DNA from: Halorubrum yunnanense
GTDB lineage: Archaea > Halobacteriota > Halobacteria > Halobacteriales > Haloferacaceae
NCBI RefSeq assembly: GCF_026586675.1
Contig: NZ_JAODIX010000030.1
Coordinates: 174,203-222,676, forward strand
Length of the DNA stretch: 48,474 nucleotides
Direction: 5' to 3'
Of this stretch, positions 1 through 48,474 are shown piece by piece. The notes beneath the pieces are model-generated. The model saw nothing but the letters and a program-made list of their open reading frames with translations. It was not told where the DNA came from and did no database searches. The position numbers were made by a program, and so were the translations under genes. Each line of letters starts with the position of its first letter. Positions within the stretch are counted from its first letter, which is position 1.

Positions 1-88
1 GCTGGAGAGGGGCGAGGCGTACGCTCGACCGATCGAGGACACGGACGCGAACAGCCGCGAGCCGCCGCGGGTCGCGCTTATAAATAGG
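1..88. other. Window edge without a gene
   Basis: I see no coding region here. An AT-rich TATA-like stretch (cttataaatagg, about 77-88) sits directly beyond the stop of the first leftward gene. On the minus strand it could be the promoter of a gene that starts outside the window, but nothing here proves it. Confidence 0.4.
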
Positions 89-553
89 TTACTCGTCCTG
101 CGATCCGTCCCGCAACAGCCCCAGCGCGTCGACCGCGACCGAGGTCGCCTCGTAGCCGCGCCGCCCCGCGACGTCGACCTCGCTGATCAGGCCGGCCGCG
201 CGGAGTTCGGTGACCGCTCCGTGGAGGTCGGACTCGCACATGTCGGCCGTGTCGAGCAGTTCGACGACGGAGAGCGGCCCGTCGTCGGCGACGACCGCGA
301 GCAGCCCGAGCGACCGGTCGTCGTGGACCGCGCGTATCGTCCGGCGGAGCGGCTCGGGGACCCCGGAGGCCGCGGTCGCGAGCGGTGACTCCCCGTCGAC
401 GACTCGGAGCTCGTCGTTGTCGACGTAGCGTTCCTCACCCGTGGCCGGGTCTCGGACCCGGCTCGACTCCGCGGAGCGCTTCACGAGGAGGTACGTGTCG
501 CCGTCAGCGTCGCGGACCGTCTGCATGGGTGAGAAAGCGTGTCCGCGAAACAT
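89..553 (-). CDS. Small winged-helix-like haloarchaeal protein
   Basis: 154-aa soluble acidic protein. The first half (residues 10-50) has short beta-type segments (TYLLVKRS, EERYVDNDELRVV). The second half (about 65-140) reads like a winged helix-turn-helix, with helices around LSVVELLDTADMCESDL and AVTELRAAGLISEV followed by a wing (VAGRRGYEAT). This layout resembles a haloarchaeal domain-of-unknown-function family often found beside polB (family number from memory, so not asserted). A DNA-binding or regulatory role is inference. The ATG at 553 overlaps the TAA of the upstream membrane-protein gene by one base (TAATG), so translation is probably coupled. An internal ATG at 526 (MQTVRDAD) is an alternative start. 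No partner or ligand can be named. Confidence 0.75.
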   Translation of the reverse strand: MFRGHAFSPMQTVRDADGDTYLLVKRSAESSRVRDPATGEERYVDNDELRVVDGESPLATAASGVPEPLRRTIRAVHDDRSLGLLAVVADDGPLSVVELLDTADMCESDLHGAVTELRAAGLISEVDVAGRRGYEATSVAVDALGLLRDGSQDE

Positions 554-960
554 TACGTTTCCGGGGGCGCGTCAGGGTCGGCGTCGCCGCCGGCCGCACC
601 GGGCTCGTCCGGGGGCGCCTCGTCCCGCGAGCGCTTCCAAGCCCGGTACGTCTGATAGGTCCGAACGCCGGCGAGGAGCCCGGCGACGAGGAGGATCGGC
701 CCGATTCGCGACCACCCCTCGAAGAACCACACCATCGGGCCGAGCGCGACAAGGAGGACCGCGGCGTTGGCGTAGATGACGGCGACGACGAACGCCCGAA
801 GCGTACCGGAGTCGACGTCGCTCGCGCCCTCGAAGTCGCCGCCGTCGTCGAACGTCTTCACCGAGGGCGCCTTCGGGACCTCCGGGGTCATCTCCCGCTC
901 GGCGTCGGAGCTCTCGCCGAAGGAGACCTCGCCCTCGTCGTCCTCGTCGAGGCTGAACAC
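553..960 (-). CDS. Small membrane protein, two TM segments
   Basis: About 135 aa from a GTG at 960 (VFSLDEDDEGEVSF). The open frame continues upstream to 1098, but that part is arginine/proline-rich noise and the acidic N-terminus looks like the true start. The N-terminal 65 residues are acidic and cytoplasmic-looking (EDDEGEVSFGESSDAE). Two hydrophobic helices follow (FVVAVIYANAAVLLVALGP and IGPILLVAGLLAGV) and then a basic stretch (YQTYRAWKRSRDE). The protein ends in an acidic/alanine tail. It looks like a conserved haloarchaeal protein of unknown function. It is coupled to the next gene through a one-base stop/start overlap and lies downstream of the 57-aa gene, so the three leftward genes probably form an operon divergent from polB. 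Confidence 0.7.
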   Translation of the reverse strand: MFSLDEDDEGEVSFGESSDAEREMTPEVPKAPSVKTFDDGGDFEGASDVDSGTLRAFVVAVIYANAAVLLVALGPMVWFFEGWSRIGPILLVAGLLAGVRTYQTYRAWKRSRDEAPPDEPGAAGGDADPDAPPET

Positions 961-1052
961 GTGCGGTCCTACGCGGGCACGGTGGAAAGGGGTTCCGCCC
1001 CGGCTCGAGGGACGCGCTGGAGGTTCGTCTCCGACGGAAGGAGCCCGTCGAC

Positions 1053-1226
1053 TCAGAGCGCGTCGGCGAGCCGGACCGTTCGGCTCGCTTCGACCCACGC
1101 GAGGGGGTTCGCGGCGTCGAACAACACCACGTTCCCGTCGTCCTCGTACACCTCCACCTCGGCGTCGACCGCGTCGCGACCGGCCGGGCGAGCCGCCTGG
1201 GATTCCGAACGTGGGTTCGAAGACAT
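1053..1226 (-). CDS. 57-aa conserved small protein
   Basis: Start chosen at the ATG at 1226 (MSSNPRSESQAARPAG). It lies about 26 bases after a TATA-like cattta (1249-1254), the expected distance for a leaderless haloarchaeal mRNA. An upstream in-frame ATG (1250) would fall inside the promoter. The core VEVYEDDGNVVLFDAANPLA looks like a beta hairpin, and the tail WVEASRTVRLADAL is likely a helix. No catalytic motif is visible. It resembles a short family of unknown function near polB in other haloarchaea (from memory). Function unknown. Confidence 0.65.
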   Translation of the reverse strand: MSSNPRSESQAARPAGRDAVDAEVEVYEDDGNVVLFDAANPLAWVEASRTVRLADAL

Positions 1227-1328
1227 AGACCGTGGTAAGTCATCACACATTAAATGCCTTTCCGTGCCGGGACTCCTCGCCGAACCCGAAAGCCGAGTTT
1301 TTTAGCCGGGTGCCGCCGAAAGACGGGT
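1227..1328. promoter_or_regulatory. Divergent promoter region, polB / small-gene operon
   Basis: A 102-base intergenic region between two outward starts. Rightward, an AT-rich gttttttag (about 1294-1302) lies about 30 bases before the polB ATG. Leftward, cattta (1249-1254) lies about 26 bases before the ATG at 1226. Both spacings fit leaderless transcription. No inverted repeat was noticed. Confidence 0.55.
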
Positions 1329-4300
1329 ATGACTCAGTCGGGGCTGTCGGACTTCTCGTCGACCGGTGACGCGGACGACGGGAGAGACGGCGGCACAGAA
1401 ACCGAACGGGAGGACCTCGCCGCGCAGGAGGCGGCCGTCGTCGCCGGCGGCGGACGGGGGCGGGTCAGCGACGTCGTCGACGTCGACGAGGCGAAGTTCC
1501 CGGAGTCGACCGGGACCGTCGACCTGATGATCACCCAGATCGACTACGCCGTCGAGGGGTACGGCAGCGACGAGTACCCCGTCGTCCACGTGTTCGGCCG
1601 GCGGCCGGCGGAGAACGTCGAAGACGCCGAACACGACGTCGTCGAACACCTCCGCGTGCTCGGCGTCGAGCCGTACTTCTACGTCCCCACGGCCGACCTC
1701 GACCGCGACCCGGTCGAGGCGTACGACGTGGTGATCGGGACTCGAGAGGGAGGTCCGGACGGCGAGCCGTACGAGAGCATCCGCGGCGAGCCGCTCACCC
1801 GGATCGTCACCCGAACGCCCCGCGACGTGGGGAACATCCGCGACGACTTCGAGACGAGCTTCGAGGCGGACATCCTCTTCCCGAACCGCTTCCTGATCGA
1901 CAACGGGATCAACGGCGGAATCCGCGTCGAGGAGCGGCGCCTCGACGACGGGGAGGGAACGATACAGGTCCACGAGGGGATGCTCGAACCGACCGAGGTC
2001 GACGCCGAGATGCGCGTGAACACCTTCGACATCGAGGTGGACGACCGGCGCGGCTTCCCCGAGGACGGCGAGGAGCCGATCATCTGTCTCACCAGTCACG
2101 ACTCCTACGACGACGAGTACGTCGTCTGGCTGTACGACGCCCCCGAGGCCGAGGTGCCGCCGCCCGAGGACCTGCCCGACTACGAAGGGATCGTGGGGGA
2201 CGCCGAGGAGCTCGATTTTAGGGTGCGCACGTTCGAGGAGGAGGCCGCGATGCTCGACGCGTTCGTCGAGTACATCCAGGAAACCGACGTAGATCTTATG
2301 ACGGGGTGGAATTTCGAAGATTTCGACGCACCGTACCTCCTCGATCGGATGGAGTTACTCGACGACGGGAGTCAGTACGATCTCTCCGTCGACCGGCTCT
2401 CCCGCATCGGTGAGGTGTGGCGCTCCGGCTGGGGCGGCCCGGACGTGAAGGGGCGGGTCGTCTTCGACCTGCTGTACGCCTACAAGCGGACGATGTTCAC
2501 CGAGCTGGAGTCGTACCGGCTCGACGCCGTCGGGGAGCGCGAGCTCGGCGTCGGCAAGGAGCGCTACACGGGCGACATCGGCGACCTCTGGGAGCAGGAC
2601 CCCGAGCGCTTGCTGGAGTACAGCATCCGCGACGTGGAGCTGTGCGTCGAGATCGACCGGAAGCAGGACGTGATCGCCTTCTGGGACGAGGTGCGCACCT
2701 TCGTCGGCTGCAAGATCGAGGACGCGCCGACCCCCGGCGACACCGTCGACATGTACGTCCTCCACAAGGCGTTCGGGAAGTTCGCGCTCCCCACCAAGGG
2801 CCAACAGGAGTCCGAGGAGTTCGAGGGTGGCGCCGTCTTCGACCCCATCACCGGCGTCAAGGAGATGGTAACTGTCCAAGACTTGAAAAGTCTCTACCCG
2901 ATGTGCATGGTAACCATCAACGCCGGCCCGGAGACGAAAGTCGACCCCGCGGAGTACGACGACGAGACGTACGTCGCGCCCAACGGGACGCACTTCCGGA
3001 AGGAGCCGGACGGAATCATGCGCGAGATGGTCGACGAACTGCTCTCCGAACGCGAGGAGAAGAAGGCGCTCCGGAACGACCACGACCCCGGCACCGAGCC
3101 GTACGAGCAGTACGACCGTCAGCAGGGAGCTGTCAAGGTTATTATGAACTGCTTCACGCCGGACACGGACGTGTTGACGCCGACCGGGGTGCGGTCGATC
3201 ACAGGGCTCGACGTCGGCGACGAGGTGTACTCGCTCGATCCGGACTCCGAGGAGATGGAAGTCAAGCCCGTCGAGGAGACCCACGCGTATCCGGAATACC
3301 GCGGCAAACTCGTCGACATCGAGACGTCGGAGACCGACTTCCGCGTGACGCCGAATCACCGGATGCTCGTCCGGAAAAACGAGACGAACGGGATCACCGA
3401 AGACGGGTACAGTTTCGTCGAGGCTGGTGATCTCGACCGCGCAACGAACTACGAACTTCCACACGATTGGGACGGTCCCGCAGGGGAGCGGATCGATGAA
3501 GTAGACTTAACGGAGCTGATCGACGGGGAGTACGAGGTGTGGGTCCGTCCGGAAGTCCACGGTCACACGTTCACCGCCGAGCTCGGCTGGACGCCGCGGC
3601 GCGTCCCGAAGGCTGATCTCGGGCAGACCGGTTACGTCTTCACCGCCGAGGAGTTTGAGGAACACCGCGAGTACGTCGAGTCGGTGTGTGAGACGAGCTA
3701 CGTCCACCGCGAGTCCGACCGGAAGTGGGTTCCACGGACCTACGACGGCGACGACTTCCTCGAACTGCTCGCGTGGTACGTCACAGAAGGAAACGTGTAC
3801 ACGTCCAAGGAGAAGCGGTTCGGAGACAATTTTCGTGGCTCCGCGACGACGGTGAAGATCGCACAGGACGCCGTCGCCGACGGCGGCGCTTCCGACCACG
3901 AGACGATCGGCCAACTACTCGATCGGATGGGGATACACTACTACGTCGACGACCGAAGCTATCAGTTCACGTCGGAGTTGCTCGGGAATCTCCTTCGAGA
4001 CCGCTGTGGTGACGGGAGCTTCGAGAAGCGGATCCCGGATCGGGTCTTCCAGGCGAACGCGACACAGAAGCGCGCGTTCTTGGAAACGCTGATCGACGGC
4101 GACGGAGACCGACAGACCGGATCGTGGCGGTACACGACGTCGAGCGAGGAGTTACGGGACGACGTGCTTCGACTGTGTGCCCACCTCGGGCTCACCGCGA
4201 ACTATAACCACGACAGCGGGAGCTGGCGGATTTACGTCACGGAAGACGCGAAGAACACGCTTCGGATGCATCGGAGCGGAACGCGGAGCGAGGCCGAAGA

Positions 4301-6677
4301 CGGAGTCTACTGCGTGACCGTCGAAGATAATCACACGCTCCTCGCGGGACGGAACGGGAAGTTCCAGTTTGTCGGGCAATCACTCTACGGCGTTACGGGG
4401 TGGGATCGGTTCCGGCTCTACGACAAAGAGGGCGCAGCAGCCGTCACAGCGACCGGTCGAGAAGTTATCGACTTCACCGAGGAGGCCGCAAATGAGCTCG
4501 GCCACGACGTTGCGTACGGCGACAGCGTCACGGGCGACAGACCCGTCGTCGTGCGCGATCCCGAGGGTATCGTTCGAATCTTGCCGATTGCCGATCTCTT
4601 CGAGCGCTCGGACGCGACTGCGAGCGGGGATCTGATTGTTACCGCCGACGGCGGGCCTGTCGCTTCGGTGTCGGTCGAGAAGGAACGGGGTCGCGTTGAC
4701 GGGTGGAAGGCGCTTTCGGTGACCGAGGACGGTGAACCGGAGTGGCAGCCGATCGAGCAGGTGATCCGGCACGAGACCGATGAGCCGGTCGTCAACCTCC
4801 AGCATAAGTTCGGTGAGTCCACGACGACCAGAGACCATTCGTACGTCGTCGAAGAAAACGGCAGCCTCGTCGAAACGAAGCCGGAAGACGTCGAAGAGCC
4901 GCTTCGGGTACCCGGTCTCCCCGAGGTCGAAACGGTGGAGAGGATCGACGTGTACGACGTGTTAGAGGGGTACACGCGCGAGTACGAAGACGGTCGAAGC
5001 GTCGGCAGCGAGAACGCGGAGACGAAGGTGAAGCGAGTCCACGCAAACGACGACTGGGTCTGGTTCGGCCACAGGCATCACGATGCGATAGAGAAGAGCA
5101 TCAAGGTACAGCGATACGTCGATTTGGACTCCGAAGACGGACGGGCGCTCGTGCGGTTGCTCGGCGCGTACGTTACTGAGGGGAGTGCCTCGACGATCGA
5201 AACGACCGATTCCAAGTTCGGCGCGAGTATCGCCGAATCCAGAACGGAGTGGCTGGAAGGGCTTCGCGAGGACTACCAGCGTCTGTTTGACGGGGCGACC
5301 GCGGGCGTCATCACGTCGGACACGTCCGACGAGCGGACCGTCGAGTACGGAACCGACGACGGGGATCAGTCGGTAACGTACGACGACGGCACCCACAAGC
5401 TCCAGATGATGAACGAACTCTCTGCGGTGTTCTTCCGTGAGTTCGCTGGGCAAACGTCGCGTGGGAAGCGTATTCCGGGGTTCGTGTTCAATCTCCCCGA
5501 AGATCTCCAACAGCTCTTCGTCGACGTACTCGTAGAGGGCGACGGCTCACGCGAATTCCCACGGTACTCGGCCGAGTACTGCGAGCGAAACTTCGACTTC
5601 GAGACGACGAGCCGAGAACTCGCGGCGGGCCTCTCGACGCTTCTCACCCAGCGCGGGGAGAAACACTCGCTGAAATACAGGGAAGGCAAAGAAAGCTACA
5701 CGATTCGAACGTGTGATTACTACCGGAGCGGACGGGATCCAGTAGTCGAGGAGGTGGATCACGACGGGTACGTGTACGATCTCAGCGTCGCAGAGAACGA
5801 GAACTTCGTCGACGGCGTCGGCGGAGTCGTTCTCCACAACACCGATTCAGTCATGCTGTCCCTCGGCCAAGAGGCGGACAAAGAGGAGGCGATCGAGACC
5901 TCCTTCGAGATAGAGGACCACATCAACGAGCGCTACGACGACTTCGCGCGCGACGAGCTCAACGCCGAGTTCCACCGCTTCCAGATCGAGTTCGAGAAGC
6001 TCTATCGGCGGTTCTTCCAGGCCGGCAAAAAGAAGCGGTACGCCGGCCACATTATCTGGAAAGAGGGCAAGGACGTCGACGATATCGACATCACCGGCTT
6101 CGAGTACAAGCGCTCCGACATCGCCGGCATCACGAAGGAGGTCCAGCAGAACGTCATCGAGACGATCGTCACGGGCGACGACATCGACGAGGACATGGAA
6201 GAGGTGAAGGCGTACCTCGTCGACGTCATTGCGCGCGTGCTCGACGGCGACATGGATCTCGACGAGATCGGGATCCCGGGCGGGATCGGCAAGAAGCTGG
6301 ACGCCTACGAGACCCCGACCGCGCAGGTCCGGGGCGCGAAGTACGCGAACCTCCTGCTCGGGACCAACTTCGGGAGCGGGTCGAAGCCGAAGCGGCTGTA
6401 CATCGAGAAGGTCCACCCCGACTTCTGGACACGGATGGAAGAAGAGGAGGGGCTCGACCCGCAGCGGGACCACCTGTACGGGGAGTTCAAGCGCGATCCG
6501 GACGTGATCTGCTTCGAGTACGCCGACCAAGTCCCCGACGAGTTCGCGGTCGACTGGGAGAAGATGCTGGACAAGACGCTGAAAGGCCCCATCGAGCGCG
6601 TGATCGAGGCGCTCGGGATGTCTTGGGAGGAAGTCAAGACCGGACAGGAACAGACTGGACTCGGTTCGTTTATGTAA
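1329..6677 (+). CDS. polB: Family B DNA polymerase (PolB) with two inteins
   Basis: Replicative/repair DNA polymerase of the archaeal B family. The precursor is 1782 aa and would splice to about 933 aa. Start is the ATG at 1329 (MTQSGLSDF); the 25 upstream in-frame residues lack protein character and hold the promoter. Visible motifs: exonuclease I (NTFDIEVD, D234/E236), exonuclease II (GWNFEDFDAPYL, about 326-337), exonuclease III (YSIRDVE, Y431/D435), polymerase motif A (DLKSLYP, D518), motif B (VKVIMN/SLYG, split by intein 1), motif C (YGD/TDSV, split by intein 2). The C-terminus QTGLGSFM is a PCNA-binding PIP box. The intein site in motif A, used in some archaea, is empty. Residues 1-60 are a low-complexity acidic leader typical of haloarchaea. 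The gene faces three small leftward genes and is followed by sufC on the same strand but probably in a separate transcript. Confidence 0.97.
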   Translation: MTQSGLSDFSSTGDADDGRDGGTETEREDLAAQEAAVVAGGGRGRVSDVVDVDEAKFPESTGTVDLMITQIDYAVEGYGSDEYPVVHVFGRRPAENVEDAEHDVVEHLRVLGVEPYFYVPTADLDRDPVEAYDVVIGTREGGPDGEPYESIRGEPLTRIVTRTPRDVGNIRDDFETSFEADILFPNRFLIDNGINGGIRVEERRLDDGEGTIQVHEGMLEPTEVDAEMRVNTFDIEVDDRRGFPEDGEEPIICLTSHDSYDDEYVVWLYDAPEAEVPPPEDLPDYEGIVGDAEELDFRVRTFEEEAAMLDAFVEYIQETDVDLMTGWNFEDFDAPYLLDRMELLDDGSQYDLSVDRLSRIGEVWRSGWGGPDVKGRVVFDLLYAYKRTMFTELESYRLDAVGERELGVGKERYTGDIGDLWEQDPERLLEYSIRDVELCVEIDRKQDVIAFWDEVRTFVGCKIEDAPTPGDTVDMYVLHKAFGKFALPTKGQQESEEFEGGAVFDPITGVKEMVTVQDLKSLYPMCMVTINAGPETKVDPAEYDDETYVAPNGTHFRKEPDGIMREMVDELLSEREEKKALRNDHDPGTEPYEQYDRQQGAVKVIMNCFTPDTDVLTPTGVRSITGLDVGDEVYSLDPDSEEMEVKPVEETHAYPEYRGKLVDIETSETDFRVTPNHRMLVRKNETNGITEDGYSFVEAGDLDRATNYELPHDWDGPAGERIDEVDLTELIDGEYEVWVRPEVHGHTFTAELGWTPRRVPKADLGQTGYVFTAEEFEEHREYVESVCETSYVHRESDRKWVPRTYDGDDFLELLAWYVTEGNVYTSKEKRFGDNFRGSATTVKIAQDAVADGGASDHETIGQLLDRMGIHYYVDDRSYQFTSELLGNLLRDRCGDGSFEKRIPDRVFQANATQKRAFLETLIDGDGDRQTGSWRYTTSSEELRDDVLRLCAHLGLTANYNHDSGSWRIYVTEDAKNTLRMHRSGTRSEAEDGVYCVTVEDNHTLLAGRNGKFQFVGQSLYGVTGWDRFRLYDKEGAAAVTATGREVIDFTEEAANELGHDVAYGDSVTGDRPVVVRDPEGIVRILPIADLFERSDATASGDLIVTADGGPVASVSVEKERGRVDGWKALSVTEDGEPEWQPIEQVIRHETDEPVVNLQHKFGESTTTRDHSYVVEENGSLVETKPEDVEEPLRVPGLPEVETVERIDVYDVLEGYTREYEDGRSVGSENAETKVKRVHANDDWVWFGHRHHDAIEKSIKVQRYVDLDSEDGRALVRLLGAYVTEGSASTIETTDSKFGASIAESRTEWLEGLREDYQRLFDGATAGVITSDTSDERTVEYGTDDGDQSVTYDDGTHKLQMMNELSAVFFREFAGQTSRGKRIPGFVFNLPEDLQQLFVDVLVEGDGSREFPRYSAEYCERNFDFETTSRELAAGLSTLLTQRGEKHSLKYREGKESYTIRTCDYYRSGRDPVVEEVDHDGYVYDLSVAENENFVDGVGGVVLHNTDSVMLSLGQEADKEEAIETSFEIEDHINERYDDFARDELNAEFHRFQIEFEKLYRRFFQAGKKKRYAGHIIWKEGKDVDDIDITGFEYKRSDIAGITKEVQQNVIETIVTGDDIDEDMEEVKAYLVDVIARVLDGDMDLDEIGIPGGIGKKLDAYETPTAQVRGAKYANLLLGTNFGSGSKPKRLYIEKVHPDFWTRMEEEEGLDPQRDHLYGEFKRDPDVICFEYADQVPDEFAVDWEKMLDKTLKGPIERVIEALGMSWEEVKTGQEQTGLGSFM
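3150..4379 (+). other. Intein 1 of PolB (motif B site), with LAGLIDADG endonuclease
   Basis: In-frame insert of 410 aa, residues 608-1017, between N607 and S1018 of motif B (IMN/SLYG). It starts with CFTPDTDVLTPTGV (block A). Block B is at RVTPNHRML. Two dodecapeptide-like motifs, LLAWYVTEGNV and FLETLIDGDGDR, mark a LAGLIDADG homing endonuclease that looks intact. The C-terminal part has VYCVTVEDNHTLLAGRNG (block F) and ends in FQFVGQ before Ser. The last residue is Gln instead of the usual Asn, and the penultimate is Gly instead of His. Gln at this position is known in a minority of inteins and can still splice. Boundaries were set by restoring the uninterrupted motif B. Confidence 0.93.
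4524..5840 (+). other. Intein 2 of PolB (motif C site), with LAGLIDADG endonuclease
   Basis: In-frame insert of 439 aa, residues 1066-1504, between D1065 and T1505, splitting the catalytic motif YGD/TDS. It begins with Ser (SVTGDRPVVVRDPEG), so the first N-S (N-O) shift uses serine, and ends in the canonical VVLHN before Thr. Block B is TTTRDHSYVV. Endonuclease motifs are LLGAYVTEGSA and FVDVLVEGDGSR. Block F is GYVYDLSVAENENFVDGVG. Codon use is looser and more AT-tolerant than in the flanking exteins (for example ggaaggcaaagaaagctac near 5690), in line with horizontal spread of the element. Confidence 0.93.
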
Positions 6678-6812
6678 GAGACTCGCACCAGAGAAAGCAG
6701 TTTTCGATCGTCGAAAAATTTCTTGACGGCTTCGAGAGTTTTGACGGGGAGATGCGTAACCATTAACCTCCTCAACCACTACTACTGAACCACGAGGCAA
6801 ACGAGAATACAT

Positions 6813-7760
6813 ATGGCTACTCTCGAAATCAACGATCTTCACGCACGAGTGGCGGAAGAGGGCGGCGAACGCATTCTGCAGGGAGTCGACCTGACCGTCG
6901 AGTCCGGAGACATCCACGCGCTGATGGGCCCGAACGGCTCCGGGAAGTCGACGCTCGCGAAGGTCATCGCCGGCCACCCGGCGTACGATGTCACCGGCGG
7001 GGAGATCCTCCTCCACCTCGACGAGGCGGAGGTCGCCGACGTCGACGTCGACCTCGACGACGAAGACTACCACTGGGAGCTGCTGGAGCTGGAGCCGAAT
7101 GAGCGCGCCGCGCTCGGCATCTTCCTGGGCTTCCAGTACCCGGCCGAGATCGAAGGGGTCACCATGACGAACTTCCTCCGACAGGCGCTCAACGCGAAGG
7201 CGGACGAGCGCGAGGAGCTGTTCGAGGACGAGGACGCCGAGGAGGCCGACGCGGACGACGACGCCGAGGAGGCCGACACGGACGACGACGACGAGGGGTA
7301 CGAGACGTCCCCGATGGAGGGTGCCGCCGACGACGGCGAAATCGGCGTCGCCGAGTTCCAGCAGATCCTCTCGGAGAAGATGGAGCTGCTCGACATGGAC
7401 GAGAAGTTCATGCAGCGCTACCTCAACGCCGGTTTCTCCGGCGGCGAGAAGAAACAGAACGAGGTCTTGCAGGCCGCGATGTTAGAGCCCGCGGTCGCAG
7501 TGCTCGACGAGATCGACTCCGGGCTCGACATCGACCGGCTCCAGGACGTCGCGAAGGGGATCAACGCGCTCCGCGACGAGCAGGGCACAGGCGTCCTCCA
7601 GATCACCCACTACCAGCGCATCCTCGACTATGTCGAGCCCGACCACGTCCACGTGATGCTCGACGGCGAAGTCGTCAAGAGCGGCGGCGCGGAGCTCGCC
7701 GAGAAGCTCGAGGACAAGGGGTACGACTGGGTCCGCGAGGACGCGTTCGAGGCGGCGTAA
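6813..7760 (+). CDS. sufC: Fe-S cluster assembly ATPase SufC
   Basis: ABC-type ATPase subunit of the cytosolic SufBCD scaffold that builds Fe-S clusters. 315 aa, longer than bacterial SufC (about 250 aa). Walker A is GPNGSGKST (39-47), the Q-loop lies in [11 protein letters not shown] (Q108), the ABC signature is SGGEKKQNE (about 209-217), Walker B with the catalytic Glu is [12 protein letters not shown] (228-239), and the H-loop is ITHYQRIL. The extra length is largely an acidic insertion at about 138-175, between the Q-loop region and the signature. First gene of sufC-sufB-sufD; sufB follows after 52 bases. The leader 6678-6812 has no obvious metal operator of the type seen at 20-30 kb. Confidence 0.97.
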
Positions 7761-7812
7761 CCACAAATGGTCACGCAACAAGAATAAACCGGGGAACACG
7801 TAACATATTACC

Positions 7813-9243
7813 ATGAGTTCACAACAAGACGACCTCAAAGAGACAGACACCGAGGCCCGCTTCGAGTTCAAGAAAGAGGAGAAGTCCGCTTTCCAGACCG
7901 AGAAGGGCCTCACCGAGGAGACGGTCCGCGTCATCTCGGAGGACAAGGACGAACCGGAGTGGATGCTGGAGCGCCGCCTGCGCGCGCTCGAGCAGTTCCA
8001 GGAGATGCCGATGCCGACCGACTGGCCCGGGCAGCCGGACCTGAGCGAGGTCGACGTCGACGAGATCATCCCGTACATCCGACCCGACGTCGACGTCCGC
8101 GCCGGCGTCGACGACTGGACGGAGCTGCCGGACAATATCAAAGACACCTTCGACAAGCTGGGCATCCCGGAGGCCGAGAAGAACGCGCTCTCCGGCGTCG
8201 GCGCCCAGTACGAGTCGGAGGTCGTCTACCAGAACATGCAGGAGCGGTGGGAGGAGAAGGGCGTCGTCTTCTGTAACATGGACGAGGCCGTTCAGGAGCA
8301 CGAAGAGCTCGTCCGCGAGCACTTCATGACGAAGTGCGTCCCGCCGAGCGACAACAAGTTCGCTGCGCTTCACGGCGCCATCTGGTCTGGCGGCTCGTTC
8401 GTCTACGTGCCGGAGAACACCACCGTCGACATGCCGGTGCAGGCGTACTTCCGGATGAACTCCGAGGGGATGGGCCAGTTCGAGCACACGCTCATCATCG
8501 CCGAGGAGGGCTCGGAGGTCCACTACATCGAGGGCTGTTCCGCGCCGAAGTACTCGAAGTTCAACCTCCACTGTGGCGGCGTCGAAGTGTTCGTCGACGA
8601 GGACGCCCACGTCCAGTACTCGACCGTCCAGAACTGGTCGAAGAACACGTACAACCTGAACACCAAGCGCGCCATCGCCGAGAAAGGCGGGCGCATGGAG
8701 TGGATCTCGGGGTCGATGGGGTCGAAGGCGACGATGCTGTACCCCTCGACGATCCTGAAGGGGCGCGGCGCCTCCGACAACCACATCACCATCGCCTTCG
8801 CGGGCGAGGGCCAAGACATCGACACGGGCGCGAAGGTGTACCACAACGCGCCGGACACCAAGTCGACCGTCGAGTCGAAGTCGATCGCGAAGGACGGCGG
8901 CCGCACGAACTACCGCGGGCTCGTCCACATCGCTGACGGCGCCGAGAACTCCTCGACCGCCGTCGAGTGCGACGCGCTGATGTTCGATAACGAGTCGACG
9001 TCGGACACGATGCCGTACATGGAGATCAACGAGTCGAAGGTCGACGTCGCCCACGAGGCGACCGTCGGGAAGATCGGCGACGAGGACATCTTCTACCTGC
9101 AGTCGCGCGGCCTCGACGACGACGACGCCAAGCAGATGATCGTTTCGGGCTTCATCGAGCCCATCACGGAGGAGCTGCCCATCGAGTACGCCGTCGAGTT
9201 GAACCGACTCGTCGAGCTCGAGATGGAGGGCTCGCTCGGATAA
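7813..9243 (+). CDS. sufB: Fe-S cluster assembly protein SufB
   Basis: 476 aa, the expected size for SufB. It forms the scaffold on which the nascent Fe-S cluster is assembled, paired with SufD and powered by SufC. Family signatures are visible: EPEWMLERRLRALEQF near the N-terminus, VVFCNMDEAVQEH, KCVPPSDNKFAALHGAIWSG, the long beta-helix core (HYIEGCSAPKYSKFNLHCGG, with cysteines of the cluster-binding region) and the C-terminal FDNESTSDTMPYMEINES and ATVGKIGDEDIFYLQSRGL. The ATG at 7813 follows an AT-rich leader. The stop (TAA 9241-9243) is one base before the sufD ATG, so SufB and SufD are translationally linked. Confidence 0.97.
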   Translation: MSSQQDDLKETDTEARFEFKKEEKSAFQTEKGLTEETVRVISEDKDEPEWMLERRLRALEQFQEMPMPTDWPGQPDLSEVDVDEIIPYIRPDVDVRAGVDDWTELPDNIKDTFDKLGIPEAEKNALSGVGAQYESEVVYQNMQERWEEKGVVFCNMDEAVQEHEELVREHFMTKCVPPSDNKFAALHGAIWSGGSFVYVPENTTVDMPVQAYFRMNSEGMGQFEHTLIIAEEGSEVHYIEGCSAPKYSKFNLHCGGVEVFVDEDAHVQYSTVQNWSKNTYNLNTKRAIAEKGGRMEWISGSMGSKATMLYPSTILKGRGASDNHITIAFAGEGQDIDTGAKVYHNAPDTKSTVESKSIAKDGGRTNYRGLVHIADGAENSSTAVECDALMFDNESTSDTMPYMEINESKVDVAHEATVGKIGDEDIFYLQSRGLDDDDAKQMIVSGFIEPITEELPIEYAVELNRLVELEMEGSLG

Positions 9244-9244
9244 C

Positions 9245-10459
9245 ATGAGCACGCAAGCAATCGAGAGCCTCTCAGAGGACACGGTACGACGCATCGCCGA
9301 CGAACGCGACGAGCCCGAGTGGCTCCTCGAGACCCGTCTGAACGCGCTCGCCGCGCTGGAGACGGCCGATCTGCCCGACGTCATCCAGACCCCCGGACGC
9401 CGCTGGACCGACCTGGAGGCCCTCGACTTCGAGGCGCTCGTCGACCCGCTGAACCAGTCCGACGCCACGGAGCGGACGGCCGGCGACGACGAGGTCGTCG
9501 TCCTCCCCTTCACCGAGGCGTTCGACGAGTACGGCGACGTCATCGAGGCGAACTTCGGCTCGGTGCTCGATCCCGAGCACAACTACCTCACGGCCCTGTC
9601 GGTCGCGCTGTTTACCACCGGCACGTTCGTCTACGTCCCCGAGGGCGTCGACGTCGAGGACGTGACGGTCCGCGCGGAGATGAACTCCCGCTCGCTGTTC
9701 AGCCAGACACTCGTCGTCGCCGAGGAGTCGTCGTCAGTGACGATCCTCGAGTCGATCGAGTCGGGCGATAGCGAGGTCGACGGCGACCGGTACTTCTCGA
9801 ACCTCGTCGAGATCGCCGCGGGCGAGAACGCGAACGTCCAGTTCGGCTCGCTCCAGAACCTCGACGACGACTCGTACACCTACTCGCTGAAGCGCGGCGT
9901 GACCGACGCGTACGCGACGGTCGACTGGATCGAGAGCAACTTCGGCTCGAAGCTCACGCGCTCCGATGTCGAGACCGAACTCGAAGGCGACGGCTCCGAG
10001 AGCCAGATCGTCGGGACGTTCTTCGGCACCGAAGACCAGCACTTCGACATCAACGCCCGCATCTGGCACCGCGCCGAGCACACGACGGCCGACCTCGTCA
10101 CGCGCGGGGTGCTCGACGACGTGGCTCGCTCGGTCTACGAGGGTGTTCAGGACGTCGGCGAGGACGCGTGGAACACGTCCAGCTACCAGCGTGAGAACAC
10201 GCTGATGCTGTCGGACGACGCCGAGGCCGACGCGTCGCCGAAGCTGATCATCCACAACCACGACACCGAGGCCTCCCACTCCGCGACAGTCGGGCAGGTC
10301 GACGCCGAGGACCTGTTCTACCTGGAAAGCCGCACGATCGGCCCCCGCACGGCGCGGAACATGCTCGTCGAGGGCTTCTTCGTGCCCGTGTTAGAGGAGA
10401 TCGCGGTCGACGAGTTCCGCGACGACGTCGAGGAGCTCGTTCTCCAGCGGCTCCAGTAA
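9245..10459 (+). CDS. sufD: Fe-S cluster assembly protein SufD
   Basis: 404-aa paralogue of SufB that completes the SufBC2D complex. It keeps the N-terminal EPEWLLETRLNALAALE and the C-terminal beta-helix and helical end (HSATVGQVDAEDLFYLESR, ARNMLVEGFFVPVLEEI). It has fewer cysteines than SufB, as expected for the non-scaffold partner. It starts one base after the sufB stop. The gene ends 116 bases before the mini-ORF and ferritin-like gene, which have their own TATA-like box at about 10543-10550, so the operon probably stops here. Confidence 0.96.
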   Translation: MSTQAIESLSEDTVRRIADERDEPEWLLETRLNALAALETADLPDVIQTPGRRWTDLEALDFEALVDPLNQSDATERTAGDDEVVVLPFTEAFDEYGDVIEANFGSVLDPEHNYLTALSVALFTTGTFVYVPEGVDVEDVTVRAEMNSRSLFSQTLVVAEESSSVTILESIESGDSEVDGDRYFSNLVEIAAGENANVQFGSLQNLDDDSYTYSLKRGVTDAYATVDWIESNFGSKLTRSDVETELEGDGSESQIVGTFFGTEDQHFDINARIWHRAEHTTADLVTRGVLDDVARSVYEGVQDVGEDAWNTSSYQRENTLMLSDDAEADASPKLIIHNHDTEASHSATVGQVDAEDLFYLESRTIGPRTARNMLVEGFFVPVLEEIAVDEFRDDVEELVLQRLQ

Positions 10460-10575
10460 GCGGCGGCGTCGAGTCCGCTTCGGAGGGCTGACCGTCGGAT
10501 CTCTCGTTTCTCCGCGGCGACGAGTCCCGGCTGGAGGGGAACTTCTTAAGTCGGACTACGCCCGAGTGCGACTGT

Positions 10576-10617
10576 ATGCGAACGGGCGTATCGAGCGGTG
10601 ACGGGTGGTGGCCGTGA
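10576..10617 (+). CDS. Possible leaderless 13-aa leader ORF before the ferritin-like gene
   Basis: ATG at 10576, 13 codons (MRTGVSSGDGWWP), TGA at 10615-10617. A TATA-like cttaag (10545-10550) lies about 28 bases upstream, the distance seen at leaderless genes in this window. The TGA overlaps a GTG at 10614 (GTGA), the start I chose for the ferritin-like gene. Seen: the ATG, the spacing and the overlap. Inferred: that it is translated and couples translation to the downstream cistron. It could be chance. Confidence 0.4.
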   Translation: MRTGVSSGDGWWP

Positions 10618-11099
10618 GCGTGAGCCAGCGGATCGGCTCCGACGACCAGCTCGCTCGGCTGTTACAGATCGGGATCGTGTTAGAGGAGGTAGTCGAGGCG
10701 CGAGCCCATCACCACTACCGGGGCGTCGACGCCGAACTCGACGCCGAGATCGAGGCGCTGCTCGCGGACGCGGCCGAGGAGTCGGCCGACCACCGCGAGC
10801 GGTTGGAGTCTCTCATCGCCGGGCTCGGGGTCGACAGCGTCCCCTTCGACGAGATCGAGTCGCTGGTCGACGCCCGCTACGGGCGGACCAAGCCCGAGGA
10901 CTTCGATGGGATCTTGTACGACCAGCTGTGTAACGAGGAGACGGCCTACAAGTTCTACGACGACCTCGTCGAGGCCATTGAGGCGTCGGACGCGGAGTTT
11001 TCGGTCGACCGAGAGCGCCTCCTGGAGACGTTGCGGACGATCCGCGAGGAGGAGGCCGAGGGCGTCAGCGAGGTCACGGAAGTCATGGAGCGACGATGA
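10614..11099 (+). CDS. Ferritin-like (four-helix) protein
   Basis: About 161 aa, all-helical and acidic. Regularly spaced carboxylate/His clusters typical of ferritin-like diiron proteins are visible: LEEVVEARAHHHY, AAEESADHRERL, NEETAYKFYDDL and IREEEAEGVSEV, one per predicted helix. This suggests a metal-binding ferritin/rubrerythrin-type bundle, although I cannot name the subfamily. There is no ATG start. Candidate GTGs are at 10605, 10608, 10614 and 10620; 10614 is favoured because it forms a GTGA overlap with the upstream mini-ORF. Position between sufBCD and a DtxR-family regulator supports a role in iron handling (inference). Its stop overlaps another ATG (ATGA, 11096-11099). Confidence 0.75.
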   Translation: MSVSQRIGSDDQLARLLQIGIVLEEVVEARAHHHYRGVDAELDAEIEALLADAAEESADHRERLESLIAGLGVDSVPFDEIESLVDARYGRTKPEDFDGILYDQLCNEETAYKFYDDLVEAIEASDAEFSVDRERLLETLRTIREEEAEGVSEVTEVMERR

Positions 11100-11146
11100 A
11101 CCGGCGTATCGAGCCGACGACGAGACCCGACGGAGGAGAGCCGTGA
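11096..11146 (+). CDS. Possible 16-aa bridging ORF between ferritin-like and DtxR genes
   Basis: ATG at 11096 overlaps the stop of the ferritin-like gene (ATGA). It runs 16 codons (MNRRIEPTTRPDGGEP) and its TGA (11144-11146) overlaps the regulator's GTG (11143-11145). It therefore tiles the gap exactly, which is suggestive of coupled translation. However, the regulator also has a good Shine-Dalgarno sequence, so this ORF may not be needed. Low confidence that a peptide is made. Confidence 0.3.
   Translation: MNRRIEPTTRPDGGEP
11132..11140 (+). promoter_or_regulatory. Shine-Dalgarno of the DtxR-family regulator
   Basis: GGAGGAGA directly upstream of the GTG at 11143, complementary to the 3' end of 16S rRNA. 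It decides the GTG start of an internal operon gene, which is notable in a genome where most starts lack such a sequence. Confidence 0.65.
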
Positions 11147-11580
11147 ACACCGCAGACCAGTACCTCAAGACGATATACGTCGTACAGGAGCAGGAGGACG
11201 GCCCGGCCTCAACGGGATCGATAGCCGACGCCCTCGACGTGAGCCCGGCGAGCGCGAACGAGATGATCGGCAAGCTGGAGGAGCGCGGGCTCGCCGAACA
11301 CGAGAAGTACAAGGGGGTCCGGCTTACCGACGACGGGATCATTCGGGCGCGGGACGCGCTCCAGACGTACTGTATCATCGAGCGCTTCCTCGCGAACGTG
11401 CTCGGCGTCGAGGAGTTCCGCGAGGAGGCCCGCGAGCTGGAGGCCGTCATCGACGACACCGTCGCCGACCGACTCGACACGATCATCGACCGGCAGCCGG
11501 AGTGTCCGGACTGCTTCGACCCCGAGACCGACGCCTGCGCGTGCCTGGAAGTCGCGATGGCGCCGGTCGAGTCGGAGTAA
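11143..11580 (+). CDS. DtxR/MntR-family metal-dependent repressor, atypical ligands
   Basis: 145 aa. The N-terminal winged helix (residues 1-65: STGSIADALDVSPASANEMIGKLEERG, here split as STGSIADALDVS and PASANEMIGKLEERG, then EKYKGVRLTDDG) is clearly DtxR/SirR type. The dimerisation domain follows (about 70-115). Aligned by eye with MntR/DtxR, the usual metal-ligand histidines are missing: the RRH position is TYC (75-77) and LEH is LEA (99-101). Instead there are cysteines C77, C121, C124, C132 and C134, the last four in a CxxC-x7-CxC cluster near the C-terminus. There is no SH3-like third domain. Such regulators repress iron or manganese genes when metal-bound. The five palindromes at 20-30 kb are plausible targets, but that link is inference. 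It is downstream of a ferritin-like gene and sufBCD. Confidence 0.88.
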   Translation: MNTADQYLKTIYVVQEQEDGPASTGSIADALDVSPASANEMIGKLEERGLAEHEKYKGVRLTDDGIIRARDALQTYCIIERFLANVLGVEEFREEARELEAVIDDTVADRLDTIIDRQPECPDCFDPETDACACLEVAMAPVESE

Positions 11581-11647
11581 AACGGCCCGTCGAATCGATC
11601 AGACGAGAGTTCGTAACGCAAAGAAGTGGATTTATTACAGACAGTTC

Positions 11648-11663
11648 TATAAGCTAGCTTATA
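11648..11663. promoter_or_regulatory. Perfect 16-bp palindrome, probable operator
   Basis: TATAAGCTAGCTTATA reads the same on both strands. It ends 4 bases before the ATG at 11668 and lies downstream of a TATA-like ggatttattac (about 11628-11638), so it covers the expected transcription start of the cassette 11668-12716. A repressor site is the natural reading; it differs from the TTTAGG-type iron boxes. Confidence 0.5.
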
Positions 11664-11667
11664 TCGG

Positions 11668-12210
11668 ATGCAAGCGAGGTATCGTATCGTCATTATTGGT
11701 CTGTTGCTCATCGCGACGTGTGGGGTAAACGCGCAGTACGCCGCGACGGATTTCCGACCGTATCCGAACGCAGACGAGGTAATTGCGGACCAGGCTCAGT
11801 ACGACGGCAGAGAGGTGCTCATTTTCGCAGAGGTGGAGACGGTCGGCGGAGAGCGGGGAGAGGTCGTCGTGGAGATTCGGGACACGACGGTCGTCGGCGT
11901 GAGTTTCGATGGGTTCGTTCCCGAACCGGACAAAGTAGAGAAGACACATGAGATAACAGTCCGAACGCCGACTCAATCAGGGGTTTCAGGTCTCGAGAGA
12001 GGGGCATCGATCCAAGCGTACGGAACTATAACACAGGGTTCGACCGTGCTTATCGCAGAGCGAGTGGTCGCCGATTACAAGAACAGAGAGGACTGGCTGT
12101 ACGTACTCTCGACATCACTCTTCGGCGCACTGCTCGCTATCGTCCACTTCTTCCGGTACTGGTCTCCCGACTGGCGGGCGTTCCGGTTTGAGAAACGAGG
12201 TGAGCCCTGA
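11668..12210 (+). CDS. Membrane-anchored protein, OB-fold-like extracellular domain (unknown)
   Basis: 180 aa. N-terminal hydrophobic helix (IVIIGLLLIATCGVNAQ, residues 7-23, possible signal anchor). The middle domain (30-140) is rich in beta strands (REVLIFAEVETV, GEVVVEIRDTTVVGV, GASIQAYGTIT, STVLIAERVV), suggestive of a nucleic-acid-binding-like OB fold as in NfeD/CcmE-like proteins. A second TM segment (LYVLSTSLFGALLAIVHFF) is near the C-terminus, followed by a basic tail. I do not recognise the family. The gene is coupled to the next by a one-base overlap (TGATG). It is visibly less GC-rich than its neighbours, which hints at acquisition. Confidence 0.7.
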   Translation: MQARYRIVIIGLLLIATCGVNAQYAATDFRPYPNADEVIADQAQYDGREVLIFAEVETVGGERGEVVVEIRDTTVVGVSFDGFVPEPDKVEKTHEITVRTPTQSGVSGLERGASIQAYGTITQGSTVLIAERVVADYKNREDWLYVLSTSLFGALLAIVHFFRYWSPDWRAFRFEKRGEP

Positions 12211-12716
12211 TGGCTGAGTGGGTCACACACGTGCTCTTCGGGTACGTTCTATTCACGGTCATGAGTTGGTTTACCGGATGGATCGATCAGCGATGGATTG
12301 CAGTTGCGATGATCGGGTCGATCCTCCCGGATCTCAACCGAATTGAACTAATCGCCTCAGATGAGCTTCTGACGTACCTCGTCGGGGTCCCCTTTGCGTG
12401 GTGGGGTATTCACACGGTCGGTGGCGTGATACTGCTGTCAGGGATCGGTGCATTCCTGTTGGGGACGGGCTCTCAGCGGTGGCGCGCCTTTCTGTCGCTT
12501 CTGGGTGGCGCGCTCTCACACATGGTGATTGATCTACCGCAGCGATACGCCGACGGGTATATGATTTCGAGTTCATACGCGTTCCCGGTCCCCTTCCCGC
12601 GTTTGCCAACGCCGGGATGGTATGTCTCGTCGGACCGCTGGGTCGTCCTCGTCGCGATCTGTGTCGCGTTCGTCGTGTTCGTCTCGGACAGATATCGGGA
12701 GACGCTTGCGAGGTGA
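12210..12716 (+). CDS. YdjM/DUF457-like membrane metal-dependent hydrolase
   Basis: 168 aa with four or five membrane segments. The conserved pattern of the LexA-binding/inner-membrane putative hydrolase family is visible: an N-terminal H (WVTHVLFGYVLF), GSILPDLNRIE with an Asp at the end of a helix, WWGIHTVGGVIL, and LGGALSHMVIDLPQR (H and D). These His/Asp residues are thought to bind metal. Substrate unknown. It overlaps the preceding gene by one base and shares its lower GC, so the two form a cassette, probably controlled by the palindrome at 11648. The 164 bases to the next gene hold nothing I recognise. Confidence 0.72.
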   Translation: MAEWVTHVLFGYVLFTVMSWFTGWIDQRWIAVAMIGSILPDLNRIELIASDELLTYLVGVPFAWWGIHTVGGVILLSGIGAFLLGTGSQRWRAFLSLLGGALSHMVIDLPQRYADGYMISSSYAFPVPFPRLPTPGWYVSSDRWVVLVAICVAFVVFVSDRYRETLAR

Positions 12717-12880
12717 GACGCCGGAGACGCCCGTTATGAATTACATCTGCCAACCAACGGGCTCACACACCAAAGTGACGATTGCATGCCGAGGTCGGGC
12801 CCGGTATACAGTAGGCCGGCCGTTCTGACATCCGGTTGTCAACAGCGTTGGTAACGGACGTGTAGGGCGTCCGCGTCGCC

Positions 12881-14131
12881 TTATACGCCCGTCGAGTACC
12901 GTAAGATACCCGCGATGCCGCCGAACGCGTCCATCAGCTGCTCGCCCTTCTCGAAGTCCGTGGAGATGAACTTCGTGTCCGTCCCGCGCTGCTCGGCGAT
13001 GTTCATCAGGTGTTCGATGACGTCGTCGCGCTCGTCGACGTCGGCCGCCTCGCCGCACTCGGCGCACTCGTGGTCCGGGGTCGAGTGCCGCGAGTCGATC
13101 ACCTCGTACTCCTCGTGGCCGTTCGGACACTCGTAGACGACGACGTCGGAGCGGAGGTCCTCGGAGATGAGCAGTCGGTCCACCGAGCCCATGATCAGGT
13201 TCCGGCGGGTCTGCTCGAACCCGTACGTCGCCTCCTCGCCGGTGTTGAGCTTCTCGAAGAACTCGTCCATGTGCCGTTTGTCCTCGACGATCTCCTGGTC
13301 GGCGAGCGCTTCGCTGGCGTTGTCGACGAGGTCCTTCAGCCCGGACTCGTCGGTGTAGGCCACGTCGAACTTGCCGAGCACCTTGTCCCGGAGCTCGTGG
13401 TGGAGGTAGTCGCCGTCGAGGAACTCGTCTTTCGTCGGGGAGGGGCCGCCGACGAGGATGCCGTCGAGCTCGTGGCGCTTGTCGACGAACAGGTCGTCGG
13501 CCATCCCCGCGACTTCCTGATAGAAGTTGTCGATCGCTTCGAGGCGGAGGCGGGCGAACCGCTGTGCGGACTGGCCCCCCTTCCGCTGTTTGCCGGGGAC
13601 GAGCGAGGAGGCAGACTTGACGGGCTCGACTCGCTTGCCCTTCAGCCAGCCGACGTTGGCCTCGCGGCGGTCGAGGACGATGAGCCCGAACAGCCCGCTG
13701 TCCTCCAGCATGTGTTCGAGCGGCTCGGTGAGGAACGCGGAGTCGCAGTGGTAGCGGAACGACTCGATGGGCTGCGGGGGCGACTCCAGGGTTCGGGTGA
13801 CCATGTCGGTCTGACCGCCGCCGGCGTCGATCGCCCCGGAGAAGATGACGATCCCGTTCTCGGGCGGGTAGGTGTCGTAGTACCGGAGCCGGTCTTTGAT
13901 CGAGGTGAGCGCGTCCTGAACGGCCGTCCGGGTCTGCTTGGACTTGATGTTGGACGCCTCGCTGTGCTCCTGCGTGACGTGGGCGACCACGTCGGAGACC
14001 TGCCGATCCTCGGGGATGTAGATGGTGACGAGCTGCGTGCCGGAGCCCTCGAAGTCGCGGAGCTCCTCGATGACCTTGCGGAACTCGTACTTCCGCCGGT
14101 CCTCGCTCGCCGCTTGGGCGTCGCTACTCAT
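12881..14131 (-). CDS. prf1: Peptide chain release factor aRF1
   Basis: 416-aa archaeal class-I release factor that recognises all three stop codons and triggers peptide release on the ribosome. The codon-reading NIKS motif is at 61-64 and the catalytic GGQ at 185-187 (GKQRKGGQSAQRF). The C-terminal domain has zinc-binding cysteines (YECPNGHEEYEV, HECAECGEAADV). Length and domain order fit the family. ATG at 14131. Next on the same strand upstream is a small glutaredoxin-like gene 102 bases away. Confidence 0.97.
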   Translation of the reverse strand: MSSDAQAASEDRRKYEFRKVIEELRDFEGSGTQLVTIYIPEDRQVSDVVAHVTQEHSEASNIKSKQTRTAVQDALTSIKDRLRYYDTYPPENGIVIFSGAIDAGGGQTDMVTRTLESPPQPIESFRYHCDSAFLTEPLEHMLEDSGLFGLIVLDRREANVGWLKGKRVEPVKSASSLVPGKQRKGGQSAQRFARLRLEAIDNFYQEVAGMADDLFVDKRHELDGILVGGPSPTKDEFLDGDYLHHELRDKVLGKFDVAYTDESGLKDLVDNASEALADQEIVEDKRHMDEFFEKLNTGEEATYGFEQTRRNLIMGSVDRLLISEDLRSDVVVYECPNGHEEYEVIDSRHSTPDHECAECGEAADVDERDDVIEHLMNIAEQRGTDTKFISTDFEKGEQLMDAFGGIAGILRYSTGV

Positions 14132-14233
14132 TATCCGAACTACGGCGGCGTGCGTGTAAGTAAGCTTTGACCTGACGGGGCGACCCGTCTCGGCCGCGGG
14201 GGCGACCGGCCGTCGGTCGGGGAACCGTCGCGG

Positions 14234-14494
14234 TCAGGCGTAGTACTCGTCGAGGTAGGCGACGATCCGGTCGCTGTCGTACATCGTGACGCCGCGGTCC
14301 GTATCGACCAGGTACGGGATCTGATCCTCGCCGTCCGCGGTGAGCCGGTCATGAGTCACCTCATTGGTCACGTCGCCGCCGACGTTGCCGGGGAGCCGCG
14401 GGTTGTGCGTGACGTAGGAGGCGCCGAGCTCGGAGAGCTTCTCGCGGACCGTCGCGCTGTGCGGGCAGCCTTCCGACTGGTAGAGTTCCAACAT
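14234..14494 (-). CDS. Glutaredoxin / GST N-terminal-like thioredoxin-fold protein
   Basis: 86 aa, one thioredoxin-fold domain. The active-site region is SEGCPHSATVREKL, a CPHS monothiol-type motif with Cys10. The cis-proline segment is DQIPYLVDTDRG (QIPYL), followed by MYDSDRIVAYLDEYY, the usual C-terminal helix. It probably uses a small thiol (gamma-glutamylcysteine in haloarchaea, established for the group) or glutaredoxin-like chemistry; its substrate is unknown. The start follows an AT-rich leader at 14495-14510. Confidence 0.85.
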   Translation of the reverse strand: MLELYQSEGCPHSATVREKLSELGASYVTHNPRLPGNVGGDVTNEVTHDRLTADGEDQIPYLVDTDRGVTMYDSDRIVAYLDEYYA

Positions 14495-14571
14495 GGCATT
14501 TTTTCATGGGATGTTCGAGACAAAATCAGTTGCGCTGACTCCCGCGTCGCCGGAACAGAGGCGGCGGTACC

Positions 14572-16380
14572 CTACATCGACTCGGGCGCCTCGACCCCGA
14601 GCACGTCGAGCGCGTTCGCCATCGTGTGCTTCGCGGCCGCGACGAGCGCGACGCGGGCGGCCCGCAGCTCCTCGTCGTCGGCGGTCACGACCGGACACTC
14701 CCGGTAGAAGGCGTTGTACGCGTCGGCGAACTCCCGGGTGAACGTCGCGATCGTGTGCGGCTCCAGGTCGTCGGCGGCGGTCTCGATGACGGCGGGGAAG
14801 CGGGCGACCTCGCGGAGGAGCTCGCGCGCCGCCTCGGTCTCGAAGACCGCCCCGTCGACGTCGAGGGCGTCGACGTCGACGACTCCGTCCGCGTCCGCCG
14901 TGACGCCCGGCACCTCCACGCCGGCGGCGGCGGCCTCGGAGAGGATGCCGGCGCAGCGCGCGTGGACGTACTGGACGAAGGGGGCCGACTGGGCCTCGAA
15001 GTCGAGCGCGTCCTCCCACTCGAAGGTGATCGCCTTCGCGGGCTGCTTCGAGACGATGTCGTACCGGACCGCGCCGATGCCGACCTGATGGGCGATGCGC
15101 TCGACGTCCTCGGCGGTGAGGTCGTCGTCGCGGATCCGGTCGTCCATCCGGCTCTCGACCGCCTCGCGGGCACGGTCGATCGCCTCGTCGAGCAGGTCGT
15201 CGAGCATCACGCCGGTCCCCCGCCGGGTGGACATCTTCCCGTCGGGGAGGTTCACGTACGAGTAGATGACGTGGCCGAGCCGGTCGGTGTCGTTGCCGAG
15301 CAGCTCCAGGGTCGCGCCGAGCTGGTCGGCCTGCAGCTTGTGGTCCTCGCCGAGGACGGTAACGGCGCGGTCGTAGTTCGCGAACTTCCACTCGTGGTGG
15401 GCCAGGTCGCGGGTGGTGTAGAGGCTGGTGTCGTCCGAGCGCAGGAAGACGAGGTTCTTCTCTATCCCCCACTCGTCGAGCTCCAGCTGCCAAGCGTCCT
15501 CCTCGTAGACGGCCTGGTCAGTCTCCTTGAGCCGCGCGGCGACCTCGTCGGTGGAGGCGTCGCGCATGAACCGCGTCTCCTTGACGAACTCGTCGAACTC
15601 GGCGGGGAGCCGCGCGAGGCACTCCTTCATCCCGCCGAGGACGGTGTCGACGACCTCGCCGACGCGCTCGTACGTCTCCTCGTCGCCGGCCTCGAGCCCC
15701 TGCAGGATCGCGGAAATCCCCTCCTCCGCGGCGTCGACCTCGGCGGGGTCGGCCTCCTCTAAGAAGGCGTTCCCCTTCCGGTAGTAGCGCACGAGGTCGT
15801 ACTCGGCGCGATCGCGAGCGGGGTCGGTGTCGAGGTCAGACTCGTCGAACCGCTCGTACGCCCACGTGAACACCGCCATCTGGCGGCCCGCGTCGTTGAC
15901 GTAGTAGTGGCGGTCGACGTCGTAGCCCGCGTACTCCATGAGGTTCGCGACCGCGTCGCCGACAATCGGGTTGCGCGCGCGGCCGACGTGGACCGGGCCG
16001 GTCGGGTTCGCGCTCGTGTGCTCGACGACGACTGAGGCGTCGCGGTCGGGGAGCGTGCCGTAGTCGGGGTCGGCGGCGGCCGCGTCAAGCGTGTCGGCGA
16101 GGTAGCGCTCGCCGGCGTGGAAGTTAACGTACGGCCCGGCGGTGTCGACGGCGGCGAGGTAGTCGTAGCCCGCGACATCGACGGCCTCCGCGACGTCCGC
16201 GGCCACGCTCGGCGGGGCGGCGCCGACCTCGCCCGCGAGGCGGAAGGCGACGCTGGAGGCGAGCGTCGCGTCCATGTCGTCGGGCGGGCGTTCGATGCCG
16301 AGGTCGTCGGTCGGGAGGTCGAGCGACGCGAGCGCGTCGCCGAGCGCGTCGGCCACCTCCGACCGGAACTGTCTGAACAT
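14572..16380 (-). CDS. argS: Arginyl-tRNA synthetase
   Basis: 602-aa class I aminoacyl-tRNA synthetase that charges tRNA-Arg. The N-terminal additional domain (1-110) has the tRNA D-loop-binding character, the HIGH-type motif is in [14 protein letters not shown] (near residue 130), the KMSK-type loop is DGKMSTRRG, and the C-terminal anticodon-binding helices (about 480-602) end in [12 protein letters not shown]. The length is normal. The ATG at 16380 is preceded by a short AT-containing leader. It is followed 77 bases downstream by the glutaredoxin-like gene. Confidence 0.97.
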
Positions 16381-16401
16381 ACCGTCCGTTCGACGGGGGA
16401 G

Positions 16402-17175
16402 TTAAAAGGGCCTTCCGAAGCGGCGCGCGAGAGGATCAGTCGCCCGAAGCGAAGCGAAGGACGGCCGACGCGGCGGGGGGTCGAAGATGTTCAGCGAACC
16501 GGCACCGGTATATAAATGAGCCGCGGGGCGCAGCCGTTCATCGTGTCGCGCTAACTGACGGTGTCTCTGTTCGTCGCACTGACGATAGGTCGTTCCGTCC
16601 GACAGGGCTCGTAATCGCTTTCGAGCGGATTCGGTGCCGAAACTGAGGGGAGCGGAGTCGTACGCGTCGTCGCCGAGGTCTGCGAGTCGTGGCACCGCTT
16701 CGTTCTCGATACGCAGTGCGTCCGGGGCGGCCAGACGAGCCGCCGGATCCGAAGGTGGTGTGGCGGAGGGTGTCGGCTCGGTCGGCCGTCCGCTCGGAAC
16801 GGACGCGTAGGCGACTCCGGCGCGAGTGAGAGCGCGCCGAACCGCACGGTCACGCTGGCGGGCCAGTCGCGAGTGGTCCCTGTTCCACACGATCCGTTCA
16901 GCGCCGACGGTCTCGGCGATGTGACCGACGACGTCGGTCGGATCTCCGCGCTGTATCACGAGGTCGCTACCGCGGTCCCGGTACCAGTCTCGAAGCGCGC
17001 GCAGCGAGCCGAGCATGAACGCGACGCCCAATCCATTGGCACGCGACAAGATAGCATCGTCCAGCACGAACAGCGAAACGACACGGCAACCCTCTCGCTC
17101 GGCAGCGGTGAGGGCGGCCGAAAGCGCCGGATTCGGATGGGGACGAAGGTTGCGACGATGCCAGTGCAACTGCAT
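16402..17175 (-). pseudogene. Decayed DNA photolyase (N-terminal domain and fragments)
   Basis: The frame is open for 257 aa, but only pieces of a class I cryptochrome/photolyase remain. Residues 1-125 are a good antenna domain (LHWHRRNLRPHPNPAL, VVSLFVLDDAIL, RALRDWYRDRGSDLVIQRGD, ERIVWNRDHSRLARQRD). The stretch that should follow is replaced by a proline-rich sequence. The linker region is recognisable (ENEAVPRLADLGDD, ESARKRLRALSDGTTY, ERLRPAAHLYTGAGS), and then the FAD-binding domain of some 200 residues is absent. It therefore cannot bind FAD or repair DNA. Internal deletion plus 3' truncation fits a pseudogene. Base composition is lower in GC than the flanks. Confidence 0.75.
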
Positions 17176-17232
17176 ATACGCCCACAGGGGCGCTCGCGTA
17201 AGAAGGGTTATGGGGCGCCTCGGCGGAAGCCT

Positions 17233-18165
17233 CTACTCCACGATCTCATCGATCAACTCGCACGCGCTCCGCCGGACGGCCTCGTCGCTCTCGATCGACG
17301 GCTCCCAGCCGAGGTCGACGAGCCGCTCGATGGAGAGGCGCATCTTCGGCACGTCGCCGGTCCAACCGCGGTCGCCGCCGGTGTAGTTGTACTCCGGGTC
17401 GACGCCGAGTTCCTCGCTCACGATGTCGGCGATGTCGGTCACCGACGTCGTCGTCCGCGTCCCGAGGTTGAGGACGTTCAGGTCGTCGTCGGCGTTGTCG
17501 ACGACGTACTGGATGGCGTCGACGCACTCCGAGACGTGCATGTACGACTTCTCTTGCCGGCCGTCGCCGAGGATCTCGAGCTCGCTCGGGTCGTCGTCGA
17601 GCTTCTGGATGAAGTCGGGGATCACGTTGCCGCGCTGGTGCGGGCCGACGATGTTCGCGAAGCGGAACACCCACGACCGGACCCCGTACGAGTGGGCGTG
17701 CGTCGAGATCAGCGCCTCGTCGGCGAGCTTCGAGGAGCCGTAGATGGAGATCGGCTCCAGCGGGCCGTAATCCTCTGGCGTCGGGCGGGGCGCCTCACCG
17801 TACACCGTCGAGGAAGAGGTGAACGCGAGCCGGTCGACTCCGACCTCGTGCATGCGCTCCAAGACGTTGTACGTCATCGCCGTGTTCGCCTCGAACAGCC
17901 CCCGGTCGTCGTCGTAGTTCGTGTCGGTGTACGCCGCGAAGTGGAAGACGACGTCGAGGTCGCCCGTGACCGCCTCGGCGACGTCGCCGGGGTCGGTCAG
18001 GTCGGCCTCGACGAAGTCGGCGCCGTCGGGGACGCGGGCGCGGTCGCCCTTCGAGAGGTCGTCGGCGACGCGGACGGTCGCGCCGCGGTCGAGAAGGCGG
18101 GCCGCGAGGTGGCTTCCGACGAGTCCCGCACCGCCCGTGACGAGCACGTTCGAGTCGTCGAGCAT
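17233..18165 (-). CDS. NAD-dependent sugar-nucleotide epimerase (GalE-like)
   Basis: 310-aa extended short-chain dehydrogenase/reductase. The Rossmann motif is VTGGAGLVGSHL, the catalytic triad is FTSSSTVYGE plus YGSSK (Tyr-x3-Lys), and NAD specificity is suggested by RVADDLSKGD. The C-terminus has DLNVLNLGTRTTTSV and RLVDLGWEPS, as in UDP-glucose 4-epimerases and related enzymes. It probably supplies UDP-galactose or a similar donor for surface glycans, and the iron-box glycosyltransferases nearby make that plausible, though I see no iron box upstream of it. The substrate cannot be fixed from sequence. Confidence 0.88.
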   Translation of the reverse strand: MLDDSNVLVTGGAGLVGSHLAARLLDRGATVRVADDLSKGDRARVPDGADFVEADLTDPGDVAEAVTGDLDVVFHFAAYTDTNYDDDRGLFEANTAMTYNVLERMHEVGVDRLAFTSSSTVYGEAPRPTPEDYGPLEPISIYGSSKLADEALISTHAHSYGVRSWVFRFANIVGPHQRGNVIPDFIQKLDDDPSELEILGDGRQEKSYMHVSECVDAIQYVVDNADDDLNVLNLGTRTTTSVTDIADIVSEELGVDPEYNYTGGDRGWTGDVPKMRLSIERLVDLGWEPSIESDEAVRRSACELIDEIVE

Positions 18166-18244
18166 ACGCGGGAGTCGGCTCGGGGCGGTAAGTACGCGTC
18201 GGTCGATCCGACGTCGCCGGTCCCGGTCCCGCGGTCAGCCGGCC

Positions 18245-19855
18245 TCACAGCCCCTCTCGACCGCCCTCCTGCGCGAGGATGACGACCATCGAGAGTCCGG
18301 AGATGACCAGCAGGATGAGCGTGGGGACGACCGCGTACTGGTAGAGGGCGTCCGCCTGCGCGCGCCAGATCTGCGTGACGATCGTCTCGAAGCCGGACGG
18401 GCGGAGGATGAGCGTGACCGGGAGCTCCTTCATCGTCGTGAGGAAGACGAGAGCGGCGCCGGCGACAATGCCGGACCGGGTGAGCGGGAACGTCACGCGC
18501 CGGAACGTGCCCATCGAGGACTCGCCGAGCGTCCGCCCGGCCTCAACGAGCTTGGGGTCGACGCCGAGGATCGCGGTCCGCGTCGACCCGACGACCTGCG
18601 GGAGGAACCGGACGACGTACGCGAACACCAGCAGCGGGAGCGTCTGGTAGATCCACGGGAGGTACCCGGAGCCGAAGTAGACCAGGGCGAGCGCCAGCAC
18701 GATCCCGGGGACGGCGAAGCCGACGTAGGTGGTCCGCTCGAACAGCGCCGCCAGCGGGGAGTCGTGGTTCGCGGCGAAGTACGCGACGGGGATCGCCGCC
18801 AGCGCGGCGGCGACCGCGGCGGCCGCCGCGACCGACACCGAGTTGACCACCTGGATCGGCTCGAACGCCATCGAGGGGCGCCGCCCGGCCTCGGACCGGA
18901 GGAGCCACAACAGGAGGATCCAGAGCGGGACGAGGAGCGCGACCGCCGACACCGACGCGGGGAGCAGCGTCGCCGGCCACCGCCAGCGGCCGAGGCGCAC
19001 GAGCCGGTCGCTGGTGCCCGCATCGTCGCCCGAGACGTCTCGGTCCGACCGGACCAGCCACTCCAAGGCGAGCACGACGAGGACGACCGCGAGCAGTTGG
19101 AGGGAGAGCAGCGCGGCGTAGTCGGGGCCGAACGCGTTGTACTCGACGTAGATCTGGCGGGTGAACACCGGGAGCCGCATGATCGACGGTGTCCCGAAGT
19201 CGGAGACCGCGTACAGCGCCGCCAGCAGCGACCCGGCGGCGATCGCCGGCCGGATCACGGGGAGGGTCACCCGGCGGAACGCCTCGATCCGACCGTGGTT
19301 CAGCGTCCGGGCCGCCTCGATCAGCGTCGTGTCGAAGGATAGGAGGGCGGCGCGGGTGGTCAGGTAGACGTACGGGTACGTGTATAGGGTAATAACGAGG
19401 ATCGTGCCCGGGAGGCCGTAGATCTCCGGCACGTGTTCGACCCCCAGCGGCGCGAGCACGTCGTGGAACTCGCCCTGCGGACCGAACGCGGAGACGAACG
19501 CGAACGCGCCGACGTAGCTCGGCACGACGAGCGGGAGCGCGGCGACGACGGACCAGAACCGCCGGAATGGGAGGTCGGTTCGGGCGGTGAGGTACGCCAG
19601 CGGGACCCCCAACAGGATCGAGAAGGCGGTGACGCCGGCCATCAGCAGCAGGCTGTTGACCAGCACCTCCGCGGTGCCGGAACTGAACAGCAGTTCGAGC
19701 GCCCGCGCCCGCTCGACGGTGACCGCCTCGATCACCAGCCACGCGAGCGGGAACACCATCGTCGCGGCGATGGCCGCGGACAGCAGGGTCAGCCCTAGCG
19801 GGAGGCGATCGTCGCCGTCGGTCAGGAAATCGCGGATCCGGCGTGTCAGGCTCAT
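18245..19855 (-). CDS. Fe(III)-type ABC transporter permease (FbpB-like, fused halves)
   Basis: 536 aa from the ATG at 19855 (MSLTRRIRDF). A GTG at 19894 would add 13 residues. It contains two homologous BPD permease halves with about 12 TM segments. EAA loops are LIEAARTLNHGRIEAFRRV in the first half and LVEAGRTLGESSMGTFRRV in the second, the contact sites for the ATPase. This fused arrangement is typical of FbpB/FutB/SfuB iron permeases. Its likely partner is the lipoprotein at 26347-27471. No ATP-binding subunit is present here. It is divergent from the oxidoreductase operon, and the iron box A with a TATA-like sequence lies about 90 bases upstream of its ATG. Confidence 0.9.
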   Translation of the reverse strand: MSLTRRIRDFLTDGDDRLPLGLTLLSAAIAATMVFPLAWLVIEAVTVERARALELLFSSGTAEVLVNSLLLMAGVTAFSILLGVPLAYLTARTDLPFRRFWSVVAALPLVVPSYVGAFAFVSAFGPQGEFHDVLAPLGVEHVPEIYGLPGTILVITLYTYPYVYLTTRAALLSFDTTLIEAARTLNHGRIEAFRRVTLPVIRPAIAAGSLLAALYAVSDFGTPSIMRLPVFTRQIYVEYNAFGPDYAALLSLQLLAVVLVVLALEWLVRSDRDVSGDDAGTSDRLVRLGRWRWPATLLPASVSAVALLVPLWILLLWLLRSEAGRRPSMAFEPIQVVNSVSVAAAAAVAAALAAIPVAYFAANHDSPLAALFERTTYVGFAVPGIVLALALVYFGSGYLPWIYQTLPLLVFAYVVRFLPQVVGSTRTAILGVDPKLVEAGRTLGESSMGTFRRVTFPLTRSGIVAGAALVFLTTMKELPVTLILRPSGFETIVTQIWRAQADALYQYAVVPTLILLVISGLSMVVILAQEGGREGL

Positions 19856-19947
19856 AGTCCGGGAGGCGAGGTACGTTTCGGAGGGAGGCGGCACCGACCG
19901 TTAGCAGTTCCGATCCGGTTCGTCAATCGGGTCCGACGGATATAATA

Positions 19948-19965
19948 GTTTAGGGGGGCCTAAAC
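19948..19965. promoter_or_regulatory. Iron-box-like palindrome A (divergent promoter)
   Basis: GTTTAGGGGGGCCTAAAC, inverted repeat of GTTTAGG around four bases. A TATA-like tataat (19941-19946) sits just before it and the ATG of the oxidoreductase operon follows 6 bases after, so a bound repressor would cover the transcription start. The TATA-like sequence also reads on the other strand toward the permease. The form is close to DtxR/IdeR-family iron boxes (TTAGG...CCTAA). Confidence 0.8.
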
Positions 19966-19970
19966 CGAAC

Positions 19971-20540
19971 ATGGAACTGACGCGGCGCGACGCGACGGCC
20001 GCGCTGGCGGCCGTCGGGGGGGCCGGTGGGGTCGCCCTCGCGGCTCGGCAGCGGGCCGACGACCCGGAAGACGGCGACGAGGCGGCCGCCGGCGACGGGG
20101 ACAACGAGGACGACGCGGCCCTCGACGATGTCGCCGTCCGCGCGTCGATGACCGCGGTCGCGGCGGTCCTCTACCCGAGCGAGGTCGACGGCGTCGGGGC
20201 GTTCGTCGACCGCTTCCTCGACGGGCGGCTCGACGGGTCGGCCCACGCCAAGGGGATCCGAATCGCGGTCGGGGAGCTCGACGACGCGGCCCGCTCGTGG
20301 TACGGGGGCCCAATCACGGAGCTCTCCGAGAGCGAGTGCGACCGGCTCCTCCGGGAGGTCGGCGCCGACACCGCCGAGGAGGACTCGGACGGGACCCTCG
20401 CGGAGCGGGCGCGCTACTACGTCGTCAACGAGCTGCTGCTGGCGCTGTACGCCTCGCCGACGGGCGGCGAGCTGGTCGGACTGGAGAACCCGCAGGGCCA
20501 CCCTGGCGGGACGGAGAGCTACCGGCGGGGACCGCGATGA
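19971..20540 (+). CDS. Gluconate 2-dehydrogenase subunit 3-like protein, Tat-signal
   Basis: 189 aa. The N-terminus MELTRRDATAALAAVGG followed by a hydrophobic run has the twin-arginine form of Tat export signals. Residues 60-170 resemble the small (gamma) subunit of gluconate 2-dehydrogenase (ASMTAVAAVLYPSEVDG, FVDRFLDGRLDG, YYVVNELLLALYASP, and GLENPQGHPGGTESY at the end). This subunit is thought to help export or maturation of the flavoprotein partner. The gene starts leaderless 6 bases after iron box A. Its stop overlaps the start of the GMC flavoprotein (ATGA), so the two form a complex-coding operon. Confidence 0.85.
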   Translation: MELTRRDATAALAAVGGAGGVALAARQRADDPEDGDEAAAGDGDNEDDAALDDVAVRASMTAVAAVLYPSEVDGVGAFVDRFLDGRLDGSAHAKGIRIAVGELDDAARSWYGGPITELSESECDRLLREVGADTAEEDSDGTLAERARYYVVNELLLALYASPTGGELVGLENPQGHPGGTESYRRGPR

Positions 20541-22132
20541 GCGCGGGGAGCCCCGACCGGACTTCCGTCGCGAACGCGGACGTCTGCGTGGTCGGCGCCG
20601 GCCCCGCGGGCGCGCTCGTCGCCGACCGGCTGACCGCCGACCGCGACGTGGTCGTCCTCGACGCTGGCCCCCGGTTCGACCCCGACGACCGCCTCGCGCG
20701 CCAGGAGCGGGCGATCCGCCCGGGCTACGACCGACCCGACGTCTGGGACGTCGGGGGGGAGCGCGACGCGCACGCCAGCTCCGGCGAGCGGTTCTACCCG
20801 CTGAACCACGCTCGCGTCAAAGGGGTCGGCGGGTCGACGCTCCACTGGCAGGGGATGGTGATGCGGCTTCACGAGGCCGACTTCGACTCCGAGACGGAGC
20901 GGGGCGTCGGCGCGGACTGGCCGATCGACTACGCCGACCTCCGGCCGTACTACGCGGAGGCCGAGCGCGAGCTGGGCGTCGCCGGCGCGTCGGACAACCC
21001 CTACGCGCCCCCTCGAGAGGAGCCGCACCCGATGCCGGCGTTCGAGCCCTCCTACAGCGACTCGCTGTTCGCGGAGGCCTGCGAGGAGCTGGGGATCGAC
21101 ATGCACTCGGTGCCGAACGCGCGCAACTCGGAGCCGTACGACGACCGCTCGGCCTGCGTCGGCTACGGCACCTGCCAGCCGGTCTGCCCGGCGGGCGCGA
21201 AGTACGACGCGACCGTCCACGTCGACCGCGCGGAAGGAGAGGGCGCGACCGTCATCGACCGCGCGCCGGTCCAGCGGCTGGAGCACGACGCCGACCGCGT
21301 CACCGCCGCGGTGTACGCGACGCCGGACGGGACGGAACACAGACAGGAGGCCGACGCCTTCGTCGTCGCCTGCGGCGGCGTGGAAACGGCTCGGCTCCTC
21401 CTCCTCTCCGAGTCGGACCGGTACCCCGACGGACTCGCGAACTCCAGCGGGACGGTCGGGCGGTTCTTCATGGACCACCTGTTCGCGGGCGTCGGCGGGA
21501 CTCTCGACGAGCCGACCCGACAGAATCACGTCGGCTTCTACACCAGCGCGTGCGACCAGTTCTACGACGAGGCCGACGCGGAGACCGCCCCGTTTAAGCT
21601 GGAGTTCTTCAACTACGCCGGCCCCTCGCCGGTCGAGGAGGCGCTGACCGGCGACGATTGGGGAGACGAGCTCTTGGGGCGGCTCCGTGACGGCTACGGC
21701 ACTCACGTGGCGATGGGCGGGCTCGTCGAGCAGCTCCCGCGGGCGGACAGCTACGTCGGGCTCGATCCCGACCGAACCGACGACCACGGCAACCCCGTCC
21801 CCGATATTCACTGGAGCATCGACGATCGGGCGCTCCGGACGATCGAGCGCGCCAACGAGATTCAGCGGTCGATCCTCGAAGAGCTCGGCGCGGAGATCGA
21901 GTGGGTCGCCGGCCCCGACGCGACCGGGCCCGCCTACCACCACATGGGCACGACCCGGATGAGCGCGGACCCCGATGGGGGCGTCGTCGACGCCGACTGT
22001 CGGACCCACGACCTCGACAACTGCTGGATTGCGTCCAGTTCCGTCTTCCCCACAAGCGGTGCGATGAACCCGACGCTCACGATCGCGGCGCTGGCGCTTC
22101 GCGTCGCCGACGACGTCGAGCGCCGGCTCTGA
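20537..22132 (+). CDS. GMC-type flavoprotein oxidoreductase (gluconate/2-ketogluconate dehydrogenase-like)
   Basis: 531 aa. FAD-binding Rossmann motif VCVVGAGPAGALVADRL (N-terminus), GMC substrate-domain signature KGVGGSTLHWQGM, and C-terminal HHMGTTRMSADP and SVFPTSGAMNPTLTI with the family His and Asn. A cysteine cluster CVGYGTCQPVCPAGAKYD is typical of the large subunit of membrane gluconate dehydrogenases. It would oxidise a sugar acid or related alcohol and pass electrons on; it may be carried through Tat with the subunit-3 partner. The ATG at 20537 overlaps the preceding stop. Iron box A is the only candidate regulator. A third cytochrome subunit is not found nearby. Substrate unknown. 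Confidence 0.88.
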   Translation: MSAGSPDRTSVANADVCVVGAGPAGALVADRLTADRDVVVLDAGPRFDPDDRLARQERAIRPGYDRPDVWDVGGERDAHASSGERFYPLNHARVKGVGGSTLHWQGMVMRLHEADFDSETERGVGADWPIDYADLRPYYAEAERELGVAGASDNPYAPPREEPHPMPAFEPSYSDSLFAEACEELGIDMHSVPNARNSEPYDDRSACVGYGTCQPVCPAGAKYDATVHVDRAEGEGATVIDRAPVQRLEHDADRVTAAVYATPDGTEHRQEADAFVVACGGVETARLLLLSESDRYPDGLANSSGTVGRFFMDHLFAGVGGTLDEPTRQNHVGFYTSACDQFYDEADAETAPFKLEFFNYAGPSPVEEALTGDDWGDELLGRLRDGYGTHVAMGGLVEQLPRADSYVGLDPDRTDDHGNPVPDIHWSIDDRALRTIERANEIQRSILEELGAEIEWVAGPDATGPAYHHMGTTRMSADPDGGVVDADCRTHDLDNCWIASSSVFPTSGAMNPTLTIAALALRVADDVERRL

Positions 22133-22137
22133 GTTTG

Positions 22138-22155
22138 TTTTAGGCAAACCTAAAA
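22138..22155. promoter_or_regulatory. Iron-box-like palindrome B
   Basis: TTTTAGGCAAACCTAAAA: TTTTAGG and CCTAAAA around four bases. It lies 5 bases after the stop of the GMC gene and 33 bases before the ATG of the glycosyltransferase at 22188, so that gene probably has its own controlled promoter. Confidence 0.8.
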
Positions 22156-22187
22156 ACTCAAGTGGGTGGGGCGACCCGTACGAGGTA

Positions 22188-22961
22188 ATGAGCGGATCAC
22201 TCAGCGCGAACGGGTCGGCCGAAGAGGTCAGCGAGACGGACGAGGAAGCGGTCGACGCGGCCGACCGAGAGACCGAACACTACACCTTCGACGACGTCAG
22301 CGTCGTGATGGGGACGTACAACGAGGAAGAAGCGATCGGGACGGTCCTCGGGGACGTCGACGAGGTCACCGGCGGCCGGGCCGAGGTCGTCTGCGTCGAC
22401 GGCTCGTCGGACCGGACCCCGGAGATCGCCCGGGAACACGGCGCGCGCGTCATCGAGCAGGAGCCGCAGGGGTACGGCGTCGCCGTCCGCGAGGCGATCC
22501 TCGCCCCCGACCGCCCGATCGTCGTCACGACCGACTGCGACGACACCTATCCGATGGAGCGGCTGCCGGAGTTCCTCGAGGCGATCAACGACGGCGCCGA
22601 CGTCGTCAGCGGCGACCGCCTCTACCACGGCGCGACGGCGATGCCCGCGTTCAACCGCCTCGGCAACCACGCGTTCGCGGCGCTCGCCTCCCTCCTGATG
22701 GGCGAGCGCGTCCACGACACCACCACCGGGATGCGCGCGTACCGCCGCGAGGTCGTCGAGGACATCGAGTGGACCGAGAACACCGGTCTCTCCGCGGAGC
22801 TGCTCATCCGTCCCCTCATGCGTGGTCACGACGTGCGCGAGCGTCCCATCGACTACGCCGAGCGCCTCGGCGAGACGAAGCTCGACCCGATCGAGGGCGG
22901 CGCCGCCATCGCGAAGTCCATCGTGACGGTCTGCCTCGAAGAGCGGCTGCGGCGGATCTGA
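22188..22961 (+). CDS. GT2 glycosyltransferase, dolichyl-phosphate-sugar synthase-like
   Basis: 257 aa. After an acidic N-terminal extension (1-35) comes a GT-A fold: VSVVMGTYNEEEAIG, VVCVDGSSDRTPE, EQEPQGYGVAVREAI, TTDCDDTYPMERL (DxD-type metal site), SGDRLYHG, and TTTGMRAYRREVVE. This is the pattern of the DPM1/DPG-like subfamily, which moves a sugar from a nucleotide donor onto polyprenyl phosphate at the cytoplasmic membrane face. There are no TM helices. Operator B lies upstream. With the flippase-like protein (28145-29950) and the ArnT-like enzyme (24045-26327) it would complete a lipid-linked sugar route (inference). Confidence 0.88.
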   Translation: MSGSLSANGSAEEVSETDEEAVDAADRETEHYTFDDVSVVMGTYNEEEAIGTVLGDVDEVTGGRAEVVCVDGSSDRTPEIAREHGARVIEQEPQGYGVAVREAILAPDRPIVVTTDCDDTYPMERLPEFLEAINDGADVVSGDRLYHGATAMPAFNRLGNHAFAALASLLMGERVHDTTTGMRAYRREVVEDIEWTENTGLSAELLIRPLMRGHDVRERPIDYAERLGETKLDPIEGGAAIAKSIVTVCLEERLRRI

Positions 22962-23028
22962 GCGCGAGACGGCCCGGATAACGGGGAACAGGTTCTTTCC
23001 CCCGGCACCGCGAACCGCCGGAAGCGAC

Positions 23029-23304
23029 GTGGTATTTAAATAGAACTGCAGCAGCGACGACCGTTTATAAATAAACGCGGTGGCGCGTGCCTGTGAGCGG
23101 CCGATAGGCCGCGAGCAGCACGCGCGAGGGACGCGGCGACCGTAGGGAGCCGCGAGGCTGGGGAGGTGTGGGGTGGGGTTGCTGTGCGGTCGGGGTGGGA
23201 CTCAAAGGGGCAGCCGGGAGGCGGGCGCAGGCGACGCAAGCACCGCAGGAACGAGCGTAGCGAGTGACGAGGAGCGCAGCAAGCGTGCGCCCGCCTCCCG
23301 GCTG
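23029..23304. repeat. Structured dispersed repeat element (possible ncRNA), copy 1
   Basis: Non-coding, G-rich stretch. It begins with two TATA-like boxes (tatttaaat at 23033-23041, tttataaat at 23064-23072). A nested hairpin follows: outer arms GCGCGTGC (23083-23090) and GCACGCGC (23118-23125), inner arms GCGGCC and GGCCGC (23097-23112) closing a GATA loop. A 19-bp perfect inverted repeat (23211-23229 with 23286-23304) encloses a 56-base loop. The first hairpin is repeated at the right edge of the window (48426-48474), also after a TATA-like box. Promoter plus stable folds suggests a transcribed RNA or a MITE-like repeat. I recall similar stretches in other haloarchaeal genomes, without a known function. 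Confidence 0.6.
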
Positions 23305-23522
23305 GGGCTTTGGAGGTGTTCACCGTCGATCCGCAATCAATCATTTATAAGCGAGCGACTGGGGCTTTGGAGGTGTTCACCGTCGATCCGCAATCAATCA
23401 TTTATAAGCGAGCGACTGGGGCTTTGGAGGTGTTCACCGTCGATCCGCAATCAATCATTTATAAGCGAGCGACTGGAGCTTTGGAGGTGTTCACCGTCGA
23501 TCCGCGGTCAACGGCTATTTAG
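23302..23522. repeat. 57-bp tandem repeat, three full copies and one partial
   Basis: Units at 23302-23358, 23359-23415 and 23416-23472 are identical by eye. A fourth partial unit starts at 23473 with one early mismatch and diverges after about 35 bases. Each unit carries a TATA-like tttataag and a ggaggtg. As 57 is a multiple of three, the plus strand stays open (19-residue unit, LEVFTVDPQSIIYKRATGA), but there is no sign that this is a protein. The first unit begins inside the right arm of the 19-bp inverted repeat, so the two structures are joined. Confidence 0.85.
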
Positions 23523-23540
23523 CTGAATGTAGGCGCTAAG

Positions 23541-23586
23541 TCCCCACCCTCAACGGAGCGACCGAAGGGAGCGGAGTAGGGTGGCG
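23541..23586 (+). mobile_element. IS200/IS605-type right-end hairpin relic
   Basis: The sequence ccccaccctcaacggagcg to gagtagggtgg pairs with itself (ccaccct with agggtgg) and closely resembles the right end at 23974-24021. It looks like a solo right-end remnant of a TnpB-type element. No coding part is attached. Confidence 0.45.
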
Positions 23587-23629
23587 ATACAGCGCCGTCA
23601 TCACCTACTCACACAGCGATACGGTTGCA

Positions 23630-24021
23630 GGCCACAGGCCCACGCAGGCATTTATATCGTCGACCGCTGAACAAACGATCAAGATGGGCGTTCGGACCTG
23701 TTGGCTTCGACTCACTCGTCGTTCCGTTCGGAACGGCTCGTTCCTTGCGAAGCTGACGGACACGGACAGCGTTCAAACGCGACAAGAAGCGTGCGTTGTC
23801 CCAGGGAGTGGTCCCACCGAGCAATTAGGAGTGGGACACTCCGAATCAACGTCCCCAGAAATCGAAGATTTCTGGTGTGTGAACGAATCTCACAGCGATT
23901 CGTTAACGCCTGTGGAGACTGCGCTCCCTGTGGATACGTCCGTATCTGCAAAGCGCGTCGTGGAAGCAGGAAGCCCCACCCTCAGCGAGCGCATCAGCGC
24001 GAGTAGGGTAGGGTAGTTCAC
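23630..24021 (+). mobile_element. Decayed TnpB (IS1341-type) element, 3' end with omega-RNA-like hairpins
   Basis: Only the tail of an OrfB/TnpB gene remains. The frame 23684-24016 ends in TPVETALPVDTSVSAKRVVE and AGSPTL, which I recognise as the C-terminal extension of haloarchaeal IS1341-type TnpB. The RuvC and zinc-ribbon parts are missing. The 3' region keeps hairpins: CCAGAAATC-GAA-GATTTCTGG (23855-23875), AACGAATC with GATTCGTT (23882-23904), and a right-end ccccaccct with agggtaggg structure, ending in TTCAC (24017-24021). In active elements this region gives the omega RNA that guides TnpB. A TATA-like tttatatcg (23650-23658) precedes the remnant. A non-autonomous, internally deleted derivative is the simplest reading. 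Confidence 0.6.
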
Positions 24022-24044
24022 AAACATCCGCCAGCAGTTCACCG

Positions 24045-26327
24045 CTATTCAGTAAGGTCGTTCGCCTCGGCGTTCGTCTCGAAGGCGACCCACTCCGGGT
24101 GGACCCCCGAATCGCCGGGAATGTACGTCCCCTCAGTCCCGCACTCCGTCACGAGCCGGCAGACCGAGCGCTCCGGCGGCCAGACGACCTCGACACTCCC
24201 ATCCGGCTCACGGACCGTCGCCTCCTGCCGATAGGTGAACGTCGAGCCCGCGGCGTCGACGAGGGTCACCGTCACGATCACCTCGTCGCCCGCGGGGTCG
24301 ATCGGGACGGTCGCGTTCGGCGCGCCGTCCAAGCGCGCGCCGTCGGGCGTCAGCGACCAACCGACCGCGAGCGAGCCGTCAGGGTCGCGCACGTCGTACT
24401 CGGCGCGGACCGTCTCGGCGCCGCCTACCGGCTCCCCGCGCGTGGTCTCCAGTCGAACGACCGCCCGCTGAACGCGGGCCGGCACCCCCACGGTCGTCGC
24501 CGCGTCGACTCGCTCTCCCTCCCGAACCGCGAGCGATTCGAGCTTGGGGGTGACGCGCCGATTCGGGTCCGGCGTCCAGACGCCTCGGTACGCGTATCGC
24601 CGGAGGTCGCGATCAGGGTACGTGTCGATCACCGCGAAGTCCTCGGCCGGGTCGCGGTCGAGCGCGTACACGACCGGACCGTCCAGTCCGGGCTCGTTCC
24701 GGAACACTTGGAACGGGTGGTTGAGCCACTCGCCGTACGGCGTGGGGACGAACACGAGATCGTCGTCGAACTGGGCCGACTCGATCGGCTCGTAGGCCGT
24801 CTCGTACTTGTCGGCGTGCGCCGAGTGACGGTCGAGGGGCGCCTCGGCCGCGGCCGCCGCGCCGAGCGCCCCGCCGAGAATCGCGAGCGCCGCCACCGCG
24901 ACGACGACCGCCCGCGCCGTGTCCGGCGTGACCCGAGAGGAGAGCCCGTCCCGGAGCCGGGAGAGCCCCCGGCCGCCGGCGGCGACGGCGACGCCGCCGA
25001 ACAGCGACAGCGGGACGAGGAGGTCGAAGTGGTAGAACGGCCCGAAGCCCGCGACCAGCCCGTCAGTCGGGTCCGACAGCGTCCCGAGGAGGTTGTTCGT
25101 CCCCCAGAAGAAGAGGTTCCCGACGACGACGGAGACGACGACCCCGCCGAGCAGGAGGCCGGCCGTGCGTTCGAAGCGGCGGCCGGCCGTGCGTTCGAAG
25201 CGGCGGCCGGCCGCGTCGTCACGGTCGTCGCCGCCGTCTCTCACCCCGAACGCGCGCCGCCCCGACAGCCACCGCCCCGCGGCCAGCCCGCCGCCAGCGA
25301 GCGCGAGCAGTGCGCCGAGCGGGCCTGCGACCACCCATCGCGTGACGAGGTACCACAGCGCGTACCCGTTCGATCGGAGCGCCAGCTCGACGGTGTACTC
25401 CTCGCTGTGGCCGAGAATCCGGCGCTCGCCGAATCCGGGACCATCCATCGGTGCGAACGCCTCGTACGGGAAGGTGAGGGGCGCGCCGGTCAGCCGGAGG
25501 TTGTACGCGAGGGTGACGGCGACGAAGAAGATCCCGAGAAGCGCGGTGAGCCCGTGGCGGCGGACCGGGGCGGGGAGCGGGAACGGCGGAACCCCCGCGT
25601 CCCGGACCGCGACAACCACCCGACCGAGCGCGTGTAGAATGAAGGGCGCCGCGAACAGCACCGCCGTGAACGGCCGGGCGAAGAAGGCGAGCCCGATCGC
25701 GACGCCCGCGAGCCCGGCGAGCGGGAGCGATCGATCGCGGACGCCTCGGAGGTACGCGACCGCAAACAGCAGGTTCAGGAACGTCGTCGGCGCGTACGGG
25801 AGGAACACCGCGGAGGTGACCAGCGCCATCGGTGAGGCGGCGAAGCAGACGGCGGCCGCGAGGCCGACCCGCCGATCGAAGACGGTCAACCCGAGCAGGT
25901 AGACGAGCGTCGCGTTGCCGGCGGCGACGACCGCGAGCGTCACCCGCGGCTCGCCGAATAACGCCAAAGAGACCGCGTACATCGCGGCGGGAACGGGGTT
26001 GTACTTCGGGTAGAGTCGACCGTCGTCCTCGACGAAGAACCACGGGTGGACGGCGTCGGCCAGCGCGCCGGCGTGGAACTCCAGCTGGCCGGAGAGCAGC
26101 AGCGCGGCCTGCGTGAGGTACACCCCCTCGTCGTGGTTGACCGAGTGGTAGCGGAACAGCGTCGCGGCGACGGCGAAGGTGAAGACGCCGGCCGCGACGG
26201 CGACGAGGGCGGCCGCCAGCGTCAGGCGGTCCGCGCGGGCGATCCGGGCTCGGCCGCGGCTCGCGAGTCGACGCGCGGATCGACGAGCGAGCCGGCGGAA
26301 ACGGCGGAGAGCCGAAGGGGGCGACAC
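24045..26327 (-). CDS. ArnT/PMT-like polytopic membrane glycosyltransferase
   Basis: 760 aa from a GTG at 26327 (start region SPPSALRRFRRLARR). The first half has about ten or more TM segments. Loop 1 carries the HDEGVYL motif (Asp-Glu of GT-C enzymes), and a following loop has LYPKYNPVPAAMYAV. The second half (about 520-760) is an extracytoplasmic beta-rich domain (VRLETTRGEPVGGAETV, EVIVTVTLVDAAGSTFTY). GT-C enzymes take sugar from polyprenyl-phosphate donors and add it to lipids, proteins or glycans outside the membrane. It starts 19 bases after the iron-binding lipoprotein and should be cotranscribed with it under iron box C. Acceptor unknown. An in-frame 24-bp duplication lies in its middle. 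Confidence 0.82.
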   Translation of the reverse strand: MSPPSALRRFRRLARRSARRLASRGRARIARADRLTLAAALVAVAAGVFTFAVAATLFRYHSVNHDEGVYLTQAALLLSGQLEFHAGALADAVHPWFFVEDDGRLYPKYNPVPAAMYAVSLALFGEPRVTLAVVAAGNATLVYLLGLTVFDRRVGLAAAVCFAASPMALVTSAVFLPYAPTTFLNLLFAVAYLRGVRDRSLPLAGLAGVAIGLAFFARPFTAVLFAAPFILHALGRVVVAVRDAGVPPFPLPAPVRRHGLTALLGIFFVAVTLAYNLRLTGAPLTFPYEAFAPMDGPGFGERRILGHSEEYTVELALRSNGYALWYLVTRWVVAGPLGALLALAGGGLAAGRWLSGRRAFGVRDGGDDRDDAAGRRFERTAGRRFERTAGLLLGGVVVSVVVGNLFFWGTNNLLGTLSDPTDGLVAGFGPFYHFDLLVPLSLFGGVAVAAGGRGLSRLRDGLSSRVTPDTARAVVVAVAALAILGGALGAAAAAEAPLDRHSAHADKYETAYEPIESAQFDDDLVFVPTPYGEWLNHPFQVFRNEPGLDGPVVYALDRDPAEDFAVIDTYPDRDLRRYAYRGVWTPDPNRRVTPKLESLAVREGERVDAATTVGVPARVQRAVVRLETTRGEPVGGAETVRAEYDVRDPDGSLAVGWSLTPDGARLDGAPNATVPIDPAGDEVIVTVTLVDAAGSTFTYRQEATVREPDGSVEVVWPPERSVCRLVTECGTEGTYIPGDSGVHPEWVAFETNAEANDLTE
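25161..25208. repeat. 24-bp tandem duplication inside the ArnT-like gene
   Basis: Two perfect, adjacent copies of a 24-base unit (starting ggccgtgcgttcgaagcg). They encode a repeated GRRFERTA octapeptide in a cytoplasmic-looking arginine-rich loop of the enzyme. The reading frame is kept. Confidence 0.9.
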
Positions 26328-26346
26328 GGGTGTCTGCGAGGCGGAC

Positions 26347-27471
26347 CTACACCTCGACGCCGGCCTCGCGCATGAGGTCGATCGTCGGTTCCAGGTCGGA
26401 CAGCTGCGTCAGGTCGATGTCGGGGACGTCGAGCTCGTCGATCGAGGGCAGGTCGCCGATCGGCTCCACGTCCGGGATGAGCGGGTACTCGAACGTCGTC
26501 CGGGCGAAGTAGTCCTGCGCCTCGGCCGACAGCAGGTGGCGGACGAAGTTCTCGGCGAGCGTGGGGTCGCTCGCCGTGTCGACGACCGCGGCGCCGGCGA
26601 CGTTGAACACCGCGCCCGCGTCGCCCTCGGTGAACGCGGTGCCGAGCGTCGCCTCCGGGTTGCCGTCGAGGACGCGCTGGATGTAGTAGTGGTTCGTGAA
26701 CGCCGCGTCGATCTCCCCGTCGGCGATCGCCTGACAGGCGGCGAACTCGTCGGGGTAGCTGCTGATTCCGGCCTCGGCGACCGACTCCAACCAGTCCAGC
26801 GTCGCCTCGTCGCCCTCGATGAGCCGCATCGCGGTGACGAACGCCTGACAGGAGCCGTAGGAGGGCGCCCAGCCGAGGCTGCCGGCGAACTCCTCCGGGT
26901 ACGCCATGATGTCGTCCGGGAGGTCGTCCTCGGAGAACGCCTCAGTGTTGTACGGGACAGTGCGGGCGCGGCCCGACGTCCCGACCCACTGCTCGGTGTG
27001 GAACTCCTCGCGGACCATGTCGGTGAGCTCCGAGGAGAGCTCTCGGGTGCGCCCCCCGTTGGCGAGCGCGCCGAGCGACCCGGCGTTCACCGAGTAGAAC
27101 ACGTCGGCCGGCGAGCCGTCGCCCTCGTTGGCGATCTGGTTGACGAGGTCGGTGGAGTCGGCGTACCGGACCGTCAGCTCGAAGCCGTCGTACTGGCCTT
27201 CGATGTACTCGACGAGCTCGCCGACGAGGAACTCGCCGCGCCCGGAGTACACCGTGAGCTCACCCTCCAGGTCGGGCATCTCGGCGATGCGGGTACCGCC
27301 CGGGAGCTCCCGCCCCGCGCGGCCGGAACCGATCTGTCCGACCGATTCCGTGCCGTCGCCGCCGTCGCTCGTTTCGTCGCCCGTACAGCCCGCGATCCCG
27401 GCGAGGCCGAGCGCGCCGGTGGCCGCGAGGAACCGCCGCCGATCCACGTCGTCTGGCAGGTGGTGAGTCAT
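26347..27471 (-). CDS. Iron(III) ABC transporter substrate-binding lipoprotein (Tat)
   Basis: 374 aa. The twin-arginine lipobox signal is DRRRFLAATGALGLAGIAGC, so Cys is lipidated and the protein is anchored outside. Mature part: LTVYSGRGEFLVGELVEYIE, DSTDLVNQIANEGDGSPADV, VPYNTEAFSEDDLPD, FAACQAIADGEIDAAFTN and the HYYIQRVL segment. The adjacent tyrosines there correspond to the YY iron ligands of FbpA/FutA. It is the receptor for the permease at 18245. ATG at 27471 lies 4 bases after iron box C, with a TATA-like ttaaaagta another few bases upstream, so it is leaderless and operator-covered. The ArnT-like gene is downstream in the same operon. Confidence 0.93.
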   Translation of the reverse strand: MTHHLPDDVDRRRFLAATGALGLAGIAGCTGDETSDGGDGTESVGQIGSGRAGRELPGGTRIAEMPDLEGELTVYSGRGEFLVGELVEYIEGQYDGFELTVRYADSTDLVNQIANEGDGSPADVFYSVNAGSLGALANGGRTRELSSELTDMVREEFHTEQWVGTSGRARTVPYNTEAFSEDDLPDDIMAYPEEFAGSLGWAPSYGSCQAFVTAMRLIEGDEATLDWLESVAEAGISSYPDEFAACQAIADGEIDAAFTNHYYIQRVLDGNPEATLGTAFTEGDAGAVFNVAGAAVVDTASDPTLAENFVRHLLSAEAQDYFARTTFEYPLIPDVEPIGDLPSIDELDVPDIDLTQLSDLEPTIDLMREAGVEV

Positions 27472-27475
27472 GTGT

Positions 27476-27491
27476 TTTAGGCTTGCCTAAA
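27476..27491. promoter_or_regulatory. Iron-box-like palindrome C (lipoprotein promoter)
   Basis: TTTAGGCTTGCCTAAA, perfect 7+7 bases around a 2-base centre, the best of the five. It sits between the TATA-like sequence (27493-27500, minus strand) and the ATG at 27471, so repressor binding would block the transcription start. Confidence 0.88.
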
Positions 27492-27510
27492 TACTTTTAA
27501 CCGTGTCGGT

Positions 27511-28692
27511 TCAGTCGTCCGCGAGGGCCGGCGTTCGGCGGATCGCGTCGAGGCAGTCGAGCCAGTCGCGCATGTACTCGCCGCAGTGGTTGAGGAACGC
27601 GCCGTTGTTCCACTCGGAGAAGTCGCCCGCCGCGAGCGCGTCGGCCATCGACGCGAACGCCGCCTCGAACGAGTCCGCGTCGGCCCCCGCCTCGTCGATC
27701 ACCTCCCAGACGTGCTCGTTCAGCTCCAGCCCCGCCACCTCGTTCGCGAGGTCGTCGAACGTCGACCGCGGGGCCTTGTTGTGTTCACACAGCGGGCCGC
27801 CGTTGTAGATCCGCTTGTCCAGCACGTCGCAGGCGCGCTTGAGGAAGAGTCCCGACCAGATGTCGTCGAACCGGCCCACGTCCCACTCGTTGTCGTCCAT
27901 CGGGAGCTGGTAGAACGCGGGGATCACCTCGCGGCGGAACGCGAGGTTCATCGAGCAGACGGTGAGGTAGTTGCCCCGGCCGGCGACGAAGTCGTCGCCG
28001 AAGTCGTCGGCGGTCGTCCGCGTCTGCGCCTGCCCCTCCAGGTCGCCGTCCATCAGGATCCGGACCGCGTCGAGGTCGGGGACATTCGTCCACAGCCCCT
28101 GCGAGGCGACGACCTCACCGGCCTCGATCTCGGCGGTGCCCGTCTCAACCGTCTCGTCCATCGCCGAGTAGGGGTACCCGCGCGGGTAGAGCCCGTGCTC
28201 GTCGGCGTTCCGGTAGAGGACGTTGACCCACTGCTCGTCGGAGCTGACCGATTCGATCGCCCCCTCGAACGCGAGGTTCTCCATGTGGCGCCCGAAGTAG
28301 TCCTCGCCGTCGTGCGGGAGCGTGTCGTCGTCGATGAAGAGGCCGTACTCGAAGGCGTCGTCGGCCCACATGTAGAGGAGCCCGAAGCTCGTCTCGGCGT
28401 GGCTCGCGGCCGGGACGACGTGGCCGTACTCTGCGACCCCGTTGGCCTCGTACCACTCCTCGCGGCGGGTGCCGTCGAAGACCTCGCCGGAGACGTCGAG
28501 GTCGTCGAGCATGGCGCGCATCTCGTCGACGTCGCAGAAGTCCTCGGTGACGAGCACGAAGTGGAGCCGGGAGACGTCGAACCCGTGTTCCCGGGCGTTC
28601 GCGACGTACTCGCGCAGGCACTCGTATTCGCGGATCGTGGGGACGATCACGCAGATGTCCCCACTTGCGGCGTCTGGGCGGCGTTCTTCCAT
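27511..28692 (-). CDS. GT75 family protein (RGP / UDP-arabinopyranose mutase-like)
   Basis: 393 aa. Similar by eye to plant reversibly glycosylated polypeptides: CVIVPTIREYECLREY near the N-terminus, the DxD-type site YGLFIDDDTLPHDGEDY (about 117-132), YPRGYPYSAMDE with R171 matching the arginine that becomes glycosylated in RGPs, then GLWTNVPDLDAV, and NLAFRREVIPAFYQLPM. The second essential arginine of plant enzymes (SLRE) appears replaced (SAMD). Plant homologues interconvert UDP-arabinopyranose and furanose; archaeal ones are usually just called alpha-1,4-glucan-protein synthases. It would feed a furanose-type donor to the iron-box glycosyltransferases (inference). ATG at 28692; operator D lies 12 bases upstream. 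Confidence 0.82.
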   Translation of the reverse strand: MEERRPDAASGDICVIVPTIREYECLREYVANAREHGFDVSRLHFVLVTEDFCDVDEMRAMLDDLDVSGEVFDGTRREEWYEANGVAEYGHVVPAASHAETSFGLLYMWADDAFEYGLFIDDDTLPHDGEDYFGRHMENLAFEGAIESVSSDEQWVNVLYRNADEHGLYPRGYPYSAMDETVETGTAEIEAGEVVASQGLWTNVPDLDAVRILMDGDLEGQAQTRTTADDFGDDFVAGRGNYLTVCSMNLAFRREVIPAFYQLPMDDNEWDVGRFDDIWSGLFLKRACDVLDKRIYNGGPLCEHNKAPRSTFDDLANEVAGLELNEHVWEVIDEAGADADSFEAAFASMADALAAGDFSEWNNGAFLNHCGEYMRDWLDCLDAIRRTPALADD

Positions 28693-29950
28693 ACTCCAAC
28701 GTTTTTAGGTTGGCCTGAAAGTCTGACGGTCCGGAGTGCGGCGACTCGCTCTCTCCGGCGGCGTTCGGCGCCGTATCGCCGGCCGCGCCCCTCGCACCGG
28801 CGTCGCCGGCGACGGTCCCCCCGTCGGCCTGCACCGGGGGAGTCGACTCGCCGTCCCCCGCGGGACCGGCGGTCGGCGAAACTCCGAGCGCGAGCGCGGC
28901 GACCCCGCCGCCGGCGAGCGTGACCGCGTTCTTCAGCGCGTGGTCGAGGATCGCCGCCGCGAGCGCCGTCTCGACCGGGAGCCCCGTCGCGCTCGCGACG
29001 AGGCCGGTGAACGCCGCCTCGTACAGCCCGATGCCGCCCTGCGAGAGCGGGAGCACCTTCGCGAGGTTGCCGACGCTGACCGCGAGCGTCCCGACGACGA
29101 GCAGCGTCGGAGTCGGGACGGCCCCCCCGACCCCGCCGGTGAGCGCGGCGAGCACGAGCACGGCGGTGAGGACGTCGAGCGCCCAGATCAGGACGCTCCA
29201 GAGGAACACCGCTCCGAGGCGACGCGGATCGGCGGCGACGACCCTGACGGACGCGCCGAACCGGACGGCGGCGTCGACGACTCGCGCGAGTCGGGAGCGG
29301 TCCGGCCCGAGGCCCGCGACCCGAGCCCAGAGCCCGGGTCCGAATCGCCGGTCGCTCCGGGCGACCGCGACGGTCGCGACCGAGAGGACGACGGCGACGG
29401 CGGCGATGCCGGACGCGGCCGCGAGCGCGGTCGACGGCGCGACGGCGCCCACCGACTCGCCCGACTCTGGCGACCGACCGGTCAGGAGCAGGAACGCGAG
29501 CGCGACACCCCCGAGCGCGCCGATGGCCACGAGGTCGAACGCGCGCTCGACCGCGAGCGAGGCGACGCCTGTCGGGTACGGCACGTCCCGCCGGTCCTTG
29601 AGCAGGTACGCGCGGACCCCGTCGCCGGCGCGGGCCGGGACGACGAGGTTCGCGGTCTGGCTGGCGAAGACGGTCGCGGTGAGGAAGCCGGTCCGGCAGC
29701 GGCGGTCCATGGCCGCGAGTACGTCGCCGTACCGCCGCCCCCTGACCGGCCACGAGAGCAGGTAGCCGCCGAGCGCGACGGTCAGAAGCGCCGGGTCGGC
29801 CGCCGTCACGGCCGCGAGGACCGCGTCCGTGTCGAGGCCCCGGGCGAGGTACGCCGCGCCGAGGCCGAGGACGACGAGCGTCCCGAGAGCGGTGAGCCGC
29901 TCCCGCGAGAGCCCGGCGCGGAGCCGGGCCCCGAGGTCGGTCCCCGTCAC
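28145..29950 (-). CDS. UPF0104 / LPG-synthase-TM-like flippase, overlong reading frame
   Basis: Frame of 601 aa from a GTG at 29950 (TGTDLGARLRAGLSRERL follows). Residues 10 to about 340 carry about 8 TM segments and match the family seen as the membrane half of AglD-type proteins: LVVLGLGAAYLARGLD, ATVFASQTANLVVPARAGDG, YPTGVASLAVERAFDLVAIG, VLPLSQGGIGLYEAAF, ALAAAILDHALKNAV. Such proteins may move lipid-linked sugars across the membrane. From about residue 345 the frame becomes an acidic low-complexity linker and then runs 548 bases out of phase over the GT75 gene, so the real end is probably upstream of 28700. A C6 run at 28817-28822 is a candidate frameshift site. The GTG overlaps the TGA of a 29-aa mini-ORF. 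Confidence 0.75.
   Translation of the reverse strand: MTGTDLGARLRAGLSRERLTALGTLVVLGLGAAYLARGLDTDAVLAAVTAADPALLTVALGGYLLSWPVRGRRYGDVLAAMDRRCRTGFLTATVFASQTANLVVPARAGDGVRAYLLKDRRDVPYPTGVASLAVERAFDLVAIGALGGVALAFLLLTGRSPESGESVGAVAPSTALAAASGIAAVAVVLSVATVAVARSDRRFGPGLWARVAGLGPDRSRLARVVDAAVRFGASVRVVAADPRRLGAVFLWSVLIWALDVLTAVLVLAALTGGVGGAVPTPTLLVVGTLAVSVGNLAKVLPLSQGGIGLYEAAFTGLVASATGLPVETALAAAILDHALKNAVTLAGGGVAALALGVSPTAGPAGDGESTPPVQADGGTVAGDAGARGAAGDTAPNAAGESESPHSGPSDFQANLKTLEYGRTPPRRRKWGHLRDRPHDPRIRVPARVRRERPGTRVRRLPAPLRARHRGLLRRRRDARHARRPRRLRRGLRRHPPRGVVRGQRGRRVRPRRPGREPRRDELRAPLHVGRRRLRVRPLHRRRHAPARRRGLLRAPHGEPRVRGGDRIGQLRRAVGQRPLPERRRARALPARVPLLGDGRDG
28704..28720. promoter_or_regulatory. Iron-box-like palindrome D (one mismatch)
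   Basis: TTTAGGTTGGCCTGAAA: TTTAGG against CCTGAAA, with one base off the ideal CCTAAA. It lies 12-28 bases upstream of the GT75 start, inside the open frame that runs out of the flippase-like gene. No clear TATA box is visible next to it. Confidence 0.68.
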
Positions 29951-30036
29951 AGCTGTCGACCTCCGCACCGAAGCGGTCGGAGCCGCCCGGCCGTCGCATC
30001 GGTACGCGGGCGTTCGTGGCGCCGTTCGACGGTCAT
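29947..30036 (-). CDS. Possible leaderless 29-aa leader ORF before the flippase gene
   Basis: ATG at 30036, 29 codons, arginine-rich (start MTVERRHERPRTDATAG), TGA at 29947-29949. A TATA-like gttatatg (30061-30068, minus strand) lies about 28 bases upstream and iron box E sits between them. The TGA overlaps the flippase GTG (GTGA). The next in-frame ATG for the flippase is at 30085, upstream of the TATA-like box, so a transcript from this promoter must start with this ORF or use an internal GTG. Whether the peptide is made is unknown. Confidence 0.5.
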   Translation of the reverse strand: MTVERRHERPRTDATAGRLRPLRCGGRQL

Positions 30037-30043
30037 ACGTTGA

Positions 30044-30059
30044 TTTAGGTCGCCCTAAA
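30044..30059. promoter_or_regulatory. Iron-box-like palindrome E (flippase promoter)
   Basis: TTTAGGTCGCCCTAAA: TTTAGG and CCTAAA around four bases. It lies between the TATA-like sequence at 30061-30068 and the leaderless ATG at 30036 on the minus strand, the same geometry as box C. Confidence 0.85.
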
Positions 30060-30178
30060 ACATATAACGCTGACGGTTCGGCCACCGGGGGGACCGCCGC
30101 CGGGGGACCGGTTCACCGCGCTCTCGGCGGACGCGAACCGCCGAAAGTCGTTTTCGCGCGTCTATCGAAATATCACGT

Positions 30179-30451
30179 ATGGCCGACACCGTCCGAATGT
30201 GGCTCGTCGAGCGCACCTACTCCGACGACGAGCAGAACATGGTGATCCTCACCTACGCCACGCCCGACGGCGAGCGCTACTTCCGGAAGGAGCGCGCGCT
30301 CACCTCCTTCTCCGACGTCCGGGACACCACCGCCGCGGTCGACGCCGAGCCGGCGAACGTCGGGAGCGTCGACGATCCGGCCGAGCGCGAGCGGTACGCC
30401 GCTGAGGCCGAGCGGATGGCGGCCGCCCACGCCCCCGACGACGTCATCTGA
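30179..30451 (+). CDS. Small conserved acidic haloarchaeal protein
   Basis: 90 aa, no TM segment or signal. The first half is a beta-type segment (VRMWLVERTYSDDEQNMV, ILTYATPDGERYFRKERAL), followed by a linker and an acidic C-terminal helix (ERERYAAEAERMAAAH). It resembles a conserved single-copy haloarchaeal family of unknown function, as I recall. ATG at 30179 after AT-rich atcgaaatatcacgt, probably leaderless. It points away from the iron locus and has no box of its own. Confidence 0.75.
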   Translation: MADTVRMWLVERTYSDDEQNMVILTYATPDGERYFRKERALTSFSDVRDTTAAVDAEPANVGSVDDPAERERYAAEAERMAAAHAPDDVI

Positions 30452-30522
30452 TCGCCGGAGTCGACTGCCGAGACTCGGTGACCCGGCCGCGCTTAAGTCG
30501 GTCCGACGCGAACGGTCACGCG

Positions 30523-31083
30523 ATGCGTGCCACCCTCGAAACGCTCGCGGTCGCGTCGCTCGTCGGGGTCGCGCAGGGTGCGCTGCGCCTCGTCGGCCTC
30601 GCGGGAGCCTTCGCGCTGGCGACCCCGCTGTCCGTCGCTCCGTGGACGGTCGTCACCAGCGTGTACGCGCACGGGTCGATCGGCCACCTGCTGGCGAACG
30701 GGCTCGCGCTGCTCCTCGTCGGCCCGCTCGTCGAACGCCGGACCAGCCGGTTCCGCTTCCACGCGTTCGTGGTGGCGACCGGAGCGCTCGCCGGGACCGC
30801 GCAGGTGACGCTTGGCGGGCTCATCGGTCCTCCAACCGCCGTGTTGGGGCTGAGCGGTGCGGTCTTCGCGCTCGGCGGCTACCTGCTCGCGGGCAACGTC
30901 GTGACCGCGACGCTGTTCGACCGCCTGCAGCTCCCGCCGCGCGCGCAGTTCGCGCTGTTCGGGCTCGCCGCCGTCGCGCTCACCGCGACGACCGCGGCGC
31001 CGGGCGTCGCCCTGATCGCCCACGCGACCGGCGCGTTCAGCGGGCTCCTCGCGGGACGCGTGGGGGTACTGGACGTTCGGTGA
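30523..31083 (+). CDS. Rhomboid-family intramembrane serine protease-like
   Basis: 186 aa from ATG at 30523. The frame is open from 30478, but a TATA-like gcttaagt (30491-30498) lies about 28 bases before this ATG, which fixes a leaderless start. About six TM segments are present. Family motifs: HGSIGHLLANGLALL (His/Asn of the oxyanion region), LGLSGAVFALGG (GxSG with catalytic Ser), and LIAHATGAFSGLLAG (catalytic His). It is small but contains the full core. Substrates unknown. Not obviously linked to its neighbours. Confidence 0.82.
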   Translation: MRATLETLAVASLVGVAQGALRLVGLAGAFALATPLSVAPWTVVTSVYAHGSIGHLLANGLALLLVGPLVERRTSRFRFHAFVVATGALAGTAQVTLGGLIGPPTAVLGLSGAVFALGGYLLAGNVVTATLFDRLQLPPRAQFALFGLAAVALTATTAAPGVALIAHATGAFSGLLAGRVGVLDVR

Positions 31084-31151
31084 AAACGGAGCGACGGCGC
31101 CGCCGCTGGCGACGGTAAATAAAACAAAGAGAGCGGGATGCGCCCTAGCGC

Positions 31152-31460
31152 TTAGTCTTCCAGAACGATCTCGATGCTGACGTCGTTCGGCACTTGGACG
31201 CGCATGAGCTGGCGGAGGGCGCGTTCGTCGGCGTCGATGTCGATCAGACGCTTGTGGACGCGCATCTCCCAGTGCTCCCACGTCGCCGTCCCCTCACCGT
31301 CCGGGGACTTTCGCGACGGGATCTCGAGCGTCTTCGTCGGCAGCGGGATCGGGCCCGACAGGGCGACCCCCGTCGAGTCCGCGATCTCGCGGACGTCGTC
31401 GCAGATGTCGTCGAGGTCCTCGGGGCTCGTGCCGGCGAGGCGGACGCGTGCCTGCTGCAT
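31152..31460 (-). CDS. rps10: 30S ribosomal protein uS10
   Basis: 102 aa, standard length. Recognisable core: [59 protein letters not shown], and [14 protein letters not shown]. It lies 3 bases after the EF-1alpha stop on the minus strand, the usual archaeal tuf-rps10 order, so it is cotranscribed with EF-1alpha. Confidence 0.97.
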
Positions 31461-31463
31461 CGA

Positions 31464-32729
31464 TTATCGCTCGTTGACTTCGAGCACCTTGCCGGCCGCG
31501 ATGGTCTGACCCATGTCGCGGATGGCGAAGCTGCCGAGCTCCGGGATCTGGCTCGACGGCTCGATGCTGAGCGGCTTCTGGGGGCGCACGGTGACGACCG
31601 CGGCGTCGCCGGATTTGATGAAGTCCGGGTTCTCCTCGGCGACCTCGCCCGACGCGGGGTCGATCTTCTGGTCGATCGACTCGATCGTACAGGCGACCTG
31701 CGCCGTGTGGGCGTGGAAGACGGGCGTGTAGCCGGCCGTGATGACCGACGGGTGCTGCATGACGACGACCTGCGCCTGGAACGTCTCGGCGACGCTCGGC
31801 GGGTCCTCGGCGGGACCGACAACGTCGCCGCGGCGGATGTCGTCCTTACCGAGCCCGCGGACGTTGAATCCGACGTTGTCGCCGGGGCCGGCCTCGGGCA
31901 CCTCCTCGTGGTGCATCTCGATCGTCTTCACCTCGCCGCCCACGTCGGACGGCTGGAAGGAGACGTTGTCGCCGGTGTTGAGGATACCGGTCTCGACGCG
32001 TCCTACGGGGACGGTCCCGATGCCGGAGATGGTGTAGACGTCCTGGATGGGGAGCCGGAGCGGCGCGTCCGTCGGCGGCTCGGTCTCCGGGAGGTCGTTG
32101 AGCGACTCCAGCAGGGTGGGCCCGTCGTACCACGGGGTGTTCTCGGACGCCTCGGAGACGTTGTCGCCCTCGAACGCCGAGATGGGCACGAACGTCGTGT
32201 CGTCCGTCGCGAAGCGGACCTGGTTGAGCAGGTCCTCGACCTCGCCGATAACCTCCTTGTAGGAGGACTCCTGGTAGTCGACCAGGTCCATCTTGTTGAC
32301 GCCGATGATGAGCTCGTTGATGCCCAGCGTGCGGGCCAGGAACACGTGCTCTCGGGTCTGGGGCGCGACGCCGTCGTCGGCCGCGACGACGAGCACTGCG
32401 TTGTCGGCCTGCGAGGCGCCCGTGATCATGTTCTTCACGAAGTCACGGTGGCCCGGGCAGTCGACGATGGTGAAGTAGTAAGTGTCCGTGTCGAACTCCT
32501 GGTGGGCGATGTCGATCGTGACGCCGCGCTCGCGCTCCTCGGCGAGGTTGTCCATCACGTAGGCGAACTCGAAGCCGCCCTTGCCCTTCTCTTCGGCTTC
32601 CTCGCGGTGCTGCTCGATTACGTGCTCGGGGACGCTCCCCGTCTCGAAGAGGAGGCGACCCACGAGCGTACTCTTGCCGTGGTCGACGTGGCCGATGATG
32701 GCCAGATTCTGGTGCGGTTTGTCACTCAT
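31464..32729 (-). CDS. tuf: Translation elongation factor EF-1alpha
   Basis: 421-aa GTPase that delivers aminoacyl-tRNA to the ribosome. ATG at 32729 ([20 protein letters not shown]). G-motifs: GHVDHGKST (G1), the G2 region near [19 protein letters not shown] (G3), NKMDL (G4). Domains 2 and 3 follow with VGRVETGIL and the C-terminal [14 protein letters not shown]. Upstream in-frame residues to 32864 are noise. Followed directly by rps10. Confidence 0.98.
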
Positions 32730-32903
32730 GGGGTAATCACGCGCTAAGGCGCTCTGTGAGTAAGTTTCGGTCGATTCCACTAAAACGGTTTCGATACGGA
32801 CCACAGAGTATCGCGCCGCAGTCGGGCGATTCTCGACAACGCGGGGCACGCCATCGCGCCGCACGGCCGAGGTGGCAGTCGCGCGCTCCGAGAGCGGGGC
32901 GAC

Positions 32904-33899
32904 CTACTTCAGCCGGCCGACGTCGCCGAGCACCGCGCTCGCGGTCTCGGGCCCGCCGGCGCCGCGGCCCGAGATGTTGAGCCGGCCGGCGTGGGTCGTC
33001 TCGATCTGGACGATGTTCTGCGTCCCGGAGACCGCGAGCGTCCCGTTCTCGGGGACGAGCCGCGGGGCGACTCGGACCGTCTCGCCGGTCGCCTCACCGA
33101 TGAGGCGGACGGTCCTGCCGTCCTCGGCGGCGAGCCGGAGCGTCGAGCCCGGCACGTCGCGGATCCCCTCGACGTCGGCGTCGTCGAGCGTGAACTCCCG
33201 GGCGTCGGCCGGGTCGTCGACCGCGCCGAACGAGAGCACGTTCGCGAGGATGACGCACTTCAGCGCCGCGTCGGTCCCGTCGACGTCGAAGGAGGGGTCG
33301 GCCTCGGCGACGCCGAGGTCCTGCGCTTCGGCGAGCACGTGGTCGTAGTCGAGTCCCTCGGCGGCCATCCGAGTGAGGATGAAGTTCGCCGTCCCGTTGA
33401 GCACGCCGCGGACCGCCGTGACGTGGCCCGGCTCGATGTCCTCGACGGTCGAGACCGCGGGGATGGCGCCGCCGACGGTCGCCTCGAACCGGATCTCGCC
33501 CGCGCTGTCGGCGACGGCCGCCCGCAGGTCGCCGAACCGCTCCGCGACCGGCCCCTTGTTCGCGAGCACGGCGTGGCGGTCGCGCTCCAGCGCGCGAGTC
33601 ACGTGCGAGAAGCCGGGATCGGCGTCGCCCAGCGTCGTCGGCGTCGCCTCGACCAGGACGTCGTAGTCGGCCGCCAGCGCGTCCTCGGGGTCGCCGTCGC
33701 CGACAATCCCCCGCTCCGCTTTCCGAGCCACCACCGCGTCGGGGTCGACGCCGGGGGTCCGGCCGTCTGGCCCGTTCGCCCCGTCAGCGACGACCGCCGA
33801 GGAGGAGTCAGCGACCGCGACGACCTCGTGGCCGTGCTCGCCCGCGAGCTCGACGACGGAACGCCCGACCGCGCCCGCGCCGATGACGGCGAGTCTCAC
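32904..33899 (-). CDS. hom: Homoserine dehydrogenase
   Basis: 331 aa from a GTG at 33899 (RLAVIGAGAVGRSVVEL follows). NAD(P)-binding Rossmann motif GAGAVG; VEATPTTLGDADPGF; RHAVLANKGPVA; catalytic region GGAIPAVSTVEDIEPG; VRGVLNGTANFILTRM; AEADPSFDVDGTDAALK. It reduces aspartate semialdehyde to homoserine, the branch to threonine and methionine. It lacks the C-terminal ACT domain, but a separate ACT-domain protein is encoded immediately upstream. Its GTG overlaps the ACT gene's TGA (GTGA), so the two are translationally coupled. Confidence 0.95.
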   Translation of the reverse strand: MRLAVIGAGAVGRSVVELAGEHGHEVVAVADSSSAVVADGANGPDGRTPGVDPDAVVARKAERGIVGDGDPEDALAADYDVLVEATPTTLGDADPGFSHVTRALERDRHAVLANKGPVAERFGDLRAAVADSAGEIRFEATVGGAIPAVSTVEDIEPGHVTAVRGVLNGTANFILTRMAAEGLDYDHVLAEAQDLGVAEADPSFDVDGTDAALKCVILANVLSFGAVDDPADAREFTLDDADVEGIRDVPGSTLRLAAEDGRTVRLIGEATGETVRVAPRLVPENGTLAVSGTQNIVQIETTHAGRLNISGRGAGGPETASAVLGDVGRLK

Positions 33900-34489
33900 G
33901 CCTCCACCCCCGTGAGCGGCTCGACGAGACGCAGTTCCTTCTCGTCGGCCAGCTCCCGGACGGCCGCGAGCGCGGTCTCCGTCTCGCCGGCGCGGGCCTC
34001 CAGACGGAGCCGCGCGCTCGACACCTCCTCGGTGCCCTGCGGCGCCGCCAGCGACACGTCGGCGACCGACGCCGACTCGCACGCCTCGATCCGGGAGAGC
34101 GTGTCGGAGAGGTCGGTGTCGATGAGGTGGCCGAACAGGAGCAGCGTCACCTCCTCGGCGTACCGCTCCGTCCCAGCCTGCATCACGTTCACGCCCTCAG
34201 TCCGGAGCGCGTCGACGATCTCCTCGAAGCGGTCCTGGGTCGCCTCGAAGTCGACCTCGACCGGGATCCGACCGCGCGGGGTCTTGTTCCCGCGCTCGTG
34301 GTAGATCGAGAGGAGGTTCCCGCCGTTGTCGGCGATCGGGTGGAGCGCGGCGAGCAGCTGCCCGGGCTCGTCGACGAGCTCGAGCCGCACCGTGTGCGTC
34401 GACGGCGTCGCCGCGGCGTGGCCGCCGTCGGGAGTGGGGTCGTCGACGTTGTCGGACCGACCGTCGATCCCGTCGGGCGCGTCGCTCAC
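33896..34489 (-). CDS. ACT-domain regulatory protein, partner of homoserine dehydrogenase
   Basis: 197 aa from a GTG at 34489 (SDAPDGIDGRSDNVDD follows). The N-terminus (1-40) is a disordered acidic leader. The first ACT domain is at about 43-115 (TVRLELVDEPGQLLAALH, LLSIYHERGNKT, VEVDFEATQDRFEEIVDA). A second, weaker part (RYAEEVTLLLFGHLIDTD, SSARLRLEARAG) runs to the end. ACT domains bind amino acids. With hom directly downstream (4-base overlap), it probably gives allosteric control by threonine or a related product (inference). In-frame upstream GTGs exist, but the GTG at 34489 forms a GTGA overlap with a leaderless ORF. Confidence 0.85.
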   Translation of the reverse strand: MSDAPDGIDGRSDNVDDPTPDGGHAAATPSTHTVRLELVDEPGQLLAALHPIADNGGNLLSIYHERGNKTPRGRIPVEVDFEATQDRFEEIVDALRTEGVNVMQAGTERYAEEVTLLLFGHLIDTDLSDTLSRIEACESASVADVSLAAPQGTEEVSSARLRLEARAGETETALAAVRELADEKELRLVEPLTGVEA

Positions 34490-34662
34490 GCCGCCACCTC
34501 CACGAGGCCGACCGCGTCGACGTCGAGGGCGGCCGACACCGAGGTCGGGGCCGATTCGACCGACGCCGTCGTCGCGGTTCGGCACGGTCCTGTCGGCGGG
34601 GCGGAGCGGTCGCTTGCTGGCTCCGTCGCGATGCGCCGAGCGGGAATCGTGCCCGTCTGCAT
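34486..34662 (-). CDS. Possible Thr-rich leader ORF of the ACT-hom operon
   Basis: ATG at 34662 (MQTGTIPARRIATEPASD), 58 codons, TGA at 34486-34488 overlapping the ACT GTG at 34487-34489. A TATA-like cttatacc (about 34687-34694, minus strand) lies about 28 bases upstream, so the ATG is the expected leaderless start. The peptide has 8 Thr in 58, four of them in TGPCRTATT. Threonine is an end product of the downstream pathway. It may be translated as a leader, but no homologue is known to me and chance is not excluded. Confidence 0.5.
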   Translation of the reverse strand: MQTGTIPARRIATEPASDRSAPPTGPCRTATTASVESAPTSVSAALDVDAVGLVEVAA

Positions 34663-34838
34663 ACCCGAAAGGAGTCGGGGGATCCGGTATAAGCCTTCGG
34701 CGATGGCAGGCGTTGCCTCGCTCCCCGGCGTGTGAACCAATGGCACGGGAGCTAGTGGGGAGGATCAAGGGGAGGAGATAGAGAGAAAACGCGAGAGGCG
34801 GCGCTACGGCGCGGCAGACCGCGGACCGCGTCGTCGAC

Positions 34839-37028
34839 TCAGAAGTAGTCGATCGACTGCGGCAGTTCGAGCTTCATCCCCTTGCGCTCGCGGATCTCCA
34901 TGATCTTCTCGCGCTGGAGGTTGTCGACGAGGACCCGGAAGCCCGCGTTCTCGGTGTTCCACGAGGCGCGGCCCTCGGTGGCCGAGCGGATGTCGGAGGA
35001 GAAGCCGATCATCTCCTCGACGGGCGCGATGCCCTCGACGACCATGAGGTCGCCCTCCTGGTACATGTCGTCGACGCGGCCACGGCGGCCCTGGATCTCG
35101 CCGGACGCCGCGCCCATGTGCTCCGAGGGCACGTCGATCCGGACGTCCTGGATCGGCTCCAGCAGTCGGACCTCGCCGTCGATCAGCGAGCGGTGGACCG
35201 CGTCGCGGGTCGCGGGAATGACCTGCGCGGGACCGCGGTGGATGGTGTCCTCGTGGAGCTTCGCGTCGTGCAGGCGGAACAGCGACCCCTGCACCGGCTC
35301 GGCGGCGAGCGGCCCGTCGTCGAGCGCGTCCTGTAGCCCCTCCAAGACGAGTTCCATCGTCTCGTTGAGGTGCTGGATACCCTTCGTGTCGTCGATGAGG
35401 ATGTTCGTCCGGTGGATGTCCTCGACGTTCTGCGAGGTGTCCTTGTCCATGCCGGCCTCCTGAAGCGCCTCGCGGCGTTCCAGTTCGGGCATGTCCATCG
35501 AGACCTCGCCGAGCTGGATGGCGTCGACGATGTCCTGCGACATCGGCTCGACGGTGATGTAGAACTTGTTGTGGCGGTTCGGCGACTGCCCTTCGACCTC
35601 GCGGGAGGCCTCCTGGGGCTGCTCGCGGAAGACGACGATCGGCTCGCCGGTGATGACCGGGATGCCCTGGTTGTCGCGGATCCGCTGGGTAATCACTTCG
35701 AGGTGGAGCTCGCCCTGCCCGCTGATGAGGTGCTCGCCCGTGTCCTCGTTGATCTCGATCTGGATCGTCGGGTCCTCCTTGGCGACCTGCTGGAGCGTCT
35801 CGATGAGCTTCGGCAGGTCGTCCATGCTCTGCGCCTCGACGGACTTCGTAATGACCGGCTCGGAGATGTGTTCGATCGACTCGAACGGCGTCATCTCCAC
35901 GGAGGAGACCGTGGAGCCGGCGATGGCGTCACGCAGTCCGGTGACCGAGGCGATGTTCCCCGCCGGGACGCGATCCACCTCCTCGCGCTCGGACCCCATG
36001 AAGAGCCCGACGCTCTGGATCCGGTTTTTGCCGGCCGTCCCGGAGACGTACAGCTCCTGGCCCTTCTCCAAGGTCCCGGAGAAGACGCGGCCCGTCGCGA
36101 TCTCGCCCGCGTGCGGGTCCATGGAGATGTCGGTGACCATGAACACGACCTCGCCGTCCTCGTTGACCATCCGCATCGTGTCGGCCAGCTCGCTCTCCGG
36201 GTCGCCGCGCCAGATGCGCGGGACGCGGCGGGGCTGGGCGTCGACCGGGTTCGGGAAGTGCTCGCAGACCATGTCGAGCACGACGTCCGAGAGCGGCGTC
36301 CGCTCGTGGAGCTCCTCGCGCCCGTCGTTCTGTTCGAGCTCCATGATGTCGCCGAAGTCCATGCCGGTCCGCTGCATCGACGGCATCGAGACGCCCCACT
36401 TGTACAGCGCGGAGCCGAAGCCGACCGTGCCGTCCTCAACGGAGACGGTCCAGTCCTCGGGGATGTCGTCCATGTTCTCGGCCATCCCGCGGATGAGCTC
36501 GTTGACGTCGGAGATAACCGACAGCAGTCGCTCCTGCATCTCCTGAGGCCCCTCTTGGAGCTCCGAGATGAGGCGGTCGACCTTGTTGATGAACAGCGCC
36601 GGCTTCACGCCCTCCCGGAGCGCCTGCCGGAGCACCGTCTCGGTCTGGGGCATCGCGCCCTCGACGGCGTCGACGACCACTAAGGCGCCGTCGACCGCGC
36701 GCATGGCGCGGGTGACGTCGCCCCCGAAGTCCACGTGGCCCGGGGTGTCGATGAGGTTGACGAGGTGGTTTGTGTCCTCGTACTCGTGGGTCATCGAGAC
36801 GTTCGCCGCGTCGATGGTGATGCCGCGCTCCTGCTCGTCCTCCTTCGTGTCCATCGCGAGCTGCTCGCCCGCGGTGTCTTGGGAGATCATGCCGGCACCG
36901 GCCAGCAGGTTGTCGGAGAGCGTCGTCTTGCCGTGGTCGACGTGGGCGGCGATGGCGATGTTCCGGATGTTCTCCGGAGAGTCCATCAGCCGTTCACACT
37001 CTTGAACGATCTTCTTGCGTCGGCCCAT
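34839..37028 (-). CDS. fusA: Translation elongation factor EF-2
   Basis: 729-aa translocase GTPase. ATG at 37028 ([20 protein letters not shown]). G-motifs: [29 protein letters not shown] (G2 region), [18 protein letters not shown]. The diphthamide loop is visible in [20 protein letters not shown], with the modified His in IHRGPAQ. The C-terminal domain V ends in ELPQSIDYF. Normal length. Promoter region 37029-37212 is shared with the divergent aldolase. The 176 bases between EF-2 and the ACT operon's leader hold nothing I recognise. Confidence 0.98.
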
Positions 37029-37212
37029 TATACCGTTTGTTACCGATAGCAGGGTCAAAAGGGTAGTGTTTCGCCGCGGCCGTTTCACCGGGGATTACCC
37101 GGGATCGCCGGCGATTTTGTGCCGATCGGTCGCACGATCCGATTTAAGCCACGGTGACACGTACCACGGCGGCTCCGGACGGATTTAAGTAGCCGCTCGG
37201 GAACCGTCGCGT

Positions 37213-37857
37213 ATGAACGAGACGCTTTCGCGGCTCGCCGACACCGGCGTCGTCGCGGTGCTGCGCGGGGTCGAGGCCGACCAACTCATCGGGATCACGG
37301 AGGCGCTCCGCGAGGGAGGGGTCACCGCCGTCGAGATCACCGCGGACACGCCCGACGTCGCCGGGAAACTCGAGGAAGTGACGGGCTCGTTCGGCGACGA
37401 GGTCGTGGTCGGCACCGGCACCGTCCTCGACAGCGAGACCGCCCGGGCGACCCTGATGGCCGGCGCCGAGTTCGTCGTCTCGCCGAGCCTCCACGAGGAC
37501 GTGATCGAGACCTGCAACCGCTACGGCGCCGTCACCGCGCCCGGCGTGATGACGCCGACCGAGGCGGTCCGCGGCTACGAGGCCGGCGCCGACTTCGTGA
37601 AGGTGTTCCCCGCGAAGACCGTCGGTCCGGCGCACCTCGGCGCGATGAAGGGCCCGCTCGGCCAGATCCCGATGATGCCGACCGGCGGCGTCGCCCCCGA
37701 CAACGCCGGCGACTACGTCGAGGCCGGCGCGTTCGCGGTCGGCGCCGGCGGCGCGCTCGTGGACTACGACGCCGCCGAGCGCGGCGATTACGACGAGATC
37801 ACCGAGACCGCCCGGGAGTTCGTGCGAGTGGTCGAGGCGGCGCGAGCCGAGGAGTGA
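37213..37857 (+). CDS. KDPG/KHG-type aldolase
   Basis: 214-aa class I aldolase (2-dehydro-3-deoxy-phosphogluconate / 4-hydroxy-2-oxoglutarate family). Schiff-base Lys130 is in GADFVKVFPAKTVG. Other motifs: VVAVLRGVEADQLIGI, GGVTAVEITADTPDVAG with the catalytic Glu, VVGTGTVLDSETAR, SPSLHEDVIETCNRYG, and PTGGVAPDN (phosphate binding). It splits a 2-keto-3-deoxy sugar acid to pyruvate and an aldehyde. A TATA-like ggatttaag (37180-37188) lies about 28 bases before the ATG, so it is leaderless. The stop is followed by a 22-bp terminator palindrome. Confidence 0.93.
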   Translation: MNETLSRLADTGVVAVLRGVEADQLIGITEALREGGVTAVEITADTPDVAGKLEEVTGSFGDEVVVGTGTVLDSETARATLMAGAEFVVSPSLHEDVIETCNRYGAVTAPGVMTPTEAVRGYEAGADFVKVFPAKTVGPAHLGAMKGPLGQIPMMPTGGVAPDNAGDYVEAGAFAVGAGGALVDYDAAERGDYDEITETAREFVRVVEAARAEE

Positions 37858-37860
37858 GGG

Positions 37861-37887
37861 AGCGACCGCCGCGGCGGTCGCTATTTT
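37861..37887 (+). terminator. Hairpin terminator after the aldolase gene
   Basis: A perfect 22-base palindrome (AGCGACCGCCG with CGGCGGTCGCT, 37861-37882) begins 4 bases after the stop and is followed by ATTTT. GC stem plus T-run fits intrinsic-type termination. Confidence 0.7.
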
Positions 37888-37890
37888 AAT

Positions 37891-37908
37891 GGCATGATAT
37901 ATCATGCC
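37891..37908. promoter_or_regulatory. Perfect 18-bp palindrome between convergent genes
   Basis: GGCATGATATATCATGCC is fully self-complementary. It follows the terminator by a few bases and lies about 200 bases from the 3' end of the DP2 gene. It could be a protein-binding site or part of a bidirectional terminator. The rest of 37909-38107 holds nothing I can call. Confidence 0.5.
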
Positions 37909-38107
37909 GAACGGTCAAAAGCGCGAGGACGCAAGTGGGGATGACTTCCAGCCGGCTCGTTCGACGAGAGGCACACCCGCTTGGAAGTCACTCGGAGGAG
38001 CCTGTCAGATCCCACCTCGGTCCGTCGCCGGGATCCCCTGCCCGGCCGGACCGGTCACGCCGTCGCGGCACACCCCGCGGCGGCACGCGCACTACGGCCG
38101 CGACGCG

Positions 38108-41100
38108 TCACATGAAGTCCGCGATGCCGGACTGCTTGTTCGTGTCGTCCTCGAAGATCGATTCGAGCGACTCCTCTAACACCTTCAGCCGCTGTTTCGT
38201 GTAGGGCCGACAGCCGAACCGGTCCGCGACCTCGATCGCCGTGTCGACGTACTTGTTCACCGACCCTTGGTGGACCGTGAGGTTCACCCGGCCGCCGCAC
38301 TCGCGGCAGTCGCCCGAGAGAGGCATCCGGCGGTACTTCTCCCCGCAGTCGAGACACCGCGTCTCCTGCCGCGAGAACGCCCGGAGGTTCCCGATGATGT
38401 CCGGCAGGAAGTGGTACTCGATGACGCGCTCGGCCACGTCGGTCTCGTCGACCGCGCGGAGCTTCCGGGCCAGCTCCAGCTGCGCGTCCATCTTCTCCAT
38501 CATGTCCCCGAGCGTCTTGTACGCCGACAGGTCCGGCCCCATCGCGATGTCCGTCGTGTCGTGGGTGTGGTCGAAGCCGTGGTACTCCTCGTCGGTCCCG
38601 AGCGTGTCCTCGCCGAGCTGAATCAGGTCCTCGACCGACTCCGGATCGGCCATCTCCAGCGTCGCCTCGTAGAACTCCCGCGGGTACTCTCGCGCGATGT
38701 CCATGTTGTGCGCCTCGTCGTCGATCTCGGAGGGGTCGATCCGCGAGGACATCACGAGGGGCGCGTCCATCGAGTTGTGAGCGTACAGCCAATTCGCTGT
38801 GAAGACCGGTTCTCCGCCGACTTGCAAGTCGTAGAGATGGCCGTCGTAGTCGACGCGATCGATATTGGTAACTCGGAGATACGAGAGGTCACCGTCGACA
38901 AGCGGACGGATCGCGTCGAGCTTCTCACGCGCGGCGGTGGGGAGGTCGTGTTCGTCGAGCGTCTCGACGATCGACTCGAGCTTTTCGAGACTGATGTTTT
39001 CACGCCGCTTGAGATATTTCGGAACGATATCGGTGATGTCTGGGATCTCCATCTGCCGAATTTCGAAGAGTTCTCCGGGGATACCGACCGTGAGGCTCTT
39101 CGGCTGGTACGGATCTTCGCCGTCGAGGACGCGTCGAAGCGGATTGTCCGAGGCACCGCCAGAGACGGTGACGGTGTAGATCCGTTGCCGAGGCGGTTCC
39201 CGATCGCGTGTCGAGACGTTAGCGACGACGCCGAGTCGATGCAGTAGGAACACGATCCCGTCTTTAAGATCCTCACTCGTCGTGTGGAACGCGATCGTCG
39301 TCTGGTTGTCATCGGTCGTTTCACTCCCGTCTCCGGCGATGAATCCACGGAGGAACGATTGTACCGTCGATCGGTCACCGCGTCGAATCGGTTCGGGAAC
39401 GACCTTCTCACTCGAGTCAGACGATTCTTCCTCGCGGAATCCCAGTTCAAACAGGACGTCCTCGAACACGGCCGGGAACCCAATTTCGTACGCCTTGTTC
39501 GACCATCGTACCGACGGATCGACGCCGAGCGTGTCTTTGATGATGCGCTCGGTCCGTCGAACGATCTCCTCGTCGGCATTGGTGATCGTCGGTCGAACGG
39601 ACGACGTCGAGCCCTCAGCGGCGAACAGTCCAAGGAGCCACGAGAAGTCGTCATTCATCGGAATGTGACGTGAGATTCCCCTTGAGGAACCCTTTCGACC
39701 GATCTGTGGATTCAACTCGGCACGCCAGTTTCGTGATACCCCCTCGATATCGCGGAGCGTTCGGAGCGCGACTTTCTCTTTCGAGAGGCGGTAGGAGAGT
39801 CCGCCGTCGAAGGCAGCGCGCGCGTCGCTCCCCCAGGCCGATTCGTCCCACACCTCACGGAGGTACGATTCGACCGAGTCGTCGATGAACACGTACGGAT
39901 CGTCGACACACTCGGCCACATCGACCACCGTTCCCGCCTGCGTCTCGACGTCGAGCTGCTGCGGTGCAAGAATGAGATCGCCGACATCGAGGTCGTCACC
40001 AGCCACTTCTTCGATGCCATCGTCGTATCGGAACAGACTGTGGTTCGAGGTGATATCGAGCGAGCGACCGAACTGCGTCTCCACTCTGAGAAGCGTCTCG
40101 TCGTCGTCAGCACCGTATCTGATCGCCTTCTCGATCGGCTGGAGGCTCGACTCGTGATTCTCGTCGAATGTGTACGTCTGCCACCCCTCACGCACGCATG
40201 TTCGCTTTTTAAACTTCCCGTCGACATCGATGGGTGATTCGAGTTCATTCCAAAACTCGTCGAACGTGAGGTATCGGATCCGTCCCTGCGGATCGCGAGC
40301 AACGAGTCGAGAGTTTTCCGAGACGCTCCCACCGCGTTGGTCAGGAAGGTACTCTTTCGAGAAGTTGAGAAGGCCGTCCATGAGCAGCATGACGCAATCC
40401 TCGTCCCCATCACATTGAGAAACTGACAAATCGTTCGCCACAAGCGTGTGCGTCTCGGCGACGGTGAGATTGTAAGTATACTCGACGTCGCTCTCGAGGA
40501 ACGAAACCGACGTAACCTCGTCAGTCTCGATGCCGCCATCCGTCGCCGTGCTAGCGGCGGCGTCCATCGATACGTTCTGCTGGGGGGAAGTCGCCGGAAT
40601 CGTATCGCCGACCTCCAACTCATTCGCGGCGACCTTCTGGACTTCCTCATCTACTACCCGCAGCATCGTGTGGTCGGGCGTCACGCGGATCGAACGTCCG
40701 TCCTGGGTCTCGACTTGGACAAGATGGTCCTGACTCAGGTGTTTCGAGACGGCAGTCACCGGCTGTGTCGACTTGTTTCCGTGTTCGTCGATCGAAGGGA
40801 CCTCAACGTTGCCGTCGAGTTCCTCAACGAGCGTTCCGAAGTCATCAGTCCGCGGATCGTCCAGCCGATCCTCGACGAATTCCTCGATGGTCTCGCGGTG
40901 CCAACCCGCGTCGTCTCGATACTCGATTTCCGTCTTCGGATGGAAGCAGTTCCGACGCTTCGCGGCGTGAAAGTACGGATGAGCGTATCCGACCGCGGCC
41001 GACGTGAATCCGACCACTCTCCCGACAGTAGCCGCGCTCGTGTGGGGCGCCATCCCGAAGACGAGCTCGCCGACGAGGTCGTCGCGCTCGTTCACCTCGT

Positions 41101-43762
41101 AGAAACGGGGGAGGCCGTAGAACTGTTCAAGGAGGTCGTCGACGAAGTCCGCGGTCCGCAGCATGTGCTCGGCGGCGCCGTCCGAGAGGACGATGTCCTG
41201 CACCCGGAGTTCGACGAGCTGGTCGTCGTGGCGCAGCGGCTCGCCGTCGATGTCGGTCTCGTAGCCGATCTCGCGGAGGTGATCTGCGGTGACATCGAGC
41301 TCCTCGGGCCGGACGGAGGTGACCGGGAGGTCGGTCATGTCGTACCTGACGGTCCCGTCCTTGAACGACGTGACGCCGTTCTTCGCACGGAGGACGCCCT
41401 TCTCCATCGGCTCGGGCGTTTTGTTCCGCGAGGTGAGCCCCTGGACCCCTTTGAGGATCTCGAAGGACGCCTCGCGCTCGCCGACGTTCGCCAGTGCGGA
41501 GCGGTACGCGTCGTTGACGTCGACCTCCTGGTGGGCCGCCGCCCGCACCTCCCACTCGCAGCGCGGGCACTCGACGCGGCCGGCCTCGTCCGGCTCGCAG
41601 ACGGTGCCGCAGTCGCCGCACTCGTAGTGCGGCTCGGTGTGGACCTCGCAGTCCGGACACCGCGCCTTGTAGGTGTGTTCGCCACAGTCTGGACAGACCC
41701 GGTCCGAGACCTCGACCTCCAGCCGGCCGCGATGGCCCGTGTCATCCATCACGTTCGCGGCCTCGGCGACGTCGCGCTGGGGGCCGCCGGCCTCGTTGAT
41801 CGGGAAGAGGGTGTGGACCGCCGGGGAGAGGTCGCGGCTCTCCGACTTCTCGGGGCGGCCCATCCGGTTGCCGATCCGGGTCGGTGCGCGCTCGCGGACC
41901 CGGAAGGGCGCGACCTCGTTGACGGCCGTCACGGCGTTGTCGCCGTCGTCCCACTCGCGGGCGGCCGCGGAGAGGTCGGCCTCGTCCCACGTCCGCCGGA
42001 GGCCGTCGTCGATCCCGAGCGACCGCGCGAGCGGGCGCCACGTCGGGATCCGGAGGGCGTCCGGCGTGGCGGTGTGCTCGACCAGCAGCGACTCAAGGGC
42101 CGACTGCGTCGCCTCCGTGCGCTCGATCGCGAGGACCCCTTCGACCACGTCGCCGTCGGCGACCGCCTCGGCGAGGGCCTCGAACGCCGCGACCGACACG
42201 TCGTGCCAGAGGTAGGTGTACTCCGGGTGGAGCGGGCAGTCGTACTCGCGCGCCCACGCGAGCGCCTCGTCGACGTCCGGGTGTTCGAGGTCGACGTGGG
42301 GGTCGTCCCGCAGGGCCTGGACGTCGGCGCCGGCGGCCGCGAACTCCTTGACCCACCACTCGTACACGTAGGAGGCGGGCGCGAGCGGGTGGTTGTTCTC
42401 GACGAACTCCCCGTAGTTGACGAGGTACTCGCCCAGGTCAAGCACCTTCTCGACGCCGTTGCGGACCGCTTTCGCTTCCTCCGGGTCGTCGATCCGGCGG
42501 ACCTCGCCGTTCGCGAGCCGGACCGTCGGCCCCTCGATAGAGTCGACGGGGACGACCCCATGGGCCTTCCCCGGGCGCTCGGTCTTGATCTGGGTGCCGG
42601 CCGCGAGGAAGTCGTCGACGAGGTGCATCGTCGCCGGGTGAACCCCGCCGGTCGCGAACCCGTGGTTTCGCGCGCGACCGTACCGCAGCCGGAACCCCCC
42701 CGCCTCGCTCGGGTGCGTGAACACCGGGCGGCCCGCGATCAGGTCCCGGAGGAACTTCTGGGAGGGCTCCGCGCGGAGCGGCCCGTCGGGGCCGTCCGTC
42801 CCGGACTCGGCGCTGCCCTCGTCGCTCTCGGTGTCGCCCGCGTCGCCGTCACCCGATCCGGCGTCCGCGTCTCCGGAGTCGTCGCCGTCGTCGGGCGCGT
42901 CGCTCGTCGCCGCCCCGTCCTTCCCGATGGTCCCGTCGATGAGGTCCTGAAGCCACGGCCAGTCGACCTCGTCGAGGTCGCGGGTGTACCGCTGGATCTT
43001 CGGCGCCTTCAGGGCAATCCCCTCGGCGGCGACGAGGCACATCCCGCCGCGTGCGGAGTTGGTGTCGACCCGTTCGAGGTCCCGGAAGCCGGAGACCTCC
43101 TCGTCGCTCGTCGCCTCGCCGTCGAGCATGATCGGGATGTGGTCGGCGATGAACTTCGACTCCTTATCCTTCGGGGTGTACTGGAGCCCGGTCTCCGTGT
43201 CGTAGAGGGCGATCTCCTCGGCGTAGCGCTCGACCTCCACGTCGCGCGGCTTGTACTCGTCGACGCCCAAAAGCGATCGGGCGTAGTCGGCGACGAGCAC
43301 GGACAGCGCCTGCGCGGTCCCGCCCGCCGACCGGATCGGACCGGCGTAGTAGACGTTGACGAACTCGGTGCCGTCGTCGTTCTCCAGCAGCTCGACGCGG
43401 TCGATCCCCTCGATCGGCGCGGCGACGACTCCCTCCGTGAGCAGGGCGACCGCGGTCCGGACCGCGCCCTCAACTTTGCCGGCGCGGGAGTCGTAGTCGC
43501 CGACCGTCCCCTCGACGAAGTCGGTGACGAGCTCCAGCGCCGCCTCCTCACGGGACATCTCGGCTTCCAGCTCGCGGACGCGCTCCGCGACGCCGTCGAT
43601 GCCGAGGATGTTCTCGACCCGGTCGGCCATGTCGCGGGCGACGGGGATCTCCACCTCGGGCTCGGGGTCGTACCCCTGCCCCTTCGCGGTCTCCGCGAGC
43701 TCGAGCGCCTCGTCGAGCCGGTCTTCGATCCGAGCGAAGTAACGCTCGTCGTCGGGCCTCAT
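38108..43762 (-). CDS. polD2: DNA polymerase D large subunit DP2 with two inteins
   Basis: Catalytic subunit of the archaeal replicase PolD. The precursor is 1884 aa and would splice to about 1188 aa. The N-terminus MRPDDERYFARIEDRL is standard, and ATG at 43762 is clear. Signs: NVYYAGPIRSAGGTAQALSV, GFRLRYGRARNHGFATGG, a low-complexity acidic insert at about 287-335, zinc-finger cysteines (VCPDCGEHTYKARCPDCEVH, YECGDCGTVCE, ECPRCEWE), the active-site region AAKRRN/CDGDEDCVMLLMD holding catalytic aspartates, EYLPDQRGG/SMDAPLV, and a C-terminal zinc module (TRCLDCGEKYRRM, CRECGG). The protein ends in QSGIADFM, a PIP-box-like PCNA contact. Both inteins interrupt the most conserved catalytic segments. 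The PPC-domain gene lies 16 bases upstream. Confidence 0.97.
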   Translation of the reverse strand: MRPDDERYFARIEDRLDEALELAETAKGQGYDPEPEVEIPVARDMADRVENILGIDGVAERVRELEAEMSREEAALELVTDFVEGTVGDYDSRAGKVEGAVRTAVALLTEGVVAAPIEGIDRVELLENDDGTEFVNVYYAGPIRSAGGTAQALSVLVADYARSLLGVDEYKPRDVEVERYAEEIALYDTETGLQYTPKDKESKFIADHIPIMLDGEATSDEEVSGFRDLERVDTNSARGGMCLVAAEGIALKAPKIQRYTRDLDEVDWPWLQDLIDGTIGKDGAATSDAPDDGDDSGDADAGSGDGDAGDTESDEGSAESGTDGPDGPLRAEPSQKFLRDLIAGRPVFTHPSEAGGFRLRYGRARNHGFATGGVHPATMHLVDDFLAAGTQIKTERPGKAHGVVPVDSIEGPTVRLANGEVRRIDDPEEAKAVRNGVEKVLDLGEYLVNYGEFVENNHPLAPASYVYEWWVKEFAAAGADVQALRDDPHVDLEHPDVDEALAWAREYDCPLHPEYTYLWHDVSVAAFEALAEAVADGDVVEGVLAIERTEATQSALESLLVEHTATPDALRIPTWRPLARSLGIDDGLRRTWDEADLSAAAREWDDGDNAVTAVNEVAPFRVRERAPTRIGNRMGRPEKSESRDLSPAVHTLFPINEAGGPQRDVAEAANVMDDTGHRGRLEVEVSDRVCPDCGEHTYKARCPDCEVHTEPHYECGDCGTVCEPDEAGRVECPRCEWEVRAAAHQEVDVNDAYRSALANVGEREASFEILKGVQGLTSRNKTPEPMEKGVLRAKNGVTSFKDGTVRYDMTDLPVTSVRPEELDVTADHLREIGYETDIDGEPLRHDDQLVELRVQDIVLSDGAAEHMLRTADFVDDLLEQFYGLPRFYEVNERDDLVGELVFGMAPHTSAATVGRVVGFTSAAVGYAHPYFHAAKRRNCFHPKTEIEYRDDAGWHRETIEEFVEDRLDDPRTDDFGTLVEELDGNVEVPSIDEHGNKSTQPVTAVSKHLSQDHLVQVETQDGRSIRVTPDHTMLRVVDEEVQKVAANELEVGDTIPATSPQQNVSMDAAASTATDGGIETDEVTSVSFLESDVEYTYNLTVAETHTLVANDLSVSQCDGDEDCVMLLMDGLLNFSKEYLPDQRGGSVSENSRLVARDPQGRIRYLTFDEFWNELESPIDVDGKFKKRTCVREGWQTYTFDENHESSLQPIEKAIRYGADDDETLLRVETQFGRSLDITSNHSLFRYDDGIEEVAGDDLDVGDLILAPQQLDVETQAGTVVDVAECVDDPYVFIDDSVESYLREVWDESAWGSDARAAFDGGLSYRLSKEKVALRTLRDIEGVSRNWRAELNPQIGRKGSSRGISRHIPMNDDFSWLLGLFAAEGSTSSVRPTITNADEEIVRRTERIIKDTLGVDPSVRWSNKAYEIGFPAVFEDVLFELGFREEESSDSSEKVVPEPIRRGDRSTVQSFLRGFIAGDGSETTDDNQTTIAFHTTSEDLKDGIVFLLHRLGVVANVSTRDREPPRQRIYTVTVSGGASDNPLRRVLDGEDPYQPKSLTVGIPGELFEIRQMEIPDITDIVPKYLKRRENISLEKLESIVETLDEHDLPTAAREKLDAIRPLVDGDLSYLRVTNIDRVDYDGHLYDLQVGGEPVFTANWLYAHNSMDAPLVMSSRIDPSEIDDEAHNMDIAREYPREFYEATLEMADPESVEDLIQLGEDTLGTDEEYHGFDHTHDTTDIAMGPDLSAYKTLGDMMEKMDAQLELARKLRAVDETDVAERVIEYHFLPDIIGNLRAFSRQETRCLDCGEKYRRMPLSGDCRECGGRVNLTVHQGSVNKYVDTAIEVADRFGCRPYTKQRLKVLEESLESIFEDDTNKQSGIADFM
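38774..40327 (-). other. Intein 2 of DP2 (RGG/SMDAP site), with LAGLIDADG endonuclease
   Basis: 518-aa in-frame insert, residues 1146-1663, between G1145 and S1664. It begins SVSENSRLVARDPQGRI and ends LYAHN before Ser, both canonical. Block B is DITSNHSLFRYD. Endonuclease motifs are WLLGLFAAEGS and FLRGFIAGDGSE. Block F is YDGHLYDLQVGGEPVFTANW. The DNA is visibly more AT-rich than the exteins (for example 39440-39520), which suggests recent acquisition. Only 29 extein codons separate it from the mini-intein. Confidence 0.93.
40415..40948 (-). other. Mini-intein of DP2 (RRN/CDGDED site)
   Basis: 178-aa in-frame insert, residues 939-1116 of the precursor, between N938 and C1117. It starts CFHPKTEIEYRDDAG; block B is RVTPDHTML; block F is VEYTYNLTVAETHTLVAND; it ends SVSQ before Cys. 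No LAGLIDADG motif remains, so it is a splicing-only mini-intein. The terminal Gln replaces Asn, as in known inteins at this same site of archaeal DP2. The endonuclease position is filled by a Ser/Ala/Asp-rich linker (MDAAASTATDGG). Confidence 0.93.
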
Positions 43763-43778
43763 CGCCGCGAGACCCGCC

Positions 43779-44198
43779 TCACAGCCATAAGTCGAGGTCG
43801 GTCGTCTCGTCGTGGGACCGCTCCAGCGGCTCGTCGAACGCGCGCAGGTGACACTCGCCCGCCCAGACCGTCGCGGAGTCGAGGTGGCCCGCGAGCGCCT
43901 GCCCGCTCGGCCGCGACAGCACGGCGTGGGTGTGCGCGAACACCTCGCCGTCGAGCAGCGAGACGTTCCCGACGCAGGCGGCGACCTCCAGCGGCTCGTC
44001 GAAGGTCACCGACTCGTACTCTGTGTCGTCCTGGTCGTAGAACCAGACGTCCGCGTCCTGCACGGCGCCGAGCGCCGTGAACCAGCCCGCCTCGACGTCC
44101 TCGGCGCGGGCGAGGTCCTCGATCTCCTCGCGCCAGTCGGCGCCGGTCTCGAATCGGGCGACGTACTCCGCCGTCGTCTCGACTTCCCGGTGGTGCAT
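43779..44198 (-). CDS. PPC/DUF296 domain protein
   Basis: 139 aa. Single PPC (plant and prokaryote conserved) domain: YVARFETGADWREEIEDLA, AGWFTALGAVQDADVWFY, LEVAACVGNVSLLDGEVFAH, THAVLSR, and AGHLDSATVWAGECHLRAF. The HxHxxL-type segment (FAHTHAVLS) and GHL suggest a metal site as in structural members of the family. In plants PPC domains occur in AT-hook proteins; the archaeal role is unknown. The gene ends 16 bases before DP2 on the same strand, so the two are probably cotranscribed. Confidence 0.9.
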   Translation of the reverse strand: MHHREVETTAEYVARFETGADWREEIEDLARAEDVEAGWFTALGAVQDADVWFYDQDDTEYESVTFDEPLEVAACVGNVSLLDGEVFAHTHAVLSRPSGQALAGHLDSATVWAGECHLRAFDEPLERSHDETTDLDLWL

Positions 44199-44390
44199 AG
44201 GAGTCGCCCACGGTCGCCGAGGGCAAAAAGGCTTCAGTCGCGGTGTGCTCGTCCGCTCCGAGCCGGAATCGATATAGCGATATTAGATTTATTGTCGAGG
44301 ATCGGCGTTACGTCGAAAGCCGCGAGGCTCGCCGCTACGGCGTCGGAAACGAGTGAAAACGGGAAAATCGAGAGCTGCCGGAGCGTCGGT

Positions 44391-44768
44391 TCAGAACGGG
44401 GCCTGGGGGCCTTCGTCGTCGCCGTCGTCGTCGGTCGTCTCGCCGGGGAACGACGGCGACATGCCGCCGCTGCTGGTGCCGCCGAGGTCGCCGTCAGCGC
44501 CCGAACCCGCGCCCGTGTCTGCGTGAACGGTCTCGATCTCCGGGATCTCTTTGACCATCCGAGACTTGATCGCCTGGATCGTCATCGGTGAGATACCGCA
44601 GCCGGAGCAGGCGCCACCGAGCTGGATCGTGACCTCGCCGTTCTCGCGGTCGAGGTGGTTGATGGCGGCGCTCCCGCCGTGCATCTGGATCTGTGGGAAG
44701 TTTCGCCGCAGGAAGTTCGTAATCCGCTCGCGGAGTTCGTTTTCCCCGTCGGCTGTCTCCGTGCTCAT
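44391..44768 (-). CDS. NifU-like C-terminal domain Fe-S scaffold protein
   Basis: 125 aa. The NFU domain covers residues 8-85: RERITNFLRRNFPQIQMHGG, VTIQLGGACSGCGISPMTIQ, with the CxxC motif CSGC, and SRMVKEIPEIETVHAD. Two such domains join to hold a [4Fe-4S] cluster for delivery to target proteins. The C-terminal 40 residues are a disordered acidic/glycine tail. It works downstream of the SufBCD machinery encoded at 6.8-10.5 kb. The 192 bases upstream of the PPC gene (44199-44390) include an AT-rich patch at 44270-44295. Confidence 0.92.
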   Translation of the reverse strand: MSTETADGENELRERITNFLRRNFPQIQMHGGSAAINHLDRENGEVTIQLGGACSGCGISPMTIQAIKSRMVKEIPEIETVHADTGAGSGADGDLGGTSSGGMSPSFPGETTDDDGDDEGPQAPF

Positions 44769-44860
44769 GCCAGTGAGTTGGCGGGCGGCGGGCTTATGCC
44801 TTTGGTTCGACCGGACTCGAACCGCGGGAACCGGCGTCTCGGACGGGGAACCGGCGGTCG

Positions 44861-45187
44861 CTACTCCGGCCGGTCGACCTGAAACGTCCGGTGGAGCTCC
44901 GCCTCGATCCGGTCGACGTACTCCTCGAGCGTCGCTTCGAACGTCTCGTCGTCGACGAGCACGCCCTCCAGCCGGTCGCGCGGGTTCTCGGGGAGTTCGA
45001 CGTGGAACTCGCCGTCCTCGTAGAACGGCTCGGACTCGTTGAGGATCGTCTGGTCGATCCCGTGGATCAGCTGAGAGTCGTGGCGCTCGTTCATGTGGTT
45101 GAACGCGTTCTTGTACGCCCGCTGGAGCTCGTTGAAGTAGTGAGCGTACTTGTCCTCGAACTTCTCGGGGTCAAACTCGTCGGCCAT
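44861..45187 (-). CDS. Short conserved haloarchaeal protein (DUF5783-like)
   Basis: 108 aa from ATG at 45187 (MADEFDPEKFEDKYAHYFNE). All-helical and acidic: FNELQRAYKNAFNHMNERHD, SQLIHGIDQTILNESEPF, and FEATLEEYVDRIEAELHRTF, with a beta hairpin (YEDGEFHVELPENPRDR) in the middle. From memory it matches a haloarchaea-specific family of unknown function (DUF5783). Upstream frame residues to 45238 are noise. No link to a pathway can be shown. Confidence 0.82.
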   Translation of the reverse strand: MADEFDPEKFEDKYAHYFNELQRAYKNAFNHMNERHDSQLIHGIDQTILNESEPFYEDGEFHVELPENPRDRLEGVLVDDETFEATLEEYVDRIEAELHRTFQVDRPE

Positions 45188-45238
45188 ACCCGATCCGACG
45201 GCGGGCCGGGAAAAAAGCCGGTCGATCGACGGCAACAC

Positions 45239-45558
45239 GATCGCAGATGGGAGCGAGAGCCGACGTGTCCACCGGTGACGCGTCTTTCCGTTGACCGCCG
45301 AGTGGGTAGCCGCATAATAAATAAATTCTATAACGCTATATCAAACGTCGGCCGGCGGGAGAACAATCTCTTTCGGGAAGCAAAACTCAGACCGACGAGT
45401 TCTCGAGCCGTTCCCTCCATACCGGTCCGAATACCGCTGAAACTGGTTTGCGAGGTTGGCCGATCGAAGTGAACAGATAGCTATCCGCGAGGTGAGGGCC
45501 AACAAGGGGTTCGCGAGCCTCCTCTGAAAAGGGAGAGTGATTCCCCCGGGAGCGACGG
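45239..45558. other. 320-base intergenic region without a gene
   Basis: No ORF with protein-like composition and no RNA gene recognised. It has an AT-rich stretch at 45314-45345 (cataataaataaattctata), either a promoter or the T-rich end of the copA transcript read on the minus strand. The rest is unremarkable. Confidence 0.5.
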
Positions 45559-48219
45559 TTACCGCAACCGACCCAGCAGCCGGTAGTCGCGGTCAGGCTC
45601 GTACCGGCGGAACAGCAGGCTGTTCGTCAGCACGCTCACGCTGGAGAGCGCCATCGCCCCGGCGGCCAGTGCGGGCTGGAGCAGGCCGAGCGAGGCGAGC
45701 GGGATCATCAGCGTGTTGTAGCCGAGCGCCCACACGAGGTTCTGTTTGATCTTTTGCAGGGTGGCGTCCGAGATCCGGATCGCCTTCACCACGTCGAGCG
45801 GGTCGTCGCGCATCAGCGTCACGTCCGCGGCCTCGATCGCCACGTCCGTCCCGCTCCCGATGGCGGTCCCGACGTGCGCGACCGCGAGCGCCGGCGCGTC
45901 GTTGACGCCGTCGCCGACCATCATCGCCTGCCGGCCGTCCGCCTGAATCTCCTCGACGGCGGCGGACTTGTCCTCTGGGAGGACGCCAGCCCGGACGTTC
46001 TCGGGGTCGATACCCACTTGCTCGGCGACGGCGCGAGCGGTGCGCTCGTTGTCGCCGGTGATCATCATCACGTCGACGCCGCGGTCGCGGAGGGCCTCCA
46101 CGGCGTCGGCGGCGCTGGACTTGACCGTGTCCGCGTCGGCGACGACGCCGATCAGCTCGCCGTCGTCCGTGCCAGCGGGCACGCGAGCGACGAGCATCGC
46201 CGTCTTCCCCTCTCGTTCGAGGCGCTCCATCGTCTCGGCCGCCGCCGAGGCGTCGACCCCTTCGTCGGTCAGCAGCTTGCGGTTGCCGACCAGGACCTCG
46301 TCGCCCTCAACCGCGGCGCGCACGCCGTGGCCGGGGACGTTCTCGAAGTCGTCCGCCTCGGGGATCTCCAGCCCCCGCTCCTCGGCGCCGTCGACGATAG
46401 CGCGGGCGAGGGGGTGTTCGCTGCCGCGCTCGGCGATCGCAGCGAGCCGGAGCACCTCGCGTTCGGCGTCGCGGCCGGCGTCCGAAGGCGCGGGGGCGTC
46501 GTCGCCGGACTCTCGCTGCTGGGCCGCACCGCCGTCCGGGACGAGGGCGCCGTCGGAGTCGAACGCGACCACGTCGGTCAGCTCCATCTCCCCCTCGGTG
46601 AGCGTCCCGGTCTTGTCGAAGACGACGGTGTCGACGTCCTTCGCGCGTTCGAGCACGTCGCCGCCCTTGAACAGGACGCCGTGCCCGGCGCCGATCGTGG
46701 TGCCGACCATCGTGGCGGCGGGCGTCGCCAGCCCGAGGGCGCAGGGGCAGGCGATGAGCACGGAGGAGGCGAACACGACGAGCGCGAACTCGGAGACCGA
46801 GACCGCGCCGCCGGCGACCGCCGGGCCGCCCGCGACGAGTCCCCACAGCGGGAGCGCGTTCACGAAGCCGGCGAGCGTCTCGGGGAAGAGGAACCAGACG
46901 GCCGCCCACAGCAGCGCGTTGACGATGACCGCCGGGACGAAGTACGCGGAGATCCGGTCGGCGAGGTTCTGGATGTCGGGCTGGCGCGACTGCGCCTCTT
47001 TGACCGTGCGGACGATCCCCTGGAGCGCGGTGTCAGCGCCGACCTTGGTCGCCTCGACGACGAGCACGCCGTTCTCGTTTATCGTCGAGCCGATCACCTC
47101 GTCGCCCTCCTCTTTCTCGACGGGGACCGACTCGCCGGTCACCATCGACTCGTCGACCGCGCTCTGGCCGTCGACGACGACGCCGTCGGTCGGGACCTTC
47201 TCGCCCGGGCGGACCTTCATCCGGTCGCCGACCTCGACCTCGTCGACGGGGACCTCCCGCTCGGTCCCGTCGTCGACGAGGGTGGCCTGATCGGCCTCCA
47301 TCTCCAGCAGCTTCCGGAGCGCCTCGCCGGCCTGCCCCTTCGAGCGGGCCTCGAGGTAGTTGCCGAGCGTGATGAACACGAGGATGAGCGCCGCCGTGTC
47401 GAAGTAGAGGCTCCCGGCGACGACCCCGGCGAGGACCGCGACCGAGTAGGCGTACGCGGTCGTGGAGCCGAGCGCGATCAGCACGTCCATGTTGGCGCGC
47501 CCGTTCGTCACGAGCGCCTTGTAGGAGTTCTCGTAGAAGGGGCGGCCCAGGACGACCTGAACGGGCGTCGCGAGCAGGAACTGCACCCACCCGATCCGGA
47601 CGCCGAAGACGGTCTCCGGGAAGAGCGCCCCGTCGAGCAGCAGGTGGTCGGCCATGAACAGCAGCAGCGGCGCCGCGAGCGCCGCCCCGAAGAGGGTCAG
47701 GCGGAGCTGCTTGCGGATCTCGGCCTCGCGGGCCGCGTCGCGGGCGTCTTGGTCGGCGTCGCCCGCGTCGGACTCCTCGGAGTCCTCGCCGCCGGTCCCC
47801 TCTCGGACCGGCGAGTAGCCCGCCGACTCGACCGCGTCGTAGAGGTCGGCGCGCGAGGCGTCCGCCGGGTTGTACCGCACCTGCGCCTCGTCGGTCGCGT
47901 AGTTGACCTCGGCGGCGATCACGCCGGGCGTCGATTCGAGGGCGTCGGCGTTGGTCTCCGCGCAGTTCGCGCAGGACATGTCCGTGATCGCGACGGAGAC
48001 GGTCTCGGTGACCGCCCCGTAGCCCGCGGACTCGACCGCCGCGTAGATCTCGCCGAGCGACACCTTCTCGGGGTCGTACTCGACCGACCCCTCGTCGGTG
48101 GCGTAGTTGGCGTTCGCCGAGATCACCCCCTCGAGGTCGGTGAGGGCGTCCTCGATCGTCGCCGAGCAGTTGGCGCAGGACATCCCCGTGACGTTCAGAT
48201 GGGCTGTTCTCGTTGGCAT
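45559..48219 (-). CDS. copA: Copper-type P1B-ATPase (CopA-like)
   Basis: 886 aa from ATG at 48219 ([20 protein letters not shown]). Two N-terminal heavy-metal-associated domains carry GMSCANC (Cys15/Cys18) and DMSCANC. A low-complexity acidic linker precedes the TM part (8 helices). Motifs: TGES (actuator), the CPC metal site [11 protein letters not shown] (C491/C493), phosphorylation D535 in [10 protein letters not shown], the SEHPLA histidine, [13 protein letters not shown]. The C-terminus has [16 protein letters not shown] and [14 protein letters not shown], with the N, Y and S residues typical of Cu(I) pumps. It exports Cu(I) (or Ag(I)) from the cytoplasm. No copper regulator or chaperone lies in the window. 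Confidence 0.96.
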
Positions 48220-48315
48220 ACTCGTTACTACGTGTCCCACCCTTAGGCGGTTTTCTACTTCGCGATCGGGGGTCCACACGGGTCGAAAGCTTAGATTCCA
48301 AAGCGGCCGTCGCAA

Positions 48316-48395
48316 GCGCAGAGAGAGCGGAGCGCAGAGAGAGCGGAGCGCAGAGAGAGCGGAGCGCAGAGAGAGCGGAGCGCAGAGAGAGCGGA
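48316..48395. repeat. 16-bp tandem repeat, five perfect copies
   Basis: Unit GCGCAGAGAGAGCGGA at 48316, 48332, 48348, 48364 and 48380, without a mismatch. It lies about 100 bases upstream of the copA start and just before the dispersed hairpin element. Purine-rich; likely variable in copy number. Confidence 0.95.
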
Positions 48396-48409
48396 GCGAT
48401 CATCAGAAC

Positions 48410-48474
48410 CGATTTAAAAGGATGGCGGTGGCGCGCGCCGTGAGCGGGCCGAAGGCCCGCGAGCGACCGTGCGA
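48410..48474. repeat. Structured dispersed repeat element, copy 2 (cut by window end)
   Basis: A TATA-like gatttaaaag (48410-48419) is followed by ggtggcgcgcgcc and gtgagcgggccgaaggccc, then gcgagc. It is the same sequence as 23080-23116, and the inner stem GCGGGCC with GGCCCGC (loop GAA) keeps its pairing despite base changes. The window ends before the rest can be seen. Confidence 0.6.

Follow-up and report, generated by a model that had tools for sequence, protein, structure and literature searches.

How does a regulator read iron once the metal site of its family has gone from it? TroR is reportedly the primary regulator of iron homeostasis in a model archaeon, Haloferax volcanii, yet its sequence is without the classical iron site, and the manner in which it reads iron is therefore at issue. 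We addressed this question through the orthologue in a 48,474-nucleotide stretch of Halorubrum yunnanense DNA (hereafter the window). The best explanation, in which we infer both the metal and the binding, is an iron-dependent center of four cysteines whose occupancy would set DNA binding; we give this reading a probability of roughly one half.

The regulator and its neighborhood

The regulator and the genes before it occupy the following positions of the window.

6813–7760, + strand: sufC (from translation and Pfam)
7813–9243, + strand: sufB (assigned by its translation and by its location, flanked by sufC and sufD)
9245–10459, + strand: sufD, with a SufBD core domain (Pfam)
10535–10552, + strand: promoter-like element GRGGGAACNNCTTAAGTC, conserved, upstream of the ferritin-like gene
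10605–11099, + strand: gene for a putative ferritin-like (rubrerythrin-like) protein of 164 aa (weak Pfam match, below the curated cut-off)
11143–11580, + strand: troR orthologue, a DtxR-family regulator of 145 aa with a winged helix-turn-helix (wHTH) and a dimerization domain, without an SH3/FeoA domain

The reading frame at 11143–11580 starts with GTG, stops with TAA, and encodes a DtxR-family protein, as had originally been predicted. Both Pfam domains of the family exceed their curated cut-offs: PF01325 (Fe_dep_repress, N-terminal) scores 68.1 bits against 26 (E 7.9e-19), and PF02742 (Fe_dep_repr_C, C-terminal) scores 40.8 bits against 27 (E 2.3e-10). An AF2 model based on 30 orthologues has the two-domain DtxR fold at a mean pLDDT of 89, and its best Foldseek matches among solved structures are DR2539, DtxR, IdeR, ScaR, SloR, and MntR (E 2e-8 to 1e-6). 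The Pfam scan gave no homology to the Rrf2/IscR family, the Rrf2 match (E 0.011) being below the cut-off and confined to the HTH part.

In Hfx. volcanii, the DtxR-family protein TroR is HVO_0863 (PMC11349517), cited as the primary iron regulator of that species by way of the title of Martinez Pastor et al. 2024 (PMC11349517). A primer pair flanking HVO_0863 has been published in a paper on the same organism (PMC6801745). In Hfx. prahovense and Hfx. gibbonsii (L121/L134), a site 559 bp upstream of the orthologue fits the forward primer with 0 mismatches, and three other Haloferax species have a site that differs from it at one or two bases; the reverse primer has no placement downstream of the orthologue in other Haloferax species and is not conserved there. 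Given the forward-primer match, the same gene order, and the single supported clade (96/90) that the TroR orthologues form in our tree, the window regulator is, judged by its sequence, the orthologue of TroR (HVO_0863). The proteins of the Haloferax species compared are 75–80% identical to it, lie likewise behind ferritin-like and suf genes, and in the aligned sequences are identical to it at the key positions, with no difference seen. The gene and its fold family were, in this sense, already known. TroR was found at 67–95% identity in 142 of the 145 genomes sampled from the class, although two of these matches are only partial; for the remaining three, all that was found is a related protein of 47–51% identity.

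Few other candidates for iron sensing exist in the window genome. Fur had no match, the three Rrf2 matches cover little beyond the HTH part (one of them below the cut-off), and the one other DtxR protein has Mn-type ligands; neither a second short DtxR nor an IscR-like Rrf2 protein was recognizable. TroR is therefore the obvious iron regulator of this genome.

The gene order sufC-sufB-sufD-ferritin-like-regulator confirms that the regulator sits behind the suf genes and a ferritin-like gene. Among 86 loci of at least 11 kb, the ferritin-like gene is beside troR in every one (86/86), and sufB/sufD lie upstream within the stretch in 73; in the other 13, no suf operon was found within the stretch read. 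The firm partner of troR is thus the ferritin-like gene, and a direct suf link is weak, looser than the original prediction held, because suf was not found in the stretch in those 13 loci and there is no common promoter element. The element GRGGGAACNNCTTAAGTC, whose sequence looks like a BRE/TATA promoter, occurs once in the genome when up to one mismatch is allowed; neither sufC nor sufB has its core upstream. The regions before the ferritin-like gene, sufC, and sufB showed no conserved palindrome. A common TroR–suf regulon found no support in these regions, where ferritin-like-troR and suf share no operator or promoter element.

The rubrerythrin-like assignment is weak and draws on the orthologues, 12 of 16 of which match the Rubrerythrin Pfam family at E ≤ 0.1 (best 1.5e-4); the window protein does so at E 0.026, below the curated cut-off. 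A profile of the ferritin-like protein at 10605–11099 also gave faint matches to PFC_05175 (5n5e, E 0.12) and to a virus-like particle protein (2e0z, E 0.88), both of which we take to be encapsulated-ferritin proteins of Pyrococcus. Farther upstream, positions 1254–6677 of the window hold a 1807-aa ORF whose translation looks like a family B DNA polymerase, with two putative intein-type insertions beginning near CFTPDTDVLTPTG and DSVTGDRPVVVRDPEG.

Metal ligands and cysteines

A profile HMM of 30 orthologues could be aligned with ScaR and SloR across residues 4–123. The classical ligands D7, H76, E99, E102, and H103 of these proteins correspond to Q6, Y76, R97, E100, and A101 in TroR. All orthologues keep one of the five ligands of the primary site, E100, and both histidines are gone. 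Q6, Y76, and E100 are invariant in 144 orthologous loci, which comprise 114 distinct sequences and are the sample for all conservation counts below. The translation has T75-Y76-C77 and L99-E100-A101 where the original prediction had read RRH as replaced by TYC (75–77) and LEH by LEA (99–101), and the profile alignment extends that reading to the loss of four of the five ligands. No alternative set of residues in the alignment restores them. TroR shares the two-domain fold with DtxR and IdeR (iron) and with MntR (manganese), but their ligands M10/C102/E105/H106 or D8/E99/E102/H103 are all replaced in TroR except for a single Glu, and, unlike these proteins, TroR has no SH3/FeoA domain and has a four-cysteine site instead.

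The cysteines in question are encoded as follows.

11371–11373, + strand: codon of C77, invariant (144/144), on a helix, adjacent to the H76-type ligand that was lost and a single turn ahead of E80
11503–11514, + strand: codons of C121-P-D-C124, both cysteines invariant; C121 aligns with Cys123 of ScaR/SloR/MtsR
11536–11538, + strand: codon of C132, invariant (144/144)
11542–11544, + strand: codon of C134, named in the original prediction; not conserved (75/144)

C77, C121, C124, and C132 are each cysteine in 144/144 loci, and all cysteines outside these four vary. The CxxC-x7-CxC motif first proposed thus stands only in part: C121, C124, C132, and C134 are present in the translation at the residues it named, and the first three are conserved in all orthologues, but C134 is cysteine in only 75/144, which rules it out as a ligand, and C77 had been overlooked, seen only within TYC. 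The conserved motif is C77 ... C121-P-x-C124-F-x6-C132, in which P122 and F125 are likewise invariant. Chance is excluded as the source of this invariance, on the sequences compared, because cysteine makes up 0.6% of residues in seven neighboring window proteins and yet fills these four positions in all 114 distinct orthologues. The cysteines also occur together. In 86 haloarchaeal DtxR-family sequences, which are related by descent and do not represent 86 independent events, C77 is accompanied by three or more cysteines in the C-terminal stretch in 43, both features are missing from 43, and 0 are mixed.

The streptococcal Mn regulators ScaR, SloR, and MtsR have a metal site made of His76-Glu80-Cys123-His125 (PMC9253540; PMC4805248). 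In the profile alignment, the TroR residues C121, D123, and E80 pair with Cys123, His125, and Glu80, respectively; ScaR chain positions are one lower than the published numbering, presumably because the first Met is missing. C77 directly follows the His76 position and precedes E80 by three residues (one helical turn) on helix 63–86 of the AF2 model, and the streptococcal site as a whole aligns with Y76/C77, E80, C121, and D123/C124. By this alignment, the TroR cysteines occupy the place that the second metal site has in ScaR/SloR/MtsR. Those proteins differ from TroR in keeping another metal site, in having an FeoA domain, and in binding Mn. The C-terminal tail is ordered in both confident AF2 models, one of the TroR type and one of a type with both sites (see below), with short strands or bridges at ∼125–126 and 131–132 (DSSP). 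These strands would place C124 and C132 together.

Possible roles of the cysteine site

We propose that C77, from the long helix of the dimerization domain, and C121, C124, and C132, from the ordered C-terminal hairpin, would form one site that replaces the decayed Fe/Mn site. That the four bind a single center is highly probable; that this center senses iron has about even odds. If iron dependent, it would more plausibly be an Fe-S cluster than mononuclear Fe. We prefer a cluster over bare Fe because a mononuclear Cys4 site would favor zinc, while TroR is reported to control iron genes. Occupancy of the center would set DNA binding by TroR, so that uptake of iron would be repressed, and its storage promoted, when the cells are replete with it. 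The original prediction had likewise invoked thiols in place of the classical site. Its first half, a replacing cysteine site, is well supported by the lost ligands and the invariant cysteines (both outcomes that it had named as refuting, usual ligands supplied by other residues and cysteines varying among orthologues, were looked for, and neither was seen for C77 and three of its four cysteines), whereas the sensing of iron or of a cluster is what we infer from the published role of TroR, the adjoining ferritin-like gene, the nearness of suf in most genomes, and the absence of other sensor families.

Known cluster sensors offer a comparison. SufR and IscR are wHTH repressors that hold a cluster on thiols and have a genomic link to suf, and TroR would be alike if its Cys4 site holds one; however, the sensor part is not homologous, and the cysteine spacing is different. 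The four invariant cysteines of the TroR sequence are compatible with an Fe-S cluster but are not proof of one. If they do hold a cluster, TroR would be an Fe-S sensor built on the DtxR fold, and its likeness to IscR and SufR would be convergent. We found no sensor of that description in searchable papers, and the limited collection of literature that we searched held no DtxR protein in which four working cysteines replace the classical site.

The main rival, to which we give a probability of about one third, is structural: the four cysteines may bind a zinc that fixes the C-terminal hairpin to the dimerization helix. TroR would then answer iron by other means (through a partner, through control of its own abundance, or through other residues) or bind DNA constitutively. 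CPxC motifs and hairpins are typical of structural zinc sites, which speaks for this explanation. Yet the position of the cysteines matches a sensing, not a structural, site in the streptococcal homologues (PMC9253540). Moreover, no orthologue retains the classical site, yet the protein is kept in 142/145 genomes of the class, and a protein reported as the main iron regulator would be left with no other obvious set of iron ligands.

A thiol redox switch, in which disulfides report oxidative stress and not metal, is improbable. CxxC motifs can form disulfides, and iron and oxidative stress are linked in haloarchaea. But a CxxC disulfide would need neither C77 nor C132, whereas the four cysteines, of which one is 44 residues distant, never vary and occur as a block. 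We give very little credence to a classical site rearranged from invariant acids and H53 (E40, E54, E95, E100, and D104, with E80) beside incidental cysteines, since although E80 and E100 survive from the two ancestral sites, four of the five first-site ligands have become Q, Y, R, and A, both histidines included, and the only cysteines that never vary are C77, C121, C124, and C132.

Relatives and the history of the site

The proposed iron-dependent Cys4 center can also be viewed against the other DtxR proteins of haloarchaea. One kind, which includes the second DtxR of the window genome (L001), consists of long proteins with Mn-type ligands and without C77 or the tail cysteines. Another (L148–L155) consists of short proteins that combine a full DtxR-type site (M, KHC, FHEEACRLEH) with the same four cysteines. 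These two-site proteins resemble TroR in their cysteines and length but, unlike TroR, retain the equivalents of M10, H79, E83, H98, C102, E105, and H106. In one genome without TroR proper (G074, 98% complete), the resemblance includes the neighboring gene: the gene of a two-site protein is immediately adjacent to one for a homologue of the ferritin-like protein (E 4e-16; both genes at L150:101–1226). In the tree, which was rooted solely for display, a 99/97 branch sets TroR apart together with a single TroR-like paralogue and a cysteine-free group; the two-site group makes up another clade (98/91).

The occupation of the same locus by either a two-site or a cysteine-only version points to loss of the classical site with retention of the cysteines in TroR. 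From these sequences, TroR seems to have lost the classical site while preserving the Cys4 site, with the two-site group as the intermediate. The fuller scenario, in which an Fe-S cluster or thiolate iron at the Cys4 site took over from the classical Fe(II) site and the two-site intermediate survives in haloarchaea, is tentative, and we hold it somewhat less likely than not to be right in all its parts. If true, the series from classical site to both sites to Cys4 only would show one site of a metalloregulator replacing another. Cysteines near the second site are, by sequence comparison, widespread in archaea of the phylum: the corresponding stretch is often CPDGxPI...CC beside a complete classical site, and C77 was seen only in haloarchaea.

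The same relatives lend something to a structural zinc. In the two-site subfamily, sensing could fall to the complete DtxR site, leaving the four cysteines a structural part, and the cysteine-free clade, sister to TroR in the tree and with no visible metal site, lost both kinds of residue together. This last group comprises short, ligand-free DtxR-like proteins (L157, L158, L159, L213–L217, L219–L222, and others), many of which start with MSGAxQYLLAVY.

Several other loci deserve mention. In-frame TGA codons in some paralogues of 50% identity were rejected as a feature, as they are the proteins' own stop codons overrun by the alignment. A TroR-like paralogue of 52% identity (L147:4961–7472) has three ferritin/Dps-like genes in tandem nearby (two of which were examined with Pfam), an arrangement that supports a link of the TroR subfamily with iron storage. 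A second cysteine-bearing group (L223, L247/L258, L251/L260, L252/L259) has lost the classical ligands and has WR[LRF]C at 77 with a CxxxC...C tail; nearby are a FecCD-type permease and a putative heavy-metal exporter in one locus (L258), a Nitro_FeMo-Co protein in another (L260), and a GDT1 cation antiporter in a third (L259). Finally, three short DtxR proteins from other archaea of the phylum (L203, L204, L205) have partly degraded classical ligands and a CPKC...CC tail without C77. Their sequences possibly represent an independent variant of the cysteine site, with a cysteine from the preceding helix (HICQ).

Follow-up and report, generated by a model that had tools for sequence, protein, structure and literature searches.

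A widespread, unannotated family of structured elements in haloarchaeal genomes

Haloarchaea carry a real, widespread and unannotated family of structured elements. The member described here is an intergenic, non-coding stretch of about 240 nt, containing three hairpins (P1, P2 and P3) and conserved linkers. As far as sampled, the family is confined to haloarchaea. We infer both transcription and function: with the balance standing level, its members would be genes for structured non-coding RNAs, each transcribed on its own and probably acting as RNA-protein particles. The preliminary description of this DNA was right and understated: stem P2, the conserved G-rich linkers, a 57-bp tail array, and the genome-wide copy number all go beyond it.

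Anatomy of the element

The window (the whole 48,474-nt stretch of Halorubrum yunnanense DNA that was analysed; G000:C41:174203-222676) comes from a genome of 3.17 Mb in 116 contigs. The element follows a family 2 glycosyltransferase gene (22188-22961, PF00535), and its 3′ neighbour is a convergent gene (24045-26327) with domains DUF7846 and PMT_2. Its parts, from 5′ to 3′, are the AT boxes; P1; P2; the linker GAGGCTGGGGAGG; a G-rich stretch; the core GGTGGGACTCAAAGGGGCAG; P3; CTGGGGCTTTGG; and the tail. The mapped features are as follows.

23033-23042, plus strand: upstream AT box TATTTAAATA, read directly from the sequence
23064-23072, plus strand: proximal TATA-like box TTTATAAAT, from direct reading and TTATAA enrichment before P1
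23083-23125, plus strand: P1, a nested hairpin of 17 pairs, from covariation
23132-23154, plus strand: P2, a hypervariable hairpin whose terminal stem is kept in the copies
23154-23166, plus strand: conserved linker GAGGCTGGGGAGG, nearly invariant in alignment A1
23194-23213, plus strand: conserved core GGTGGGACTCAAAGGGGCAG, the 5′ side of the P3 base, from the copy alignment
23201-23315, plus strand: P3, a long hairpin of 36 pairs in five helices
23302-23505, plus strand: 57-bp tail array of 3.6 units, from repeat detection, each unit with CTGGGGCTTTGG and a TTATAA box
48425-48474, plus strand: 5′ part of a second copy (G000:C41:222627-222882, E 3.6e-39)

Two TATA-like boxes, a nested hairpin and an inverted repeat had been described before, and all are real. 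The proximal box, TTTATAAAT, is probably the promoter of the element. The arms of the inverted repeat (23203-23232 and 23283-23312, 87% complementary) belong to P3, in which short G-C stems alternate with GA/GA internal loops, and which is closed by CTCAAAG and CTTTGGAG. Outside the genus both sides of the P3 base have changed together, to CTGAAAG ... CTTTCGAG. The counterpart of the core in other genera is GGGTGGGACTGAAAGGGG; the linker is recognisable in many of their copies, not all; and P1 and P2 are missing from many. The claim that the stretch is structured is borne out by its RNA fold (23076-23320), which has z = -5.98 and was equalled by none of 200 shuffles.

The tail repeats CTGGGGCTTTGG, which is the 3′ sequence of P3, and four of the five TTATAA motifs in the window lie within the element and its tail. 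An open frame runs through 52 of 63 tail units, and spacings are multiples of three in 130 of 132 cases (G000, G022 and G043). A coding tail, judged by whether third codon positions are the most variable and GC3 is genome-like, was rejected: mean entropy is 0.69, 0.75 and 0.65 at codon positions 1 to 3, and GC3 is 0.55 over 63 distinct units, not a genome-like value. Farther 3′ of the array, an inverted repeat (CCCCACCCT ... AGGGTGG) occupies 23535-23585.

The preliminary description had P1 recurring with a changed inner stem, and this recurrence is confirmed at 48425-48474. The hairpin appears there alone because the window ends at a scaffold gap that stands in place of the second copy's P2. 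A run of N starts directly past 48474, and the contig then resumes with linker, third hairpin and tail, so the element as a whole is present a second time. Contigs also end at several other copies; together with this gap, this indicates that short-read assemblies are probably broken by the repeats. Immediately 5′ of the second copy, the 16-bp unit AGCGCAGAGAGAGCGG is perfectly repeated in tandem (5.2 copies, 48315-48398).

Compensatory change and strand

An initial DNA search of the element's own genome gave 40 scored places among 184 candidates. Covariance model R1 was built from 31 element copies (alignment A1). Of the 41 core-anchored hits from which these were drawn, large inserts, gaps or truncation excluded seven, and runs of N or C a further three. 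In A1, 53 pairs formed in 97.4% of 1628 cells, an optimistic percentage because the copies are the best-scoring, insert-free ones and are over-represented in the covariation count.

Two-sided compensatory change was found at 32 of the 53 pairs, in 183 cells. Shuffled alignments averaged 17.4 pairs and 49 cells and never reached the observed values in 500 trials, and when partners were slid by one to three columns, pairing fell to 27-45% with four to seven two-sided pairs. The earlier proposal, that compensatory change reflects selection for RNA structure, is thereby strongly supported.

P1 is paired in 96.9% of cells, and 10 of its pairs show two-sided change. Its outer pairs (7-56 to 11-52) show none; covariation starts at pair 12-50. 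P2, with 63 distinct sequences in 82 copies and lengths of 21-67 nt, is not alignable, but a terminal stem of at least five pairs is present in 92.7% of copies versus 4.0% of shuffles. A G-quadruplex core, hinted at by conserved GGGG tracts, found no support: with quadruplexes permitted in folding, the best fold contained one in 16 of 104 copies versus 73 of 104 shuffled ones.

To assign a strand, single mismatches inside helices were counted in folds made without G-U pairs. For the minus-strand fold, written in plus-strand letters, the ratio of G-U to A-C is 60:18 in the element and 61:61 in flanking DNA; for the plus-strand fold, it is 57:49 and 40:71, respectively. The G-U excess points to a plus-strand RNA, and the plus-strand comparison leans weakly the same way. 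Folding energy was discarded as a guide: it prefers the plus strand in 104 of 104 copies and also in 104 of 104 shuffles, so the preference is an effect of base composition.

Compensatory change might instead come from mutation itself, by template switching between palindrome arms, with no selection on RNA. Stems that differ wholesale between copies, and a P2 that remains a hairpin across its whole range of lengths, are what such switching could produce. However, it would erase fixed mismatches, whereas the GA/GA internal loops of P3 recur in all genera sampled, and it yields no strand bias of G-U over A-C. We consider this explanation very improbable.

Copies, sites and turnover

The element's own genome holds at least 130 R1 matches at E up to 1e-5 (best 150 of 6012 candidates scored), the weakest being partial or degenerate. 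All 52 genomes sampled from the genus contain the element (R1, at most 40 places scored per genome). Rescoring three of these with 150 candidates and E up to 1e-8 gave just 15, 6 and 4 matches, so a large copy number is dispensable, which counts against the RNA-gene reading.

R1 was positive in 111 of 148 genomes and 21 of 28 genera of the family sample. The covariance-model search over haloarchaeal genomes that had been proposed was extended with R2, a cross-genus model of the core, which was positive in 156 of 194 genomes and 55 of 65 genera of the class sample. The phylum sample of 294 genomes gave 41 positives, all within the window's own order, and none among genomes sharing only the phylum. 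Among the matches listed for the exact core pattern in named genomes, all are haloarchaea, including the genera Halobaculum, Halonotius, Haloparvum, Halohasta, Haloarcula, Halosimplex, and Natronococcus.

Ten plasmid records carry the element; on plasmid pHAR01 of Halorubrum salinarum, convergent genes flank it and the gap between them is unannotated. Phage records and viral contigs contained no match to the element, and phage records none to the tail array, so a phage or viral origin was rejected.

The main rival of the RNA-gene reading is a selfish, non-autonomous element. Its fold would be needed for the element to be copied, either in RNA form or as single-stranded DNA with a transposase encoded elsewhere, and its copies would persist between genes, where insertion does little harm. 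We regard this as a serious possibility, of roughly one-in-three weight. Copy number ranging from 4 to about 130 within one genus fits it well, as do copies on plasmids. Against it, viral collections lack the element, and the closest pair among 46 own-genome copies has a likeness of 0.89; near-identical pairs are absent from that set, which gives no sign of recent bursts. A MITE origin, once thought equally possible, is less well supported: the repeat search near the window copy, whose ends are not defined, returned only internal hairpin arms and one small palindrome, with no flanking terminal inverted repeats. Even so, the swings in copy number between related genomes keep a mobile or selfish origin alive.

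Copies consisting of the core only occur as close divergent inverted pairs at L175 (1385-1651), and also in G094, G172 and G177; such pairs, from other genera, count for a selfish element. Small palindromes, GCAGCCGGCG...CGCCGGCGAC, lie within or between stems at L023, L052, L054, L058, L059, L121 and L141, and look as if a second mini-element had inserted into the first. In the L036 and L179 flanks, a hairpin of a kind typical of haloarchaeal IS1341-type right ends lies just 3′ of the element.

Site sharing between species is partial, which counts against the RNA-gene reading and again suits a selfish element. When 20 copies from each of two genomes were compared with 81 own copies, both flanking genes matched for 2 in G022 and 6 in G043, and G022 and G043 had three copy pairs with matching flanking genes between them; as part of each genome's copies was compared, these counts are lower bounds. 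Turnover of element sites is clearly substantial.

Individual parts tell of mixing as well. The comparison of parts covered the 82 splittable copies among 121. P1 and P3 are no more alike in orthologous copies (0.81 and 0.75; seven splittable pairs) than in paralogues (0.78 and 0.75), and P2 is slightly more alike in the same seven orthologous pairs (0.61 vs 0.51). Nearest neighbours by P1, P2 and P3 coincide in just 1, 0 and 2 of 46 own copies. That the parts of one copy have different nearest relatives, as if modules had been swapped, favours a selfish element. Exchange of modules between copies fits these values, although ordinary substitution with compensation could also erase relatedness at such distances.

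The glycosyltransferase site provides a view of persistence. Each of the 52 genomes of the genus has the gene, and close orthologues at 48 loci were used. At 30 of these the gene is followed, after 31-229 nt, by the element in the same orientation; two further loci have weak matches of 23 and 25 bits. The absence of a good match at 18 of the 48 counts against the RNA-gene reading, and truncated remnants, read in the sequence as P1 or P1-P2 at L118, L124 and L150, speak for a selfish element. Other loci are empty, and just 148 nt were available at L154. Across 24 occupied loci, identity is 90% at the gene end, 73% in the element, and 53% in the gap between stop codon and P1, where the random level is 52-54%. 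With that gap at random level while site, box and fold are shared, it is the site, the box and the fold that persist and the locus-specific letters that are lost. Such retention of site and TATA-like box at most of these loci, beside randomised DNA, argues against a selfish element.

Likely transcription, possible role and known systems

Between -30 and -5, counted from where P1 starts, 66 of 105 copies carry TTATAA; a control stretch at -100 has it in 3 of 105. TTATAAA peaks at -15 and -14. A lesser peak of TTTAAA, in 14 of 105 copies, falls at -47 to -45. At the glycosyltransferase site, TTATAA or TTTAAA is present in the last 40 nt of 20 of 27 copies and in the control window of none. The box is missing from 39 of 105 copies, a point against the RNA-gene reading. 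The term promoter-led therefore stands as far as the positioned box goes; that the element is transcribed is likely, going by this promoter-like box.

Spacing from the first base of the TATA box to the transcription start is 26 nt as measured in haloarchaea (PMC8707807); this predicts a start at about 23087-23090, inside the outer P1 arm. Covariation that begins only at pair 12-50 agrees with such a start without proving it. A hairpin and then a T run separate gene and element in several orthologues, read by eye, and 28 of 73 own copies oppose their upstream gene; both suggest that the element would be its own transcription unit.

Neighbours bear on a further alternative, in which the element works at the DNA level or as a 3′ end: a terminator, boundary or nucleoid site of adjacent genes, in the manner of REP/BIME. 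All called copies are intergenic. Among the 73 with both neighbours called (by a codon-usage script rather than curated annotation), 30 lie between convergent, 31 between codirectional, and 12 between divergent genes, and 45 share the strand of the upstream gene. The intergenic setting, the convergent neighbours and the same-strand majority suit this alternative, as do the many GA/GA loops and GNA triloops of the stems, motifs that are stable in DNA too. It does not account for the copies that oppose the upstream gene or lie between divergent genes, the strand-specific G-U bias, or the retention of a TATA-like box. Copies between codirectional genes run along the gene direction in 15 cases and opposite in 16. 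Regular chromosomal spacing was considered and set aside, the spacing being not clearly different from random (KS p = 0.05; mean 19 kb, CV 0.74), and this too counts against a DNA-level element. We think it unlikely.

Under the RNA-gene reading, RNA polymerase would start at the position predicted by the 26-nt spacing, and the RNA would fold as P1-P2-linker-P3. Bound to protein, it would act as a particle by way of its invariant linkers and loops and not by way of the letters of its stems, which may drift or swap between copies while each locus keeps the fold. Our guess at the particle's role is a trans-acting, dosage-type one: to bind and hold a protein. That the element serves its host is our best guess, at about even odds. 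The fullest version, a class-wide RNA-gene family of up to about 130 independently transcribed copies per genome, forming a previously undescribed trans-acting RNA-protein system in which linkers, loops and fold stay fixed and hypervariable stems are renewed by exchange, we put forward tentatively, at somewhat less than even weight.

If transcribed, the family would rank with the largest families of structured RNA in any group of archaea, missed by annotation, and would offer many natural replicates of one fold per cell, with hundreds of compensatory changes. It poses a directly testable question: does each copy yield a transcript of about 220 nt, and which partner binds that transcript? If selfish, the element would be a mobile one whose cohesion depends on RNA structure, with no viral carriers.

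Rfam has no match in the window; for ten further copies, the sole match up to E 0.5 is HgcC, at 23.1 bits against a gathering threshold of 50. In the literature searched (subscription papers and preprints lying outside it), we found no published description of the element and no occurrence of the literal core sequence.

Among known systems, REP/BIME are short bacterial palindromes, about 20-40 bp long, to which a RAYT transposase is linked. They and MITEs resemble the element in forming many short, palindromic intergenic copies with no protein inside. However, at about 240 nt with several covarying stems, its own TATA-like box and conserved linkers, the element is much longer than these and falls outside REP/BIME. 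The guide RNAs associated with IS200/IS605 in archaea are reportedly structured RNAs linked to dispersed elements; the copies read here contain neither tnpB nor tnpA.

Haloarchaeal small RNAs are intergenic and non-coding, and some are conserved across species with no assigned function; in the available parts of two reports (PMC7002113, PMC10927574), compared by description only, none forms a multicopy family with this fold. The class I intergenic repeats of halovirus HF2, 56-58 bp long and shown to be promoters (PMC8707807), resemble the 57-bp tail units in length and in their AT-rich promoter-like motifs between genes. As described there, the genes driven by the HF2 repeats are those of the virus, and no structured RNA is joined to these repeats, whereas the tail units adjoin the putative one described here.
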